A program made the position numbers and the translations under genes. Shown here piece after piece: positions 1-57,604 of a stretch of 57,604 nucleotides of DNA. How positions within the stretch are numbered: the first letter of the stretch is position 1; the number at the start of each line of letters is the position of its first letter. Source of the stretch: Bacteroidales bacterium (lineage in GTDB: Bacteria > Bacteroidota > Bacteroidia > Bacteroidales > WCHB1-69). A model generated the notes under the pieces. That model was not told where the DNA came from and searched no databases. It saw only the letters and a list, made by a program, of their open reading frames with translations. The stretch lies in the NCBI GenBank assembly GCA_017527945.1, contig JAFXPL010000129.1:1-57604 (forward strand), in the 5' to 3' direction.

Positions 1-1
1 C

Positions 2-2590
2 CAGGTCTATTGCGACCCCTACAAGCTGGAGAGCTATAACCTCACCATCGAGGCCATCGCCCAGATCCTGGGCGCGGAAAACCGCAACGTCTCCCTCGGT
101 GTGATGGACGTGGGCTCCAAGACCTACTCCATGCGCGTGGATGGCGAGTTTGACAGCGCCGACGAGATGGAGAGCGTGGTGGTCGGCAGCTACAACAACA
201 AGAACGTCTATCTGAAGGATGTAGCCGTGGTGCGCGACACCCTGCAGGAACGTATGCAGGAGTCTTACACCGACGGACAGCGCGGCGCCATGGTCATCAT
301 CCAGAAGCAGACCGGTGCCAACACGGTGCAAATCTGTAAGAAAGTGCTGGCCCAGCTGCCTGACATCCGGAACTCCCTGCCCGCCGACGTGGAACTCAAC
401 GTCCTGGTCGATAACTCCGACAACATCACCAACACCATCGACAGCTTGGAGGAAACCATCCTCATCATCCTGCTGTTGGTTGTCGTGGTCGTGCTCTTCT
501 TCCTTGGAAGATGGCGTGCCACCGTGATCATTGCCGTGGTGGTGCCCGTCTCCTTGATTGCGGCCTTTATCTATCTGTTAGCAACAGGTAATACGTTGAA
601 TATCATCTCATTGTCGTCCATATCCATCGCCATCGGACTGGTGGTCGATGACTCCATTGTGGTGTTGGAGAACATCACCACGCATATCGAGCGGGGTTCG
701 AAGCCCAAGGCGGCGGCCGTGTTCGCCACCAGTGAGGTGTCGCTCTCCATCGTGGCCTCCACCCTCGTGATTATCGCCGTGTTCCTGCCGCTGACCTTCC
801 TGACCGGCATGGCGGGCGTGCTCTTCAAACAGTTGGGCTGGATTGTCACCATCGTGATTGCGGTCTCCCTTTTGGCCTCCATGACCTTGACCCCGATGCT
901 GAGCTCCCTGTTGTTGAAGAAGAACCCGAAGAAGAGCAAGTGGTTCGCGAAGGTCTATGCTCCCATCGAGCGCTTCTTGGCCTGGTTGGATGAGGCCTAT
1001 GCCAAGATTTTGCGCTGGTGTGTGAACCACCGCAAAACCGTGGTGGGCATGGCGGTCGTCATCTTCCTCGCCAGCCTTTCCCTGCTGTTGGTCATCCCCA
1101 CCGAGTTCTTCCCGACCCAGGACAACGCCCGTCTGAGCGCCACCGTGAAGCTGCCGCAGGGTACTCGCGTGGAGACTATCAAGGCGCTGGGCGACCAGTT
1201 GGTGAAGGAGATGAAGGCGAAATACCCCGATGAAATCAAGACCATCAACTATTCTGTGGGTATGCCTGACGAGGACAACACCTTCAGCCTCATGCGCGAC
1301 AACGGCACGCATCTGCTCTCCTTCAACATCCGTTTGGTGAAGAAGACCGAGCGTAAGAAGTTCATCACGGAGATCGCCGACGGCATCCGTGATGTCATGA
1401 AGCAGCATATCGAGATTAACTCCTACACCGTCTCCACAGGCCAGGGCAGCATGGGCGGCCAATCGACCGTCGATATTGAGCTGTACTGCTACGACTTCAA
1501 CACCACCGACCAGTTTGCCGCCGACCTCGCCGCCCGTATGCGGCAGGTGGAGGGCTGCTCCGAGGTGCTGATCAGCCGTGACGAATACACGCCCGAGTTG
1601 GAGGTCGTCTTCGACCGGCAGAAGCTGGCCGAGAACGGTCTGAACTCCACCACGGGTGCCAGCTACGTGCGCAACCGCTTCAACGGCTACACGGCATCGC
1701 AGTTCCGCGAAGACGGCGACGAGTACAATATCCGCGTGCGCTACGCTCCCGAGTTCCGTAACGACATCCACGCCATCGAGAACATCCTGATGTACAACAG
1801 TCGCGGCCAAGGCATCCGCGTGGGTGATGTGGCGCAGGTGCAGGAAACCTTCACCCCGCCGACTATCGTCCGCAAGGACCGCGAGCGTATGGTCAAGGTC
1901 TCTTGCGTGGTGGCCAAGGGCACCGCGTTGAGCGAACTGGTGGCTTCCGCCCAGCACGAGCTCGACCAGATGGATGTCCCCGCCACGCTCGACTACAAGA
2001 TCGGCGGTACGTGGGAGGACCAGCAGGACGCTTTCGGCGACATGTTCATGCTGATGGCGCTGATTATCATCCTGGTCTATGTGGTGATGGCCGCGCAGTT
2101 CGAGTCGTTCAGCTACCCGTTCGTCATCATGGGCTCCATTCTGTTCGCTCTCACCGGCGTGCTGATCGGTTTGGCCGTCACGCGCACCGCTTTGGGCATC
2201 ATGGCCTTGATCGGCTTGATGATGTTGATTGGTATCGTGGTGAAGAACGGTATCGTGCTCATCGACTACACGAGTTTGTGCGTCGAGCGCGGCATGAGCA
2301 TCAAGGATGCCGTGGTCGCCGGCGGTCGCTCCCGTCTGCGCCCGATCTTGATGACTACCTTGACCACCGTGCTCGGCATGATCCCGTTGGCCGTTGATAA
2401 GGGCGAGGGTGCCGAGATGTGGAACTCCATGGGTATGGTGGTGGCCTGGGGCCTCACCTTCTCCACCTTGGTGACCCTGATCCTCATCCCGATCGTCTTC
2501 AGCAAGTTCGCCGAATGGAACGCCCGGGGCGATGCCCGTCGCCGCGCCCGCCGCGCCCGCAACAAAGCCCTTGGCGTCAACGAAGTATAA
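2..2590 (+). CDS. RND-family efflux transporter permease, 5' end outside the window
   Basis: This is an AcrB/HAE1-type inner-membrane pump that exports drugs or other hydrophobic compounds using the proton gradient. The reading frame is open from base 2, so the protein continues upstream of the window. 862 residues are visible, and roughly 170-190 N-terminal residues are missing compared with a normal length of about 1040. A hydrophobic run at about residues 155-300 contains GLVVDDSIVVLENI, the paired aspartates of the proton relay in TM4. A second membrane block lies near the C-terminus (about 680-830), and porter/docking sequence lies between. The end is very basic (RRRARRARNK). The periplasmic adaptor and outer-membrane channel genes are presumably upstream, outside the window. 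A heptamer repeat array starts at the base after the stop codon. The family is certain; the substrate is unknown. Confidence 0.95.
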   Translation, partial: QVYCDPYKLESYNLTIEAIAQILGAENRNVSLGVMDVGSKTYSMRVDGEFDSADEMESVVVGSYNNKNVYLKDVAVVRDTLQERMQESYTDGQRGAMVIIQKQTGANTVQICKKVLAQLPDIRNSLPADVELNVLVDNSDNITNTIDSLEETILIILLLVVVVVLFFLGRWRATVIIAVVVPVSLIAAFIYLLATGNTLNIISLSSISIAIGLVVDDSIVVLENITTHIERGSKPKAAAVFATSEVSLSIVASTLVIIAVFLPLTFLTGMAGVLFKQLGWIVTIVIAVSLLASMTLTPMLSSLLLKKNPKKSKWFAKVYAPIERFLAWLDEAYAKILRWCVNHRKTVVGMAVVIFLASLSLLLVIPTEFFPTQDNARLSATVKLPQGTRVETIKALGDQLVKEMKAKYPDEIKTINYSVGMPDEDNTFSLMRDNGTHLLSFNIRLVKKTERKKFITEIADGIRDVMKQHIEINSYTVSTGQGSMGGQSTVDIELYCYDFNTTDQFAADLAARMRQVEGCSEVLISRDEYTPELEVVFDRQKLAENGLNSTTGASYVRNRFNGYTASQFREDGDEYNIRVRYAPEFRNDIHAIENILMYNSRGQGIRVGDVAQVQETFTPPTIVRKDRERMVKVSCVVAKGTALSELVASAQHELDQMDVPATLDYKIGGTWEDQQDAFGDMFMLMALIIILVYVVMAAQFESFSYPFVIMGSILFALTGVLIGLAVTRTALGIMALIGLMMLIGIVVKNGIVLIDYTSLCVERGMSIKDAVVAGGRSRLRPILMTTLTTVLGMIPLAVDKGEGAEMWNSMGMVVAWGLTFSTLVTLILIPIVFSKFAEWNARGDARRRARRARNKALGVNEV

Positions 2591-2699
2591 TTGGCTGTTG
2601 GCTGTTGGCTGTTGGCTATTGGCTATTAGCTGTTGGCTATTAGCTATTGGCTATTAGCTATTGGCTATTAGCTATTAGCTATTAGCTACTGGCTATTAG
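2591..2699. repeat. Degenerate heptamer tandem array (TTRGCTR), about 15 units
   Basis: Consecutive 7-nt units alternate between TTGGCTG, TTGGCTA, TTAGCTG and TTAGCTA. The array begins directly after the TAA stop of the efflux gene. The same unit family recurs at 3171-3202, 25354-25392, 40617-40698 and 41803-41838. Confidence 0.95.
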
Positions 2700-2748
2700 T
2701 AATCGTGGAATGTAAAGCCTTATGTATATTAAAACACAATCTGTAAGC

Positions 2749-2830
2749 AGCCTCGGAGAGGCAAAACGCACAAAGTGCAAGCAGCGCAGTGTGGGGCTCA
2801 AAGGAAAGCGAGAGCCCAGCGCAGTGTGGG
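2749..2830. repeat. Dispersed hairpin-rich element, copy 1
   Basis: The element contains the small inverted repeats GCCTCGGAGAGGC and GCACAAAGTGC, followed by two copies of AGCGCAGTGTGGG. The same ordered motifs occur at 30754-30820. It lies between the efflux gene and the small gene at 2865, with no coding sign of its own. Confidence 0.8.
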
Positions 2831-2864
2831 ACGGACAAGAAAAAACAAACAAAAACGAAAAAAA

Positions 2865-3170
2865 ATGAAAGCAGTCTTCATATCCCTATATCAGGCCTTC
2901 TACGAAGAGGTCTTGGAAATTTTGGACAAGAACGAGATACGTGGTTTCACGTATTGGAACGAGGTGCAGGGTCGCGGCTCCGACAACGGGGAGCCGCACT
3001 ACGGCACCCACGCCTGGCCGACGCTCAATTCGGCAATTTTGGCCTTCGTGCCGGACGAGAAAGTGAAGCCGTTGCTCCACGACATCCACGAGCTGGATGT
3101 CTCCGCCGAGCAGCAGGGCCTCCGTGCTTTCGTGTTGCAGGCCGAGGAGATGACGGACAAGACGTTGTAG
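2865..3170 (+). CDS. Small PII-like (ferredoxin-fold) protein linked to efflux gene
   Basis: This is a 101-residue soluble protein with no signal peptide or membrane segment. The alternating beta/alpha pattern, the short length, the GRGS loop at about residues 33-36 and the conserved-looking GEPHYGTHAWP and GLRAFV stretches resemble PII-like or DUF3240-type proteins. Those are found beside heavy-metal and RND efflux genes in many bacteria. I chose the ATG at 2865, preceded by an A-rich leader, because the longer frame upstream runs through the hairpin repeat. It follows the efflux pump on the same strand, separated by about 270 bp of repeats. A ligand-sensing or efflux-modulating role is inferred from fold and position only; the family assignment is tentative. 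Confidence 0.75.
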   Translation: MKAVFISLYQAFYEEVLEILDKNEIRGFTYWNEVQGRGSDNGEPHYGTHAWPTLNSAILAFVPDEKVKPLLHDIHELDVSAEQQGLRAFVLQAEEMTDKTL

Positions 3171-3202
3171 GAGCCAACAGCTAACAGCCAGCAGCCAACA
3201 GT
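3171..3202. repeat. Heptamer array overlapping the dapA stop codon
   Basis: On the minus strand the units read TTGGCTG, CTGGCTG, TTAGCTG, TTGGCTC. The last residues of DapA (LLAAGC) and its TAG stop are encoded by the repeat itself. Confidence 0.9.
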
Positions 3203-4074
3203 CGGCCAATCTCCTCCTGCAGATTCTCCGATACGGGCACTAATGGCAGTCGTAGGATATTTTCAATCAGCCCTTGCGCAGCCATGATGGCTTTCACGCC
3301 GGCCGGGCTGCCCTCCTTGAAGCAGTTGATGGTAAGCGGGACGAGCTGGTTGTGGATGCGGCGGGCTTCCTCAAGCTGCTGGTTCATCACGTGGTGTACC
3401 ATGTTGGCCACTTTGGCCGGGAATGCGTTGGCCATCACGGAGATGAGTCCGTCGGCACCGGCGGCCATGAGCGGTAGGGTGAGCAGGTCATCGCCGGAGA
3501 TGACCAGAAAGCCTTCCGGACGGTTGGCGATGAGTTGCAGAATCTGTTTCATCATGCCTGATGCCTCCTTGACCCCGACCACGTTAGGGCATTCTTCGGC
3601 GATGCGCAGTGTGGTGGGCCATTCAAGGTTGCAGGAAGTGCGTCCGGGCACGTTGTAGAGGAACACAGGCATGTCGGTGGCGGCGGTAAAAGCCTTGTAG
3701 TGGGCGACCAAACCTGCTTGCGAAGGCTTGTTGTAGTAAGGCGTCACGGTCAAGATGGCATCCACGTCGAAGGGCGCGAGGCGTTCCAGTTTGCGGATCA
3801 TGAACTGCGTGTTGGGACCGCCGAGACCCACCATCACGGGAAGGCGTCCGGCATTGGCATTGAGGATGCAACGCAGAACGTCGTCCTTTTCATCGGGAGC
3901 GAGAGTAGGGTATTCGCTGGTGGTGCCGAGGGCGAGCAGATAGTCCACCCCGTTGTCCACCACATTGTTGACAAGGCTTTCCAGCCGGGGAAAGTCGATC
4001 TTGCCGTCTGTGGTGAAGGGCGTGATCAAAGCCACCCCCAAGCCTTTGAAAGATTGCAACGTGTCGTGTCTCAT
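3181..4074 (-). CDS. dapA: 4-hydroxy-tetrahydrodipicolinate synthase
   Basis: DapA condenses pyruvate with aspartate semialdehyde, the first committed step towards diaminopimelate and lysine, in the cytoplasm. The 297-residue length is normal. The Schiff-base lysine is K169 in NVVGVKEASG, Y140 lies in FLYNVPGRT, and the substrate loop at residues 49-53 reads LGTTSE rather than the commoner GTTGE. The start ATG overlaps the stop of the upstream DUF6913 gene by four bases (ATGA), which suggests translational coupling. The last six residues are encoded by the intergenic heptamer repeat, so the C-terminus may have been remodelled by repeat growth. Diaminopimelate dehydrogenase at 12.4 kb would provide the end of the same pathway through the one-step dehydrogenase route. 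Confidence 0.97.
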   Translation of the reverse strand: MRHDTLQSFKGLGVALITPFTTDGKIDFPRLESLVNNVVDNGVDYLLALGTTSEYPTLAPDEKDDVLRCILNANAGRLPVMVGLGGPNTQFMIRKLERLAPFDVDAILTVTPYYNKPSQAGLVAHYKAFTAATDMPVFLYNVPGRTSCNLEWPTTLRIAEECPNVVGVKEASGMMKQILQLIANRPEGFLVISGDDLLTLPLMAAGADGLISVMANAFPAKVANMVHHVMNQQLEEARRIHNQLVPLTINCFKEGSPAGVKAIMAAQGLIENILRLPLVPVSENLQEEIGRLLAAGC

Positions 4075-4601
4075 TTTCCGGAAAGTTTTAAGGTGTAGCT
4101 GAAGGCGGAGCTCAGGAATTGATGGTAGTTGCCGTTTTCTGTTTGAAGGATAAGGTCGTAGAGGTCTTGGTAGTCGGGGCAGCTGCCAATGGTGAATTTC
4201 GCGTGCGAGGTGGTCAGGATGGCTTCAATGGGCGCATGGTAGCGGTAGTTGAAGTCCAAGAGGATGTCGAAGTTTCGGTTGATGAAGTCCTGCACTTGCA
4301 CCATGTTGGGCTCGCCGCACCAAGAAAGCTGTTTCTGGCAGAAATAGTCGGCGGAAAGTTGCTGCAGGCAATAGAAAGGCACGTACTTTTCGTCGATGTA
4401 GCCGATGAGGTGCACCACTTTGCCGTTTTGCTGCAGTTGTGTGAAAATCCGGAAAATGGCCTTGTAGGAGTCCTCGTCGGTTATTTCGCAGAGCACTCCA
4501 ATGGTGTTTGCACGTTCCAACGCGCAGATTTCCCGCTCCTTGTCGGGCTTTTTTGCGTTTATTCGCTTGTGCAGGAAGTAATTTTTTATCTTGGCAAACA
4601 T
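4071..4601 (-). CDS. DUF6913-type conserved hypothetical protein
   Basis: This is a 176-residue soluble protein with a basic N-terminus and no signal peptide. It matches my memory of the DUF6913 family, conserved across Bacteroidota and often found just upstream of dapA. Its function is unknown. A -7 promoter box lies at 4629-4636, 28 bases before the ATG, so this gene probably leads a two-gene transcript with dapA, which it overlaps by four bases. The sequence contains several aromatic and Cys residues (YCLQQL, FCQKQLSWC) but no recognisable catalytic motif. Confident as a gene; the role is unassigned. Confidence 0.85.
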   Translation of the reverse strand: MFAKIKNYFLHKRINAKKPDKEREICALERANTIGVLCEITDEDSYKAIFRIFTQLQQNGKVVHLIGYIDEKYVPFYCLQQLSADYFCQKQLSWCGEPNMVQVQDFINRNFDILLDFNYRYHAPIEAILTTSHAKFTIGSCPDYQDLYDLILQTENGNYHQFLSSAFSYTLKLSGK

Positions 4602-4628
4602 GAAAAAACGGTCTTTCTAAAAATCGGG

Positions 4629-4636
4629 CAAAGATA
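4629..4636 (-). promoter_or_regulatory. Bacteroidota -7 promoter box for DUF6913-dapA
   Basis: TATCTTTG on the minus strand matches the TAnnTTTG consensus. The distance of 28 bases to the ATG allows a short leader. Confidence 0.75.
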
Positions 4637-4705
4637 CAAAAAATGTTGGGACAATAAGGGATGGAATTTAACTTAGGCTTATGGCTTAGTCTTAGACTAT
4701 GGCTA

Positions 4706-4735
4706 TGAAAAAACGGGCGGATCTGCTCCGCCCGT
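4706..4735 (-). terminator. Rho-independent terminator of the type IX cargo gene
   Basis: A perfect 9-bp stem (4713-4721 with 4727-4735, loop TCTGC) is followed on the minus strand by a run of six T residues. It lies about 20 bases past the stop of the gene at 4758. Confidence 0.9.
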
Positions 4736-4757
4736 GAAATCCCAAAATGCGTTATGA

Positions 4758-6506
4758 TTATTTGATAATCAATTGTTTGGTCGTCTTTCCACCTGAAGTG
4801 TGTACGGTTACGGTGTAAGTGCCGGGTGCGAAGCCGCTGGTTGAAATTTCCACATGGGAACTTCCGTAGAACTGTCCGAACACCTTTTGCCCCAGCATGT
4901 TATGGATCTCCACCTGTTGAATTTGATCGGAAGCCACCCGCACGATGTCGGTGGCGGGGTTCGGATAGACGGAGACCTCGATTTGGCCGTGCTCGTTGAC
5001 GGAAACATTGGTGATGGTCAGGGAGACAGGAACGATGACCTCGCTATTCGTTATGTCGGAGGAGAAGCAGTGTATTTTAGCGGTTTTCGTGTCGCCAACA
5101 GTCATGCCGTTGGAATTGGCCGTGACGGTGGCGTTCGTGTTGCCGCCGGCGTTGACGCTGCCGATGGCGGGGCTTACGGTCAGCCATGGCGTGATGGGAG
5201 TGCCGTCAACCTTGCCGCCGAGGTTCAAGTTGTAATCGTAGTCGGAGTTTGTGAAACGGTTGTACCAGGTTGAGCCGATTTTGTACCAGCAGCTGTAGTC
5301 GTTGGGCAGTCTGCCGTCTAAAGGGGCGAGGTATGCACCTTCTGGTTGCACGAAGTTGACGCCGAACCAGAGGTCGCTGCCGTCAATCACATAGGGCGTG
5401 GTGAGTTGGATGTAGTTCCAGCCGCTGTCGGGGGTGAAGGTTTGCTCATAGAGGACGGCTCCGGGACCCGGGTGCAGGATGGAGTTGTTCATGCCATAGA
5501 CGCGGATTTTGGCGGTGGAAATTGCCGCGTTCATGTAGAAATAGATTTCGTTGAGTGTTTTCCCAATATGCTGTTGAAGGTCGGATGAGGGATATCCGAT
5601 GGCGAGGTCCACTTCAGTGGCTCCGCCGTTCCAGCCCACGAACGTGTAGGGCTCGTCGAGGTAGTAGTGCAGGTCGGTCACGCCGGTGGAGGTGGGATTC
5701 GGATTCGGGATGTCGTAGGTGGGCACGAGATGGAAGTCGGTGCCGTAGGTTCCGGGATTGGACATGACGAGGCTTTCGGAAGCTGTGGCATCGGGGTTCA
5801 TGGAGAAGGCGATGCTCTCGGTGGTCACGTCGAACTCGCCGATAAGAGCGGCGGAGACCTCGGTCACAGCGAAGTCATCCACATAGTAGGTCCCGGTGGC
5901 GTTGTCAGGGGCACCGGCGTAGAAGTTGATGCCGGCCAGCTGGTTGACACCGTTGGCGTTGGCTTGCTGATAATGAAACGGCCAGGTGTGGACTAATGTG
6001 TTGTTCAGCGTCAGCGAAGCCTGGTCGTTGTCCATATCTACATCGAACGTTATCGGGAACCATGCGTTGGACGGGTAGGTGAAGTTGTACTCCGATCCGC
6101 CCACGGAAAGGTAACCCGTCCCGTTGTTGTTAAAGTAGCATTCCAGCGCCCACTGTTGCCGCAGGATGTGCTGGATGTTGAAGTAGGCGCCGCCACCCGT
6201 GGAGGGCACGTAATAGTTGAATGTGAGGGTGTAGTGCCCCGTGGTGTAGTTGCCGAAAGGATAGACTTGGTCGTTGCTTCCGGTGATATACAACGAATTA
6301 GGGGCGGATGCAGCCTCTGCAGAGGAAATCACGCCGTCTTCCGATCCGCCCGGCGCATCGCTCCAGGTGGTCCAGGCCGAATTCGACTGCGCCAGATGGC
6401 TGCCGGCCGTGTAGGTGTCAAAATTGTCGCTGAACACGACGGTTTGCGCGAAAGCGAAGGAACTCGCCGCAAACAAAAACAGCAAAGAAAGTAGATTTTT
6501 TTTCAT
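4758..6506 (-). CDS. Secreted protein with type A type IX secretion sorting domain
   Basis: This 582-residue secreted protein probably ends up on the cell surface. An N-terminal signal peptide (MKKNLLSLLFLFAASSFAFAQ) is followed by a jelly-roll-like domain at about 20-210, resembling adhesin or carbohydrate-binding modules. A beta-sandwich region spans about 215-500. The C-terminal ~75 residues are a type A sorting domain, with YPNPATD, LGQKV and a terminal KQLIIK. The ATG at 6506 is preferred over a GTG two codons earlier because it starts the signal peptide directly. A -7 box lies at 6532-6539 and a strong terminator follows, so the gene is probably monocistronic. The ligand or enzymatic activity, if any, is not visible. 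Confidence 0.9.
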   Translation of the reverse strand: MKKNLLSLLFLFAASSFAFAQTVVFSDNFDTYTAGSHLAQSNSAWTTWSDAPGGSEDGVISSAEAASAPNSLYITGSNDQVYPFGNYTTGHYTLTFNYYVPSTGGGAYFNIQHILRQQWALECYFNNNGTGYLSVGGSEYNFTYPSNAWFPITFDVDMDNDQASLTLNNTLVHTWPFHYQQANANGVNQLAGINFYAGAPDNATGTYYVDDFAVTEVSAALIGEFDVTTESIAFSMNPDATASESLVMSNPGTYGTDFHLVPTYDIPNPNPTSTGVTDLHYYLDEPYTFVGWNGGATEVDLAIGYPSSDLQQHIGKTLNEIYFYMNAAISTAKIRVYGMNNSILHPGPGAVLYEQTFTPDSGWNYIQLTTPYVIDGSDLWFGVNFVQPEGAYLAPLDGRLPNDYSCWYKIGSTWYNRFTNSDYDYNLNLGGKVDGTPITPWLTVSPAIGSVNAGGNTNATVTANSNGMTVGDTKTAKIHCFSSDITNSEVIVPVSLTITNVSVNEHGQIEVSVYPNPATDIVRVASDQIQQVEIHNMLGQKVFGQFYGSSHVEISTSGFAPGTYTVTVHTSGGKTTKQLIIK

Positions 6507-6531
6507 AAACACTTGATTTAGAATGATGAGG

Positions 6532-6539
6532 CAAAATTA
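6532..6539 (-). promoter_or_regulatory. -7 promoter box for the type IX cargo gene
   Basis: TAATTTTG on the minus strand lies 26 bases before the ATG at 6506 and fits TAnnTTTG. Confidence 0.65.
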
Positions 6540-6721
6540 CAAAAAAATTTTGGTTATTTGCTCCTCTTTTGTGAAAAAAAATGTCAGGCATGTTTCGGTG
6601 TGTTTCCATGTCGAGTTGAGAGCTGTAATAGAATGCGACAATATGAATCCTGTTCAAATGTATAATTATTTGAAAATAAGTGAGATGAAACTCGGCTTGT
6701 TAGTGGATTTCGGATATCCGG

Positions 6722-7465
6722 TCACAGGCGCCAGTGCGCGATGACCACGGCGGCGGCCACGGCTGCGTTGAGCGACTCGGCAGTGGCGCGGCCTTTGGCC
6801 GGCGACGGGATGGTGAGGCGGTGCGTGACGGTTTTCGCCACCTCCTCGGAGATTCCGTTCGACTCGTTGCCGATAACCACGATGTCGTGGTCTGTAAACG
6901 CGAAGCCGTGGATGCTTTCACCGTTCAGGAAGGTGCCGAGGATGCGGCGTCGGGTACTTTCCCGCTGCAGGAACGGGGCCAGCGGGGTTCGGTACACACT
7001 GACGTGCGCGAAGGAACCCATCGTGGCTTGGATGGTCTTCGGGTTGTAGAGTTCCACGCAGTCGGGGGAGCAGACAATGTGGCGGATGTCGAACCAGTCG
7101 GCGGTGCGGATCAGGGTGCCGAGGTTGCCGGGGTCGGCGATATGGTCGAGGGCCAGGATGGGGGCCTCGTTTGGGATTTCCCCGGACGGTTGCTTCTGTT
7201 GCGCGATGGCAAGCAACTCCGGCGGAGTCTGCATGGTGCTGATGCGCGACATCCCCTCTGTGTCGGTCAGGGTGACCTGGCGCTGTTGCAGCCAAAGGTT
7301 GTCGCGCAAGGCCGACTCCGTGGCGAAAATCTCCTCCACGGTGAAGTCGGAGTTGCAGAGCATCTCCACGCATTTGTAGCCCTCTACAAGGAAAAGTCCG
7401 CTTTCCTCGCGAAACTTTTTCGCGTGCAGTTTCCGGATTTGGGAGATGCGGTTCTTGCTGAGCAT
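6722..7465 (-). CDS. TrmH/SpoU-family RNA 2'-O-methyltransferase
   Basis: This 247-residue enzyme of the SPOUT class methylates ribose in tRNA or rRNA using S-adenosylmethionine. An N-terminal substrate-binding domain (to about residue 90, with FLVEGYKCVEML) precedes the knotted catalytic domain. That domain contains DHIADPGNLGTLIRTADWF (motif 1), GNESNGIS (motif 2) and a motif 3 in which ESLNAAVAAAVV follows a slightly expanded loop (AKGRAT). The exact target nucleotide cannot be read from the sequence. It lies 24 bases after the thioesterase at 7490 and probably shares a transcript with it and rpsT. Confidence 0.93.
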   Translation of the reverse strand: MLSKNRISQIRKLHAKKFREESGLFLVEGYKCVEMLCNSDFTVEEIFATESALRDNLWLQQRQVTLTDTEGMSRISTMQTPPELLAIAQQKQPSGEIPNEAPILALDHIADPGNLGTLIRTADWFDIRHIVCSPDCVELYNPKTIQATMGSFAHVSVYRTPLAPFLQRESTRRRILGTFLNGESIHGFAFTDHDIVVIGNESNGISEEVAKTVTHRLTIPSPAKGRATAESLNAAVAAAVVIAHWRL

Positions 7466-7489
7466 GTTGTAACGCTGAAGGTATGGGGG

Positions 7490-7933
7490 TCAGGATTCAA
7501 GATGCTCAAACTCCCGTATTCGTTCTTTGTATTCTTCGCGAATGGGAATGGATTGGTGGGAGGTGCGGTCGAAGCCGGCGAGGACGCTGAAGCAGGTCGT
7601 TTTCACGATGTTGGTGCGGGTGTCGCGGAGCTGTTGAATCATTTTGAGGCTTTTGTGGCCGATTTCCATGATTTTCGATTCGCATACGAGCTGGTCGTGG
7701 AACTCCACGGGGGCTGCGAAGTCGAGTTCTATATGCACCAAAACCAGGTCGATGGTGGTCCAATCAACCTGGTTTTGCAGTACTTGTTCCAAATAAAAAC
7801 TCCGTCCAAGGTCAAAATAGTGGCATTGGATGCCGTTGTTGACATGGACGAAGGGGTCTAAATCACTCATCCGCACCTGCACAGGCACGGCAACACGGAA
7901 TTCCGTGTTTTGTAGAAGTGGTTTAGAGGGCAT
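7490..7933 (-). CDS. Hotdog-fold acyl-CoA thioesterase (4HBT family)
   Basis: This is a 147-residue single hotdog domain, predicted to hydrolyse an acyl-CoA or acyl-ACP thioester in the cytoplasm. The N-terminal DLDPFVHVNNG segment carries the active-site Asp and the helix typical of 4HBT/YbgC proteins. The start overlaps the end of rpsT by 11 bases, and trmH-like 6722 follows 24 bases later, so the three genes look like one leftward operon driven from the rpsT promoter. The substrate is unknown. A second, two-domain thioesterase of the FatA type is found at 48.1 kb. Confidence 0.9.
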   Translation of the reverse strand: MPSKPLLQNTEFRVAVPVQVRMSDLDPFVHVNNGIQCHYFDLGRSFYLEQVLQNQVDWTTIDLVLVHIELDFAAPVEFHDQLVCESKIMEIGHKSLKMIQQLRDTRTNIVKTTCFSVLAGFDRTSHQSIPIREEYKERIREFEHLES

Positions 7934-8174
7934 TGATCTTTTTCATCAGACCTGACTTCAGGTTGGCGGCTTTGTTTTTGTGGATCATGCCTCTTTTGGC
8001 CAGTCTGTCGATCATGGAGGTCATGGCGGACAGTTTCTGGTTGGCCTCGCCCTTGTCGCTGATGGCGCGGATGTCTCTCAACGCGTTACGCATCGTCTTG
8101 GAGTAGTAACGGTTGGCTAATCTTTTTTTCTCGTTTGCTCTGATTCTCTTTAAGGATGACTTGTGGTTTGCCAT
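7923..8174 (-). CDS. rpsT: 30S ribosomal protein S20
   Basis: This 83-residue, strongly basic protein binds 16S rRNA in the small subunit. It begins MANHKSSLKRIRANEKK, the standard S20 start, and its length is normal. A -7 box lies at 8222-8229, giving a leader of about 40 bases. It is the first gene of a probable three-gene transcript with the overlapping hotdog thioesterase and the RNA methyltransferase. Confidence 0.98.
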   Translation of the reverse strand: MANHKSSLKRIRANEKKRLANRYYSKTMRNALRDIRAISDKGEANQKLSAMTSMIDRLAKRGMIHKNKAANLKSGLMKKINAL

Positions 8175-8221
8175 TATTTTCTAAGTATTTTTGATATTTT
8201 ACGCTTTAATTTTTCGAGCGG

Positions 8222-8229
8222 CAAAAATA
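8222..8229 (-). promoter_or_regulatory. -7 promoter box for rpsT
   Basis: TATTTTTG on the minus strand is followed by an AT-rich leader of about 40 bases before the rpsT ATG. Confidence 0.7.
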
Positions 8230-8324
8230 GAATTTTTTCGCATATAATCAACTTCTTATGAAAATATTTTTTCAACAGGGAAGGGAAGGGTTTTCAACAA
8301 CTTTCTGTCCGGCGGAAAAGTCTT

Positions 8325-10106
8325 TCAACTTTTGTTTGTCAGATAGGCTTTCAGGTCGGTGGCTTTTTTGGGGCCGATGACGGCGGCGAGGTCGGATTCG
8401 GATGCCGCTTTGATTTTTGCCACGCTTTTGAACTCTTTGAGCAGTTTGGTCTTGAGGGTTTTGCCGATGCCCGGCGCATCGTCTAAAACGGAAGCGATGC
8501 TGGTTTTGGCACGGCGTTTGCGGTGGTGGGTAATGCCGAAGCGGTGCACTTCGTCGCGGACGTGTTGCAGCAGTTTTTGTGCCTCCGACCGCTTGTCGAT
8601 GTATATGGGGTAGGGGTCGCCGACTTTGTAGATGTCCTCCAAGCGCTCGGCGATGCCCACCATCATGAACCGGTCTTCGATGTGCAGGGCTTTCAAGGCG
8701 TTCCAGGCGGAACTCAGCTGTCCCTTTCCGCCGTCAATGACCACGAGGTCGGGCAGGGGCTTGCTCTCCTCCAGAAGGCGGTGGTAGCGGCGGTAGATAA
8801 TCTCTTCCATGGAGGCGAAGTCGTTGGCCCCGACCACGGTCTTGATAAGGAAATGGCGGTATTCGCTCTTGGCGGGCTTGCCGTCGATGAAGCAGCTCAT
8901 GGCGGCCACAGGGTCCTCGCCCTGCGTGTTGGAGTTGTCGAAACACTCGATGCGACGCGGCAAAGTTTTCATTCCGAGAGCTTCTTGCAGTGCCTGCAGC
9001 ACACGGATGTTGCGCCGCTCGGGGTCGGCGAGATCCTGCCTTTTCTTCTTTTCGAGCATGTAGAAGTGCGCGTTGCGTGTGGCTAATTCTAACAGTTTGT
9101 GCTTGTCGCCGCGCTGGGGAACCTGAAGGTCCCAACCTTCGGGGATGAGGACGGGTTCGAAGGGCACCAAAAGGGTGGGGGAGAGACTGCCGAGTCGTTC
9201 CCGGATTTCGAGGATGGCGGTCCATAACGCGTCCTCGCGGGTGGTCTCTAAGCGGTTGTCGATTTCTAAGGTCTGCGCCTGCACCACCGCCCCGTCCACA
9301 ACGCGCAAAAAGCTGATATAAAAACAATTGTCGTCCTCTTCCAAACCGAAAGCATCTAAGTTGGTGAGGGCGGGATTCACCACTACCGACTTGACGATGA
9401 AGTTTTCCAAAACCCCGATTTTGCGTTTCACTTCGGCAGCTTGTTCGAACTTCCAGGCATCCGCATAGCGCATCATTTCTTCGCGCAGCTGCCGGGTCAC
9501 CTCCTTGCGGTTGCCGCGGAGAATCTGCACCGCCTGTTCGATGTTCCGCTGGTATTCCTCGACGGTGATGAGTCCGCAGCACGGTCCGGCGCACCTCTTG
9601 ATTTGGTATTGCATGCAAGGACGGTCGTTGTTCTTGAGTATCTTGCAGTTGCGTATCGGGAACATTTCGTTGATGAGGTCGAGCAGCACATTCATCTGCT
9701 TCACGGAGGAGTAGGGGCCGAAAAGGCGCATGGTGGCAGGGTCGGGGCGGCGCGTCGGGAATACCCGCGCAAACGGCTCCCGCGTGACGGCAATCCACGG
9801 GTAGGTCTTGTCGTCCTTCAGCATGATGTTGTACTTCGGCTTGAACTCCTTTATCATGCTGTTCTCCAACAGCAATGCCTCCCACTCGGTATCAACCACA
9901 ACGGTCTGTATGTCACGGATTTTCGTCACTAACATACGCACCTTCGGCGAATCGTGGTCTTTGTTGAAATAGGATGATACCCGCCGCTTCAGCCGTTTTG
10001 CCTTCCCGACATAAATCACCGTGCCGTTGTCGTCGTAGAAACGATAGACACCTGGTTTTTCCGGCAAGGTCTTGAGGATTAGCTTGATGTTTTCGGGAGT
10101 CGTCAC
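8325..10106 (-). CDS. uvrC: UvrABC system protein C (excinuclease subunit)
   Basis: UvrC makes the two incisions around bulky DNA lesions in nucleotide excision repair. The domains run in the usual order: GIY-YIG nuclease (KPGVYRFYDDNG...VIYVGKAKRLKRR, residues about 15-60), a cysteine-containing region (about 145-160), a UVR motif near 200, the RNase H-like endonuclease domain (DNSNTQGEDPVAAM, VVIDGGKGQL) and a C-terminal tandem HhH. No ATG is available at the front. I chose GTG at 10106. A TTG at 10112 is the alternative and would overlap the stop of the upstream ostA-like gene by three bases. It is the last gene of a MORN lipoprotein/ostA-like/uvrC transcript. Confidence 0.96.
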   Translation of the reverse strand: MTTPENIKLILKTLPEKPGVYRFYDDNGTVIYVGKAKRLKRRVSSYFNKDHDSPKVRMLVTKIRDIQTVVVDTEWEALLLENSMIKEFKPKYNIMLKDDKTYPWIAVTREPFARVFPTRRPDPATMRLFGPYSSVKQMNVLLDLINEMFPIRNCKILKNNDRPCMQYQIKRCAGPCCGLITVEEYQRNIEQAVQILRGNRKEVTRQLREEMMRYADAWKFEQAAEVKRKIGVLENFIVKSVVVNPALTNLDAFGLEEDDNCFYISFLRVVDGAVVQAQTLEIDNRLETTREDALWTAILEIRERLGSLSPTLLVPFEPVLIPEGWDLQVPQRGDKHKLLELATRNAHFYMLEKKKRQDLADPERRNIRVLQALQEALGMKTLPRRIECFDNSNTQGEDPVAAMSCFIDGKPAKSEYRHFLIKTVVGANDFASMEEIIYRRYHRLLEESKPLPDLVVIDGGKGQLSSAWNALKALHIEDRFMMVGIAERLEDIYKVGDPYPIYIDKRSEAQKLLQHVRDEVHRFGITHHRKRRAKTSIASVLDDAPGIGKTLKTKLLKEFKSVAKIKAASESDLAAVIGPKKATDLKAYLTNKS

Positions 10107-10130
10107 GTTCAATTTTCAATTTTCAGTTCT
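10107..10130. repeat. Short heptamer repeat (AATTTTC) over the ostA-like stop codon
   Basis: Two to three copies of a 7-nt unit encode the last residues (KIEN) and stop of the ostA-like protein. Confidence 0.7.
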
Positions 10131-11656
10131 TCATTCTTGCGTGGTATGGGAAGCGAGAACAGATCTTCGGGTTTGAAGGGTCGATATTGTTTCAACCATC
10201 TGAACCCTAATAGTTTGCGGTCTTTGTCGGTCATTTTTTCATCGGGATAAACCTTCCCGTTAGGGGCATCAAAATAGCGGATCTGCTGTATGTGGTTGCT
10301 GTCCAGGTAGATGCGCATTTCGCTGGTGATAGAGGTGTTTACGCCAACCAACGAACTATCCTCTTCTTGGATGTAATAGATGCATTCGGCATTGCCCACG
10401 ATATCGACGCGTTGCAGATATTTGTCTTCCATGAACCCTTTGATGTTCAGGCCTTTGATTTGGTTGAACTCGGTGTCTTGGAAAAGTCCGCCGACGATGA
10501 ACCCGGATTTGCATAGTTCGATGGTGCTGTGCACGGAGTCGAGGATGCGGAATCGCACGGTGTCGCCGGAGAGCTGGTAGTTTTCGGCCCAGAAAACGGG
10601 GTTGTAGTACATCATCAAGAGGGAGTCCTCCACGTTATAGACCATGGAATCGCAGGCACCCTGGAGGTTCTTGTGCTGGAATTTGGTGTGGAAGTAGGCG
10701 CGTACGAGCGTGGGGTTCGAGGCGGTGTCGAAATCGACTTTCAGGGTGTCGCAGTGCAGGTAGAGCGAGTCGTGATTGTCGTCGATGTAGATGAGCAAGT
10801 TGCTGTCGGTGGCGATGGAGGTGCCGCCTTTCTCATGATGTTCGATGTAGTTTCCCTTGAGGATGATGTGATTGGAAGTGTCAATGTAAGTGGCATTGTA
10901 CCAGGCTTTTCCGAATCTTAGCTTTTGGTCGTAATAGAGGCTGTCGGCGAAAAGTTGCTGCTTCTCGCCGAGGAGCTGTACGTTGCCGTGCAGGATGGAG
11001 ATGTCTTCGTTGGTGTTATAGAGCCCTCTGTCGGTGTAAATGGTGTTCTCCTCGTTGACGAGGTGGGTTTTGGAAATGAAGTAGGCGATTTTGCTGCCGG
11101 CGTTGTAGCGCAGGGAGTCGCAGTCCATACGATAAGTGGGGCTTCGCAGCAGTACCTTTTCATAAAGGAAGGCATCGTCGGTGTTGGTGTAGTACATGCC
11201 GACCACGCTGGTGAGGGTGTCGTCGTCGTTGTATATCTGGCCGCCGGTGTTGAAGTAGCCGCAGTCGGTGTTGAGATCGTAGAAGAGGCTGTCGGTGAGG
11301 AGGTAAGACTTGCCGTTCTCAAGGCGCACTTTGCTGATGAGGGATGCTTGTCGGATTTCACCGTCGTAGGTGGCGCGCAGACCATAGAGGTGGATGGAGT
11401 CGCTGACAATGAAATGGACGGGATTCCCGAAGGCGATGAGGTAGTTATCCGATTCGTAAAGGTAGGCACTGTCGCAGTAGCCCACCACATTGTCTTGGGC
11501 GAACTTTACGTTGCCGATGAGACGTTGTGCACCGGGCAGAACATCCTCATCGTAGTAGCCCATGTCAGCCCGATAGAGGATTTTGCGACCGCTTTGTCCA
11601 TGTATCATGCTGATACATAGTAAGAAAAGTGATAAAATGACGAATGTCCGCCTCAT
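10109..11656 (-). CDS. OstA/LptA-like outer-membrane assembly protein
   Basis: This 515-residue exported protein has a signal peptide ending near residue 20 (ISMIHGQ). The body has the repeating short beta-strand pattern of the OstA/LptA jelly roll, with many Y-D, SDSL and DSLYYD-type repeats. It corresponds to the Bacteroidota OstA_2 family, thought to take part in lipopolysaccharide transport across the periplasm. It is far longer than E. coli LptA (about 185 residues) and lacks an obvious LptD beta-barrel. It lies three bases after the MORN-repeat lipoprotein gene and directly before uvrC. The last four residues are encoded by an AATTTTC-type repeat. The family is likely; the role is inferred. 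Confidence 0.85.
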   Translation of the reverse strand: MRRTFVILSLFLLCISMIHGQSGRKILYRADMGYYDEDVLPGAQRLIGNVKFAQDNVVGYCDSAYLYESDNYLIAFGNPVHFIVSDSIHLYGLRATYDGEIRQASLISKVRLENGKSYLLTDSLFYDLNTDCGYFNTGGQIYNDDDTLTSVVGMYYTNTDDAFLYEKVLLRSPTYRMDCDSLRYNAGSKIAYFISKTHLVNEENTIYTDRGLYNTNEDISILHGNVQLLGEKQQLFADSLYYDQKLRFGKAWYNATYIDTSNHIILKGNYIEHHEKGGTSIATDSNLLIYIDDNHDSLYLHCDTLKVDFDTASNPTLVRAYFHTKFQHKNLQGACDSMVYNVEDSLLMMYYNPVFWAENYQLSGDTVRFRILDSVHSTIELCKSGFIVGGLFQDTEFNQIKGLNIKGFMEDKYLQRVDIVGNAECIYYIQEEDSSLVGVNTSITSEMRIYLDSNHIQQIRYFDAPNGKVYPDEKMTDKDRKLLGFRWLKQYRPFKPEDLFSLPIPRKNEELKIEN

Positions 11657-11659
11657 GGA

Positions 11660-12328
11660 CTATTTTAATAAGGTGGAGTCTGTTTGGTCGTCGAGGATGC
11701 GGTCATTCTTGAAGGTGATGGTGCGCCATACTTCGCCGGAAGGGGTGAAGTAGGTCTCGGGACCGTTCTTCAGGTTGTTTTCGTAGCGAGTGGTGCGTGC
11801 CGGATGGCCGTTTTTGTCGTAAAAGGTGACCTCGCCGTTGCCGTTGTGGAACTTGCCTTCACCCACCACGATGCCGCGCTCGTCATAATAGGTCCACGGC
11901 CCGTCGAAAAGGTCGTTTTTGAAGCCGCCCTCGATTTTGAGGCTGCCGTTGAGGTGGTAGGCTTTGTGCGGACCGTTCTTGCGCCCGTGCAGGTAGGTGT
12001 ATTCCTGGCTCTTGCATCCATTGGCGGCATACATCACTTCCACCCCTTCGATGGAATCATTCTCATAAACACAGTAGGTGTCGAGCAGTCCGTTGACAAA
12101 ATAACGGCGGAACTCTCCGTTTCGTTTTCCGTTGCGCATCTCCACCTCCATCTCCACGGTGTTGGGGTTTTGGTAGTAATAGATGGTCTTGCCGTGTTCC
12201 TTTTTGCCTTTGTATTGGATGACGGATTCGGTGCGGCCGTCGGGGTAATAGGTGGTCTCCGTGTGTTTGCACGACGTGGCGGCCAGTGCGATGATGGCGG
12301 TGGCCAGGATAAGGATGGTTTTGTTCAT
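11660..12328 (-). CDS. MORN-type repeat lipoprotein (YwqK family)
   Basis: This 222-residue protein has a lipoprotein signal peptide with lipobox AATSC at residues about 16-20. The body is a series of roughly 20-23-residue repeats with motifs such as KNGPHKAYHLNG, FDGPWTYYDERG and NGNGEVTFYDKNG. They are typical of the MORN_2/YwqK family, whose databank name, toxin-antitoxin antitoxin component, is not well supported. It probably sits on the periplasmic side of a membrane. It starts a transcript with ostA-like and uvrC: a -7 box lies at 12346-12353, and the gap to ostA-like is three bases. The proximity suggests a role in the envelope, but this is inference. Confidence 0.88.
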   Translation of the reverse strand: MNKTILILATAIIALAATSCKHTETTYYPDGRTESVIQYKGKKEHGKTIYYYQNPNTVEMEVEMRNGKRNGEFRRYFVNGLLDTYCVYENDSIEGVEVMYAANGCKSQEYTYLHGRKNGPHKAYHLNGSLKIEGGFKNDLFDGPWTYYDERGIVVGEGKFHNGNGEVTFYDKNGHPARTTRYENNLKNGPETYFTPSGEVWRTITFKNDRILDDQTDSTLLK

Positions 12329-12345
12329 ATTTTTGAATTAGGGCG

Positions 12346-12353
12346 CAAAGATA
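12346..12353 (-). promoter_or_regulatory. -7 promoter box for MORN lipoprotein-ostA-like-uvrC
   Basis: TATCTTTG on the minus strand lies 17 bases before the ATG at 12328. Confidence 0.75.
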
Positions 12354-12409
12354 GCATTTTTAGGGATAAGTGACTTCGACTTAAGCGATGCGTCGTGGTG
12401 GATTTCGGG

Positions 12410-13270
12410 TTATACCAGGGTGCGGATCCATTGCTCTTCGTCGCCGGGCAGCAGGCTGATCGGCGGGATTTCGATCATGGTGAATGCCCCGAAGCGTTGT
12501 TCGCTCTTCATGCGTGCGGCGGCGCGTGCGCAGGCCACGAGTACCTGTCCGGTGAGCGCAGGGTTGTTGATGGCCATGTTGAACTCGAAACGTTGGTTGT
12601 GGGTCTCGCCGCTCACGCCGTGACGTTCGAGGTGGACACCGTGGGCCACGTTGTTGAGCGCATCTACGGAAGGCACCGCGATGACGTGCGTCTCGTCGTG
12701 CGCGAAGTAGTCGTCTTGAAGCAGAAGCCGCTCTACGGTGGCGAAGTCGGCACCGTCCTCCAACTCCACATAGACCATGCGGCGGTGAATGCCCGTGCCG
12801 AGCGGGATGGTCATCGAGAGGGCGTCTTTCACACCGGGTATGGCTTTGGCGGCAACAGTGTGCCCCATGCTTCTTCCGGGCCCGAAGTTGGTGTAGGTCA
12901 GTCCTTTGGGTGCAATGGCGGTGAGCAAGGCGCGTACAACGGAGTCGGAACCGGGATCCCAACCGGCGGCGATGACGCTCACGGCGCGGTGTTCTTTGGC
13001 AATGGGCGTAAGGCTCTTGCGCAGGTCACCGATCTGGCCGTGGATGTCGAAACTATCGACGGTGCAGATGCCGTGGCGCAGCATACGTTCGGCAAAGGCG
13101 GGCACCTCTCGCGTCGGGGTACACAGCGCGGCGACGTCCGCGTCCACCGTGTCAAGGTTGTCGTGGTGATGGTAAATGCCGGCCAGCTGCATGTCTTCTG
13201 CAGCCGTAACGGCCTGCTCTACGGCTTTCCCGATGTTGCCGTAACCGATAATCGCTATTTTTGTTTGCAT
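12410..13270 (-). CDS. ddh: meso-diaminopimelate D-dehydrogenase
   Basis: This NADPH-dependent enzyme of 286 residues makes meso-diaminopimelate in a single step from tetrahydrodipicolinate, bypassing the acylated intermediates of the usual lysine pathway. The Rossmann motif GYGNIGKAV lies at residues 9-17. The family signatures are AAGWDPGSDS (about 106-115) and NFGPGRSMGHT (about 130-140). The frame stays open to 13471, but the conserved start is MQTKIAIIG at 13270 (or the ATG three codons earlier), and the promoter box at 13294-13301 lies inside the longer version. It would work with dapA at 3.2 kb. No neighbour shares its pathway, so it appears to be its own unit. Confidence 0.95.
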   Translation of the reverse strand: MQTKIAIIGYGNIGKAVEQAVTAAEDMQLAGIYHHHDNLDTVDADVAALCTPTREVPAFAERMLRHGICTVDSFDIHGQIGDLRKSLTPIAKEHRAVSVIAAGWDPGSDSVVRALLTAIAPKGLTYTNFGPGRSMGHTVAAKAIPGVKDALSMTIPLGTGIHRRMVYVELEDGADFATVERLLLQDDYFAHDETHVIAVPSVDALNNVAHGVHLERHGVSGETHNQRFEFNMAINNPALTGQVLVACARAAARMKSEQRFGAFTMIEIPPISLLPGDEEQWIRTLV

Positions 13271-13293
13271 ATTCGTCATTTTTTTTGAAGCCG

Positions 13294-13301
13294 CAAAAGT
13301 A
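13294..13301 (-). promoter_or_regulatory. -7 promoter box for ddh
   Basis: TACTTTTG on the minus strand lies 15-24 bases before the two candidate ATGs. It also rules out the longer start at 13471. Confidence 0.7.
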
Positions 13302-13386
13302 TAAAAAAAACAATTCTCACGCCTTTCGGGAGAAGATTGTTGATTAAAAGAACTCGTCCGATTTGTCTTTTCAGGCAATTCGGTCG

Positions 13387-14523
13387 CTATAGGTGGGGAA
13401 AGCGTTGCTGCAGGTTTGTCGCGGCCAACGCCGCCGAGGCGAACGCGAAGAAAAGGTTGTAGCCCCCGCAAATGCCGTCCACGTCGAGCATTTCGCCCAA
13501 AAAGTAGAGGTTCGGATACCTTTTGGCGGCGAAATGTTCATCGATTTCAGATAAATCAATGCCGCCGTGGCATACTTGCGCCCCCTCTATCGGATAAGTG
13601 TCCTCGATGGGAAACGCGAGTCGGTGGATAGGAAACGGATGCAGCTGGTAATAGGCAGCCAATTTGGGGTGTAATATGCCTGTAACAGACTGGTTATGAT
13701 GTAGATATGATTCTGTGTCGAAATTCTCGTCCCAATAGGTAAGGTTGATTTCTATGCGGCAATTCTGCGTGGAGGGAAGACGGCGATAGTGGGCGGACAG
13801 GTTCATGACAACGATGCCGGAGAGGCCATCGTCTTTGAAGGTGATTTCCCCGAACTCCTTGTGAATGAGTTTTTTGCCTTGGTATAACGACACAATGGCC
13901 TTGGTGCGGCAACCAGAAAGCGACTTCGGGTAATCCTTCAACGTAAATCCGGCCAATGAGGATTGTAACGGATTGTTTTTCAGCAATATACTTTCAAGAT
14001 AGGTGTTGTAGCCCCGTTGGTTTTTGGAAATCATGCCGGCAGGAGACCCCGAGGCGAGTACGAGAATGTCAAAAGCAATCGGATAATCGTTGATTTTCCA
14101 TTTATTATTCTGGTAATCAATTTGTTGTACATTGTATTCCGTTTCCGTGCGGACGCGATTGGAGGCTGTTTGGGTGAGCACATCAACCACTGTTTGCGAG
14201 AATTGGGTGGCGGGATAGACGCGCCCCTCTTCGTCGGTGACCGTGACTAAACCCCAGTCGGCAAACTGCGTGTCAAGCTGCTCCGGCGTGTAGTGTTGCA
14301 GCAGCTGGGCGATAAACTCCGGATGGTTATAGTGTTCCGGGCAGATGTTGCGGTTAAAAAGGTTGGCTTTGCCGCCGCCGGAAGCCCGGACTTTGGCTCC
14401 CACATGTTTGTTTTTTTCGAATAGTGTTATTTCAATATCTTGGTTCTCAGACAGTTTCTTGGCTAAGAACAATCCGGAAGCGCCAGCTCCCACAATGGCG
14501 ATATGACAACTTTTGCGGCTCAT
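13387..14523 (-). CDS. NAD(P)/FAD-dependent oxidoreductase, HI0933/BaiN-like
   Basis: This 378-residue flavoprotein has an N-terminal dinucleotide-binding motif, IVGAGASGLFLAKKL (residues 10-24). The VGAKVRASGGGKAN segment at about 42-55 and the C-terminal GICGGYNLFFAFASAAL stretch are typical of the HI0933 family, which covers many conserved enzymes of unproved substrate. The start overlaps the stop of guanylate kinase by four bases (ATGA), so both are translated from one message. The cellular reaction cannot be named from sequence; the family assignment is firm. Confidence 0.93.
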   Translation of the reverse strand: MSRKSCHIAIVGAGASGLFLAKKLSENQDIEITLFEKNKHVGAKVRASGGGKANLFNRNICPEHYNHPEFIAQLLQHYTPEQLDTQFADWGLVTVTDEEGRVYPATQFSQTVVDVLTQTASNRVRTETEYNVQQIDYQNNKWKINDYPIAFDILVLASGSPAGMISKNQRGYNTYLESILLKNNPLQSSLAGFTLKDYPKSLSGCRTKAIVSLYQGKKLIHKEFGEITFKDDGLSGIVVMNLSAHYRRLPSTQNCRIEINLTYWDENFDTESYLHHNQSVTGILHPKLAAYYQLHPFPIHRLAFPIEDTYPIEGAQVCHGGIDLSEIDEHFAAKRYPNLYFLGEMLDVDGICGGYNLFFAFASAALAATNLQQRFPHL

Positions 14524-15089
14524 TTCGCATTGAGGAATTCCCGGATGGTTTGAAGCATTTCGGCGCGGGCATCGTCGAGGTTGTCGTTGAGGATGACTTT
14601 GTCGAACTGCGGGGCGAACGAGAGCTCGTATTCGGCCTTCTCCACGCGTTTGCGCAGTGATTCTTCCGTTTCCGTGCCGCGTTTGCGCAGGCGGTTCTCC
14701 AGCTCTTGCACCGTGGGAGGTTCCACGAAGATGGCTAATGCGTTGTCTCCGAAGTATTTCTTGATGTTGAGGCCACCTTTTACATCGACATCGAAAATCA
14801 CGGTTTTACCCTCGTCCCAGATTCGCTGGATTTCGCTTTTGAGCGTGCCGTAGAACTGGTTGGCGTAAACCTCCTCCCATTCGAGGAAGTCGTTTCGTTT
14901 GATTCCTTTTTTGAAGTCATCGACGGAAAGAAAGTGGTAGTCACGGCCGTTGATTTCCCCTTCGCGCATGGTACGGGTTGTCGCGGACGTGGAGAAGCGT
15001 AGTTCGGGGAGATTGTCCAGAACGTGTTTGACAATGGATGTTTTGCCGGCTCCTGAAGGCGCGGACACGATGATTACTTTGCCTTTCAT
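14520..15089 (-). CDS. gmk: Guanylate kinase
   Basis: This kinase converts GMP to GDP using ATP in the cytoplasm. The 189-residue length is normal. The P-loop is APSGAGKTS (residues 10-18), and the GMP-binding region includes STSATTRTMREGE and the YHFLSVDDF loop. The gene has its own -7 box at 15109-15116, 20 bases before the ATG. It overlaps the downstream flavoprotein gene by four bases. Confidence 0.98.
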   Translation of the reverse strand: MKGKVIIVSAPSGAGKTSIVKHVLDNLPELRFSTSATTRTMREGEINGRDYHFLSVDDFKKGIKRNDFLEWEEVYANQFYGTLKSEIQRIWDEGKTVIFDVDVKGGLNIKKYFGDNALAIFVEPPTVQELENRLRKRGTETEESLRKRVEKAEYELSFAPQFDKVILNDNLDDARAEMLQTIREFLNAK

Positions 15090-15108
15090 ATAGTTTCTTA
15101 TTAAATGG

Positions 15109-15116
15109 CAAAAATA
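15109..15116 (-). promoter_or_regulatory. -7 promoter box for gmk
   Basis: TATTTTTG on the minus strand lies 20 bases before the gmk ATG. Confidence 0.7.
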
Positions 15117-15140
15117 CGAATTTTGCCGGAATGGTGGATG

Positions 15141-16364
15141 TTATAAATACAAATTTGAGTCTCCGTAGCTGAGAAATCGGTAGTTGTGTTCCAGCGCATG
15201 TTGGTAGATGCGTCGCCAATCATCGCCCAAGAAGTTGGAAATCAGCAGTAAAAGCGTGCTTTTGGGCTGGTGGAAATTGGTAATCAAGCCGTTGACGAGG
15301 TGTCGGGTGTAGGTGGGCAGGATGATGAGGCAGGTGCTGGCCCGGAGCATGTCCGTATCATGGCGTTGAAGGTAATCAAGAATAGCTGTAAGAGACTGTT
15401 CTACAGTTGTTTTGTGGATATCCGGATTGTCGTAGGTCTCCCATTGTTCCACGGAAAGAGGGTTGGGTAGTCCGAGATGCAACTTGGCACCTATTACAAA
15501 AAGTGATTCGAGGGTTCTTGTCACGGTCGTACCAACGGCGATCAGTTGTTTATCTCTGTTTTTCAGGAGTTTATGGACGAAATCCTCCGTGATGACGATT
15601 TTCTCTTCGTGCATGAAGTGGTCGCCGATCGTTTCGGAAGACACCGGTTTGAAGGTTCCCGCCCCGACATGTAGTGTAACATAGTCAGTATCAATGCCTT
15701 TTGTGTTCATGGTGTGCAGAAGTTCATCTGTGAAATGCAAGCCGGCGGTAGGGGCGGCCACCGATCCGTCATGTTGTGCATAGACAGTCTGGTAGCGTTC
15801 GGTGTCGCTCTCTTCCGCAGGTCTGTGGATGTAGGGTGGCAGCGGCACTTTTCCGTAGGCTTCAATCCATTCGGCAAAGGAGACATCCGTTTCGGGCCAG
15901 GTGAAAGTGACCTCAAAGGTGCCTTCCGAAGCTTCGCCATGCTCGGCATGGATATGGATGGTCCGCCCGGGCAGTGGGACTTCGATTTCTATCGGATGCT
16001 TCCATTTGCGTGCGTTCCCGACCATGCACTTCCATGTCACGCAGCCGCTTAATGTGAAGGCGACGGCAGGGTCTGCTGACGGGGAGATAGGTTCCAAGCA
16101 GAAGATTTCAATCGCAGCTCCAGTGGAATTGTGCACTTGTAACCGTGCATGAATCACTTTGGAGTTGTTGAAAACCAACCAATGGCTCGAAGATAGAAAA
16201 TCGGGGAGCTGATGAAAAACGGAATCGAAGATTTTGTTTTCTTTTTTATTGAATACCAATAAGTTAGAATGATCCCGTTGCTCGGCGGGGTAGTAGGCGA
16301 TACGCGACTCGGGAAGCGGGTAGTCGTAGTCCTCTATGCGGATGTTTCTGCTGTTGTCTGTCAT
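15141..16364 (-). CDS. queA: S-adenosylmethionine:tRNA ribosyltransferase-isomerase
   Basis: QueA moves and rearranges the ribosyl group of S-adenosylmethionine onto the 7-deazaguanine of tRNA, forming epoxyqueuosine at the wobble position. The 407 residues match the family, with YDYPLPESRIAYYPAEQRDHS at the front, PTAGLHFTDELL near residue 215 and THLVNGLITNFHQPKSTLLLL near the C-terminus. An ATG five codons upstream (16379) lies within the -7 box at 16369-16376, so 16364 is preferred. Even so, the box is only four bases from this ATG, which predicts a leaderless or nearly leaderless message if the box is real. It diverges from the gene at 16502. Confidence 0.96.
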   Translation of the reverse strand: MTDNSRNIRIEDYDYPLPESRIAYYPAEQRDHSNLLVFNKKENKIFDSVFHQLPDFLSSSHWLVFNNSKVIHARLQVHNSTGAAIEIFCLEPISPSADPAVAFTLSGCVTWKCMVGNARKWKHPIEIEVPLPGRTIHIHAEHGEASEGTFEVTFTWPETDVSFAEWIEAYGKVPLPPYIHRPAEESDTERYQTVYAQHDGSVAAPTAGLHFTDELLHTMNTKGIDTDYVTLHVGAGTFKPVSSETIGDHFMHEEKIVITEDFVHKLLKNRDKQLIAVGTTVTRTLESLFVIGAKLHLGLPNPLSVEQWETYDNPDIHKTTVEQSLTAILDYLQRHDTDMLRASTCLIILPTYTRHLVNGLITNFHQPKSTLLLLISNFLGDDWRRIYQHALEHNYRFLSYGDSNLYL

Positions 16365-16368
16365 GCTG

Positions 16369-16376
16369 CAAAAATA
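16369..16376 (-). promoter_or_regulatory. -7 promoter box for queA, almost touching the start codon
   Basis: TATTTTTG on the minus strand leaves four bases before the ATG at 16364, so the start of transcription would fall at or just inside the start codon. Confidence 0.5.
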
Positions 16377-16470
16377 CATTAAATTCGCGTTAATTTAACA
16401 TGGTATATATTAAAAATATACCAATTGAATTATTAACAATTTTTAACTTGACAAAGCCTATTTTATGTTG

Positions 16471-16478
16471 TATTTTTG
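16471..16478 (+). promoter_or_regulatory. -7 promoter box for the outer-membrane gene pair
   Basis: TATTTTTG is followed by CC and an ATG at 16481. Transcription should start a few bases downstream, which favours the later ATG at 16502 as the real start. Confidence 0.65.
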
Positions 16479-16501
16479 CCATGAAACAAAATATTCGTAT
16501 T

Positions 16502-17287
16502 ATGAAAACGAAAAAGATATTGAATGTATTGGCTTTCAGTGTTTTGTGCCTGTTCCAGGGGGCTGCTGTGTGGGCGCAGAAGTCGCTGGTGCAGTTGCTT
16601 GGTGCAGAAACCGTCTCCGCAGCGCCGGTACTCAGTTGTTTCTTCCCCTCGTACGCCTATGTCGGGATACGCAATGATTTCGGAATGAAGGAATTGATGC
16701 TTGGGGAAGCGGGCATCTCCTTTGCTGCTGGAAAGAATAGGATTTTTGTTTCCGTAAATCATTATGGATATGCGGAATATGGAGAATTGCAGGCGGCGGC
16801 CGGGTATGGTCGGAGTTTTGGCGACCGTTTTGCCATGTCGGCGCGAATCTTCTACCTGATGGCACATGCCCGAAGGTACCCGCTGCGCCATTCCCTGTCG
16901 GCCGATTTCTCCGTGGCTTGTAAAATCTCGTCGAAATTGATTCTTGACGTCGATGTGTTTAATCCGTTCATGATGCGCTATGGCATTACAGGCCAGGAGG
17001 TGATTCCGCTGATTTTCGGAATGGGCTGTGCGTATCAACCTGTTCGCCAGTTTCTGGTCTCTTTCCGAATGTCTAAGACATTGCCGGGTCCCTTGGATGT
17101 TGGAGTCCGTTTCCTGTGCCAGCCTGTTGTTTCGCTTGTTTTCGGTACCGACTGTACCAACAGCCATTTGGGGGGATATGTTGGTTGGAAGCATAAAGGA
17201 TTCCTGCTGTCGGTGCAGGCAGCTTGGTATTACAGGGTCAGCGTCTCGCCACGGATTGGCGTGGGGTATTTTTGGAAAGAGGGATAG
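16502..17287 (+). CDS. Exported protein, predicted outer-membrane beta-barrel, unknown function
   Basis: This is a 261-residue protein with a clear signal peptide (MKTKKILNVLAFSVL...AAVWAQ). The mature part is rich in alternating hydrophobic strands with aromatic ends (YVGIRNDFGM, FVSVNHYGYAEY, YVGWKHKGFLLSV) and ends GVGYFWKEG, which fits a small outer-membrane beta-barrel. I do not recognise a named family. I chose 16502 rather than 16481 because the -7 box at 16471-16478 would put the transcript start between them. It is followed 30 bases later by the helix-hairpin-helix/beta-barrel gene with a good Shine-Dalgarno sequence, so the pair should be co-expressed and may work together. Confidence 0.8.
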   Translation: MKTKKILNVLAFSVLCLFQGAAVWAQKSLVQLLGAETVSAAPVLSCFFPSYAYVGIRNDFGMKELMLGEAGISFAAGKNRIFVSVNHYGYAEYGELQAAAGYGRSFGDRFAMSARIFYLMAHARRYPLRHSLSADFSVACKISSKLILDVDVFNPFMMRYGITGQEVIPLIFGMGCAYQPVRQFLVSFRMSKTLPGPLDVGVRFLCQPVVSLVFGTDCTNSHLGGYVGWKHKGFLLSVQAAWYYRVSVSPRIGVGYFWKEG

Positions 17288-17305
17288 CAAAAATGATAAA
17301 AAGAG

Positions 17306-17311
17306 AAGGAG
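17306..17311 (+). promoter_or_regulatory. Ribosome binding site AAGGAG that selects the start at 17318
   Basis: AAGGAG is unusual in this A-rich, Shine-Dalgarno-poor genome. It abuts the ATG at 17312 but is spaced six bases from the ATG at 17318, the better distance. Confidence 0.7.
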
Positions 17312-17317
17312 ATGAGT

Positions 17318-19297
17318 ATGAAAACAAAATTTCTTGGATTTTTGATGCTTGGATTTGCGTTTCTGTGTTTTTCTTTCGGAACGGTGAGCGCCCAAAATGA
17401 TATTGCGCAGTTGCCAGACGGATCTGTTGACGCTTTGGAGCTACAATTGGAGAATTTGTATGGGGATGGGAATGCGGAAAGCGAAGCGTATGTGGCGGAG
17501 GATGTGCTTGAACACTTGGAAGGATTGGACATGTCGGTGCGTCCGAATTTGAATGAATTAGCATACGAAGTTGCGGTAAGTGTATTGCAATTATCTGATT
17601 TTCAATATTATCAATTGCAATTGTATATTGAAAGACATGGACCTTTGTGTAGCATTTACGAGTTGGCAGCCATTGACGGGTTTTCGGAGGAGGATATGCA
17701 CGTTTTGGCTCTTTTGACAAGGGTTGAGCCTCCGCCAAAGGGGACACGTTCATTCCGTGAGTTGCTGAAGTCGAGCAGACACGTTTTTTGGACTCGGTAC
17801 GGGCAGGTGCTGGAGCGACAAGCTGGCTACGACAGTGCACGGGTGAATGGTTACGAGGGATCGCCGGCCCATCTTCAGTTCCGTTATGACGGTTCGGTTT
17901 CTTCGCATTTTGGAATCCGGATTGCGGGTGAGAAGGATGCAGGGGAGGCTTTTTTCAAAGGGGCGCAGAAGTATGGATTCGACCATTATTCTGGTTCCAT
18001 GTATTTAAAAAATGTCCGTTGGTTGAAAAATGTGGTTGTGGGCGACTACCGATTGAATTTTGGGCAAGGTTTGGTGCTCGGGTCATCCATGATGTCCGGG
18101 AAAGGTGCGGGAGTGGATGCCGTGCGCCGTTTCGGAGAAGGGGTGCGCCCCGTGGCGACCACCAACGAAAGTCGGCTGTTCCGTGGCATGGCTTTCACCA
18201 TGGGCAATGCCCGATGGTCGGGGAGCGGTTTTGCGGGCGGCATCACAGAAAGTCGCCTTGTCGCCTTCGGAGGTGCGCTGTCGTATCGCCGGGCGCGATT
18301 TGGCGCGGGAGCCCAGGTGGTTTGTTACGGGGAATATGGAGACAGTGCGCACTTGGGCGATCGTATGTTTGCGTTGGTTCATCCGAAACAGCTGAATGTT
18401 AGTGTATCTTACCAAGCCATAGTTCGAAAGTCCCTGCTGTTCGGGGAAGTGGCCTCGGATGAGAATGGAAAAATCGCATTGTTGCAGGCTGCCCTTCTTC
18501 CTGTGGTGCCGGTGTTCCGTTTGGCGGCTTTGCTGAGGTACTACAGTAAGGGGTATCAGTCTCCGATGGGGAGCGGCTTTCGAGTCTCTTCGGGCGACTG
18601 CGGCGAATGGGGAGCCTATCTCACCGGACATTTAGTGTTGTCGAAGAACCTTGAAGCGGATATGTTCTGTGACTACTATCGCCTGCGATGGTTGAGCTAT
18701 CTGGTCGATGCGCCTGTGCAGGGAATGGATGCAGGAGTGTCGCTGACTTGTCGCCTGCCGCGCCGGAGTATATTGCATGTGCGCTATCAATGGCGTACAA
18801 AACCCAAGAACGAGAATCGCGACGAGTATCTTCACCGACTGATGGAGCAGTCACGGCACCGTTTGCGGATGCAATGGATTTTTACGCCGCTGTCGTTTCT
18901 GAAAATGAAGAGTGAGGCGAACATGGTGTTCAACAGGAATTCAGTGACGAAGTGTTGGAGCAAAGGGGTGCTGTTGTATCAGGATTTGGCCTTTAACTTT
19001 GCTCGCCCGCAGCTCAGCCTCCATTTCCGAGTCGCCTATTTTGACACGGACAGTTACGACGAGCGGCTTTACGCTTACGAGAACGACGTCTATTATGCGT
19101 TCACCATTGGCTCCTACTATTACCAGGGGATGCGTGCCTATTTATTGTTGCGTTACAAGGTAAGGTGTTTCAGTGTGTGGCTTCGAATTGGAAGGACGCA
19201 CTATTTGAACAAATCGGAAATCAGCAGCGGTTTGACGCAAATCGACAAGCCGCATAAGACGGAAGTCAGGGTGCAGTGCATGGTGCGAATCAGATAA
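17318..19297 (+). CDS. Helix-hairpin-helix protein with predicted outer-membrane beta-barrel
   Basis: This 659-residue exported protein has a signal peptide (MKTKFLGFLMLGFAFLCFSFG...SAQ). A periplasmic segment at about 25-140 contains two HhH-like units (LNELAYEVAVSVLQLSDFQ and GPLCSIYELAAIDGFSEED), a motif class that binds DNA in ComEA-type proteins. From about residue 150 the sequence becomes long alternating strands ending QCMVRIR, as in a large beta-barrel. The family is annotated only as helix-hairpin-helix domain protein in Bacteroidota. The combination suggests a membrane channel or anchor that handles DNA, for example in uptake, but this is inference. It forms an operon with the small barrel gene at 16502. 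Confidence 0.85.
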   Translation: MKTKFLGFLMLGFAFLCFSFGTVSAQNDIAQLPDGSVDALELQLENLYGDGNAESEAYVAEDVLEHLEGLDMSVRPNLNELAYEVAVSVLQLSDFQYYQLQLYIERHGPLCSIYELAAIDGFSEEDMHVLALLTRVEPPPKGTRSFRELLKSSRHVFWTRYGQVLERQAGYDSARVNGYEGSPAHLQFRYDGSVSSHFGIRIAGEKDAGEAFFKGAQKYGFDHYSGSMYLKNVRWLKNVVVGDYRLNFGQGLVLGSSMMSGKGAGVDAVRRFGEGVRPVATTNESRLFRGMAFTMGNARWSGSGFAGGITESRLVAFGGALSYRRARFGAGAQVVCYGEYGDSAHLGDRMFALVHPKQLNVSVSYQAIVRKSLLFGEVASDENGKIALLQAALLPVVPVFRLAALLRYYSKGYQSPMGSGFRVSSGDCGEWGAYLTGHLVLSKNLEADMFCDYYRLRWLSYLVDAPVQGMDAGVSLTCRLPRRSILHVRYQWRTKPKNENRDEYLHRLMEQSRHRLRMQWIFTPLSFLKMKSEANMVFNRNSVTKCWSKGVLLYQDLAFNFARPQLSLHFRVAYFDTDSYDERLYAYENDVYYAFTIGSYYYQGMRAYLLLRYKVRCFSVWLRIGRTHYLNKSEISSGLTQIDKPHKTEVRVQCMVRIR

Positions 19298-19304
19298 GAG
19301 GACC

Positions 19305-19937
19305 TTACAGAATGAGGTCTCTGGCCTGTTCCTGGATGCCCAGCACTTCGGCGATTCCGAGGAGTACATTGTCGATTTTGTCTTTGACGAATTCCGTCGA
19401 TTCCACAATGTGCAGGTCCGGATGCTTTTGCCAGGCGCGGATGAGGTTGTCGTCAACGGAGACGGCTTCGGCAAGGGTCTCCTCCATGCGGGCGGAGTTG
19501 TTGCTGAGCGTGTAGCTGTTAGGTGCTCCTTTGGCGCTGGTGCAAAGATGGAACACGGCGCGGTAGCGGTTGAGGAGTGCTTCTTCCGTTTGGCCGACTT
19601 CATGCAGCAGCCGGTGCCAGTCTTCCGGTGTCATATAAGCCGACAAGTCCATCGCGCCGCGATCGTTGACGATGAGCGCCGGTTTCTCGTAAGCCTCTGC
19701 AATCTGCCGGAAGGAATCCTCCATCTGGAGCAGGAAAGTCATCATGCTCTTGTGTATCTCGAAATAGAGGTTCCGGTCATGAGTCAGGAAATTTGCGCCG
19801 GCCTTGATGAAAAGGGTGGCCGCTTCGGGCAGGGTGAACACGACGAACCCCATTTTGGTGAAAAATTCCTCGATGCGCTCGTTGGTGGTGGTTTTCCCGG
19901 CACAGGGACCGCCGGTGAGTACGATTTTGGTGATCAT
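19305..19937 (-). CDS. AAA_28-family P-loop NTPase
   Basis: This 210-residue soluble protein has a P-loop, TGGPCAGKTTT (residues 8-18), an acidic Walker B-like segment (ALIVNDRGAMDLS, about 88-100) and the overall pattern of the AAA_28 family, related to nucleoside or NadR-type kinases. Distant homologues occur in eukaryotes. The substrate is unknown. It follows the bifunctional nuclease gene by 21 bases on the same strand. It runs tail to tail with the HhH gene, with only seven bases between the stops and no visible terminator hairpin. Confidence 0.85.
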   Translation of the reverse strand: MITKIVLTGGPCAGKTTTNERIEEFFTKMGFVVFTLPEAATLFIKAGANFLTHDRNLYFEIHKSMMTFLLQMEDSFRQIAEAYEKPALIVNDRGAMDLSAYMTPEDWHRLLHEVGQTEEALLNRYRAVFHLCTSAKGAPNSYTLSNNSARMEETLAEAVSVDDNLIRAWQKHPDLHIVESTEFVKDKIDNVLLGIAEVLGIQEQARDLIL

Positions 19938-19958
19938 TGATGATTACAGTTTGTTGGT

Positions 19959-20624
19959 TTATTCGGAAATTTGTCGTTTCCCGTATTCGTTTCCCCTCTT
20001 GTTCACCTCTTCCTGGATTTTTGCCGCCAATTCGTAGTTCTCTTCCTCGATGGCATTTTGCAGCAGGTCTTTGAGTTCCGACAAAGAGAGTGTTTCCCAT
20101 TCGGTTTCGGCAGAACGGTTCGGGCGTTGTCTTGGATGGTCGGTGGAAGGGTAGGCGTGGGGAATCTCCTCCCGGTAGTCGGTCGCCTTTGTCGCCGTCA
20201 GCATTTGTTCTTCAAACAGGGATTTCTGGAAATAGACGGGTACTTTGACATGCAGGGCGATGGCCACGGCGTCGGATGGGCGGGCATCCACGTTGAAGTA
20301 GGTTCCCGTGGGCGACTGTATGACGATGGAGGCGTAGTAGATGCCTTCGGAGAAAGCGTCGATGGAGACGAATTCGATGTTGTATTCGGAAATATGGTTC
20401 GTAAGCAAGTCTGCGAAGAGGGTGTGCGTGAGCGGGCGCTGCGGCAGTCGTCCGTGGCGCTCGCCCAAAATCGCCCGCGCCTCGTTCAGCCCGATGATGA
20501 TCGGCACGTAGTGGCTCGGATTGAACCGCTCTGTCAGAATCAAGGAGAACGCCTCGCTTGCCTGCGATGAGGCCCGGACATCCATGACCTCCACTTCTAT
20601 GTATTCTATTTCGTTGATTCGCAT
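19959..20624 (-). CDS. Bifunctional nuclease (DUF151) with C-terminal UVR motif
   Basis: This 221-residue protein has a BFN/DUF151 domain at about residues 5-135 (YVPIIIGLNEARAI, VDARPSDAVAIALHVKVPV) and a C-terminal UvrB/UvrC-type helical motif at about 180-210 (LKDLLQNAIEEENYELAAKI). BFN proteins from plants and bacteria show DNase and RNase activity. The UVR motif usually mediates contact with UvrA/B or a Clp-type partner. A proline- and charge-rich linker joins the two. It is probably co-transcribed with the AAA_28 gene. A TTAACC-type repeat array separates it from purL upstream. Confidence 0.9.
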   Translation of the reverse strand: MRINEIEYIEVEVMDVRASSQASEAFSLILTERFNPSHYVPIIIGLNEARAILGERHGRLPQRPLTHTLFADLLTNHISEYNIEFVSIDAFSEGIYYASIVIQSPTGTYFNVDARPSDAVAIALHVKVPVYFQKSLFEEQMLTATKATDYREEIPHAYPSTDHPRQRPNRSAETEWETLSLSELKDLLQNAIEEENYELAAKIQEEVNKRGNEYGKRQISE

Positions 20625-20631
20625 GTTGTTC

Positions 20632-20716
20632 GGTTAGACGGTTAGTTGGTTAGTTGGTTAGTTAGTCGGGTTAACCCATTAACCTATTAATCTATTAACC
20701 CGTTAATCCATTAACC
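20632..20716. repeat. Tandem array GGTTAGTT/TTAACCYA over the purL stop codon
   Basis: Seven- to eight-base units read GGTTAGTT then TTAACCCA/TTAACCTA. On the minus strand the array begins GGTTAATGG, and the TAA stop of purL is part of the first unit. Confidence 0.9.
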
Positions 20717-23700
20717 TTTAAAATACGCTACTGCATTGGCAAAGATGTCCTGCTCTTTGTTGCCGTCCACGTTTTTGTAGAGGTAGCGGCCCTTTCGCTC
20801 GCTGTGTCCCATCTTGCCAAGGATGAGACCGTTGTCAGAGACGATGCCTTCGATGGCGTAGAAGGATCCGTTGGGGTTGTCTTCGGGAGTCATGCTCACA
20901 TTTCCGTTCTCGTCACAGTATTGGAAAGCGACCTGTCCGTTCTCGAAGAGCTGTTTGGCTAACGGTTCCGACACCACAAACTTGCCTTCGCCATGACTGA
21001 CGGCAATCTCGTGGACATCGCCTTCGCGGAAAGAACTGAGCCACGGGGAGCTGGTTTTGCCCACGCGGGTGCGCACGAGGCGCGAGATGTGGCGGTTGAT
21101 GTTGTTGCGGTAGAGCGTCGGGGATTCGGGCGTAACTTCACCCAGCTTGCCGAACGGGAGTAGTCCTGACTTGACCAATGCCTGGAAACCGTTGCAGATG
21201 CCGAGTACCAGGCACTTGCGGGCTAACAAATCCTCCACGGCGGCTTTCACCTTCGGGTGATTGAGCACGTTGGCGATGAATTTGCCGCTGCCGTCGGGCT
21301 CGTCGCCCAAGCTGAAGCCGCCGGAGAGGGCGAGAATCTGCGACTCGCGAATGGCCGCCGCTAACTCGTCGATGGAATGCTCAATGGCCGCTTCGTCTAA
21401 GTTCTTGAATACCAGGATGCGGGTTTCCGCCCCGGCATCTTCAAAGGCCCTGGCTGTGTCGTAGTCGCAGTTGGTGCCGGGGAAGACGGGCAGAATCACT
21501 TTGGGCTTCGACACCTTGTCAACAGGGCTCGTGCAGGCGTGCCCGGGCTTGCTTTCAAACTCCGAACCTGTCGAGGAGGTCTCATTGGGTGCCGTTTGCG
21601 GGTAAAGTTTGCCGTAATAGCCGCTCCATGCCGCTAATAAAGCCGCTTTGTCAAGTTTTTCGCCGTTGATGACGAACTCATCCGACACACGTCCGATCAA
21701 CGTGCAGTACGGCGGTCTGTCCAAACGTTCCGTGGCTTCGATGACAAAGCTGCCATAGCCGTATGCGAACAAATCTTCATCCGTCTGGACATCAAAGCCC
21801 AGGTCGTTGCCGAAACTCATCTTGGCCAACGCTTCCGCGATGCCGCCGAACTGTAGCGCAAAAGCGGAAACAATCGTCTTGTCCATGATGTTGTTACGCA
21901 CATAGAACAAGGTTCTCTCGGTTTCGTCAATATCAGGCATTCCATCCTGGAATTGATTTTTAACCAAATAGATATAGTTTCCTTTTTGCTTGAATTCGGG
22001 CGAGATGATGTGGAAGGCATCCTCAGTGGTGATGGCGAAGGAGACGATGGTGGGCGGCACGTGCATGTCTTTGAAGGTGCCGCTCATGGAGTCCTTGCCT
22101 CCCAGCGAGGCGAGTCCGAAGGCTTTTTGCATCCAGAAGGCGCCGAGCAGTGCGGAAAGCGGTTTACCCCAGCGCGTCTCATCCTTGCCTAATTTCTCGA
22201 AGTATTCTTGGAAGGTGAAGCGAATCTTGTGGTGGTTGCCGCCAGCCGCCACGACTTTCGACATGGCTTCCAGCACAGCCAGCACGCCGGCATGGAAGGG
22301 TGACTGCGTGGCGATGAACGGGTTGTAGCCGAACGCCATGATGGAGGTGGTGTCGGTGTGGCCGTGCAGCACCGGCAGCTTCTGTGCACTAACTTGTGTC
22401 TCCGTCAGCTGGTTCTTGCCGCCGAACGGCATCAGCACCGTGGAGGCGCCGATGGTGGCATCAAACATCTCGATAAGTCCCTTCTGGGAGGCCACGTTCG
22501 GGTTGGTGAGACAGCTGATCCATTTTTCCTGCATGGTGTCGCCATGGATGTCGATGGATTTGATGAGTTCACCTTGTACTGGGGCAATCCGCGCCTTTAC
22601 CTGCTGGCGCACGCCGTTGGTGTTGATGAAGTCGCGGCTGAGATCGACGATGGTCTTGCCGCGCCAGGTCATGGTGAGGCGGTTGTTGTCGGTCACTTTG
22701 GCGATGATGTTGGCTTCGAGGTTTTCTTCGCGGCAGTATTGGAAGAAGGTCTCCACGTCCTCGGGGGCCACCACTACGCTCATGCGTTCCTGTGACTCGC
22801 TGATGGCGATTTCGGTGCCGTTCAGGCCGTTGTATTTCGTGCGCACGGTGTCAAGGTCGATGACGAGACCGTCGGCCAGTTCGCCGATGGCCACGCTGAC
22901 GCCGCCTGCACCGAAGTCGTTGGACTTCTTGATGAGCTTCGTCACTTCGGGACGGCGGAACAGGTGCTGGATTTTGCGTTCTTCGGGGGCGTTGCCTTTC
23001 TGCACTTCGGCGGAACAGGTGTCGAGCGACTTCTCGTTGTGCTCTTTCGACGAGCCGGTGGCACCGCCGATGCCGTCTCTGCCGGTGCGACCGCCGAACA
23101 TGATGATGATGTCGCCGGGCTGCGGGCGTTCGCGGCGCACTTGGCACTCGGGAACGGCACCCACTACAGCCCCGATTTCTAAGCGTTTCGCTTGATAGTC
23201 AGGGTGATAAATCTCGCGGACGTGCGTTGTGGCCAATCCGATTTGGTTACCGTAGGAGGAGTAGCCGGCGGCGGCGGTCTTGGAAATCACCGATTGGGGA
23301 AGTTTGCCGGGCAGCGTGGCGGAGATGGGGGCGTTGATGTCGCCCGCGCCCGTCACGCGCAGGGCCTGATAGACGTAGCTACGGCCGCTCAGGGGGTCGC
23401 GGATGGCGCCGCCCACGCAGGTGGCCGCTCCGCCGAACGGCTCAATCTCTGTCGGATGGTTGTGCGTCTCGTTCTTGTACATCAGCAGCCAGTCCTCCTC
23501 GTGGTTGTCCACATCCACCTTCACGCGGATGCTGCAGGCGTTGTTCTCCTCGGAGATCTCCTTGTCTCTAAGATGCCCCCGTTTGTATTCGTATTTTCCG
23601 TTGATGGAAGCCAAATCCATCAGCGTGACAGGCCGTTGCGTGTCTTTTCCGTATAGTTCATCGCGCACGGCGAGATATTCACGCAACGCATTCTCGATTT

Positions 23701-24430
23701 GTTCCTTATAAATATTGTCACCTTCCGTCTGAATGTCCGTGATGGCCGTTTCGAAGGTGGTGTGGCGGCAATGGTCGCTCCAATAGGTGTCCAACAGTTT
23801 GATTTCCGTGTCAGACGGGTCGCGCTTTTCGTCGTTGGCGAAATATTGCTGGATGAATTTCAGATCCTCCAACGACATGGCCAGTCCCATCTTGCCGTGG
23901 AAATCGCGCAACTGCTCCTCAGTCCACTCGCGGAAACCGTTGTAAATCGGAACTTCTTGGATTTCAGGGTTCTCTGTCAGTTCGAGTTTGGACATGTCCT
24001 TCTCACGGGCCTCTACCTCGTTGATGCAGTATTTCTTCACCTTCAGCCATTGGTCGTCGGTAAGGTCGCCCTCGATGACATAGAGGTTGGCACTTTTGAT
24101 GACGGCCTCCGTCTTGGGGTCGAGGAGTTTGAGGCACTGCAGGGCGCTGTCGGCGCGCTGGTCGAACTGTCCGGGCAGGAACTCCACGGCGAAATACTTC
24201 AGCCCGTCAAGTGGAAATTCGTGACATACATTGTCGGTCACGGGTTCGGAGAAAACTACGGCTTCGGCCTTCTGGAGCAGTTCCTCGCCGATGTTGAATA
24301 TGTCATAGACCTTCAAGTGCCGGAGATTCCGGATGCTGAGGTTAAAGTTCTGATTCAGTGTGTTTTTCAAACTCTCGGCTTCTACTTGGAAGCCAGTTTT
24401 CTTTTCTACAAAAATACGGGCGTCACGCAT
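20711..24430 (-). CDS. purL: Phosphoribosylformylglycinamidine synthase
   Basis: The single-chain (large) PurL of 1239 residues converts formylglycinamide ribonucleotide to the amidine in purine synthesis, using glutamine and ATP. The N-terminal PurS-like and linker regions lead into the synthetase halves (DTYWSDHCRHTTF near residue 215, ETHNHPTEIEPFGGAAT near 325). The C-terminal glutaminase has nucleophile C1079 in GICNGFQALVKSG. Between synthetase and glutaminase (about 943-970) lies a poorly conserved-looking linker encoded by an imperfect palindrome. A -7 box lies at 24456-24463. The stop codon lies in a TTAACC-type repeat array. Confidence 0.97.
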   Translation of the reverse strand: MRDARIFVEKKTGFQVEAESLKNTLNQNFNLSIRNLRHLKVYDIFNIGEELLQKAEAVVFSEPVTDNVCHEFPLDGLKYFAVEFLPGQFDQRADSALQCLKLLDPKTEAVIKSANLYVIEGDLTDDQWLKVKKYCINEVEAREKDMSKLELTENPEIQEVPIYNGFREWTEEQLRDFHGKMGLAMSLEDLKFIQQYFANDEKRDPSDTEIKLLDTYWSDHCRHTTFETAITDIQTEGDNIYKEQIENALREYLAVRDELYGKDTQRPVTLMDLASINGKYEYKRGHLRDKEISEENNACSIRVKVDVDNHEEDWLLMYKNETHNHPTEIEPFGGAATCVGGAIRDPLSGRSYVYQALRVTGAGDINAPISATLPGKLPQSVISKTAAAGYSSYGNQIGLATTHVREIYHPDYQAKRLEIGAVVGAVPECQVRRERPQPGDIIIMFGGRTGRDGIGGATGSSKEHNEKSLDTCSAEVQKGNAPEERKIQHLFRRPEVTKLIKKSNDFGAGGVSVAIGELADGLVIDLDTVRTKYNGLNGTEIAISESQERMSVVVAPEDVETFFQYCREENLEANIIAKVTDNNRLTMTWRGKTIVDLSRDFINTNGVRQQVKARIAPVQGELIKSIDIHGDTMQEKWISCLTNPNVASQKGLIEMFDATIGASTVLMPFGGKNQLTETQVSAQKLPVLHGHTDTTSIMAFGYNPFIATQSPFHAGVLAVLEAMSKVVAAGGNHHKIRFTFQEYFEKLGKDETRWGKPLSALLGAFWMQKAFGLASLGGKDSMSGTFKDMHVPPTIVSFAITTEDAFHIISPEFKQKGNYIYLVKNQFQDGMPDIDETERTLFYVRNNIMDKTIVSAFALQFGGIAEALAKMSFGNDLGFDVQTDEDLFAYGYGSFVIEATERLDRPPYCTLIGRVSDEFVINGEKLDKAALLAAWSGYYGKLYPQTAPNETSSTGSEFESKPGHACTSPVDKVSKPKVILPVFPGTNCDYDTARAFEDAGAETRILVFKNLDEAAIEHSIDELAAAIRESQILALSGGFSLGDEPDGSGKFIANVLNHPKVKAAVEDLLARKCLVLGICNGFQALVKSGLLPFGKLGEVTPESPTLYRNNINRHISRLVRTRVGKTSSPWLSSFREGDVHEIAVSHGEGKFVVSEPLAKQLFENGQVAFQYCDENGNVSMTPEDNPNGSFYAIEGIVSDNGLILGKMGHSERKGRYLYKNVDGNKEQDIFANAVAYFKG

Positions 24431-24455
24431 AATCTGACATTTCTAAAATACGGTG

Positions 24456-24463
24456 CAAAGATA
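24456..24463 (-). promoter_or_regulatory. -7 promoter box for purL with upstream TTG
   Basis: TATCTTTG on the minus strand is 26 bases before the ATG. A TTG at 24484-24486 lies 20 bases further upstream, close to the expected -33 spacing. Confidence 0.75.
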
Positions 24464-24502
24464 CACTTTTTAGCGGTTAACGACAACGGTGTGTGTCAGA
24501 TT

Positions 24503-24547
24503 TGACTTGGACTTGGACTTAGACTTAAACTTAAACTTAGACTTAGG
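24503..24547. repeat. Hexamer array GACTTR over the U32 stop codon
   Basis: Units read GACTTG, GACTTA, AACTTA. On the minus strand the TAA stop of the U32 gene is formed by the first repeat unit (GCCTAAGTC). Confidence 0.9.
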
Positions 24548-26438
24548 CCGGTGTTATCTTCATTTCGCAGTGGGTGCAGTCGAATTCCAGTCTAAAGCGG
24601 TGCTTGCCGGCGACGAGGAACAGCGGGTCTTCTGGCGCTTTCAGACTTTTGGCGCGTTGGTGGCACCAGCCTAACTCGTTCCGCAGACAGTACTTGCAGG
24701 TCATCACTGCCTTGTCGGCATAGTCTTCGGTCTTGTCCAAACCGTACTCGATGTCCGTCGCCCCGAAGTCCTCATATACGGCGCGGTGTGCTTCGTTGGT
24801 GATATTCCGCAGATAGTCAGCCCGTCGGAACAGTGGGGTAGGGGAGTAATCCCGATGCGCGTCTTCAGGGTGGAAATGTTGGATGCGGGCAGTGGTGAGC
24901 TGATCTACCGCTTTGGCTTTCAGTTCGTTGATGAATCCTGCCCGCAAGAACGCCGTGCATTTCGGAATCGTGATGCTGCGAGCCTCGAACGGAGTACCGC
25001 CCAGCTTCCCCAGCGCAGTGCGCAGGGTTTCCGCCATCTTCTCCGGTTGCTGCGCCGGCTCCATGGCGACGGTCGCTTCCACTGCGACGCTGCATCCGTC
25101 CTCGTCGGTGAGGGTCAGGCGTAAACCGTCCACAAGTTCCTCGAACCTTAAATCTACGGCTATTTTTCGCTCGGCGGTTTTTCCGGCCAAAATTCTCTCG
25201 AAATTCTTGTCGATGTTGCGGTAAAGTTTCACTTCCGTGAATTTGGACAGCGGTTTTTGCGGAAATATGCGGTCCCCTTCCACCTTGTTGACCAAAAAGC
25301 CCTCCAATTCGCCGTCTTTGTTGAGGAAGCACAATCCGTCGCCGTTGGATATCGGCTGTTGGCTGCTGGCTGTTGGCCTTTGGCTGCTCTGGAATTGCGC
25401 TGTCTCTTGCGCGGGTTTGACACGTCTTGCCTTTTCAGGATTGCTTAAGGAATAGAAATATTGTCCGTTGGTTTGTGTCAGGGTGCCGATGGGTTCCCCG
25501 ATGGCTTTGGGAGTGTCGAAGGAAGCCATGGGCTCGCGACGGCCGTCGATGAAGTAGGGGGTGTATTCGCGGTTGAAGGTCTTGTGGAGGTCGGGGGTGA
25601 AGAAGAAGCGGGTGGTGCCGCTGCTTGCCCGCCGGCGTTCGGTTCCGCTTTCCAGGATTCTGTCGATGCGCTGCCGGTAAAAGGCGGCGACGTTTTTGAC
25701 GTAGCTCTCGCTTTTCAGTCGCCCTTCCACCTTGAAGGAGACGATGCCGGCGTTCATCATTGCTTCGAGATAGTCGGCGCGGCTCATGTCTTTCAGCGAC
25801 AGCAAATGTTTGTTGCGTACCAGTGTTCTTCCGCCTGCATCCTGCAGGTCGAAGCGGGTGCGGCAGATTTGGGCGCAGGCTCCGCGGTTGCCGCTGCGGC
25901 CCGTCATCATCCGGCTGATGTAGCACTGGCCGCTGTAGCATACGCACAACGCTCCGTGTACAAAGGCTTCGAGTTCGATATGGGTCTGGTTATGAATGTT
26001 TTGGATGGTCTCAAGGTCGGTTTCACGGGCTAATACCGCGCGGGTGAAGCCGAGCTTTTCGAGGAATTGGATGCGCTCCAAAGAGTGGTTGTGGCATTGT
26101 GTGCTGGCGTGCAGGGTGACCGGCGGAATGTCGAGCTTCAGCAACCCTAAGTCTTGGATTAGCACGGCATCAACGCCGATGTTGTAAAGATCCCAAAGCA
26201 GTTTGCGCGCATCTTCCAACTCGTTGTCATACAACAGTGTGTTCACGGTGACGTGCACTTTCGCACCATAGAGGTGGGCGTATCGCACCAGCTCTTCGAT
26301 GTCGTGCAGGGAGTTGCCGGCAGCCTGTCGCGCCCCGAACGCGGGTGCACCGGTATAGACGGCGTCGGCCCCGTGGTTGACGCCGGTTTTGCCGCTGGCC
26401 AGGTCTTTGGCAGGCAGAAGCAGCTCGATGTTATTCAT
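24543..26438 (-). CDS. U32-family peptidase-like protein
   Basis: This 631-residue protein carries the U32 signature EAFVHGALCVCYSGQCYIS at about residues 160-178 and the following GNRGACAQICR. Characterised U32 relatives hydroxylate tRNA or 23S rRNA or act as collagenases. The C-terminus has further cysteines (KYCLRN, CTHCEM), as in RNA-modifying members. At about 350-362 a stretch rich in Ser and Gln (SSQRPTASSQQPIS) is encoded in frame by the genome's TTGGCTG heptamer repeat, between a normal end of one domain and NGDGLCFLN. The ATG at 26438 overlaps the upstream stop by eight bases; a TTG two codons earlier is less likely. RNA modification is the likelier role, but this is inference. Confidence 0.9.
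   Translation of the reverse strand: MNNIELLLPAKDLASGKTGVNHGADAVYTGAPAFGARQAAGNSLHDIEELVRYAHLYGAKVHVTVNTLLYDNELEDARKLLWDLYNIGVDAVLIQDLGLLKLDIPPVTLHASTQCHNHSLERIQFLEKLGFTRAVLARETDLETIQNIHNQTHIELEAFVHGALCVCYSGQCYISRMMTGRSGNRGACAQICRTRFDLQDAGGRTLVRNKHLLSLKDMSRADYLEAMMNAGIVSFKVEGRLKSESYVKNVAAFYRQRIDRILESGTERRRASSGTTRFFFTPDLHKTFNREYTPYFIDGRREPMASFDTPKAIGEPIGTLTQTNGQYFYSLSNPEKARRVKPAQETAQFQSSQRPTASSQQPISNGDGLCFLNKDGELEGFLVNKVEGDRIFPQKPLSKFTEVKLYRNIDKNFERILAGKTAERKIAVDLRFEELVDGLRLTLTDEDGCSVAVEATVAMEPAQQPEKMAETLRTALGKLGGTPFEARSITIPKCTAFLRAGFINELKAKAVDQLTTARIQHFHPEDAHRDYSPTPLFRRADYLRNITNEAHRAVYEDFGATDIEYGLDKTEDYADKAVMTCKYCLRNELGWCHQRAKSLKAPEDPLFLVAGKHRFRLEFDCTHCEMKITPA
25354..25392. repeat. Heptamer array inside the U32 coding sequence
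   Basis: Five 7-nt units (GGCTGTT, GGCTGCT, GGCTGTT, GGCCTTT, GGCTGCT) match the intergenic TTRGCTR family. They are read in frame as a Ser/Gln/Thr-rich linker. Confidence 0.9.
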
Positions 26439-27651
26439 CGGCAAAGCGTTTCGCTTTCAACGGGAAGTGTTCGGCCAGCTCGCCGGAGAAGTAGAAGTCG
26501 TTGCAGATGACCCCGAAGGTGTAGATGTCGCCGGCCACGGTGATGTGGGAGCCGCCGCATTTCGGGTCGGGACCGGGTTTGGAGGCCGCGAATCCGAGGT
26601 TGAAGAGGGTGAACAGGATGTCGGGGCGGTTTACGATGTCGTAGCCGGAGCGTCGCCACTGCAGCATGGTCTGGTGCAGGATGCAGCCGGTGTAGATGTA
26701 AGAGTAAAGGTGGTTGTGGTAGTTGGTGAGCCTGTTGAAGCGTTCACTCTGGTGGTCGGCGGTCTGGAAGTCGAGGATGTGCTCGTAGGGCTTGCCCATG
26801 TAGAAGATGGAGGCGGTGTCGGTGAGGTTGCGTTCCACCTGCATGGCAGTGAAGTCCTTGATGCCGTTGACGCCGAGCGAAAACTGCGACTGTACGGAGA
26901 GCACCTTCATGGGGCCGAGGTAGCGTTTGTACATTTCGCGTTTGCTGTTGAAGAGGCGCACCTGTTCGCCCACGAGGCATCCCACGATGAGGCGGGGTTC
27001 CACGCCGGTGAGCCGTGCGGCTTCGTAAATCAGGGCGGTGTCTTTCAGAATGGCGGCCTTCAGGGCGGGCCACGCCGAATCGTTCATCCAAGGGATGATG
27101 TTCCCTTCGTAAGGCTGTGGCTTGTGGGCTTTCAGTAGGTTGTCCATATCGCTCGCCATCTGGTGGTAGAGGGTGGCTTGGCCGTCCTCCTGCAGGTACA
27201 TGTTGGCGGCGTAAATCATCTCCTGCACGGCCGTGGGACGGTCGCTGAACTGCGCGGCATGGAAGATGAGGTCGGCGTTCTTGGGGTAGAATTGCCGCAG
27301 GACGGACAGGTTTCGATAGCCCGAAAGCGCTTGTTCCTGGCTGTCGATGGAGTCGGACTGTGCCGCGTAGTGCTGGCTGTCGGTAAGGTAGCGGTTGTTC
27401 TTGTCGGCGCCGCCCTTGTTGTTGGTGAAGCCGAGCTCGTAGAACGCCCATGCGCCCAGAATGGCGGCTCCAACCATCGCAAATAGGTGGACCACAATTA
27501 AATAGAGTTTACTTCGCCCTTTCAGCCTTTTCCAGAATGTCCACAAACTCCGCTTCTTGAGGAGTTTTTTCGAGGTTTGTCGGGACGTGTTGCCATTTGG
27601 TTGTAGAGACGTGTCATGGCGCGTCTCTACTGAGGAATTTGTCTCTTCCAT
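26431..27651 (-). CDS. Membrane-anchored protein with lysozyme-like C-terminal region, unknown
   Basis: This 406-residue protein has a charged, probably disordered N-terminus (1-45), one membrane segment at about 46-72 (LYLIVVHLFAMVGAAILGAW) and a large extracytoplasmic part. The later sequence (SLGVNGIKDFTAMQVERN, YTGCILHQTMLQW, DIVNRPDILFTLFNLGF) resembles lysozyme-like/DUF1402-type domains that may bind peptidoglycan. I cannot name the family with certainty. Codons about 8-16 lie in a 28-base near-perfect palindrome. The frame is open further upstream through another hydrophobic stretch, with only TTG or weaker starts, so a longer form is possible. It follows rnfA and precedes the U32 gene with an eight-base overlap. 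Confidence 0.75.
   Translation of the reverse strand: MEETNSSVETRHDTSLQPNGNTSRQTSKKLLKKRSLWTFWKRLKGRSKLYLIVVHLFAMVGAAILGAWAFYELGFTNNKGGADKNNRYLTDSQHYAAQSDSIDSQEQALSGYRNLSVLRQFYPKNADLIFHAAQFSDRPTAVQEMIYAANMYLQEDGQATLYHQMASDMDNLLKAHKPQPYEGNIIPWMNDSAWPALKAAILKDTALIYEAARLTGVEPRLIVGCLVGEQVRLFNSKREMYKRYLGPMKVLSVQSQFSLGVNGIKDFTAMQVERNLTDTASIFYMGKPYEHILDFQTADHQSERFNRLTNYHNHLYSYIYTGCILHQTMLQWRRSGYDIVNRPDILFTLFNLGFAASKPGPDPKCGGSHITVAGDIYTFGVICNDFYFSGELAEHFPLKAKRFADE
27603..27630. repeat. 28-base palindrome within a coding N-terminus
   Basis: GTAGAGACG at 27603-27611 pairs with CGTCTCTAC at 27622-27630. The middle also pairs if G-U pairs are allowed. It encodes VETRHDTSL, in the variable N-terminus of the lysozyme-like protein. 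Confidence 0.85.
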
Positions 27652-27718
27652 AGTCAATGTAAAAATCAGAATGAAGAATACGATGAGCGACAAACAGACC
27701 GCCAGCCCATAAAAACTT

Positions 27719-27745
27719 AATTCTGAATTCTGAATTCTGAATTAT
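27719..27745. repeat. Heptamer array GAATTCT after rnfA
   Basis: Three to four copies of a 7-nt unit begin three bases after the rnfA stop codon. Confidence 0.85.
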
Positions 27746-27748
27746 TGA

Positions 27749-28339
27749 TTACACCAGATTTGCGAATCCCATGAAGGCCATGGCGAGGATGCCGGCGGTG
27801 ATGAGGGCGATAGGCACGCCTTTCATGCCCTTGGGAATCTCCACAAGCTCAAGCTGTTCGCGCAGGCCGGCGAAAATCACGATGGCGAGGGTGAAGCCGA
27901 TGGCGATGGCGACGGCGTAGAGCGTGTTGTCAATCACCGAGAAGCCGTGGCCGGGGATAATGGTCTGCTGGGTGACGTTGATGGCCACGCCGAGCACGGC
28001 GCAGTTGGTCGTGATCAGGGGTAGAAAGACTCCCAAGGCGCGGTACAGCGAGGGGCTGACCTTCTTGAGGATGATCTCCACCATCTGGACGAGGCTGGCG
28101 ATGACGAGGATGAAAACGATGGTCTGCAGGTAGGTGATGTCGAAGGGAATGAGGACATACTTCTGCAGCAGCGAGGTGACGAGGGTGGCCAGCGCCATGA
28201 CGAACGTGACGGCGGCGCCCATGCCGAGGGCGGTGTTCACCTTGCTGGAAACGCCCAGGAACGGGCAAATTCCGAGGAACTGCACCAAGATGATGTTGTT
28301 GACGAGCACAGCTCCGATGATCATTAAGATATATTCCAT
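27749..28339 (-). CDS. rnfA: Electron transport complex subunit RnfA
   Basis: This 196-residue inner-membrane protein has six predicted helices and belongs to the RnfA/NqrE family of the ferredoxin:NAD+ oxidoreductase complex, which pumps Na+ or H+. The half-repeats each carry a conserved cysteine: LGICPFLGVSS (about 24-32) and TNCAVLGVAIN (about 110-120). These bind the intramembrane iron-sulfur centre shared with RnfE. It is the last rnf gene of the cluster, about 70 bases after rnfE. A GAATTCT repeat follows its stop. Confidence 0.97.
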   Translation of the reverse strand: MEYILMIIGAVLVNNIILVQFLGICPFLGVSSKVNTALGMGAAVTFVMALATLVTSLLQKYVLIPFDITYLQTIVFILVIASLVQMVEIILKKVSPSLYRALGVFLPLITTNCAVLGVAINVTQQTIIPGHGFSVIDNTLYAVAIAIGFTLAIVIFAGLREQLELVEIPKGMKGVPIALITAGILAMAFMGFANLV

Positions 28340-28409
28340 TGTCTTGTTTTATTCGTTTATTCTTTGTGTCTTGAGATTTGTGACTTATGTCAGTGTCATA
28401 AATCAAAAA

Positions 28410-29060
28410 TTACAAGTCTTGTGTGTTATCTGCCGGTTGATGCTTTCTCTTCTCCTCGCTCTTGTTCACAAAATACCGCACTGCCGCCATCACGAAGCCG
28501 AAGACGAGGAACGCGCCGGGGGCGAGCACGAAGATGAGGATGTGGTATTCCGCGGGGATGAACTGGAAGCCCATGATGGAGCCGGAGCCGAGGATTTCGC
28601 GTATGGCGCCGATGAGCACCAGGGCGATGGTGAAGCCGATGCCCATGCCGAGACCGTCCAGGGCGGAGTCAACCACGGTGTTCTTGTTGGCGAAGGCCTC
28701 CGCGCGGCCCAGCACGATGCAGTTCACCACGATCAGCGGGATGAACACGCCGAGACTGGCCGACAGCGCGGGCAGGAACCCCTGGATCAGCAGGTCGATC
28801 ATGCTCACGAAGGTGGCGATGATGACGATGTAGCTCGGGATGCGCACCTTGTCGGGAATCACGTTTTTCAGCGCCGAGATGAGCATGTTGGACATCAGCA
28901 GCACGAAGGTTGTGGCCGCGCCCATGCCCAAGGCGTTCGTCACGGAAGTGGTGACGGCCAGGGTCGGACAGCAGCCCAACACCAGAATCAGGGTGGGGTT
29001 CTCTTTGAAGAAGCCCTTGGTTAATATGCTTAACTTGCTGTTATTACTGTTGTTACTCAT
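28410..29060 (-). CDS. rnfE: Electron transport complex subunit RnfE
   Basis: This 216-residue inner-membrane partner of RnfA carries the matching cysteine motifs VLGCCPTLAVTTS and VVNCIVLGRAEAF. The start ATG overlaps the rnfG stop by eight bases (ATGAGTAA), which suggests coupled translation. The C-terminal 20 residues are charged and cytoplasmic (KSEEKRKHQ). The order D-G-E-A matches the second half of a standard rnf operon. Confidence 0.97.
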   Translation of the reverse strand: MSNNSNNSKLSILTKGFFKENPTLILVLGCCPTLAVTTSVTNALGMGAATTFVLLMSNMLISALKNVIPDKVRIPSYIVIIATFVSMIDLLIQGFLPALSASLGVFIPLIVVNCIVLGRAEAFANKNTVVDSALDGLGMGIGFTIALVLIGAIREILGSGSIMGFQFIPAEYHILIFVLAPGAFLVFGFVMAAVRYFVNKSEEKRKHQPADNTQDL

Positions 29061-29637
29061 GATAATCCTCCTTTATTTTCATAAAAATGTCGTAAGCGCG
29101 CTGCACCGCGTCGCAGTAGGCGCGGGAGGAGATGGTGGCGGCCGTGATGGCATCCACGTCACCGCCGTCCTTCTTCACCACCAACCGGTAATCGGCAGGG
29201 TTCTGGTGGTTGAACTGCAGGGCGAAGTCGCTCTTGTCCTTGTTGATTTTGTCGCCCAAGCCGGGTGTTTCGCTTGCCTTCAGCACCTCGGTGTTGACGA
29301 TGGCACCCTCGGCGTCGAAGCCGACCATCAGGTCGAAGCGGCCCGAGAAGGCCTTCTTTGTGTAGGTCTCAATGCCCGCGCCGCAGAGCTCGCCGTTCTT
29401 GCCGATGGCCAAGTGGACGGGAATCTGCTCGTTGTCGGCATCCACGATTACGGTGTCGCGCACGGTGCCTTCGTAGGCGGGCAGCACGGACTGCAGGGCT
29501 TTCTCTTTTTTCTCTTTCTGACCCTTTTCGATAGGTCCTTTGGTGAGGGCATACACGCCGGTGAGGGCTAAGGCCGCAAGCAGCGAGATGCACGTTAGCA
29601 CAATCACTAATCTCCAGATGGAATCTTTCTTTGCCAT
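29053..29637 (-). CDS. rnfG: Electron transport complex subunit RnfG
   Basis: This 194-residue protein has one N-terminal membrane helix (residues 8-32) and a periplasmic domain that carries covalently bound FMN. The flavinylation site reads DAITAATISS at about 164-173, where the usual consensus is [S/T]GAT[S/T]. The glycine is therefore replaced by alanine, a change I believe is found in other Bacteroidales but cannot confirm here. GLGDKI, the other FMN-domain hallmark, is present. It lies 18 bases after rnfD and overlaps rnfE by eight bases. Confidence 0.95.
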   Translation of the reverse strand: MAKKDSIWRLVIVLTCISLLAALALTGVYALTKGPIEKGQKEKKEKALQSVLPAYEGTVRDTVIVDADNEQIPVHLAIGKNGELCGAGIETYTKKAFSGRFDLMVGFDAEGAIVNTEVLKASETPGLGDKINKDKSDFALQFNHQNPADYRLVVKKDGGDVDAITAATISSRAYCDAVQRAYDIFMKIKEDYHE

Positions 29638-29655
29638 ATCGATTGTTTTTAAGGG

Positions 29656-30615
29656 TTAGTGGGCGAATTGTTTGGGTTTGAAGCCTTTGTTGATCAGCGG
29701 CACGACGGCGTTCATCAGCAGGATGGAGAAGGAGACGCCCTCGGGGTAGGCACCGAAGAGACGGATGATGATGGTGAGCAGGCCGCAGCCGCAGCCGAAC
29801 ACGATCATGCCCCACGGGGAGGTCGGGGAAGTCACCATGTCGGTGGCCATGAAGCAGGCACCGAGGATGAGGCCGCCGCTGAGCAGGTGGATGAACGGGT
29901 TCACATACACCGCCGGGTTCACCAGGTGGAAGATGCCGGCGACGACGAACACCGTGGCGATGAACGACACGGGGATGTGCCACGTGATGATGCGTTTCCA
30001 AAGCAGGAAGCCTGCGCCGATGAGCAGGGCGATGGCAGACACCTCGCCGAAGCTGCCGCCCATCTGTCCGACGAGCATATCGACGTAGGAGGGGAGCTGC
30101 GTCAGGTCGCCGCCCTCTTTGATGAGGCCGAGGGTGGTGGGGCCGGTCACGGCGTCGGCGAAGCCCCAGATGGGGGTCGGCACCGGCCAGGAGGTCATCT
30201 GCACCGGGAAGGCGATGAGCAGGGTGACGCGCGCCACCAATGCCGGGTTGAACGGGTTGTGGCCCAGACCGCCGAAGGGCATCTTCGCGATGCCGATGGC
30301 GACAAGCGCACCCACCACCATGATCCAAATCGGCAGGTTGGAGGGCACGTTGAAGGCTAACAGCAGACCCGTGACCACGGCCGAACCGTCGTCAATCGTG
30401 GGCTTCTGGTGCAGCATGAACCGCTGGATGAGGTACTCAAACAGCACGCAGCATCCGATGGAGACGAGTGTCAGGATGATGACCGGCAGCCCGAAATAAT
30501 AGACGGACACCAACAAGGCCGGCATCAGCGACAGAACCACCGACCACATGATCTTCTTCACAGACTCGTCGCTGTGAACGTGCGGTGATCCCGAAATGTG
30601 TAGCAATTTATCCAT
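29656..30615 (-). CDS. rnfD: Electron transport complex subunit RnfD
   Basis: This is a 319-residue inner-membrane protein with about eight to ten helices. It carries a covalent FMN site in ADAVTGPTTLG at about residues 165-175. It is the first gene of the cluster here. A -7 box at 30662-30669 gives it its own promoter. In most bacteria rnfB and rnfC precede rnfD, but upstream of this gene lie only repeats and then an unrelated leftward gene that ends at 30965. Confidence 0.96.
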   Translation of the reverse strand: MDKLLHISGSPHVHSDESVKKIMWSVVLSLMPALLVSVYYFGLPVIILTLVSIGCCVLFEYLIQRFMLHQKPTIDDGSAVVTGLLLAFNVPSNLPIWIMVVGALVAIGIAKMPFGGLGHNPFNPALVARVTLLIAFPVQMTSWPVPTPIWGFADAVTGPTTLGLIKEGGDLTQLPSYVDMLVGQMGGSFGEVSAIALLIGAGFLLWKRIITWHIPVSFIATVFVVAGIFHLVNPAVYVNPFIHLLSGGLILGACFMATDMVTSPTSPWGMIVFGCGCGLLTIIIRLFGAYPEGVSFSILLMNAVVPLINKGFKPKQFAH

Positions 30616-30661
30616 TGATTGTTGATTTTATAAATTCTAATTCACCTGATAAAACAAACTG

Positions 30662-30669
30662 CAAAAGTA
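30662..30669 (-). promoter_or_regulatory. -7 promoter box for the rnfDGEA cluster
   Basis: TACTTTTG on the minus strand lies 47 bases before the rnfD ATG. Confidence 0.65.
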
Positions 30670-30688
30670 AAATTTTTTTCGATACGGT

Positions 30689-30730
30689 GTGAATGGTGAA
30701 TTGTGATTTGTGAATGGTGTTTTGTGAATG
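30689..30730. repeat. Heptamer array GTGAATG
   Basis: Six consecutive 7-nt units (GTGAATG, GTGAATT, GTGATTT, GTGAATG, GTGTTTT, GTGAATG) lie upstream of the rnfD promoter. Confidence 0.9.
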
Positions 30731-30753
30731 CAATTGCGAACACCCCTCCACAA

Positions 30754-30820
30754 CCAGCCTCGGAGAGGCTGAACGCACAACGTGCAATTAGCCCCACACA
30801 AGCGCAGCGCAGTGTGGGGT
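30754..30820. repeat. Dispersed hairpin-rich element, copy 2
   Basis: It contains CAGCCTCGGAGAGGC and GCACAACGTGC as in copy 1, then CCCCACAC (30792-30799) pairing with GTGTGGGG (30812-30819) across AGCGCAGCGCA. Confidence 0.85.
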
Positions 30821-30828
30821 CCGTGTGA

Positions 30829-30849
30829 ACGTACGTTGAAAACGTACGT
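30829..30849. repeat. Perfect hairpin ACGTACGTT-GAA-AACGTACGT
   Basis: A 9-bp perfect stem has a three-base loop. It is followed by further AACGTAY and CGTCCGTGA copies up to about 30930. Confidence 0.85.
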
Positions 30850-30964
30850 GAACGTATGAAAACGTACCTATGAAAACGTCCGTGAACAAATGTTGAACGA
30901 ATGTTGTTCGTCCGTGATCGTCCGTGAATGCATTAACCCGTATGGCGCAGCGCCTTGCCGGGAA

Positions 30965-33283
30965 TCACCGCACCAGCGTCACCGTCCCCGTCTTCAGCAT
31001 CATCTCCTCGGGGGTGCCGACGCGGGCGTAGGAGATTTTCCAGACATAAACCCCCTCGGGAGCGGGTTTCCCCTTGACGTTGCCGTCCCAGCCTTGGTCG
31101 GGGCTGTTCGTGTAGAAGATGATTTCCCCGTTGCGGTTGAAAATCATCAGTTCGTATTTCACCACGTTGTTGACTTTCGGCAGGAAGACTTCGTTGATGC
31201 CGTCGGTGTTCGGGGAGAAGCCGCTCGGCACGAAGAAGGCGTAGTTGTCCTCCACCGGCACCACCACGAGGGTGTCGTCGGAACATCCGTCGCTGTTGGT
31301 GACGGTCAGCCGGACCGTCATCAGGTCGCTCTCCTGCAGCTGGTAGATGTGCGAGGGCTCTTCCACGTAGGAGCTGTGGCCGTCGCCGAAGTTCCAGGTG
31401 TAGTTGGCAATGTTGGTCCCCGTTGACTGGTTGAAGAAGAACACCTCCTGTCCGTTCTCGGGTTCGGTGGGACTGTAGGAGAAGTCGGCGTGCGGGAAGC
31501 CGGAGACGTGGATGATGTTGTTCAGCACGACGGAGTCGTTGCAGCCCGGGGCGCTGGTCACCGTCAGGGTGGTGGAGTAGTACCCCTCGTCGGGCAAGTT
31601 GGTGTGCACCGTGACGACGGAATCGATGTATGTGAACGTGCTGTCGTTGTGGATGTTCCAGTGCAAGGTGGCGTAGCTGGGGGAGTATTGCGCCTGCAGG
31701 GTGACGGGCAGGGGCTGGCAGCCGTGGTCGGGGGTGTAGGTGACGTTGATTTCGGGTCGCGGTACGATGGTGACCTCCACGTTGGCGGTGTCGGTCATGC
31801 AGCCCCACGGGTCGCTGGCCACCACTTTGTAGGAGCGGCTCTGCGTGATTTCGCACTCGGTGGCAAGCCGGTCGGGGTGGGTGATGCCCGTGGCGGGGAG
31901 CCACTCGTAGGAGGGGTTGTCCATGCCCCGGACCTGGGCCACCTCGATGTAGGTCAGCGTGTCGCAGGCGGTGAAGGCGGTGTCGCGCAGACGGATGCTG
32001 TCGTTGGCGCGGAAATGCAGCGTCAGCGTGTCTTTCTTCTGCATGTATGGCCTCAGATTGCCGTAGCCGGAGCACCCTTGCGTGACGATGTAGAGCCGGG
32101 CTTCTTTCACTTGGTTGGGGTTGGTGAACTGTACGGTGGGCAGCATTCGCACATTCACCACCTGCACAGTGTCGCCATCCGGATAGAAGAAAGTGTTGTT
32201 TTCCAGGGTGATGGTGTCCCCGCTCGGCTTGATCAGGGAGTAGTCCACGCCCATGACGGCGTCGCCGTCGGTCTCGATGACGATGGAGGTATTGGCGGTG
32301 ATGGAGGGTCGTTCAATCTTGAAGATGAGGTCGAGGTTGCGGCAGTTCTGCACCAGTGTGTCGCCGCCTACGCTCGTCTCCCAGTTCTGTTCCACCTCCA
32401 CGTGCGGACTATAAAAGCTGCCCTCCTCCAAGAATACGCCCGAGTCGTAGCCGTTGTCACCCACATTGGCCACGGCCAATTTCATGTGGTAGGTCTGGCA
32501 GCCGAAAATCACGGCACCGGCCGTCAAAGCCGTGGTGTAGCCGTCGTATTGCACGCCGTTGGTGGAGGAATTGTGGATGAAATATTGCGAATTGGAGGGA
32601 GATGTTCCGGGACCGCTGCCTGTGGAATGGTAGCCGTGGTTCACATTGTTGATGGTGACGAAGGTGCCGTTCGGGTTGGAGGCCGTGATGGACCCGGGCA
32701 CCACAGCCACGTTCTTGGTCGTGGTGATAAGGGTCACGGGGTCGATTCCGGTGAGCAGGAAGGCGAAGACATCGTTGTAAGAAGAGTTGACAAATTCGCA
32801 ATATTCTTCGGAGGCGAAGATGTAGTTGAAGGCGAACTCGTCGGCCATGGCGATGAAATCGAACTCCAATGAGGCGGAATGTTCTACGGAATTGGTGGTG
32901 TAGGGGGCAAGTGCCGGCTCCGTGAAATTGCCCGTCGGGCTGCTGGCACTCGATAAGTTGTTCGGACCGGCGGCCACCGAAACGTTCCCGGTGGTCATGA
33001 TCAGTCCGGTTTGAAAGGGGAATGCGGTGAACCCGTTGCGGTTGAACGACCCAATCTGCGGGGAGTTGACATTCCCGTATTGCCCGTTGAACTTGCCGGC
33101 CTGCTCCGGCTCGAAAATGTCGTGGCCGAAGCCGGAAATCAATACCCCGTCGCCTTGCAGGTGGCGTTGGAGAATCGTGTCCACGGGAGTTCCCAAAAAG
33201 GATGAAACCGTCAGGTTCGGGTTTTGTGCATGGAGAATATGAATTGTTAAAATACTAATAATCAGTATGATATATCTTTTCAT
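30965..33283 (-). CDS. Surface protein with choice-of-anchor L, PKD and type B type IX sorting domains
   Basis: This is a 772-residue secreted protein. A signal peptide (to about residue 19, LHAQ) is followed by a choice-of-anchor L domain at about 20-300 (FEFDF-like FDFIAMADEFAFNYIFASEEY). PKD-like beta-sandwiches follow at about 510-680 (ADFSYSPTEPENGQEVFF, YTWNFGDGHSS). The C-terminal ~90 residues are a gliding-motility-associated, type B type IX sorting domain (FSPNTDGINEVFLP, GWDGNVKGKPAPEGVYVWKI). It is probably exported by the type IX system and displayed or released. It lies 77 bases after the GH20 gene on the same strand; no convincing promoter was seen in that gap. Confidence 0.93.
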   Translation of the reverse strand: MKRYIILIISILTIHILHAQNPNLTVSSFLGTPVDTILQRHLQGDGVLISGFGHDIFEPEQAGKFNGQYGNVNSPQIGSFNRNGFTAFPFQTGLIMTTGNVSVAAGPNNLSSASSPTGNFTEPALAPYTTNSVEHSASLEFDFIAMADEFAFNYIFASEEYCEFVNSSYNDVFAFLLTGIDPVTLITTTKNVAVVPGSITASNPNGTFVTINNVNHGYHSTGSGPGTSPSNSQYFIHNSSTNGVQYDGYTTALTAGAVIFGCQTYHMKLAVANVGDNGYDSGVFLEEGSFYSPHVEVEQNWETSVGGDTLVQNCRNLDLIFKIERPSITANTSIVIETDGDAVMGVDYSLIKPSGDTITLENNTFFYPDGDTVQVVNVRMLPTVQFTNPNQVKEARLYIVTQGCSGYGNLRPYMQKKDTLTLHFRANDSIRLRDTAFTACDTLTYIEVAQVRGMDNPSYEWLPATGITHPDRLATECEITQSRSYKVVASDPWGCMTDTANVEVTIVPRPEINVTYTPDHGCQPLPVTLQAQYSPSYATLHWNIHNDSTFTYIDSVVTVHTNLPDEGYYSTTLTVTSAPGCNDSVVLNNIIHVSGFPHADFSYSPTEPENGQEVFFFNQSTGTNIANYTWNFGDGHSSYVEEPSHIYQLQESDLMTVRLTVTNSDGCSDDTLVVVPVEDNYAFFVPSGFSPNTDGINEVFLPKVNNVVKYELMIFNRNGEIIFYTNSPDQGWDGNVKGKPAPEGVYVWKISYARVGTPEEMMLKTGTVTLVR

Positions 33284-33360
33284 AACATCAGACGCATTTA
33301 TTGTTGAATTGTTTTGTTGTCAAGCCTGACGAATTTCCATGCGGAATGTGGCAAAAAAAA

Positions 33361-35718
33361 TCATTCGACTTCGATTTCATCGACGAAGAGCCAGGCGGGG
33401 AACCCGTAGCCGGTGTGCCCCTTCGGCAGCTGGTGGCCGGTAACGCGCACTCGCACGTAGCGGGCGGTCACGGGGGTGAACGGCAGGTCATAGTGCTGGA
33501 TGCCGTTCATGGCGTCCCAGTCGGCCAACGGGTAGTCCCGGTGCGCCACTTCGCGGAAGTGTGTGCCGTCGTCGGAGACACTTACCGCGCAGCTTGCAGG
33601 GTTGTAGATCCAGTCGTTGATGTGGAGGATGGAATTGAAAGAAACTTTCTGAATTTCAGTTTGTTGCTGTAAATCAATCGTGGCTTCTAACGGGGTGCCC
33701 CAGAAACCGATCCATCGGCCGGTGCGGTAGTTCTCGTTGCCGTGCAACCCGTCGATGAGCGTAGGTGCGCCCGCGTAGGCGTAGTTCTCGTGCGGTGGGT
33801 CCTTCAGCGTGACGGGCTTCATCGACGACTTCGAGAAGCGGAACGGGGTGCGGAACTCGGAGGTCTCCCCGTCGGGGCGCACGAGCGTGGCCGCGAAGTC
33901 CGCGTCCTCCCGGATCTCCACCGGTCCGGTGTAGGGTGTCCACGCCGCCGTGCTGTCGCCGCCATGCAGCGTGTAGCGGATGTCGCCGTCGCCGAACTTC
34001 GACAGCGTCACGGTGACGCAGCCCTTCTCGTAGTCCGGGGCGATTTCGGTTTGCAGGTCGAAAATGTGGTGTGCGTAGTTAAGATTATATATATCGTATA
34101 GTTTTGCCATCCGGAAGCAGCGTTTGACAAAGTCTTGGTAGTCGCGTTGCTCGGCCGTGCACCACTGCAGCTCGGCGAGGGCGGCCATGCGGGGCAGGGC
34201 ATCGTACTCCACGTCCTTGAAACTGTGGATGTATTCGCCCCAGATGTTGGCCTGTACGCCGAGGATGTGCTTCTGCTGTTCCGGGGTGAGCTCGTCGGGC
34301 AGGGGATTGAAGGAATAGACGCGCTCCACGGGCAGGTAGCCGTCGGCGGCCACGGGCTCGTTCTCAGGGGTGAGCGACTGTCCCTGGCTGAAGTAGAGGT
34401 AGTCGCCCGGGGTCATCACCACGTCGTGGCCCATTTTTGCAGCCTCGATGCCGCCGGAGGTGCCGCGCCAGCTCATGATCATCGCGCTCGGGCTGATGCT
34501 ACCTTCCAGAATCTCGTCCCAGCCCATCACGCGGCGGCCGCGGGCCTTCACCACCTGCTCCATGCGGTTCATCACGTAGCTTTGCAGATGGTCTTCTGCC
34601 GTGAAGCGGCCGTCGGCCTTCAGACCCAGCTCCCTGATCTTCGCTTGGCACTTCGGGCACGCCTTCCAGCGGGTTTTCGGGCATTCGTCGCCGCCGATGT
34701 GGATGATGTCGGACGGGAAGACGTCCATCACCTCGTTGAGCACGTCCTCTAAGAAGCGCATGGCGGAGTCGTTGCCGGCGCAGATCACCTCGTCGGTGAC
34801 GCCCCAGCGCTGCCACACCTCGTAGGGACCGCCGGTGCAGCCGTATTGCGGGTAGGTGGCGAGCACCGACTGCGTGTGGCCGGGCAGGTCGATTTCGGGG
34901 ATGACGGTGATGTGGCGCTCGGCGGCGTAAGCCACCAGGTCGCGCAGCTCGTCCTGCGTGTAGAAACCGCCGTGGCGGACACTGTCGTAGTGGTTGGTGT
35001 TTCGGCCGACCACCGTGCCGTCGCGCCATGCCCCGATTTGGGTGAGCTCAGGGTGTTTCTTGATTTCCATGCGCCAGCCTTGGTCGTCGGTGAGGTGGAT
35101 GTGGAATGTGTTGAGGTTGTGCATCGCCATCATGTCGAGATAGCGTTTCACGGAGTCCATGGTGATGAAGTGGCGGCTCACGTCGAGGTGCATGCCGCGG
35201 TAGGCGAACTGCGGCCAGTCTTTCACCTGCCCGGCGGGGAAGTGCACCACGTCGGCTTTCTCGCCGGCGGGCATGCTCTTGCGCAGGGTCTGGATGCCGT
35301 GGAAGACACCGGCCGGGTCGGAGCCGAAGATGATGATCCGCTCGGGGGTGACGTTGATCTCGTAGTGTTCGGGGGCAAGCCCGCAGGTTTTCTCGTCCAC
35401 CTTCAGCCAGATGCCGGACTTCTTCTCGGAGGTCAGCGGGGCCGTTTTGAAGGTTCCGCCCATCAGGTCGGAGAGGTATTCCGCCAGAAATTCCGCCTCG
35501 CGCTGTAGGGAGTCGGCCTCGCGGTAATAGATGACGGTGCTCCGGGTCAGCGCGAACGGCGTGTCATTGTCGTGGCCGGCCTCGTTCAGGAAAATCATTT
35601 TCGGTAGCGGGATGACTTGGTAGTCGGCCGTGACGATGCGTTGTTTGCAGCCGACGACAACGGCGCCGATGAACAACAGCATCGTGATAATTCGTATGGG
35701 AGTGTGTATTTTTGCCAT
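33361..35718 (-). CDS. Glycoside hydrolase family 20 beta-N-acetylhexosaminidase lipoprotein
   Basis: This 785-residue exoglycosidase removes terminal N-acetylglucosamine or galactosamine from glycans such as mucin or chitin fragments. A lipoprotein signal peptide ends VVVGCKQ at about residue 24. An alpha/beta N-domain precedes the GH20 barrel, with HIGGDECPKTRW near residue 345 carrying the catalytic Asp-Glu pair and GMHLDVSRHF near 175. The C-terminal ~140 residues look like an F5/8-type carbohydrate-binding domain (YDLPFTPVTARYVRVRV). A -7 box at 35745-35752 drives it. The cell probably displays it on the outer surface or in the periplasm to feed on host or dietary glycans. Confidence 0.96.
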   Translation of the reverse strand: MAKIHTPIRIITMLLFIGAVVVGCKQRIVTADYQVIPLPKMIFLNEAGHDNDTPFALTRSTVIYYREADSLQREAEFLAEYLSDLMGGTFKTAPLTSEKKSGIWLKVDEKTCGLAPEHYEINVTPERIIIFGSDPAGVFHGIQTLRKSMPAGEKADVVHFPAGQVKDWPQFAYRGMHLDVSRHFITMDSVKRYLDMMAMHNLNTFHIHLTDDQGWRMEIKKHPELTQIGAWRDGTVVGRNTNHYDSVRHGGFYTQDELRDLVAYAAERHITVIPEIDLPGHTQSVLATYPQYGCTGGPYEVWQRWGVTDEVICAGNDSAMRFLEDVLNEVMDVFPSDIIHIGGDECPKTRWKACPKCQAKIRELGLKADGRFTAEDHLQSYVMNRMEQVVKARGRRVMGWDEILEGSISPSAMIMSWRGTSGGIEAAKMGHDVVMTPGDYLYFSQGQSLTPENEPVAADGYLPVERVYSFNPLPDELTPEQQKHILGVQANIWGEYIHSFKDVEYDALPRMAALAELQWCTAEQRDYQDFVKRCFRMAKLYDIYNLNYAHHIFDLQTEIAPDYEKGCVTVTLSKFGDGDIRYTLHGGDSTAAWTPYTGPVEIREDADFAATLVRPDGETSEFRTPFRFSKSSMKPVTLKDPPHENYAYAGAPTLIDGLHGNENYRTGRWIGFWGTPLEATIDLQQQTEIQKVSFNSILHINDWIYNPASCAVSVSDDGTHFREVAHRDYPLADWDAMNGIQHYDLPFTPVTARYVRVRVTGHQLPKGHTGYGFPAWLFVDEIEVE

Positions 35719-35744
35719 TTTTGTCGAATTTTTATTTGAAACGG

Positions 35745-35752
35745 CAAAGATA
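35745..35752 (-). promoter_or_regulatory. -7 promoter box for the GH20 gene
   Basis: TATCTTTG on the minus strand lies 26 bases before the ATG. Confidence 0.75.
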
Positions 35753-35768
35753 GCATTTTTGACGGAAT

Positions 35769-35804
35769 TTAGAGCTTAGAGCTTAGAGCTTGAAACCTGA
35801 AACT
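35769..35804. repeat. Heptamer array TTAGAGC / GAAACYT
   Basis: Three TTAGAGC units are followed by two GAAACCT-type units. This is the one array that lies between two divergent promoters. Confidence 0.85.
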
Positions 35805-35871
35805 TCCTCCTTTTCAACTTCCGGCGGTCGAAAAAAATTTTTTCATTTTGTGCCGAAATTAAAAAAAAATG

Positions 35872-35879
35872 TATTTTTG
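35872..35879 (+). promoter_or_regulatory. -7 promoter box for the large FISUMP surface protein
   Basis: TATTTTTG lies about 22 bases after a TTTTG that could serve as the -33 element. The ATG is 231 bases downstream, so the leader is unusually long for this window. Confidence 0.65.
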
Positions 35880-36110
35880 TCTCTTGATTGTCGAAGAAAC
35901 TTTACTCTTTTTAGAGCCTTAACTGATTGAATGTGAGATTGTTTGTGGATTGTAGCGAGGAGAGTGGGGGTAGGGTGTTGTAACTATTTGGGACGGATTG
36001 CGTAAAAGGAGAATTAGCACGAAGTGTGGATTGTGGTGGGCGGCTTGTGAAGGGAGCGGGGGAGTGATGACAGCGAATAATGATAATGTTTAATATAAAA
36101 TTAAGGTGAA

Positions 36111-39100
36111 ATGAAAAGATTTATTCTGTTTTTGAATCTGTTCCTGGTATTCGCAGGGACATTGACGGCGCAGACGGTGACAACTATTGACGCACTGAAG
36201 ACTGCGCTGGTTTCAGGCACGGAGCCCACCATCACTTTGGGGGCGGATGGCCTGGTGTTAAATTCAGTTATCACGACATCGCGTACCGTGACCCTCGACC
36301 TCAACAATCATACTTTGAGTACAGATTGTCAAGAGGGCGCTCTGACGGTAACGGGTGGTGGCAACCTTACCATTAAAAATGGTACACTCGCTGGTGAAAG
36401 AGGCGATTTTCTCACTGCCAAAGGTGGTACCATCAATTTGGAAAGTACACTGGAAAGTCCACTGATAGTCACTGGCTATTCTTCCATTGTTTGGGCTTAC
36501 GATGGCGGTGTTGTAAACATCAATGGTGCAAAACTGCGTACAACGAACACCCCTGTCGCTGGTTGCACCTCAGGAGAATATGCGGCAGTTTCTGCAACCA
36601 ACAACGGCACTATTGTTGTTAACGAAGGTAGTGAAGTGAAGGCTGACCGCAAAAGTGCGCTAAGATGCCTGACAGGTGGCACTATCACCGTTAATGGTGG
36701 AAATATTATATCTGAGGCAAACGGTGATTCTGGAGACGGGGCTGTATTGTGTTCTGGCGGAACATATGTGATAAACAATGGAACTTTCACCACCCCCAAC
36801 ACGGAGACCGTGAAGATAAACAGCGGCAGCATCACCGTTAACGGCGGCACCTTCACGACTTGTGAAAGCTGCAACGTGGTGTTCATGAAGACGAACGGCA
36901 CTGTCACCCTTAAGGGCGGCACCTACAACCGCAATGTGACCCCGTATGTGGCGCAGGGCTATACTTGCATTCAGACCGGCGATGTGAAGTGGACCGTGAC
37001 GCAGGGCCTCGTGCAGCGCACCTCCGGTACCACGGTGACCTACTACCCGACACTCAAGTTGGCCGCCGATGCATCCATCGCGGGTGACGAGATCAAGCTC
37101 CTGGCCGACTTCACTTCCACCGAGGTCGCCACCTTCGCCTTCCCCGTCACCCTCGACCTCAACGGCAAAACCCTCACGGTGAACGTGTCTAAGGGACTCA
37201 CGGTGAACAGTTCGGAAGTCGTGAAAATGACGAATGGTACAATCACTTCTACTGAAAATCCTGTATATAACATCGGGGGGCTTACTATAGAGAATGTGTC
37301 TATCACTACGACCAATGCCGGAGATGTGCATGCCATCCTTACTGAAGGAAATAATGCCGTTTTGAATGTTGAAGGTGCAAATACTTCCATCAAGGCTGTT
37401 GAGGGTGGTGCTATCGTGGCCAAGGACGGTGCAACGCTGAATATCAACAATGGAGCTATGGAGAATGTCCATAGCGTGACAAACAACACGCCAACTGTCT
37501 GGATTTCCAATGCCACTGCTAATGTGAATGGCGAGACCACCTCGATTCTCTCTACGCAAGGCAACGCTTTGGGTGCCACCGCAGGAGCAACGGTCACGAT
37601 TAACAATGGTACGTTGAACTCTCAAGGTACGAACGGTTCTCCGACAGCTTACAGTGAAGGCGGTAATAGCAAAATAATTGTGAACGGCGGTATTATCAAG
37701 TCCAAGACTATTTCTGCTTTGACTGCTTCCGCAGGCAAAGTGGAAATCAATGGTGGTAACATACTTACGGAAGAACAGTCAAACTATCCTGTTGTTTGGG
37801 CTTACTATGGTGGATCCATCGACATCAACGGCGGTGAAATTAACGGAAAGGGCAGAGCTGTTATGAGTGGTTCAGGGTCTAACAACGGAACCGTCACCAT
37901 TAAAGGCGGTACTATGATTTCTGAAAATAGTCAGGGTGTGTATGCTTGGGGTGGTAAAGTTACTATTACCAACGACTCTACCGACAATACCGTCAAACGC
38001 CCGCGCATCAATGGCACGCAGGCTGTCATCAACAATGGCGGCACCGTCACCATCACCGGCGGCATCTTCTCCGACGATGTGAAGAACGATGCCGACAAGT
38101 ACCCGACCTCCTTCGTGGCCGACGGTCTCGGCACCAAGGTCATCATCGACAACGACCACTCCCGTCTTGAGAACGGCTATATGTGGCAGGTCGAGGCTTT
38201 AGACACCGTGCTGATCTCCGGCAAGACTTACAATTATTTCTATATTGCCGACACCATTCGCAAGCCCTCCACTGCCGATGACCGCGGCTTCACTGCCACG
38301 CTGCAGAGCGACGGCAGCGATGTGCTCGCCAACGTCCAGCTCAAGGAAGGCCACCAGGTGCTCGCCAAGGGCTTCGATAAGGGCGAATACCCGATGAACC
38401 TCACCGCCGACATGTTCATGGCCGCCGAGCCCACGCCGAACCAGAACGTCGGCGCAGGCCCATACGCCTTCAAGGTCGTCCAAGACGGCAAGCTGATCAT
38501 CAAACCCAGAATGCTGGACTACAAGTTCAAAGAGAACAAGGGCTCCAAAAATTATGATGGCACTGTGCTCGTGGCCACTTACGACGATATCGAAGCCGTT
38601 GCCCATACGGAGGTTGGCTATGGTTTGGTCGGCAACGACCACTTCACCGCTGGCACCCTCACCACGAGCGACTACATCGCCGGCACCTATCCGTGCACCA
38701 TCGGCCAATTCCAGGCCGACGGCGACTTGGAGACCATCGTGGAAGGCTTCGCCATCATGAACGGTGACGAAAACAAGACGGGGAACTACACGCCGGTGTT
38801 CGGCAAACTGGCCCTCACCATCAACAAACTCCCCATCACCGTCACCGCCACCGACCAGAAGGAGTATGACGAACTGCCCTTCGGCCCCGAGACCGAGGAC
38901 GGCTACACGCTGACCGGCAGCCTGGCCGACGGCGACGAGATTACCGTGGAGATCTCCGAGGACGACGAGGTCTGCCCGGGCACCTATGCCAACGCCATCA
39001 CGAATGTCACTGTCAACAAGACGGATGACAACAACCGCGACGTGACCTCCAGCTATGCCATCACCAAGGTGAACGGCAACCTCACCATCGACCCGCTCGC

Positions 39101-40355
39101 CTGTACGGGCACTTTCACCTACGAAGGCTACGACTACCCGCTCGTGCTGATCAACGGCCAGTGCTGGTTCGCCGAGAACCTGCGCGTGGCCAAGGAGGGC
39201 GCCACCGCCTACAAGGAGGATGACGCCAACCTCGAGAAGTTCGGCTATCTCTACGACTGGGCCACCGCCCTTGGCGACAACGGCACGAAGGAGACCGACG
39301 TCTGCAACGGCGATTTCGTGCAAGGCATCTGCCCGCAAGGTTGGGCACTGCCTTCCAACGCCGATTTCCAGGCTTTGGAGAACTACGCCCACGGTGTGGA
39401 GGCCATCAAGTCTGACAACGCCAACTACTGGCAGCTCCAGTATGTCGGCACCGACGAATACGGCTTCGACGAACGCGCCGGCGGTTTCTTCAAGAGCGCT
39501 CTCAACCGTTACGAGGACCTGCTCACCGGCGCCCACTTCTGGACCAGCGAATCGGTGCTCAACCCGTCCATCGTCACGGAGGGCGAGGCCTACAGCTACT
39601 GCACTGCCTACTACTGCACCGAGTTCCTGCCGCAGATCAAGAGCGTGAACGACAAGCTGAGTGTCCGCTGTATCCGCAAGACCCCGTACGAGAACGGCGA
39701 GGGCGGAAGCACCGAGCCCGAGCCCTTCACCTGCGGCACTTCCAAGATGAAGGACGCCGACAACAACGAGTACGAGACCGTGCTCATCGGCAACCAGTGC
39801 TGGACGAAGACGAACCTGCGCACCGCCAAGGACAAGGACGGCAACGACCTCGTGAACGGAGGTAGCAATACCAGCATCACCGACCCCTACTACTATGTGA
39901 ACCCGGATGTGGATGCCGCCACCTACGGCTACTACTACAACTGGGCGGCTGCGAAGTTGGCCTGCCCGAGCGGCTGGCACCTGCCATCCGATGCCGAGTG
40001 GACGCAGCTGACTGACTACGTGAGCAACCAGAGTGCATACACCTGCGGCGACAACAACGCTAACATTGCCAAGGCGTTGGCCTCCAACATCACAGCGTGG
40101 ACATCGTATGAGGACAACTCTTGTGCACCTGGCAACGCCCCGAGCGGCAACAATGCCACCGGTTTTGCGGCCGTTCCTGCGGGCTTCTTCTACAGTTCGT
40201 TCGGCAGTGCCGGCAACGGCGCCGACTTCTGGTCGTCCTCCCAGTACTCCAGCAACAACGCGTGGAGCCGGTTCTTGATCTACACCAACGCCGGCGTGAA
40301 CCGCTACAGCGGCAGCAAGTTCCACGGCAGGTCTGTCCGTTGCCTCCGCGATTAA
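36111..40355 (+). CDS. Large surface protein: beta-helix, MBG-like repeats and two FISUMP C-type-lectin domains
   Basis: This is a 1414-residue exported protein with a signal peptide (MKRFILFLNLFLVFAGTLTAQ). Residues about 25-690 are short repeats such as GGTITVNGG, NNGTFTTP and VWAYYGGSIDINGG, giving a right-handed beta-helix. About 800-1000 are MBG-like strands (DYKFKENKGSKNYDG, TVTATDQKEYDELPFG). Two Fibrobacter-paralogous (FISUMP) domains follow, at about 1000-1195 and 1215-1414, each with a QCW...NLR start and a SVRC end. The last one ends DFWSSSQYSSNNAWSR...GRSVRCLRD, the layout of the ligand face of C-type-lectin folds diversified by retroelements. No separate type IX sorting domain is visible. 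Base composition shifts from AT-richer to GC-rich near 38.0 kb. Confidence 0.9.
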   Translation: MKRFILFLNLFLVFAGTLTAQTVTTIDALKTALVSGTEPTITLGADGLVLNSVITTSRTVTLDLNNHTLSTDCQEGALTVTGGGNLTIKNGTLAGERGDFLTAKGGTINLESTLESPLIVTGYSSIVWAYDGGVVNINGAKLRTTNTPVAGCTSGEYAAVSATNNGTIVVNEGSEVKADRKSALRCLTGGTITVNGGNIISEANGDSGDGAVLCSGGTYVINNGTFTTPNTETVKINSGSITVNGGTFTTCESCNVVFMKTNGTVTLKGGTYNRNVTPYVAQGYTCIQTGDVKWTVTQGLVQRTSGTTVTYYPTLKLAADASIAGDEIKLLADFTSTEVATFAFPVTLDLNGKTLTVNVSKGLTVNSSEVVKMTNGTITSTENPVYNIGGLTIENVSITTTNAGDVHAILTEGNNAVLNVEGANTSIKAVEGGAIVAKDGATLNINNGAMENVHSVTNNTPTVWISNATANVNGETTSILSTQGNALGATAGATVTINNGTLNSQGTNGSPTAYSEGGNSKIIVNGGIIKSKTISALTASAGKVEINGGNILTEEQSNYPVVWAYYGGSIDINGGEINGKGRAVMSGSGSNNGTVTIKGGTMISENSQGVYAWGGKVTITNDSTDNTVKRPRINGTQAVINNGGTVTITGGIFSDDVKNDADKYPTSFVADGLGTKVIIDNDHSRLENGYMWQVEALDTVLISGKTYNYFYIADTIRKPSTADDRGFTATLQSDGSDVLANVQLKEGHQVLAKGFDKGEYPMNLTADMFMAAEPTPNQNVGAGPYAFKVVQDGKLIIKPRMLDYKFKENKGSKNYDGTVLVATYDDIEAVAHTEVGYGLVGNDHFTAGTLTTSDYIAGTYPCTIGQFQADGDLETIVEGFAIMNGDENKTGNYTPVFGKLALTINKLPITVTATDQKEYDELPFGPETEDGYTLTGSLADGDEITVEISEDDEVCPGTYANAITNVTVNKTDDNNRDVTSSYAITKVNGNLTIDPLACTGTFTYEGYDYPLVLINGQCWFAENLRVAKEGATAYKEDDANLEKFGYLYDWATALGDNGTKETDVCNGDFVQGICPQGWALPSNADFQALENYAHGVEAIKSDNANYWQLQYVGTDEYGFDERAGGFFKSALNRYEDLLTGAHFWTSESVLNPSIVTEGEAYSYCTAYYCTEFLPQIKSVNDKLSVRCIRKTPYENGEGGSTEPEPFTCGTSKMKDADNNEYETVLIGNQCWTKTNLRTAKDKDGNDLVNGGSNTSITDPYYYVNPDVDAATYGYYYNWAAAKLACPSGWHLPSDAEWTQLTDYVSNQSAYTCGDNNANIAKALASNITAWTSYEDNSCAPGNAPSGNNATGFAAVPAGFFYSSFGSAGNGADFWSSSQYSSNNAWSRFLIYTNAGVNRYSGSKFHGRSVRCLRD

Positions 40356-40421
40356 AAAAAAACATTGCCAAAACCGGAGGTCCGACGACAGGAGGCCAAC
40401 CGGTTTTGACCTTTCGGCTGA

Positions 40422-40453
40422 GCGTCCCCAAGCGCGGTAGCGCAAGGGGGCGC
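40422..40453. other. Strong imperfect hairpin downstream of the FISUMP gene
   Basis: An outer 8-bp stem with one G-T pair (40422-40429 with 40446-40453), an AA/AA internal loop and an inner GCGC stem enclose GGTA. It is not followed by a T run, so it is unlikely to be a terminator on the plus strand. Confidence 0.75.
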
Positions 40454-40497
40454 GGAAAAAACAAACACCGCCTGTGGCGGTCGGATTTTGGAAAACG

Positions 40498-40527
40498 AGG
40501 GCGTGGCCGTGGGGCTGCGCCCTTTTT
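40498..40527 (+). terminator. Putative Rho-independent terminator of the FISUMP surface gene
   Basis: GGGCG (40499-40503) pairs with CGCCC (40518-40522), followed by TTTTT. It lies about 145 bases past the stop codon, after two other hairpins. Confidence 0.65.
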
Positions 40528-40528
40528 G

Positions 40529-40616
40529 GTTTCAGGTTTCAAGTTTCAAGTTTCAGGAGGGAGGAGGGAACAGAGTTCAAAGCTCAAAGTTCAAAGTTCA
40601 AGGTTCAAAGCTCAAG
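40529..40616. repeat. Heptamer arrays GTTTCAA and GTTCAAA
   Basis: Two families of 7-nt units lie in succession: three of GTTTCAA/GTTTCAG, then six of GTTCAAA/GCTCAAA. Confidence 0.9.
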
Positions 40617-40698
40617 GGCTGTTAGCTGTTGGCTGTTGGCTGTTGGCTGTTAGCTGTTAGCTGTTGGCTGTTAGCTGTTGGCTGTTGGCTGTTGGCTG
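40617..40698. repeat. Heptamer array CTGTTRG, about 11 units
   Basis: Units CTGTTAG and CTGTTGG alternate, in the same family as 2591-2699. The array runs directly into the cassette leader. Confidence 0.95.
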
Positions 40699-40897
40699 TT
40701 TCCGCGTGTTTTCGCAATTCAAAAACGTCGTCCCGAAAGCGTAAAAATTGCTCGTGTTTAGCGAAAAATGAAAATAGTGTTAACAATAATTTCTTAAAAT
40801 AAACATTTTTTAAATTGTAAAGTATTGAATTTCAGCGGATAAAATGTTTTTAGTTTTTTGAGGTGATCAAACGTTTTTGTTGTATCTTTGCGGCGTG
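40699..40897 (+). promoter_or_regulatory. Duplicated ~200-bp leader, copy A
   Basis: The first ~105 bases differ from copy B (41837-42035) at only about three positions; the remainder is roughly three-quarters identical. It ends with the promoter box TATCTTTG (40883-40890) and GCGGCGT. It includes TTTTCGC and GCGAAAA about 50 bases apart in inverted orientation. Confidence 0.85.
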
Positions 40898-40920
40898 AAA
40901 TTACTTTAAACAAAAAAACT

Positions 40921-41748
40921 ATGAAAAGAGAAGTATCGCAAAGGGATTTGGATATGCCGCAATTAAGGCAGCTGGTGTTGGAGAACTCCGAAAGAATTGA
41001 CAAGAACGAGCAGCTAATCAGTCTGATACGTATGGAAAATAACGGACAGAGCAAGAAACTCAGCGACAACGACCGGTGGGTGAAGAACTTCCAGGGGATG
41101 TTTGAGGAATCCATGCGTCGGTCAGCCGAACGGATGGACAGGATCGAGAAGCTTGCGGAAATTTCGAGGCTTGAGCAAGAGAAGCGAAGCCGTGAGCTGG
41201 ATGCGCGGTTCGCAGAGACGGATCGACAGTTCAAGGAGACGGACCGACGGCTTTTGGAACTAAAGGAAGAGACGGACAGACAACTGAAGGAAACCTCCAT
41301 GGAGGTGAAGCGGCTCTCCCGTCAGCTCAATGGCACAACGGGGCATATTGTGGAGGGTCTGGTCAGCTCCTCGACGGAGAAGATTTTTGAGAAGGTTGGA
41401 CTGGTGCTGCACAACAGCGGCAAGAATCTGAAAAGAAGCCTTCCGTCCGAGCATATAGCCATGGAAGTGGACGTCCTGCTCAGCAATGAGGAGATTGCAA
41501 TCCCTATCGAGGTCAAGACCAACTGCACGAAGGACGACGTGCGGTGGTTTCTGCGTCAGATGGGCCGTTTTCGCCGGCTTTTCCCCGAATACGACGGCAA
41601 GGAGGTCGTTGCTGCTATCGCCGCCGTCAACTATGAGAAGGGGGTTGCGGAACTTGCCCACAAGGAAAGGCTCCTCGTCATCCGTGTCAACAGCGACGAC
41701 ATCTTCTCCATCGACCCCTTCAAGATGGAAGACTTGCTGAGGTTCTGA
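40921..41748 (+). CDS. Coiled-coil protein with PD-(D/E)XK nuclease-like domain (DUF3782-type)
   Basis: This 275-residue protein has a long coiled coil at about residues 10-145 (repeated EETDRQLKETS, AETDRQFKETDRR). A compact C-terminal domain at about 150-275 carries GHIVEGLVSSS, MEVDVLLSNEE and IPIEVKTN, the E...D...ExK core of PD-(D/E)XK nucleases. The arrangement matches the DUF3782 group, whose cellular role is not established. The ATG at 40921 is chosen because a longer frame would begin inside the -7 box. It is the first of two tandem genes preceded by the same ~200-bp leader, which suggests common regulation or cassette-like spread. Confidence 0.85.
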   Translation: MKREVSQRDLDMPQLRQLVLENSERIDKNEQLISLIRMENNGQSKKLSDNDRWVKNFQGMFEESMRRSAERMDRIEKLAEISRLEQEKRSRELDARFAETDRQFKETDRRLLELKEETDRQLKETSMEVKRLSRQLNGTTGHIVEGLVSSSTEKIFEKVGLVLHNSGKNLKRSLPSEHIAMEVDVLLSNEEIAIPIEVKTNCTKDDVRWFLRQMGRFRRLFPEYDGKEVVAAIAAVNYEKGVAELAHKERLLVIRVNSDDIFSIDPFKMEDLLRF

Positions 41749-41802
41749 GAATTTGCGATTTGTGATTTCGGGAGAAGGGGAAAGGGAGTAAGATTGTGTT
41801 CG

Positions 41803-41838
41803 TGGCTGTTGGCTGTTAGCTGTTAGCTGTTGGCTGTT
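41803..41838. repeat. Heptamer array CTGTTRG, five units
   Basis: This is the same unit family as 40617-40698, again ending exactly where the leader begins (CTGTTTCCGCG in both). Confidence 0.9.
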
Positions 41839-42035
41839 TCCGCGTGTTTTCGCAATTCAAAAACGTCGTCCCGAAAGCGTAAAAAATGCTCATGTTTAGC
41901 GAAAAATGAAAATAGTATTAACAATAATTTCTTAAAATAAACATTCGTAAAACTATAAAATATTGATTTTCAGTGTTGAAATTATTTTTAGTCTTTTGAT
42001 GCAATCAAACATTTTTGTTGTATCTTTGCGGCGTA
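41837..42035 (+). promoter_or_regulatory. Duplicated ~200-bp leader, copy B
   Basis: It matches copy A, with the same junction to the heptamer array and the same terminal promoter box (TATCTTTG at 42021-42028). Confidence 0.85.
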
Positions 42036-42061
42036 AAAAATATCGTTAAAACAAGGAAATC

Positions 42062-42460
42062 ATGGAAAAGAAAGATCCCATAGAAGAGGCCCGGCGGTAT
42101 GTGGTCAACGCCGAGGAGGTCATCGAGAAGGCCAACTACGACCCGGAGCTGAATCGGTATTCGGATGGCAAGTACGTGAAAATGGCAGGAAACACGCTGT
42201 GGAACGGCTGCTTGATTGTTCTTGATGCCTTGTTCGGCCTGTCCAAGCGTAAGGGCCGTCCTGACATCGGAAAGTACAAAGATGCGGCCCGGAAGCGCGA
42301 CCGTAGGCTGTTGGCGTCCATTGTAGATGGCTATGACACCATGCACCTGTCCATGGGCTATGACGGGAATAAAAGCAAAAAAGTCTGCGATTCAGGCTTC
42401 GAGTATGCGAATGCCATCATTGACCACTGCGCCAGGCTGATGCCATCTGGAGTCAATTGA
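42062..42460 (+). CDS. DUF5618-family small protein
   Basis: This 132-residue soluble, probably all-helical protein contains EVIEKANYDPELNRYSD and KYVKMAGNTLWNGCLIVLD. These fit the DUF5618 family, common in Bacteroidales, often in several copies per genome, and of unknown function. It is the second gene preceded by the ~200-bp leader. A broken relative lies at 57181-57301, where EIIKKAEYDPGL and KYVRLTGNTL are still readable. The start ATG follows the promoter box by 34 bases with a short GGAA before it. Confidence 0.85.
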   Translation: MEKKDPIEEARRYVVNAEEVIEKANYDPELNRYSDGKYVKMAGNTLWNGCLIVLDALFGLSKRKGRPDIGKYKDAARKRDRRLLASIVDGYDTMHLSMGYDGNKSKKVCDSGFEYANAIIDHCARLMPSGVN

Positions 42461-42554
42461 GAATTAAGAATTGAAGGCCCTTAACTCTAAGTTTCTGCCC
42501 TATTTCACTGTTTTCATAATCTGAAAAATATGGGTCCACAAAATTGGCGTTGTC

Positions 42555-44918
<2,364 letters not shown>

Positions 44919-44920
44919 TT

Positions 44921-45126
44921 GGGTTAGTGGGTTTAGGTTATAGGTTAATAGGTTATAGGTTAATAGGTTATAGGTTATAGGTTAATAGGTTATAGGTTAA
45001 TAGGTTATAGGTTAATAGGTTATAGGTTAATAGGTTATAGGTTAATAGGTTATAGGTTAATAGTTATTAGTTATTGGTTATTAGTTATTGGTTATTAGTT
45101 ATTGGTTATTGGTTATTGGTTGGTTA
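44921..45126. repeat. 205-base tandem array GGTTATA/GGTTAATA then TTATTRG
   Basis: This is the longest array in the window. Alternating 7- and 8-nt units (GGTTATA, GGTTAATA) repeat about eight times, then TTATTRG heptamers follow. It fills the whole space between sbcD and metH, and the sbcD stop is its first unit on the minus strand. Confidence 0.95.
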
Positions 45127-46311
45127 GCGGGATTGTTGGTCGCGAACCTCCAGGATTACGGAATGCAGCAATTCTTTAAGGGAGTCGTCCATTTCGGTGT
45201 GAAGGGTGTCTTCGAAGTAGCGTTCGGCAATCTCAAAAGGGTCTTTTTCGCGGAATTCCGACAGGTTGAAGTCGGGCATCACGACGTTGCCGTTCCCTTC
45301 TCGGGCAGGCCGTGTGCACTTGAAGTCGCAGTAGCGGAGTCCTTTGCCGCGTTCGAGGATGCTGCGGATGCGGTTTTCGGTATCGGAAGGCAGCCGTTCG
45401 GCGGACAGGATGTTCAGTTGCACGTATCCTTCTTCCATCGGGAGGTGCGTTTCGAGATAGCCCAATGCCTCTTCTAACGGCTCAGGTGCGTTCGGGATGA
45501 CGTGGAACTTCAGCAATGGATCTATCGGAATCACTTCAATGACAGGCTTTTCTCCCTGTTTTTCCACCGAAATCATTGTCACGGAGTGCGGGAATTGTTC
45601 TTTGAAGTTCAGCTGTACCGGGCTACCGCAGTACCGTGCTTTTCCGTTGGGGAGAGTTTGCGGCGTGTGGATATGCCCCAATGCGAAATAGTCGTAGTCG
45701 TTATCTATATCATTGATATCCATGCTGTTGATTCCACCAACAATGTCCCGTCCGTTAAAGGAGGTGCTCTCGTGGGCCGTGAATATGGCATTGCCGACAG
45801 TGGTGTGCCCCATCAAGACAACAGGTAGTTTTTCCATGTTGCGTTTACGAATCTCCCGAAGCACGAGATTGTATAAATCGTTTTGATAATCAGGTATATA
45901 TGGAATTGCAGCAATCCAACCTTTGCCAGGAATCTCGATGATATGCTTGTCGAGGAGATAATCGTCGCCCTGTTTCTCCGCCGCCCCGATGAAGTGGGTG
46001 TTCACGCGCCGCCACACGCCCGCCATGCTTTCCACACGCGAGCTGCTGTCATGGTTGCCGGCAGTGAGGATAATCGGCATGTCCGGAGCCGTGTCGCAGA
46101 GGCGGAGCAGGTTATCGGACAGGAAGCGCATGGAGTTGTTGCCCGGAGTGTTCTTGTCGTAGAGGTCGCCGCTGACAAGCAGCGCGTCAGGCTGTTCCCG
46201 TTTGATGATGTCGCACAGCTGGTCGAAGAAGTGTTGATGCTCTTCCTGCCTGTCATAGTGGAAGTTGAGGACGTGACCGATGTGCCAATCCGACGTGTGG
46301 ATGATCTTCAT
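45124..46311 (-). CDS. sbcD: DNA double-strand-break nuclease subunit SbcD (Mre11-like)
   Basis: This 395-residue metallophosphoesterase partner of the SbcC ATPase opens hairpins and processes broken DNA ends. The metal-binding motifs are in order: HTSDWHIG (residues 5-12), VSGDLYD (about 46-52), TAGNHDSSSR (about 83-92), MGHTT and ALGHIHTP. The family C-terminal domain follows. The frame runs on to 46497, but MKIIHTSDWHIG at 46311 is the conserved start and the -7 box at 46333-46340 lies upstream of it. sbcC, normally adjacent, is not in the window. The stop codon opens a long repeat array, with metH beyond it. Confidence 0.96.
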   Translation of the reverse strand: MKIIHTSDWHIGHVLNFHYDRQEEHQHFFDQLCDIIKREQPDALLVSGDLYDKNTPGNNSMRFLSDNLLRLCDTAPDMPIILTAGNHDSSSRVESMAGVWRRVNTHFIGAAEKQGDDYLLDKHIIEIPGKGWIAAIPYIPDYQNDLYNLVLREIRKRNMEKLPVVLMGHTTVGNAIFTAHESTSFNGRDIVGGINSMDINDIDNDYDYFALGHIHTPQTLPNGKARYCGSPVQLNFKEQFPHSVTMISVEKQGEKPVIEVIPIDPLLKFHVIPNAPEPLEEALGYLETHLPMEEGYVQLNILSAERLPSDTENRIRSILERGKGLRYCDFKCTRPAREGNGNVVMPDFNLSEFREKDPFEIAERYFEDTLHTEMDDSLKELLHSVILEVRDQQSR

Positions 46312-46332
46312 TGCATGACTTTTTTCAGATGG

Positions 46333-46340
46333 CAAAGATA
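46333..46340 (-). promoter_or_regulatory. -7 promoter box for sbcD
   Basis: TATCTTTG on the minus strand lies 21 bases before the ATG at 46311. Confidence 0.75.
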
Positions 46341-46400
46341 GTATTTTTGAATGCACGATTTTGATGAAAACCGTGTTTCGCGAAAAATCGAATAATTGTG

Positions 46401-46408
46401 TAATTTTG
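46401..46408 (+). promoter_or_regulatory. -7 promoter box for the C69 dipeptidase gene
   Basis: TAATTTTG lies 24 bases before the ATG at 46433, divergent from the sbcD promoter. Confidence 0.65.
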
Positions 46409-46432
46409 CACGCTGATTTTAAACTTGAAAAA

Positions 46433-48028
46433 ATGAAAAGATCAATCTTGACTTTTGTAGTGTTGATGAGCGGTATGGTGCTGTGGGCGCAGAGCATCGC
46501 AGATTATGAAACGGGCGGCATGGAGTGCACCTCCATCACCGTCGGGCGGAAGGCTTCGTCGGACGGGTCGGTGATGACTTCGCACACCGATGACAGCCAC
46601 CGCACGCGCACGAACATCTACGTGACACCGGCGCAGGACTACGAACCCGGCGAGAAGGTGACGATGTATCGCCGTGAATGGGCGAAGAAGCGGATTCCCG
46701 GACAGATGCAACGTTACGACAATATCCCGATTGGCGAAATCCCGCAGGTTGATCACACCTATCAGTATCTTAATACGGCTTATCCGTGTGTGAACGAAGC
46801 ACAGCTGGCTATCGGGGAATCGACTTTCGGAGGGCGCCCCGAGCTGAAATCCGACAGCGGCCTCATCGACTGCCAGCGCCTCTGTCAGCTGTTGTTGGAA
46901 CGTTGCTGTACGGCGCGGGAGGCCATTGAGACCGCCGGCATCCTGCTCAAGAAATACGGATGGATAGACGCGGGCGAGTGCCTGACCATTGCCGACAAGG
47001 ATGAGGTGTGGCATCTGGAGATTCTCGGTCCGGGGAAAGGCAAACTTGGCGCGGTGTGGGCTGCCCAGCGCGTGCCCGACGACCATGTGGCCGTCAACGC
47101 CAACGCCTCCACCATTCGTGAGATCAACCTCAAAGATAAAGACTACTTCATGGCTTCCGAAAATGTCTATTCGTTAGCGCGTGAGAACGGCTGGTGGAGC
47201 GGCAAGGAACCCTTCCGTTTCGCATACGCCTACGCGCCGCAGACCCGTACGATGATGGCCTGCCGTCGCCGCGAATGGCGCGTTTTCGACCTCGTGGCAC
47301 CCTCGCTCCACCTTGATCCCAACGCCGAGAATTTTCCCTTCTCCGTGAAACCCGACACGCTCGTCACAATTGAAAAGATGATGAGTATTTTTAGGGACTA
47401 TTACGAAGACACTCCTTACGATATGCGTAAAACATTGACTGTTACAGATAAAGACGGAAAAACGGTCATCTCCCCGATGGCGAATCCGTTTATGAAGCTG
47501 GACGAGTTGAAACTGCACCGTATCAATGGCGGATGGAACGAGCGCGGGGAGCGCAGCATCGCCGTCCACTTTACCGTTTATGGCACCATCATCCAGTGCC
47601 GCAATTGGTTGCCTGACGAGGTGGGCGCTCTCTGTTGGTTCGCCCTCGACAATGTGGCATCCTCCATCTATGTGCCGATTTATGCGAATGTCACGGACCT
47701 GCCGGCCACTTACAAGACCGACGGGCGTGTCACAGGATTCAGCAAGGAGGCTGCCTGGTGGGCCTTCAACCGTGTGGGCACCCTCGCCGCGCAGCGCTGG
47801 GGCGACATGCACGTGGTGGTTGATCGGGTATGGCAGCCGAAACAGGCGGAATTCATCCGTGAGCACTACATCATTGAGCAGGAGGCTATGGGGCTGATCA
47901 ACCAAGACAAATACGACGAGGCCATCCAGGTGCTTACCAACTTCACCGACATTTGCGGCAACGAGGCCGTGGAGTGCGCGTGGAAACTCGGCGACGACCT
48001 TTGGACCACTTTCGATGGTCAATGGTAG
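46433..48028 (+). CDS. C69-family dipeptidase, exported
   Basis: This 531-residue N-terminal nucleophile hydrolase cleaves dipeptides. A signal peptide (MKRSILTFVVLMSGMVLWAQ) precedes the MECTSITVGRKASSDGS segment, where the Cys at about residue 33 is the family's nucleophile, normally exposed by processing. VNANASTIREINL, YSLARENGWW and NRVGTLAAQRWGDM are typical of the family. The first ATG of the longer frame (46361) lies before the promoter box, so 46433 is chosen. The stop codon is two bases from a GTGATTA array that reaches the next gene's ATG. Confidence 0.94.
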   Translation: MKRSILTFVVLMSGMVLWAQSIADYETGGMECTSITVGRKASSDGSVMTSHTDDSHRTRTNIYVTPAQDYEPGEKVTMYRREWAKKRIPGQMQRYDNIPIGEIPQVDHTYQYLNTAYPCVNEAQLAIGESTFGGRPELKSDSGLIDCQRLCQLLLERCCTAREAIETAGILLKKYGWIDAGECLTIADKDEVWHLEILGPGKGKLGAVWAAQRVPDDHVAVNANASTIREINLKDKDYFMASENVYSLARENGWWSGKEPFRFAYAYAPQTRTMMACRRREWRVFDLVAPSLHLDPNAENFPFSVKPDTLVTIEKMMSIFRDYYEDTPYDMRKTLTVTDKDGKTVISPMANPFMKLDELKLHRINGGWNERGERSIAVHFTVYGTIIQCRNWLPDEVGALCWFALDNVASSIYVPIYANVTDLPATYKTDGRVTGFSKEAAWWAFNRVGTLAAQRWGDMHVVVDRVWQPKQAEFIREHYIIEQEAMGLINQDKYDEAIQVLTNFTDICGNEAVECAWKLGDDLWTTFDGQW

Positions 48029-48030
48029 TT

Positions 48031-48086
48031 GTGATTAGTGATTAGTGATTAGTGATTAGTGATTAGTGATTAGTGATTAGTGATTT
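48031..48086. repeat. Perfect 7-bp repeat GTGATTA x7 plus GTGATTT, touching a start codon
   Basis: Eight consecutive units run from two bases after the C69 stop to the base before the thioesterase ATG. This is the least degenerate array in the window. Confidence 0.97.
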
Positions 48087-48836
48087 ATGACAGATATAAT
48101 TCCTGTTTACGAAAAGCGGTTTGAGATTCCATCCTATTTGGCGGATGACCGGGCGGAGTTGTCGGTCCCTGCGTTGTTCGGTATTTTGCAGGAGGCGAGC
48201 AATAACCACGCCACGATGCTGGGTGCGGGCTGGCATGAATTGCGGGAACGCGGTTTTTTCTGGGTTTTGACTCGTATGCAGTTGAATATCAATAGAATGC
48301 CGAAATGGACGGAGGCGGTGACCCTGCGTTCTTGGGTGCGCAGGTCCGATGCGGCCACCTCTCCCCGCGATTACGAGCTCTTCGATGCCGACGGGCAACT
48401 GTTGGTGGCGGGCAGCTCTGTATGGGCTATCCTCGACACGACGGAGGGACGTCCGCACCGCATGAACATGTTTGATGGCTGTTTTTTGCCGCAGGAGCGT
48501 TCCGCGCTTGACCGCAAGCCGCCGAAAATTGCGCCCCTCGCTTTACCCGAGACTCTTCCTGATGCCAAGACTGCGGTCTATTCCGACATTGACATGAACC
48601 GCCATGTCAACAATGCCCACTACATCTTGTGGGCGCTCGATGCCATGGACGAGGATTTCCGAAATACTCATCGTATTACCGGAATTTCCGTCAATTTTAT
48701 CGCGCAGGCCAAGCTCGGCGACCGTTACACCGTTTGTTCCGAGCCCGTTTCCGAAACGGGTTTTAAAACGGCTATTCTTTCCGTCGCTGACCGCACCGAG
48801 TTCTGCCGTATCCAAACCGAATGGATGCCGATTTGA
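48087..48836 (+). CDS. Acyl-ACP thioesterase (FatA/FatB-like)
   Basis: This 249-residue enzyme has two hotdog domains and releases fatty acids from acyl carrier protein. The N-terminal domain contains LQEASNNHATMLGAGWHEL and the C-terminal one contains DIDMNRHVNNAHYILWAL, with the Asn and His expected in the active site. No promoter or Shine-Dalgarno sequence fits in the 56-base repeat before the ATG, so expression probably depends on read-through from the C69 gene. Any change in repeat number would alter the leader. It is followed after 40 bases by a small unknown gene on the same strand. Confidence 0.95.
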   Translation: MTDIIPVYEKRFEIPSYLADDRAELSVPALFGILQEASNNHATMLGAGWHELRERGFFWVLTRMQLNINRMPKWTEAVTLRSWVRRSDAATSPRDYELFDADGQLLVAGSSVWAILDTTEGRPHRMNMFDGCFLPQERSALDRKPPKIAPLALPETLPDAKTAVYSDIDMNRHVNNAHYILWALDAMDEDFRNTHRITGISVNFIAQAKLGDRYTVCSEPVSETGFKTAILSVADRTEFCRIQTEWMPI

Positions 48837-48876
48837 AACACCGGGCGTGTTCCACTGTCAATAGCCAATCGCCATC

Positions 48877-49464
48877 ATGTACATGAATGAGCATTTGTTT
48901 CGTGAGTTCCTGCAAGTACGGGAAATCTTGTGGGTGGGGATTAACTTCTCGAAGGCGAAGTTCACGCGCGAGGGGTTTGACTATCCGCAGGAGGTGCTTC
49001 AGCATTATTTCCACGAATGGAACATGCTCATTCTCAACGACCAGAAGAAGTACGACATCCGCATGAGTTTTCGGAAACCGGTGATGCAATATGACCTTTC
49101 AGTGGTCACCAGGTTGAACAAGGCCGTGAAAATCAATGATATACTATCACGTCACATCAATATTCGGGATGTGTTCACCGATGACCGCATGAGAGAATTG
49201 GCGGCTGCGTTGCCGCTTCCCGAAACGTTGCCTTTTGCCCTTTCGTTCTGGGTGGAGTCGTTCGATACGGCCACCAAGACGGCGGCCATTTGGGTGGTGG
49301 TATCCAAGACGGAGACCAGGGAGGTCGTCCTTTGCGAGAAATTCCTCAAACAGCCTGCCGGTTTCGGCACCCGTAACTACTGGGCGCGCACCTTTTACAA
49401 TGTCTTCTACGATATCCAGTCGTCCGCCTTCCTGCGCTGGGAGAACATGGTTGTAGGAGGGTAG
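48877..49464 (+). CDS. Conserved-looking hypothetical protein
   Basis: This 195-residue soluble protein has no signal peptide or membrane helix. It is rich in aromatic residues (FREFLQVREILWVGINFSKA, YWARTFYNVFYDI), and the predicted order is alpha/beta. I do not recognise a family. An alternative ATG lies two codons later at 48883. It is probably the third gene of the C69-thioesterase transcript, ending at the terminator near 49.6 kb. Codon use resembles the neighbours and the frame is open throughout, so it is very likely a real gene. Confidence 0.8.
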   Translation: MYMNEHLFREFLQVREILWVGINFSKAKFTREGFDYPQEVLQHYFHEWNMLILNDQKKYDIRMSFRKPVMQYDLSVVTRLNKAVKINDILSRHINIRDVFTDDRMRELAAALPLPETLPFALSFWVESFDTATKTAAIWVVVSKTETREVVLCEKFLKQPAGFGTRNYWARTFYNVFYDIQSSAFLRWENMVVGG

Positions 49465-49598
49465 GCGTTGTTACGTCGGTTCGGCTGCGATTATCGTCAA
49501 AAATAGCGAACCGACACTCTTCGCGTCTCTCTTTTTCCTGTGTTTTGGTTCCAATTTCGGGTTGGCAACATACGGTGTGACATGTAAATTTTCAGATT

Positions 49599-49638
49599 CG
49601 CTTTTTCTTCGTAAATCGAGAAAAAAGCGTTTTTTTTT
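49599..49638 (+). terminator. Rho-independent terminator after the C69-thioesterase transcript
   Basis: CGCTTTTTCTTCG pairs with CGAGAAAAAAGCG (one bulged base) and is followed by nine T residues. The A/T arms could also act on the other strand. Confidence 0.88.
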
Positions 49639-49806
49639 CATTACTTCCTGTTTGTTTGCATTTCGTAATCGGCTTGCGTGTGTCAATGTGGGTTGGAAAA
49701 CGATTTGTCGTCCGCCTTTTGCGCAAATAAAAATTTACAGTTAATTGTAAAGAAAAGAAAATCAAAAATAAATTTAATCAATTTGATTTTCGATTTGGAA
49801 ATTTGT

Positions 49807-49814
49807 TATTTTTG
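49807..49814 (+). promoter_or_regulatory. -7 promoter box for the two tandem adhesin genes
   Basis: TATTTTTG lies 63 bases before the ATG at 49878, in AT-rich sequence. Confidence 0.7.
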
Positions 49815-49877
49815 CCGTCGTGGAAATAGATTGAAAATGACTCTAAATTAAATAATATTTGTTAAAAAATGTATGTT

Positions 49878-52800
49878 ATGAAGAAGAATCTATTGTTTTT
49901 GACAGTCATGATCGTTTATGCGGGGGCGTTTTCCGTGTGTGCGCAGACAGTCCCGTTCAAGGTGCGTTTTTCCGTGACGGCGGCCACTTGCTACAACAAC
50001 GGCAAGGTGGCATACGCGCTGACGGATGTCTCGGATAACCCGCTGTCGGCTCTGCCTGCGGGAGTGTCGCAGGTGCGTGCCTACTACAAGGCCAGCGAGA
50101 CAGATTCTGCGCACTATTCCGGGTTGTACTACCACGGCGGCATCGACACGTTGACCCTTAATCACGGCATCTACATTGTAGGGGTAGAGGCCCTCTGGCC
50201 CGATGGAGCGGGCGGTTACATGCGCGCCGACACGCATACCGTATTGACTGTAAACACGGTTTATCAAAAGCCTGAGGCAGCGGTGCTGACCTCGCTCTCG
50301 TATTACGAATCCCATGCAGGCACCCGCCCGACGGTCGCCTGCGAGGATGCCGGCCGGTTGCAGCTCCGTATCCGTGACGGACAATTCCCCTACACGGTGG
50401 TTCTGAAACCCCGCGATTCTGAAGAGGTGTTCCGCACGGTCGTTTTTCGAGAGCGCCAGTACGACGGCAATATGACCGAGTATTATAATTATAAGGATTA
50501 TTATACTCTTGACAGTCTTCCTGCCGGTGAGTGGGATCTTTATGTGGAGGATGGTTGTGGCTATGGTTTGCCGCGTATCCGCTGTGAGGTTCCGCTCATG
50601 GACTTCCCGAAAGTCCAGTATTTCCGTCAGTTTACCTCTTCCGGCAATTTTACCGACAGCAATGTGGTCAAACTTGAAATGACACTGAATGATGTGTATA
50701 GTTATCAATATGATATGCTACCTAAACATGTAAGGTATCGCCTTCGTTGCGATGGGATCGCTCCCACTTCTTGGAAGCCTTTTCCCATTGATGAGATAAG
50801 CAGCACGAAGTATTTCACCGTGCGTGACACGTTCCATGCGGTGAGCCGTTATTGTGCACTGTGGGATAAGGACATCACGTTCGAGTACAAGATTTCCGAA
50901 TGTGAGGACACGGTGCAGTCGATTGTCTTTCGCCTACAGCGTCCGAACGATGAATATTTTGAGAGAGATTACTCCGATTTTCGGGACTCCATTGTGTGGC
51001 GTGGCGGTACTTGTATTGATAAGTGGTTCTGGCATAGGTATTTCCATGGCATTCGTTATTATACCACGCGGTTTGAAAAAGGGTCGTATGCGCCTTTCTA
51101 CAGCACTTCCAGCTTGCATCAGTACTACCGTTACTATTACACGCATCCGCTCTCGTGGGTATATACGGATGTCGCGACCGGCAGCGTGATCAAACGCGAC
51201 ACGGTGGACGTGATTACCGACTGGTCGCGGCTGTATGACCGTGACGTGGAGCGGGTGTATGGCTCTTTTCGTGAAACACCGCTTAATATATTGGTTGAAC
51301 GAAAATTAGTCGATTCTAAAGGGTGCGTCCTATATAGTGCCCGTGACAGCTTGACCTACTTGTATAGCGTGGGGACAGAGGTTTCTGACTGGAACATGAT
51401 CAAGTCGGGCTCGGAGAAGTGTTGCAAGGACCTCCGCTACGTGAAGGTTTTCGAGCACCACCGTTCGGAGGCGGACCCTGACGGGACGGTGATCCGGTTG
51501 GTGCGCAGCCCGAACGGCGATTTTTACAATTTCGAGGCGGTCTATAGCTCGGACTCCCGCTCCTGGACGGTCACGCGCGACCGTTTGGAGAATACGGCCG
51601 GCGTGCTTGGTGCTCCCGACGGGCGTTCGTTGCTGTTTCAGGACTATTGTCTGCCGTCGGGGCCCTATACGTTCGAGATTGTCACCCCTTGCAGCACTTT
51701 TGTGCTTTCTCAAAACTATAATTTCGGCACCAATGTGCGGACGGTGTTGTCGCAGGCACCGCAGTTTCAAGTCGAGGAGGAATGTTCCGGCACCTATCTG
51801 ACCTATACAGATGGTGCTTTCCAGACCTACTTCTACGGCAACTCGGTGGAGACTGGACTGCCGGACGATCCTTTAGTGTACGACCGCATCGCGATGTTCC
51901 AGATATACTCCGGGCCCGTCGGCAGCGACCGGTCTCGGCACCGATTAGGCGAGCCTTTCCATTTCACGATTCCCGGAACGTATGTGGTGAGCATGTACCC
52001 CGAGAGTCCGAATTCCGTCTGCTTTACTGAAACTCTTTATGATACGGTGCATTACGATGGCAATACCGTGGAGTTTGTCTATGCCAACGCGCTGCTGTGC
52101 GACTCCAATTCCACTCATGGTGATGCGTATGTGGCCGCGACTAACGGAACGCCGCCCTATACCTATACATTGTATTCGCAAAGGGAGAAGCAGGGTGCGG
52201 TTTTGGGTGTCAACGGCACGGGCCGGTTCTTGAACATTCCGATGCAGGCCGACCGGGAGTTGTCGTGCTTGGTGCAGGATTCTTGCGGAGCGTATTTCCA
52301 CGTGAACTTCTATCCTCGGTTGTTGGGTGAAATGCAGAAAGTCTGGTTCGACGGCGGGCTGACCGCCGACACGGTTTGCGAGGGGGTTACGTTGCGTGTC
52401 CACGCCATGTCGATAGGCGACATCCTGCGCTACGAGTGGCGAGGTCCGGGCGGATTCAGCGCGACCACGGCCGATCCGTATGTCTTCGTCCCTCGCGGTG
52501 CGCCTGGTGGCTGGTACAGCGTGGTCATCCGGAACACCGGATGCGTGGGTTACATCACCGACAGCCTTTATCTTGGTGTGATGGAGTCGCCTCGTGTCGC
52601 GATCGCTCCGAATGCCACCGTCTGTCCCGGCGACACGGTGACGCTGCGGTTCACCCCGTGGAGCCCTGTTCCGGGCAGCATGGTTGATTTCACCGTATCC
52701 ATTGTCACGGAAAACGGGACAACGCGCCGAAACTATTCGGCGTTGTCGGGCACGACGGTGACTGATCGCTATGTGGCTCGGGCGGCGGCGAAGGTGTTTG

Positions 52801-54605
52801 CCGAAAAGGTCTCCGACGGGCGTTGCGAGTACCGGTCGGCGGATCCATCCGACACGGTTCGCATCGGCTTGCGCACCGACTTCGCCGATGCTTGCACGTT
52901 GCTGACGACGGACGACTTGGTGTGCTATGGAGGCACTTCCCGGCTCACTGCCCGTTCCACACTCACGCCGCCGTACGACATTCGCTGGTATGGCGACTAT
53001 GCGATGACCCAGTTGTTGAAGATGGAGACGATTGTTGCTGAAAACGCCGTTTCCGTCTATGACACAGCGGGCATTACGCAGCGGACGGCGTTGTTTGTTT
53101 CGGTAGGCCGTGACAGTGTCTGCCCGTCTTTCAACGGGATGGTGACCGACACTATGCACTTACGCCCAGGTCGTACGCAGCTGGCGTGTGGCCGTGTGGT
53201 CGGATTGTACGATTCGGGCGGCGACCAGGGAAAGTTCGGCTTCAACGAAGAGGTGGTGCATACGTTCAGCACCTCCGATGGTCGGCCTGTGTGCATTCAT
53301 TTTGAGTCGTTCAAGCTGCCTTCGTCGGCGCATCTTTTCGTGGTGTCGGGCGCGGAGCTGTCTGCCGATTCGCTGTTGTGTGACCTCACCGCGAACAGTC
53401 TGAACCCCGGAGTGCTGACCTCGGTGGGCGGAACGCTGACGGTGTATTTTCGTTCCTTCACCGCTGTCACCGATGGTTGGGCCGCGGTGGTGGAGCCTTC
53501 TCCAGGTATTGCCGTTGCGGACGCTTTCCGACGGAAGGGTACCGAGTTGCGCGATGAAGTCTGCCAGAGCCGGACACGTGCATACGATGACCCATACGGT
53601 ATGGTGCCGGAGGTGGTTTCGGCTGCCGAAATAGACGCGGCGATGCGACATGCGGGCGTCTATGGCTTCACGAAAAATTTCCCTGGTTCGGACGGGTGCG
53701 ACTCCACGGTAACTTTCATACTCACTGTCACGGCTCCGCCGCACCGCGACACTGCGGTGGTCGTGGCGGATGGTTCGGTCCCGAATGTCCTGTGGCACGA
53801 TAGCGTCTATTCGGAGCCGGGGCGCCATGTTTGGGCCACCGAGCTTCCGGGCGGCTGCGACAGCATCGAAGTTCTGGACATTGTCAAATTGGATATGAGT
53901 GCATCCTCGGCCGAAATCTGTAGCGGCGACAGTGCCGAGCTTGTCGTGACGGTAAGCACGGCGAGCGGTGTCTCCGATGCGACGCTGCCGCGCATGGTGC
54001 AGGTTGGCGATGTGTTGTGCGCTGATGGCTCGGTGCTCCCGCCCGATGCGTTCATGGTCAGTGGCAAACAGCCCAAGGGCGTGGTTTTTCATGTGGACAG
54101 CACTGGCTTTCATGGACTTGCATTGGCTCTTTCGGAGCAGACCGCGCTCTATGCGTCGCGTGAGATGGAACGCTGGACGTTCGTCAGAAGTCAGTCGCTT
54201 GGGCAGGCCTTGTTCGATATGGACGGTCTGGGTGGCACGCTGCTGATTAAGACAGTGGCGGAGACGACGGGCTGCCGGGATTTCTTCGTGAATGCCCCGT
54301 GTGCTAGCTATTGCTACTATTACGACCATGAACGCTATAGTGTCGGTCCCGAACCGAAGGGTTGGTATTTGCCCGCTTTGGGCGAACTTAACCTGATGTG
54401 TGCAAATTCCAGACAGGTTATGCCTACATTGCAGATGCTCAAGAGTTTAGATAATAGGGTGCAGCATTTCAAAGGTATGCTGTACACGTCGTCCTCTTGT
54501 CAGGATGACACAAGGGCTTGGTTTGTTGACAATTCAAGTACAATCTATGCGGGCAGTTTCTATGGGTCGAACAATACCTCTGCCCGGGCGGTCACAACAT
54601 TTTGA
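49878..54605 (+). CDS. Very large secreted adhesin-like protein with C-terminal Lcl/DUF1566 domain
   Basis: This is a 1575-residue exported protein with a signal peptide (MKKNLLFLTVMIVYAGAFSVCAQ). The body is a string of beta-sandwich modules, including PKD/Ig-like ones (LRYEWRGPGGFSATTADPY) and GCDSTV/GCDSIE repeats with VSAAEI-type spacers. The C-terminal ~175 residues start VGDVLCADGSVLPPDAF and include GWYLPALGELNLMC, TSSSCQDDTRAWFVDN and SARAVTTF. This is the plan of Lcl/DUF1566 C-type-lectin domains that serve as ligand-binding heads. No type IX sorting domain is seen at the end. An ATG three codons earlier (49869) is possible. It is transcribed with 54651. Confidence 0.85.
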   Translation: MKKNLLFLTVMIVYAGAFSVCAQTVPFKVRFSVTAATCYNNGKVAYALTDVSDNPLSALPAGVSQVRAYYKASETDSAHYSGLYYHGGIDTLTLNHGIYIVGVEALWPDGAGGYMRADTHTVLTVNTVYQKPEAAVLTSLSYYESHAGTRPTVACEDAGRLQLRIRDGQFPYTVVLKPRDSEEVFRTVVFRERQYDGNMTEYYNYKDYYTLDSLPAGEWDLYVEDGCGYGLPRIRCEVPLMDFPKVQYFRQFTSSGNFTDSNVVKLEMTLNDVYSYQYDMLPKHVRYRLRCDGIAPTSWKPFPIDEISSTKYFTVRDTFHAVSRYCALWDKDITFEYKISECEDTVQSIVFRLQRPNDEYFERDYSDFRDSIVWRGGTCIDKWFWHRYFHGIRYYTTRFEKGSYAPFYSTSSLHQYYRYYYTHPLSWVYTDVATGSVIKRDTVDVITDWSRLYDRDVERVYGSFRETPLNILVERKLVDSKGCVLYSARDSLTYLYSVGTEVSDWNMIKSGSEKCCKDLRYVKVFEHHRSEADPDGTVIRLVRSPNGDFYNFEAVYSSDSRSWTVTRDRLENTAGVLGAPDGRSLLFQDYCLPSGPYTFEIVTPCSTFVLSQNYNFGTNVRTVLSQAPQFQVEEECSGTYLTYTDGAFQTYFYGNSVETGLPDDPLVYDRIAMFQIYSGPVGSDRSRHRLGEPFHFTIPGTYVVSMYPESPNSVCFTETLYDTVHYDGNTVEFVYANALLCDSNSTHGDAYVAATNGTPPYTYTLYSQREKQGAVLGVNGTGRFLNIPMQADRELSCLVQDSCGAYFHVNFYPRLLGEMQKVWFDGGLTADTVCEGVTLRVHAMSIGDILRYEWRGPGGFSATTADPYVFVPRGAPGGWYSVVIRNTGCVGYITDSLYLGVMESPRVAIAPNATVCPGDTVTLRFTPWSPVPGSMVDFTVSIVTENGTTRRNYSALSGTTVTDRYVARAAAKVFAEKVSDGRCEYRSADPSDTVRIGLRTDFADACTLLTTDDLVCYGGTSRLTARSTLTPPYDIRWYGDYAMTQLLKMETIVAENAVSVYDTAGITQRTALFVSVGRDSVCPSFNGMVTDTMHLRPGRTQLACGRVVGLYDSGGDQGKFGFNEEVVHTFSTSDGRPVCIHFESFKLPSSAHLFVVSGAELSADSLLCDLTANSLNPGVLTSVGGTLTVYFRSFTAVTDGWAAVVEPSPGIAVADAFRRKGTELRDEVCQSRTRAYDDPYGMVPEVVSAAEIDAAMRHAGVYGFTKNFPGSDGCDSTVTFILTVTAPPHRDTAVVVADGSVPNVLWHDSVYSEPGRHVWATELPGGCDSIEVLDIVKLDMSASSAEICSGDSAELVVTVSTASGVSDATLPRMVQVGDVLCADGSVLPPDAFMVSGKQPKGVVFHVDSTGFHGLALALSEQTALYASREMERWTFVRSQSLGQALFDMDGLGGTLLIKTVAETTGCRDFFVNAPCASYCYYYDHERYSVGPEPKGWYLPALGELNLMCANSRQVMPTLQMLKSLDNRVQHFKGMLYTSSSCQDDTRAWFVDNSSTIYAGSFYGSNNTSARAVTTF

Positions 54606-54650
54606 CATTATGGTGAATATAACGGAATATTAATCTTAAAAACGTTGAAA

Positions 54651-57068
54651 ATGAAAAAGATAACAAAGAAAAACGTTTGCTTTTGCATCATGGTTCTGAT
54701 TTTGGCTTTCGGACATCTGAATGCCCAGTTTTATCAAGTCGGTGACCTTGTTCAATTCCCTGACGGGACTCAGGGGGTGGTGTTTTACATTAGTCCAGAC
54801 GATCCGGGAAAGGGAAGTGCAGTCGCTTTGGCGGATCTGCCGCAGTCCTATCCGCTGTGGGATGGCGAGAGCCCCGACTGTGTGCAGTCCTTTGCAATGC
54901 GTAAACCGTCGTTGGGATACAGTACAAATCTTTGGCAGTATGAGGGGAAGCCGCACACTGTGTCGTTGATGGCATCGGAGGTCCCGCTTGCAGCCGTGTT
55001 GGGAGACGGAAGAGGATGGTATGTCCCCGATGTGATGCAGATGCGCATGGTCTATGGAATGGTGGCGGTGCTGAAGTCTGCCGTGGAAACTGTTGGTGGG
55101 GAGTTTCAGTCGCTGCTTGAACGGGGGCATTGGACTTCAAGCCGTGGGTCTGTCTCGTGGTTCGGTCCCGGAGGCATGACATCGCAAATGGGTATGTATT
55201 GGGTGGAAACAAGTGGAAAAATGAATCTCGCGGATGGCACCGAAGAGCATTTTATCCGGCTGGTGCGTGATTTCGGCGAGGATGCCTATGGTTACTGGGT
55301 GGACAGCCCTGCTAATGACGCGATGACTGTCCACCCCGACACTACTGCCACGTACGAAGCGCGTGTGATCTTCCGCAGCGACACGTTTCCGCTTTCTGGA
55401 ACGGTGACGGTGAAGGCTTCGCCCGCCCCAGATACGATATTCTACGAGATTTCGGAAGCGATGGTGGAGGACGGCAGTGTGACGGTGGCTTGCCGCACGG
55501 TTTCGGGCATTACGGGCATCGGTACTTACACGTTTTGCGACACATTGGTGTCGGCGAGCGGCTGTGACAGTGTGGTGACGCTGGCACTCACGGTGGAGGC
55601 GGCTGATTATGTTCGGGAAACTTGGTACCGTGACACGCTCTGCCCGTTGCGCGAAAACTACTATTTTGCACCTTTTGACACGTTGTTCCAGCTCGGCACG
55701 TTGCCAGGGACGTACGTGCATCACGGCACGAAAGTGGTGGACGGGCGCGAGGTGGACACGACAGCCTACCTCGACCTGGTCATCCTGCCGGAGTACGAGC
55801 GTCGCGACACGTTGGCGTTTTGCGTGCCTGCGGGTGAGGCGGTTGCCACGATGGAGGTCCAGCCCGGCATCACAGTGATGGTGGACGGGCAGGATGGGCT
55901 GCGGGTGACGGTCAGGTCGGCACTCGGCGATGTGCTCGGCGAAAAATACCTGGTGGGGAACTACGACATGGCGTTGCAGTTGCAGACGGCAGCCGGTTGC
56001 GACAGCATGGTTTATTTACACTTTAACTGGGACAGGGGAGTACGCGATACGGTGAGGCGTCAGATGAGTGTCATGGACGTGGCGGTTGGTCAGGTGACAG
56101 TGGATTCGCACACGTTTGTCGGCATTGACGGCCCGGGGACGTACATTTACACGGACACACTTGTGTCGGTCAATGGATGCGACAGCATAGTGATGTTGGA
56201 ATTAGTGGTGATGCCGTGTGCGGTCGATTTCTCCGTGGTTTGTCCGGCGGATGTCCGTGACACGTTGGCTTTCGGCGACTGCGTGATGAGGTTGTATCCA
56301 GAGCAGTTCGGGACGCCGACCGTCGTTTGCAAGGAGGAGTGGCCGTTCGTTGTCAGCAACGACTTGCCTGAGGACATGTTGTTTGCGGAAGGGGAGCACC
56401 GGGTTACGTGGGTGGCGACGGACGCGGTGTGCGGGCTTAGCGACACGTGCGAGCAGATGGTGACTGTTGTTTTCCCGCAGTGTCCTGATGCGGTGGATTG
56501 CGAGGGCAATGTCTATCACGGGGTGCGCATCGGTTGCGACTGTTGGACGCAACGGAACTTGGAGTCGCTGAAGTACAGTGACTGTGAAGACATAGAAGAG
56601 GCCTGTGCGTATGCGAGTTGGCGACATCCCGACACGCTGGCGAATGTCAATATCTTCGGGCGTCTCTACCGTTTTGCGGCGGCGGTGCGTGATAGTGCCG
56701 ACAACGGCTTCGGCCACATTCAGGGGGTGTGCCCCGAAGGGTGGTATCTGCCTACGCCGGAGAAGTATGCGGGCCTGAACGAATATGGTGCAGCGGCACT
56801 CAAGTCGCCAATGTTCTGGATTGACGGCGGCGGTGACAACAGCACCGGCTTCACGGCCCTGCCCGCCGGCCGTTACAATGGGGAGCGGCTCCGTTTCGAA
56901 GGTATGCTGACAGAGGCCTATTTTTGGTCTTCGCGAGGTGTCGCCACGGCTGCGGAAGGCCTCTTGTCCCTGATGCGCTACCAATGCGATTCCATCATAG
57001 AGCAGGCGTTCCCAGACGGTATGGCGTTCAGCGTCCGTTGCATCAAGGAGCGTGAGGCTCGGTTTTAG
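54651..57068 (+). CDS. Secreted protein with Lcl-like head, GCDS repeats, HYR-like and FISUMP domains
   Basis: This is an 805-residue exported protein with a signal peptide (MKKITKKNVCFCIMVLILAFG). Residues about 27-210 look like an Lcl/DUF1566 domain (GDLVQFPDGTQGVVFYIS, RGWYVPDVMQM, GMYWVETSGK). About 260-520 has repeated sandwiches ending GCDSVV, GCDSMV and GCDSIV. A hyalin-like (HYR) segment lies at about 525-605 (VVCPADVRDTLAFGDC, EGEHRVTWVATDAVC). The C-terminal ~190 residues are a FISUMP domain (IGCDCWTQRNL, GVCPEGWYLPTPEKY, YFWSSRGVA, FSVRCIKE). It lies 45 bases after the 1575-residue gene with no promoter between, so the two are an operon. Confidence 0.87.
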   Translation: MKKITKKNVCFCIMVLILAFGHLNAQFYQVGDLVQFPDGTQGVVFYISPDDPGKGSAVALADLPQSYPLWDGESPDCVQSFAMRKPSLGYSTNLWQYEGKPHTVSLMASEVPLAAVLGDGRGWYVPDVMQMRMVYGMVAVLKSAVETVGGEFQSLLERGHWTSSRGSVSWFGPGGMTSQMGMYWVETSGKMNLADGTEEHFIRLVRDFGEDAYGYWVDSPANDAMTVHPDTTATYEARVIFRSDTFPLSGTVTVKASPAPDTIFYEISEAMVEDGSVTVACRTVSGITGIGTYTFCDTLVSASGCDSVVTLALTVEAADYVRETWYRDTLCPLRENYYFAPFDTLFQLGTLPGTYVHHGTKVVDGREVDTTAYLDLVILPEYERRDTLAFCVPAGEAVATMEVQPGITVMVDGQDGLRVTVRSALGDVLGEKYLVGNYDMALQLQTAAGCDSMVYLHFNWDRGVRDTVRRQMSVMDVAVGQVTVDSHTFVGIDGPGTYIYTDTLVSVNGCDSIVMLELVVMPCAVDFSVVCPADVRDTLAFGDCVMRLYPEQFGTPTVVCKEEWPFVVSNDLPEDMLFAEGEHRVTWVATDAVCGLSDTCEQMVTVVFPQCPDAVDCEGNVYHGVRIGCDCWTQRNLESLKYSDCEDIEEACAYASWRHPDTLANVNIFGRLYRFAAAVRDSADNGFGHIQGVCPEGWYLPTPEKYAGLNEYGAAALKSPMFWIDGGGDNSTGFTALPAGRYNGERLRFEGMLTEAYFWSSRGVATAAEGLLSLMRYQCDSIIEQAFPDGMAFSVRCIKEREARF

Positions 57069-57108
57069 AGGGGCGTATTGCAATAGTGTACGATGCTGTC
57101 TTTCAGGA

Positions 57109-57150
57109 TTCAAAGTCTAAATTTCAATGCTCAATGTTTAATGTTCAAGG
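57109..57150. repeat. Heptamer array TTTCAAT / GCTCAAT / GTTTAAT
   Basis: Four to five degenerate 7-nt units begin about 40 bases after the stop of the FISUMP protein. Confidence 0.8.
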
Positions 57151-57180
57151 TGGCTTCCATCCAGATGCCAGTCCGTTAAG

Positions 57181-57301
57181 GTTGAAAGGCTCGTTTCTTA
57201 TGTTTCCAATTCAAATCGGAAATCATTAAAAAGGCCGAATACGATCCTGGTTTGCAGATTTATACGGATGATAAGTATGTCAGGTTGACTGGAAACACCC
57301 T
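57181..57301 (+). pseudogene. DUF5618 gene remnant, frameshifted and truncated
   Basis: From 57219 the frame reads EIIKKAEYDPGLQIYTDDKY then VRLTGNTL, aligning with EVIEKANYDPELNRYSDGKY and VKMAGNTL of the intact protein at 42062. Upstream, a different frame reads VERLVSYVSNS, comparable with IEEARRYVVNA, so one frameshift separates the two parts. The match stops abruptly at about 57301, where the Rpn remnant on the other strand begins. About 60% of the gene is missing, including the C-terminus. Confidence 0.8.
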
Positions 57302-57403
57302 GCCGACGAGGCTGTTGAGGAGGTGGATGGTGATGTCCTTGTTGCGCTCGGTGCCGAGCAGCCGCTTGAAGCCGAAGTCGGAGAGGGGGACATGTAATTC
57401 CAC
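57260..57403 (-). pseudogene. Rpn-type (PD-(D/E)XK transposase-like) nuclease N-terminal remnant
   Basis: Reading leftward from a GTG at 57403 gives VELHVPLSDFGFKRLLGTER, then NKDITIHLLNSLVG. This is the conserved front of the Rpn/PDDEXK_2 recombination-promoting nuclease family (usual form: PLTDFGFKRLFGTE.NKDLLI.FLN). After LVGRVF the frame enters the complement of the DUF5618 remnant and stops at 57260. Only about 35 of the usual ~300 residues remain. A -7 box at 57408-57415 is intact. Confidence 0.8.
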
Positions 57404-57407
57404 CTTG

Positions 57408-57415
57408 CAAAGATA
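57408..57415 (-). promoter_or_regulatory. -7 promoter box upstream of the Rpn remnant
   Basis: TATCTTTG on the minus strand is followed by GCAAGGTG, so it resembles the box that ends the leaders at 40.9 and 42.0 kb. The upstream ~60 bases do not match those leaders. Confidence 0.6.
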
Positions 57416-57604
57416 CAACATAAAACCGCTGTAGTCAAGGGGTTGGTAGGATTTTTTTAATTGACCGAGAATCAGTTGATTGCAATAATAAAATTAACAA
57501 ATCGGCTTTGAATAGTTAAATTGTTGGGCTCGATTTCGCATGGAAACGGGGCGTATGGCCGCAGGCATGCCGTCGCCGTCATTTCTCGGAACAAGCCAGC
57601 GATC

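What the first reader, a model, noticed from the sequence alone, without database searches (positions are those of the whole stretch)
40617..42460. Two tandem cassettes: heptamer array + same ~200-bp leader + different small gene
Array (CTGTTRG), leader and gene occur twice in a row with identical junctions, but the genes differ: a coiled-coil PD-(D/E)XK protein and a DUF5618 protein. The first ~105 bases of the leader are nearly identical and lie upstream of the -7 box, so they are not a 5' UTR. They may be a shared operator, a small-RNA gene, or the recognition end of a mobile cassette. Both proteins belong to poorly understood, multi-copy Bacteroidales families, and a DUF5618 remnant meets an Rpn nuclease remnant at the right edge. 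Together these point to an undescribed accessory system.
Basis: partly seen in the sequence, partly recalled or inferred. Interest (0 to 1): 0.75.

Follow-up and report, generated by a model that had tools for sequence, protein, structure and literature searches.

The report
Shared promoter of scattered nuclease genes
In a group of uncultured Bacteroidales bacteria, the same stretch of about 150 bases of control DNA sits in front of many unrelated small genes, a good part of them resembling nucleases or other nucleic-acid proteins, which suggests that one unknown switch controls them together.

Summary
In detail: two array-leader-gene units in tandem with different genes, a coiled-coil PD-(D/E)XK-like protein (P1) and a DUF5618 protein. 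The leader is not just a local duplicate. A sequence-only model of its ~150 bp next to the gene matches 85 of 104 genomes of one Bacteroidales family, 17 of them with E<1e-8. Of 80 copies outside the training set, 72 lie directly upstream of DUF5618 (35), P1-like (20) or Rpn/PF12784 (17) genes. A broader model adds ORF6N, YhcG/DUF1016, a comEC-ruvA row and others; there the three families make up 57 of 125. The window holds a third, decayed copy before an Rpn fragment.

The conserved part starts ~28 nt before a dyad (TTAACAATTAATTGTTAA or TTAACTATTC-N6-GAATAGTTAA), which sits at a nearly fixed distance from a Bacteroidetes-type promoter. No shared 3' end was found. I read it as the promoter-operator module of an undescribed regulon, not a small RNA or recombination end. 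The heptamer arrays are not part of it. The near-identity of the first ~117 bp of the two window leaders is a separate, recent local copying. Regulator, signal and gene functions are unknown.

The parts
40617..40700 (.). heptamer array 1 (not part of the conserved module)
   Evidence: TRF
40701..40750 (+). 5' part of leader 1; with 40751-40807 nearly identical to copy 2, recent local copying
40760..40890 (+). promoter-operator module 1: AGCGAAA block 40760, dyad-like TTAACAATAATTTCTTAA 40780-40797, TTGAATTTCA 40825-40834, -33 TTG 40858, -7 TATCTTTG 40883-40890
40921..41748 (+). P1: predicted long helix plus C-terminal PD-(D/E)XK-like domain (E182-x-D184 ... E197-x-K199)
41803..41838 (.). heptamer array 2 (not part of the conserved module)
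   Evidence: TRF
41898..42028 (+). promoter-operator module 2: AGCGAAA block 41898, dyad-like TTAACAATAATTTCTTAA 41918-41935, TTGATTTTCA 41963-41972, -33 TTG 41996, -7 TATCTTTG 42021-42028
42062..42460 (+). DUF5618 protein (PF18498), helical bundle resembling 3mfn and HEPN domains
57396..57521 (-). third, decayed module: long dyad 57519-57494, TTGAC 57438, -7 TATCTTTG 57415-57408. R1 16.4 bits, E 0.0024; R2 44.1 bits, but this stretch was one of the 89 sequences R2 was built from
57302..57388 (-). truncated Rpn (PF12784-like) fragment behind module 3
   Evidence: tblastn E 5e-9
57219..57302 (+). inverted DUF5618 fragment
   Evidence: tblastn E 4e-10

Best explanation
The leader is a cis-regulatory module of about 150 bp: a GCGAAA block, an inverted-repeat operator centred ~88-97 bp upstream of the -7 box, a TTGATTTTCA block, and a Bacteroidetes-type promoter (-33 TTG/TTGAC, -7 TATCTTTG). 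Dozens of transcription units per genome in one Bacteroidales family carry it. Shown: the module, its copies, its position and the genes behind it. Inferred: a dimeric DNA-binding protein binds the dyad and switches these units together. Targets are largely small accessory genes (DUF5618, P1, Rpn, ORF6N, YhcG/DUF1016, DUF559, GIY-YIG, PBECR1), plus some conserved units such as comEC-ruvA. I expect joint expression in response to a stress or DNA-related signal; neither regulator nor signal was identified. In the window two such units stand in tandem and the 5' part of one leader was recently copied onto the other.
For: Leaders before a P1 paralog and before a DUF5618 gene in another genome (G893) align with both window leaders, nearly gapless over 120 columns; the six pairs score 5.2-17.7 SD above single-base shuffles. 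Model without coding sequence: 85 of 104 family genomes match at E<=0.01, 17 with best E<1e-8. Of 80 independent hits 72 precede DUF5618, P1 or Rpn genes, 24 of 24 at >=40 bits. Conservation starts ~28 nt before the dyad (138 copies). Dyad centre 92-97 bp from the -7 box in 72 of 85 short and 88-91 bp in 50 of 50 long copies. Half-sites conserved without covariation beyond column composition in 11 of 12 tested pairs, as expected for a protein site rather than a hairpin. Specificity: 0 hits at E<=0.01 in 216 kb of 52 loci outside the family; in 178.5 kb inside it 22 strong hits, then a gap from E 4e-9 to 1.6e-4, and 6 of 6 strict dyads there lie in modules. No shared element behind the genes.
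Against: No regulator was found and no expression data exist. The broader model is less specific for the three families: 57 of 125 (123 distinct places), with 68 other genes, some in rows of housekeeping genes. Only 29 of 56 DUF5618 hits have a listed module; of 13 others in ten fetched stretches, none has a directly upstream match better than E 0.006. In G893 only 1 of 5 P1 paralogs examined has it. 19 of 104 family genomes show none and many others only weak matches. The dyad lies far upstream for a simple repressor.
Confidence: 0.72

Rival explanations
1. The module is a general strong-promoter architecture of this family (AT-rich upstream region, perhaps a nucleoid-protein site). Accessory genes merely use it often, and there is no dedicated regulon.
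For: 68-75 matches per genome at E<=0.05 in six genomes. The module also precedes rows of conserved genes: an Exo_endo_phos gene followed by genes I read as rpsP, rimM and purA, comEC-ruvA, DUF2851 and radical SAM genes.
Against: A dyad of defined form at a nearly fixed place. Other promoters of the window do not match: next best E 1e-3. Strong bias of the best hits to three accessory families.
Confidence: 0.15
2. The leader is the recognition end of a mobile cassette (leader plus gene) that is moved by a recombinase or nuclease.
For: Accessory gene content; tandem units more often than by chance (21 of 150 against a mean of 3.7); leader and protein similarity correlate within families (Mantel r 0.16, 0.38, 0.43); decayed copies; in one pair of genomes homology starts near the module's 5' edge (L141/L140).
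Against: No shared 3' end (73 flanks). The module ends in a promoter close to the start codon. It precedes conserved gene rows too. Other pairs have homology reaching beyond the 5' edge. No empty-site comparison was possible.
Confidence: 0.09
3. Only a local tandem duplication of array and leader in front of two unrelated genes.
For: The first ~117 bp are 97.4% identical and the identity drops sharply after that, so recent local copying did happen.
Against: It does not explain homologous leaders before the same families in other genomes.
Confidence: 0.02

Closest known systems
Bacteroidetes LexA-like SOS regulons (CTAA-N5-TTAG, GGA-N5-TCC), PMC8565304 (passages read)
   Same: Dyad operator in front of many scattered units
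   Different: Other motif; those regulators are reported absent in Bacteroidales; here the dyad lies ~90 bp upstream of the -7 box
Conserved regulatory sequence before diverse archaeal virus anti-defence genes, PMC11065993 (abstract and outline seen)
   Same: One promoter region marks many unrelated small accessory genes and can be used to find more
   Different: Archaeal viruses and early viral genes; here bacterial chromosomes
Rpn proteins (PF12784/TIGR01784 and relatives), PMC10327210 (abstract, introduction and one section read)
   Same: One of the three main target families; multi-copy, horizontally moving, variable repeats
   Different: That text describes genes-within-genes control; a shared upstream module with DUF5618 and P1 was not in the parts read
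Integron gene cassettes (recalled, from no call)
   Same: Interchangeable small genes next to a common element
   Different: Each unit here has its own promoter; the element is 5' and one-ended; copies are dispersed

Membership tests
Transcriptional regulon with a shared operator | Same dyad at a constant place relative to the promoter before many units | tested here: met
Transcriptional regulon with a shared operator | A regulator that binds the site, and co-expression | not testable with these tools
   no binding or expression data
Bacteroidetes SOS regulon (CTAA-N5-TTAG) | CTAA-N5-TTAG operator | tested here: not met
   dyads listed have TTAAC...GTTAA halves (by inspection); motif from PMC8565304
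Mobile cassette with defined ends | Conserved element at both ends of the unit | tested here: not met
   no enriched word, dyad in 1 of 73 3' flanks
Mobile cassette with defined ends | Empty sites with common junctions | not tested
DUF5618 (PF18498) | Score above Pfam's cut-off | tested here: met
   96.7 bits against 33
HEPN (for DUF5618) | HEPN helical-bundle fold | tested here: inconclusive
HEPN (for DUF5618) | R-X4-6-H motif (recalled) | tested here: not met
   in 2 of 41 aligned proteins, all close relatives
PD-(D/E)XK nuclease (for P1) | Core fold | tested here: met
PD-(D/E)XK nuclease (for P1) | D ... (E/D)-x-K residues | tested here: met
   E-x-D...E-x-K in 38 of 38 aligned homologs
PD-(D/E)XK nuclease (for P1) | Nuclease activity | not testable with these tools
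   no assay

The most novel reading that the evidence does not exclude
The dyad is the operator of an undescribed DNA-damage or DNA-uptake regulator of Bacteroidales, an order in which the known Bacteroidetes LexA-like SOS regulators are reported absent. It would coordinate comEC-ruvA with a large, fast-changing set of nuclease, HEPN-like and toxin-antitoxin-like genes: a single master switch for an accessory arsenal acting on incoming or damaged DNA.
Probability: 0.15. Interest if true: 0.85.

Novelty: new variant of a known kind. Interest (0 to 1): 0.62.

Why it matters
Small multi-copy families such as DUF5618, Rpn and coiled-coil PD-(D/E)XK proteins are usually treated as unrelated orphan genes. 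If one promoter module ties them together, their function can be approached as one system: find the regulator and the signal, and use the module as a search key for further members (several targets listed here have no Pfam match). It also bears on what controls DNA stress and uptake genes in Bacteroidales. My literature searches turned up no description of such a module; they cover open-licence PMC papers only, and most hits were seen as listings.

Tried and rejected
No genome is held for the window. Exact leader 18- and 19-mers: 0 in viral contigs; 7 matches in genome contigs, in unrelated organisms, about what chance gives. Plasmids by blastn: none. Module patterns in viral contigs: none. 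PurL and UvrC were poor markers for placing the window; RnfA led to a matching order and P1 to G893 (28 of 393 genomes with a P1 relative). P1 was not found in two small orders (6 genomes, 108 genomes). P1 and P2 relatives were not found in viral contigs.

Small RNA or hairpin: no Rfam hit; no covariation of dyad halves except one of 12 pairs at p 0.0145. Concerted evolution of leaders inside a genome: cross-family identity 0.670 in the same genome (n=193) and 0.671 between genomes (n=2757), permutation p 0.605, so the local copying in the window is not a general pattern. PADLOC and NCBIfam: no family for P1 or P2. A prediction of a known LexA box was not borne out.

Rows dropped: of 89 R1 matches, four weak ones (L133 twice, L145, L162) were left out. 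Of the rows with E up to 1.2e-6, one (G1074:C10) was not fetched and one (L150, G1117) gave no match on the repeat search; five weaker G893 hits were added. Of 150 listed R2 rows (435 matches in all), 108 were new and 80 of these were fetched; they hold 83 hits, 81 distinct. R2 was built from all 89 rows of A3, the third window copy and four weak rows included, so its scores for those sequences are partly by construction. The count of 72 of 80 comes from leaders most like the four training leaders and is higher than in the broader set.

Full report
What is there. The two units are real: heptamer arrays at 40617-40700 and 41803-41838, leaders 84.8% identical over 256 columns with the same array junction, and two unrelated genes, P1 (40921-41748) and a DUF5618 gene (42062-42460). 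Leader identity has a clear break at 40807/41945: 97.4% before and 74.1% after, 2dlnL 29.6. So two things are superposed: an old homology of the whole promoter region, and a recent local copying that includes the 5' part of the leader.

Is the leader found elsewhere? Exact leader words gave only chance hits in genome contigs and nothing in viral contigs; blastn against plasmids found nothing. The way in was through genes. RnfA pointed to a matching order, and P1 pointed to G893, a species with several P1 paralogs. There, a leader homologous to the window's stands before a P1 paralog (L063) and before a DUF5618 gene with 74% identity (L065). All six pairs of the four leaders score 5.2 to 17.7 standard deviations above single-base shuffles, and the alignment is nearly gapless over 120 columns.

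What follows each copy. A sequence-only model of the four leaders, without coding sequence (R1), was run over the 104 held genomes of G893's family: 85 have a match at E<=0.01, up to 20 per genome; 17 have a best E below 1e-8, and many others only weak matches. I fetched 80 regions and classified 80 hits by translated search: 35 DUF5618 (two of them decayed copies), 20 P1-like, 17 Rpn/PF12784 and 8 others. At >=40 bits it is 24 of 24. Among the eight are GIY-YIG, PBECR1 and RhuM proteins. A second model from 89 leaders (R2) found 68-75 matches per genome at E<=0.05 in six genomes. Of the 125 hits classified there (123 distinct places), 25 are DUF5618, 11 P1, 21 Rpn and 68 other genes. The others include ORF6N (a cluster of 19 with relatives), YhcG/DUF1016, 23S_rRNA_IVP, DUF559, Exo_endo_phos_3, DUF2851, radical SAM, an IS1595-type gene, and a Competence-domain gene followed by ruvA. 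The first sample is biased towards leaders like the training set and the wider set is more mixed; both are given.

Reverse direction. Of 56 DUF5618 hits in the six genomes (two of them pieces of one gene), 29 have a listed module 20-83 nt upstream; the list was cut at 150 of 435 matches. Ten stretches with 13 of the 27 others were fetched: directly upstream of these genes no match is better than E 0.006, though five have weak matches (E 0.006-0.05) at the right place. In G893 only one of five P1 paralogs examined has the module, and two others share a different leader between them. The association is strong but not obligatory.

Anatomy. Over 138 copies, conservation begins about 28 nt before the dyad and is at background level before about -45. 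The dyad has a short form (18 bp, TTAACAATTAATTGTTAA, 85 of 168 copies) and a long form (26 bp, TTAACTATTC-N6-GAATAGTTAA, 50 of 168). Its centre is 92-97 bp from the -7 box in 72 of 85 short and 88-91 bp in 50 of 50 long copies; TTGAC stands in the -33 window of 123 of 167. Half-sites do not covary beyond column composition, except one of 12 tested pairs at p 0.0145. No element is shared behind the genes (73 flanks). In the window R2 finds three strong hits, the two leaders and 57521-57396 on the minus strand; the next best is at E 1e-3. All three were among R2's building sequences; for the third, R1, which had not seen it, gives only 16.4 bits, E 0.0024, but it has the long dyad, TTGAC and TATCTTTG in place and an Rpn fragment behind it. 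In 216 kb from 52 loci outside the family R2 finds nothing at E<=0.01. In 178.5 kb inside the family, 22 strong hits are separated from the rest by a gap from E 4e-9 to 1.6e-4, and six of six strict dyads lie in modules. Modules cluster: 21 of 150 have a same-strand neighbour within 3 kb against a mean of 3.7 (maximum 14 of 500 trials) for random placement, the pattern seen in the window.

Leader and gene. Within families, leader similarity and protein similarity correlate (Mantel r 0.16, p 0.044 for DUF5618; 0.38 for P1 and 0.43 for Rpn, none of 500 shuffles as high), while leaders of different families are no more alike within a genome than between genomes.

Interpretation. The simplest account is a promoter with an operator, shared by a regulon. 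A mobile cassette end is not supported: no second end was found and the module also precedes conserved genes. A general promoter type remains possible in part. Regulator and signal are unknown. Known Bacteroidetes SOS motifs differ, and their regulators are reported absent in Bacteroidales (PMC8565304, passages). That leaves room for the bolder reading given in the section on the most novel reading, for which comEC-ruvA is the only direct hint; among the 125 classified hits I saw no recA or repair polymerase gene.

Limits. Lists were cut at 150 rows. Some product names rest on my reading of translations (rpsP, rimM, purA; HicB- and HigB-like proteins). The literature searches cover open-licence PMC papers only.

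Noticed in passing
window 2590-2699, 27719-27743, 30688-30729, 44922-45121, 48031-48085: Further period-7 (or 14/15) arrays with other unit sequences, so heptamer arrays are a general feature of this genome.
   Followed up: no
P1 family, P0001-P0120: Length differs in steps that fit coiled-coil repeats ((length-275) mod 11 is 0 in 48 of 120), e.g. repeated ETDRQLK in P0051; Rpn tails are also reported to vary in repeat number.
   Followed up: partly
P0002/P0221 and P0007/P0227: A P1 98-99% like the window's and a DUF5618 that differs mainly in its middle list the same longest contig length (39400; 86301), hinting at mosaic alleles at one locus in other strains. Adjacency was not shown.
   Followed up: no
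window 20711-24430 (-): The PurL-type protein has full-length 49-50% relatives in only 5 of 295 sampled class genomes; most others match at about 30%.
   Followed up: no
L264:7986-11111: Three module-gene units in a row (GIY-YIG, PBECR1, Rpn) in G893, beside a gene I read as a metallo-beta-lactamase-fold protein.
   Followed up: partly
L064 and L066: Two other P1 paralogs of G893 share a different upstream region with each other, so a second leader type may exist.
   Followed up: no
L111 and L112: Two nearly identical loci differ in the stretch behind the DUF5618 gene, with the change starting in a heptamer array.
   Followed up: partly
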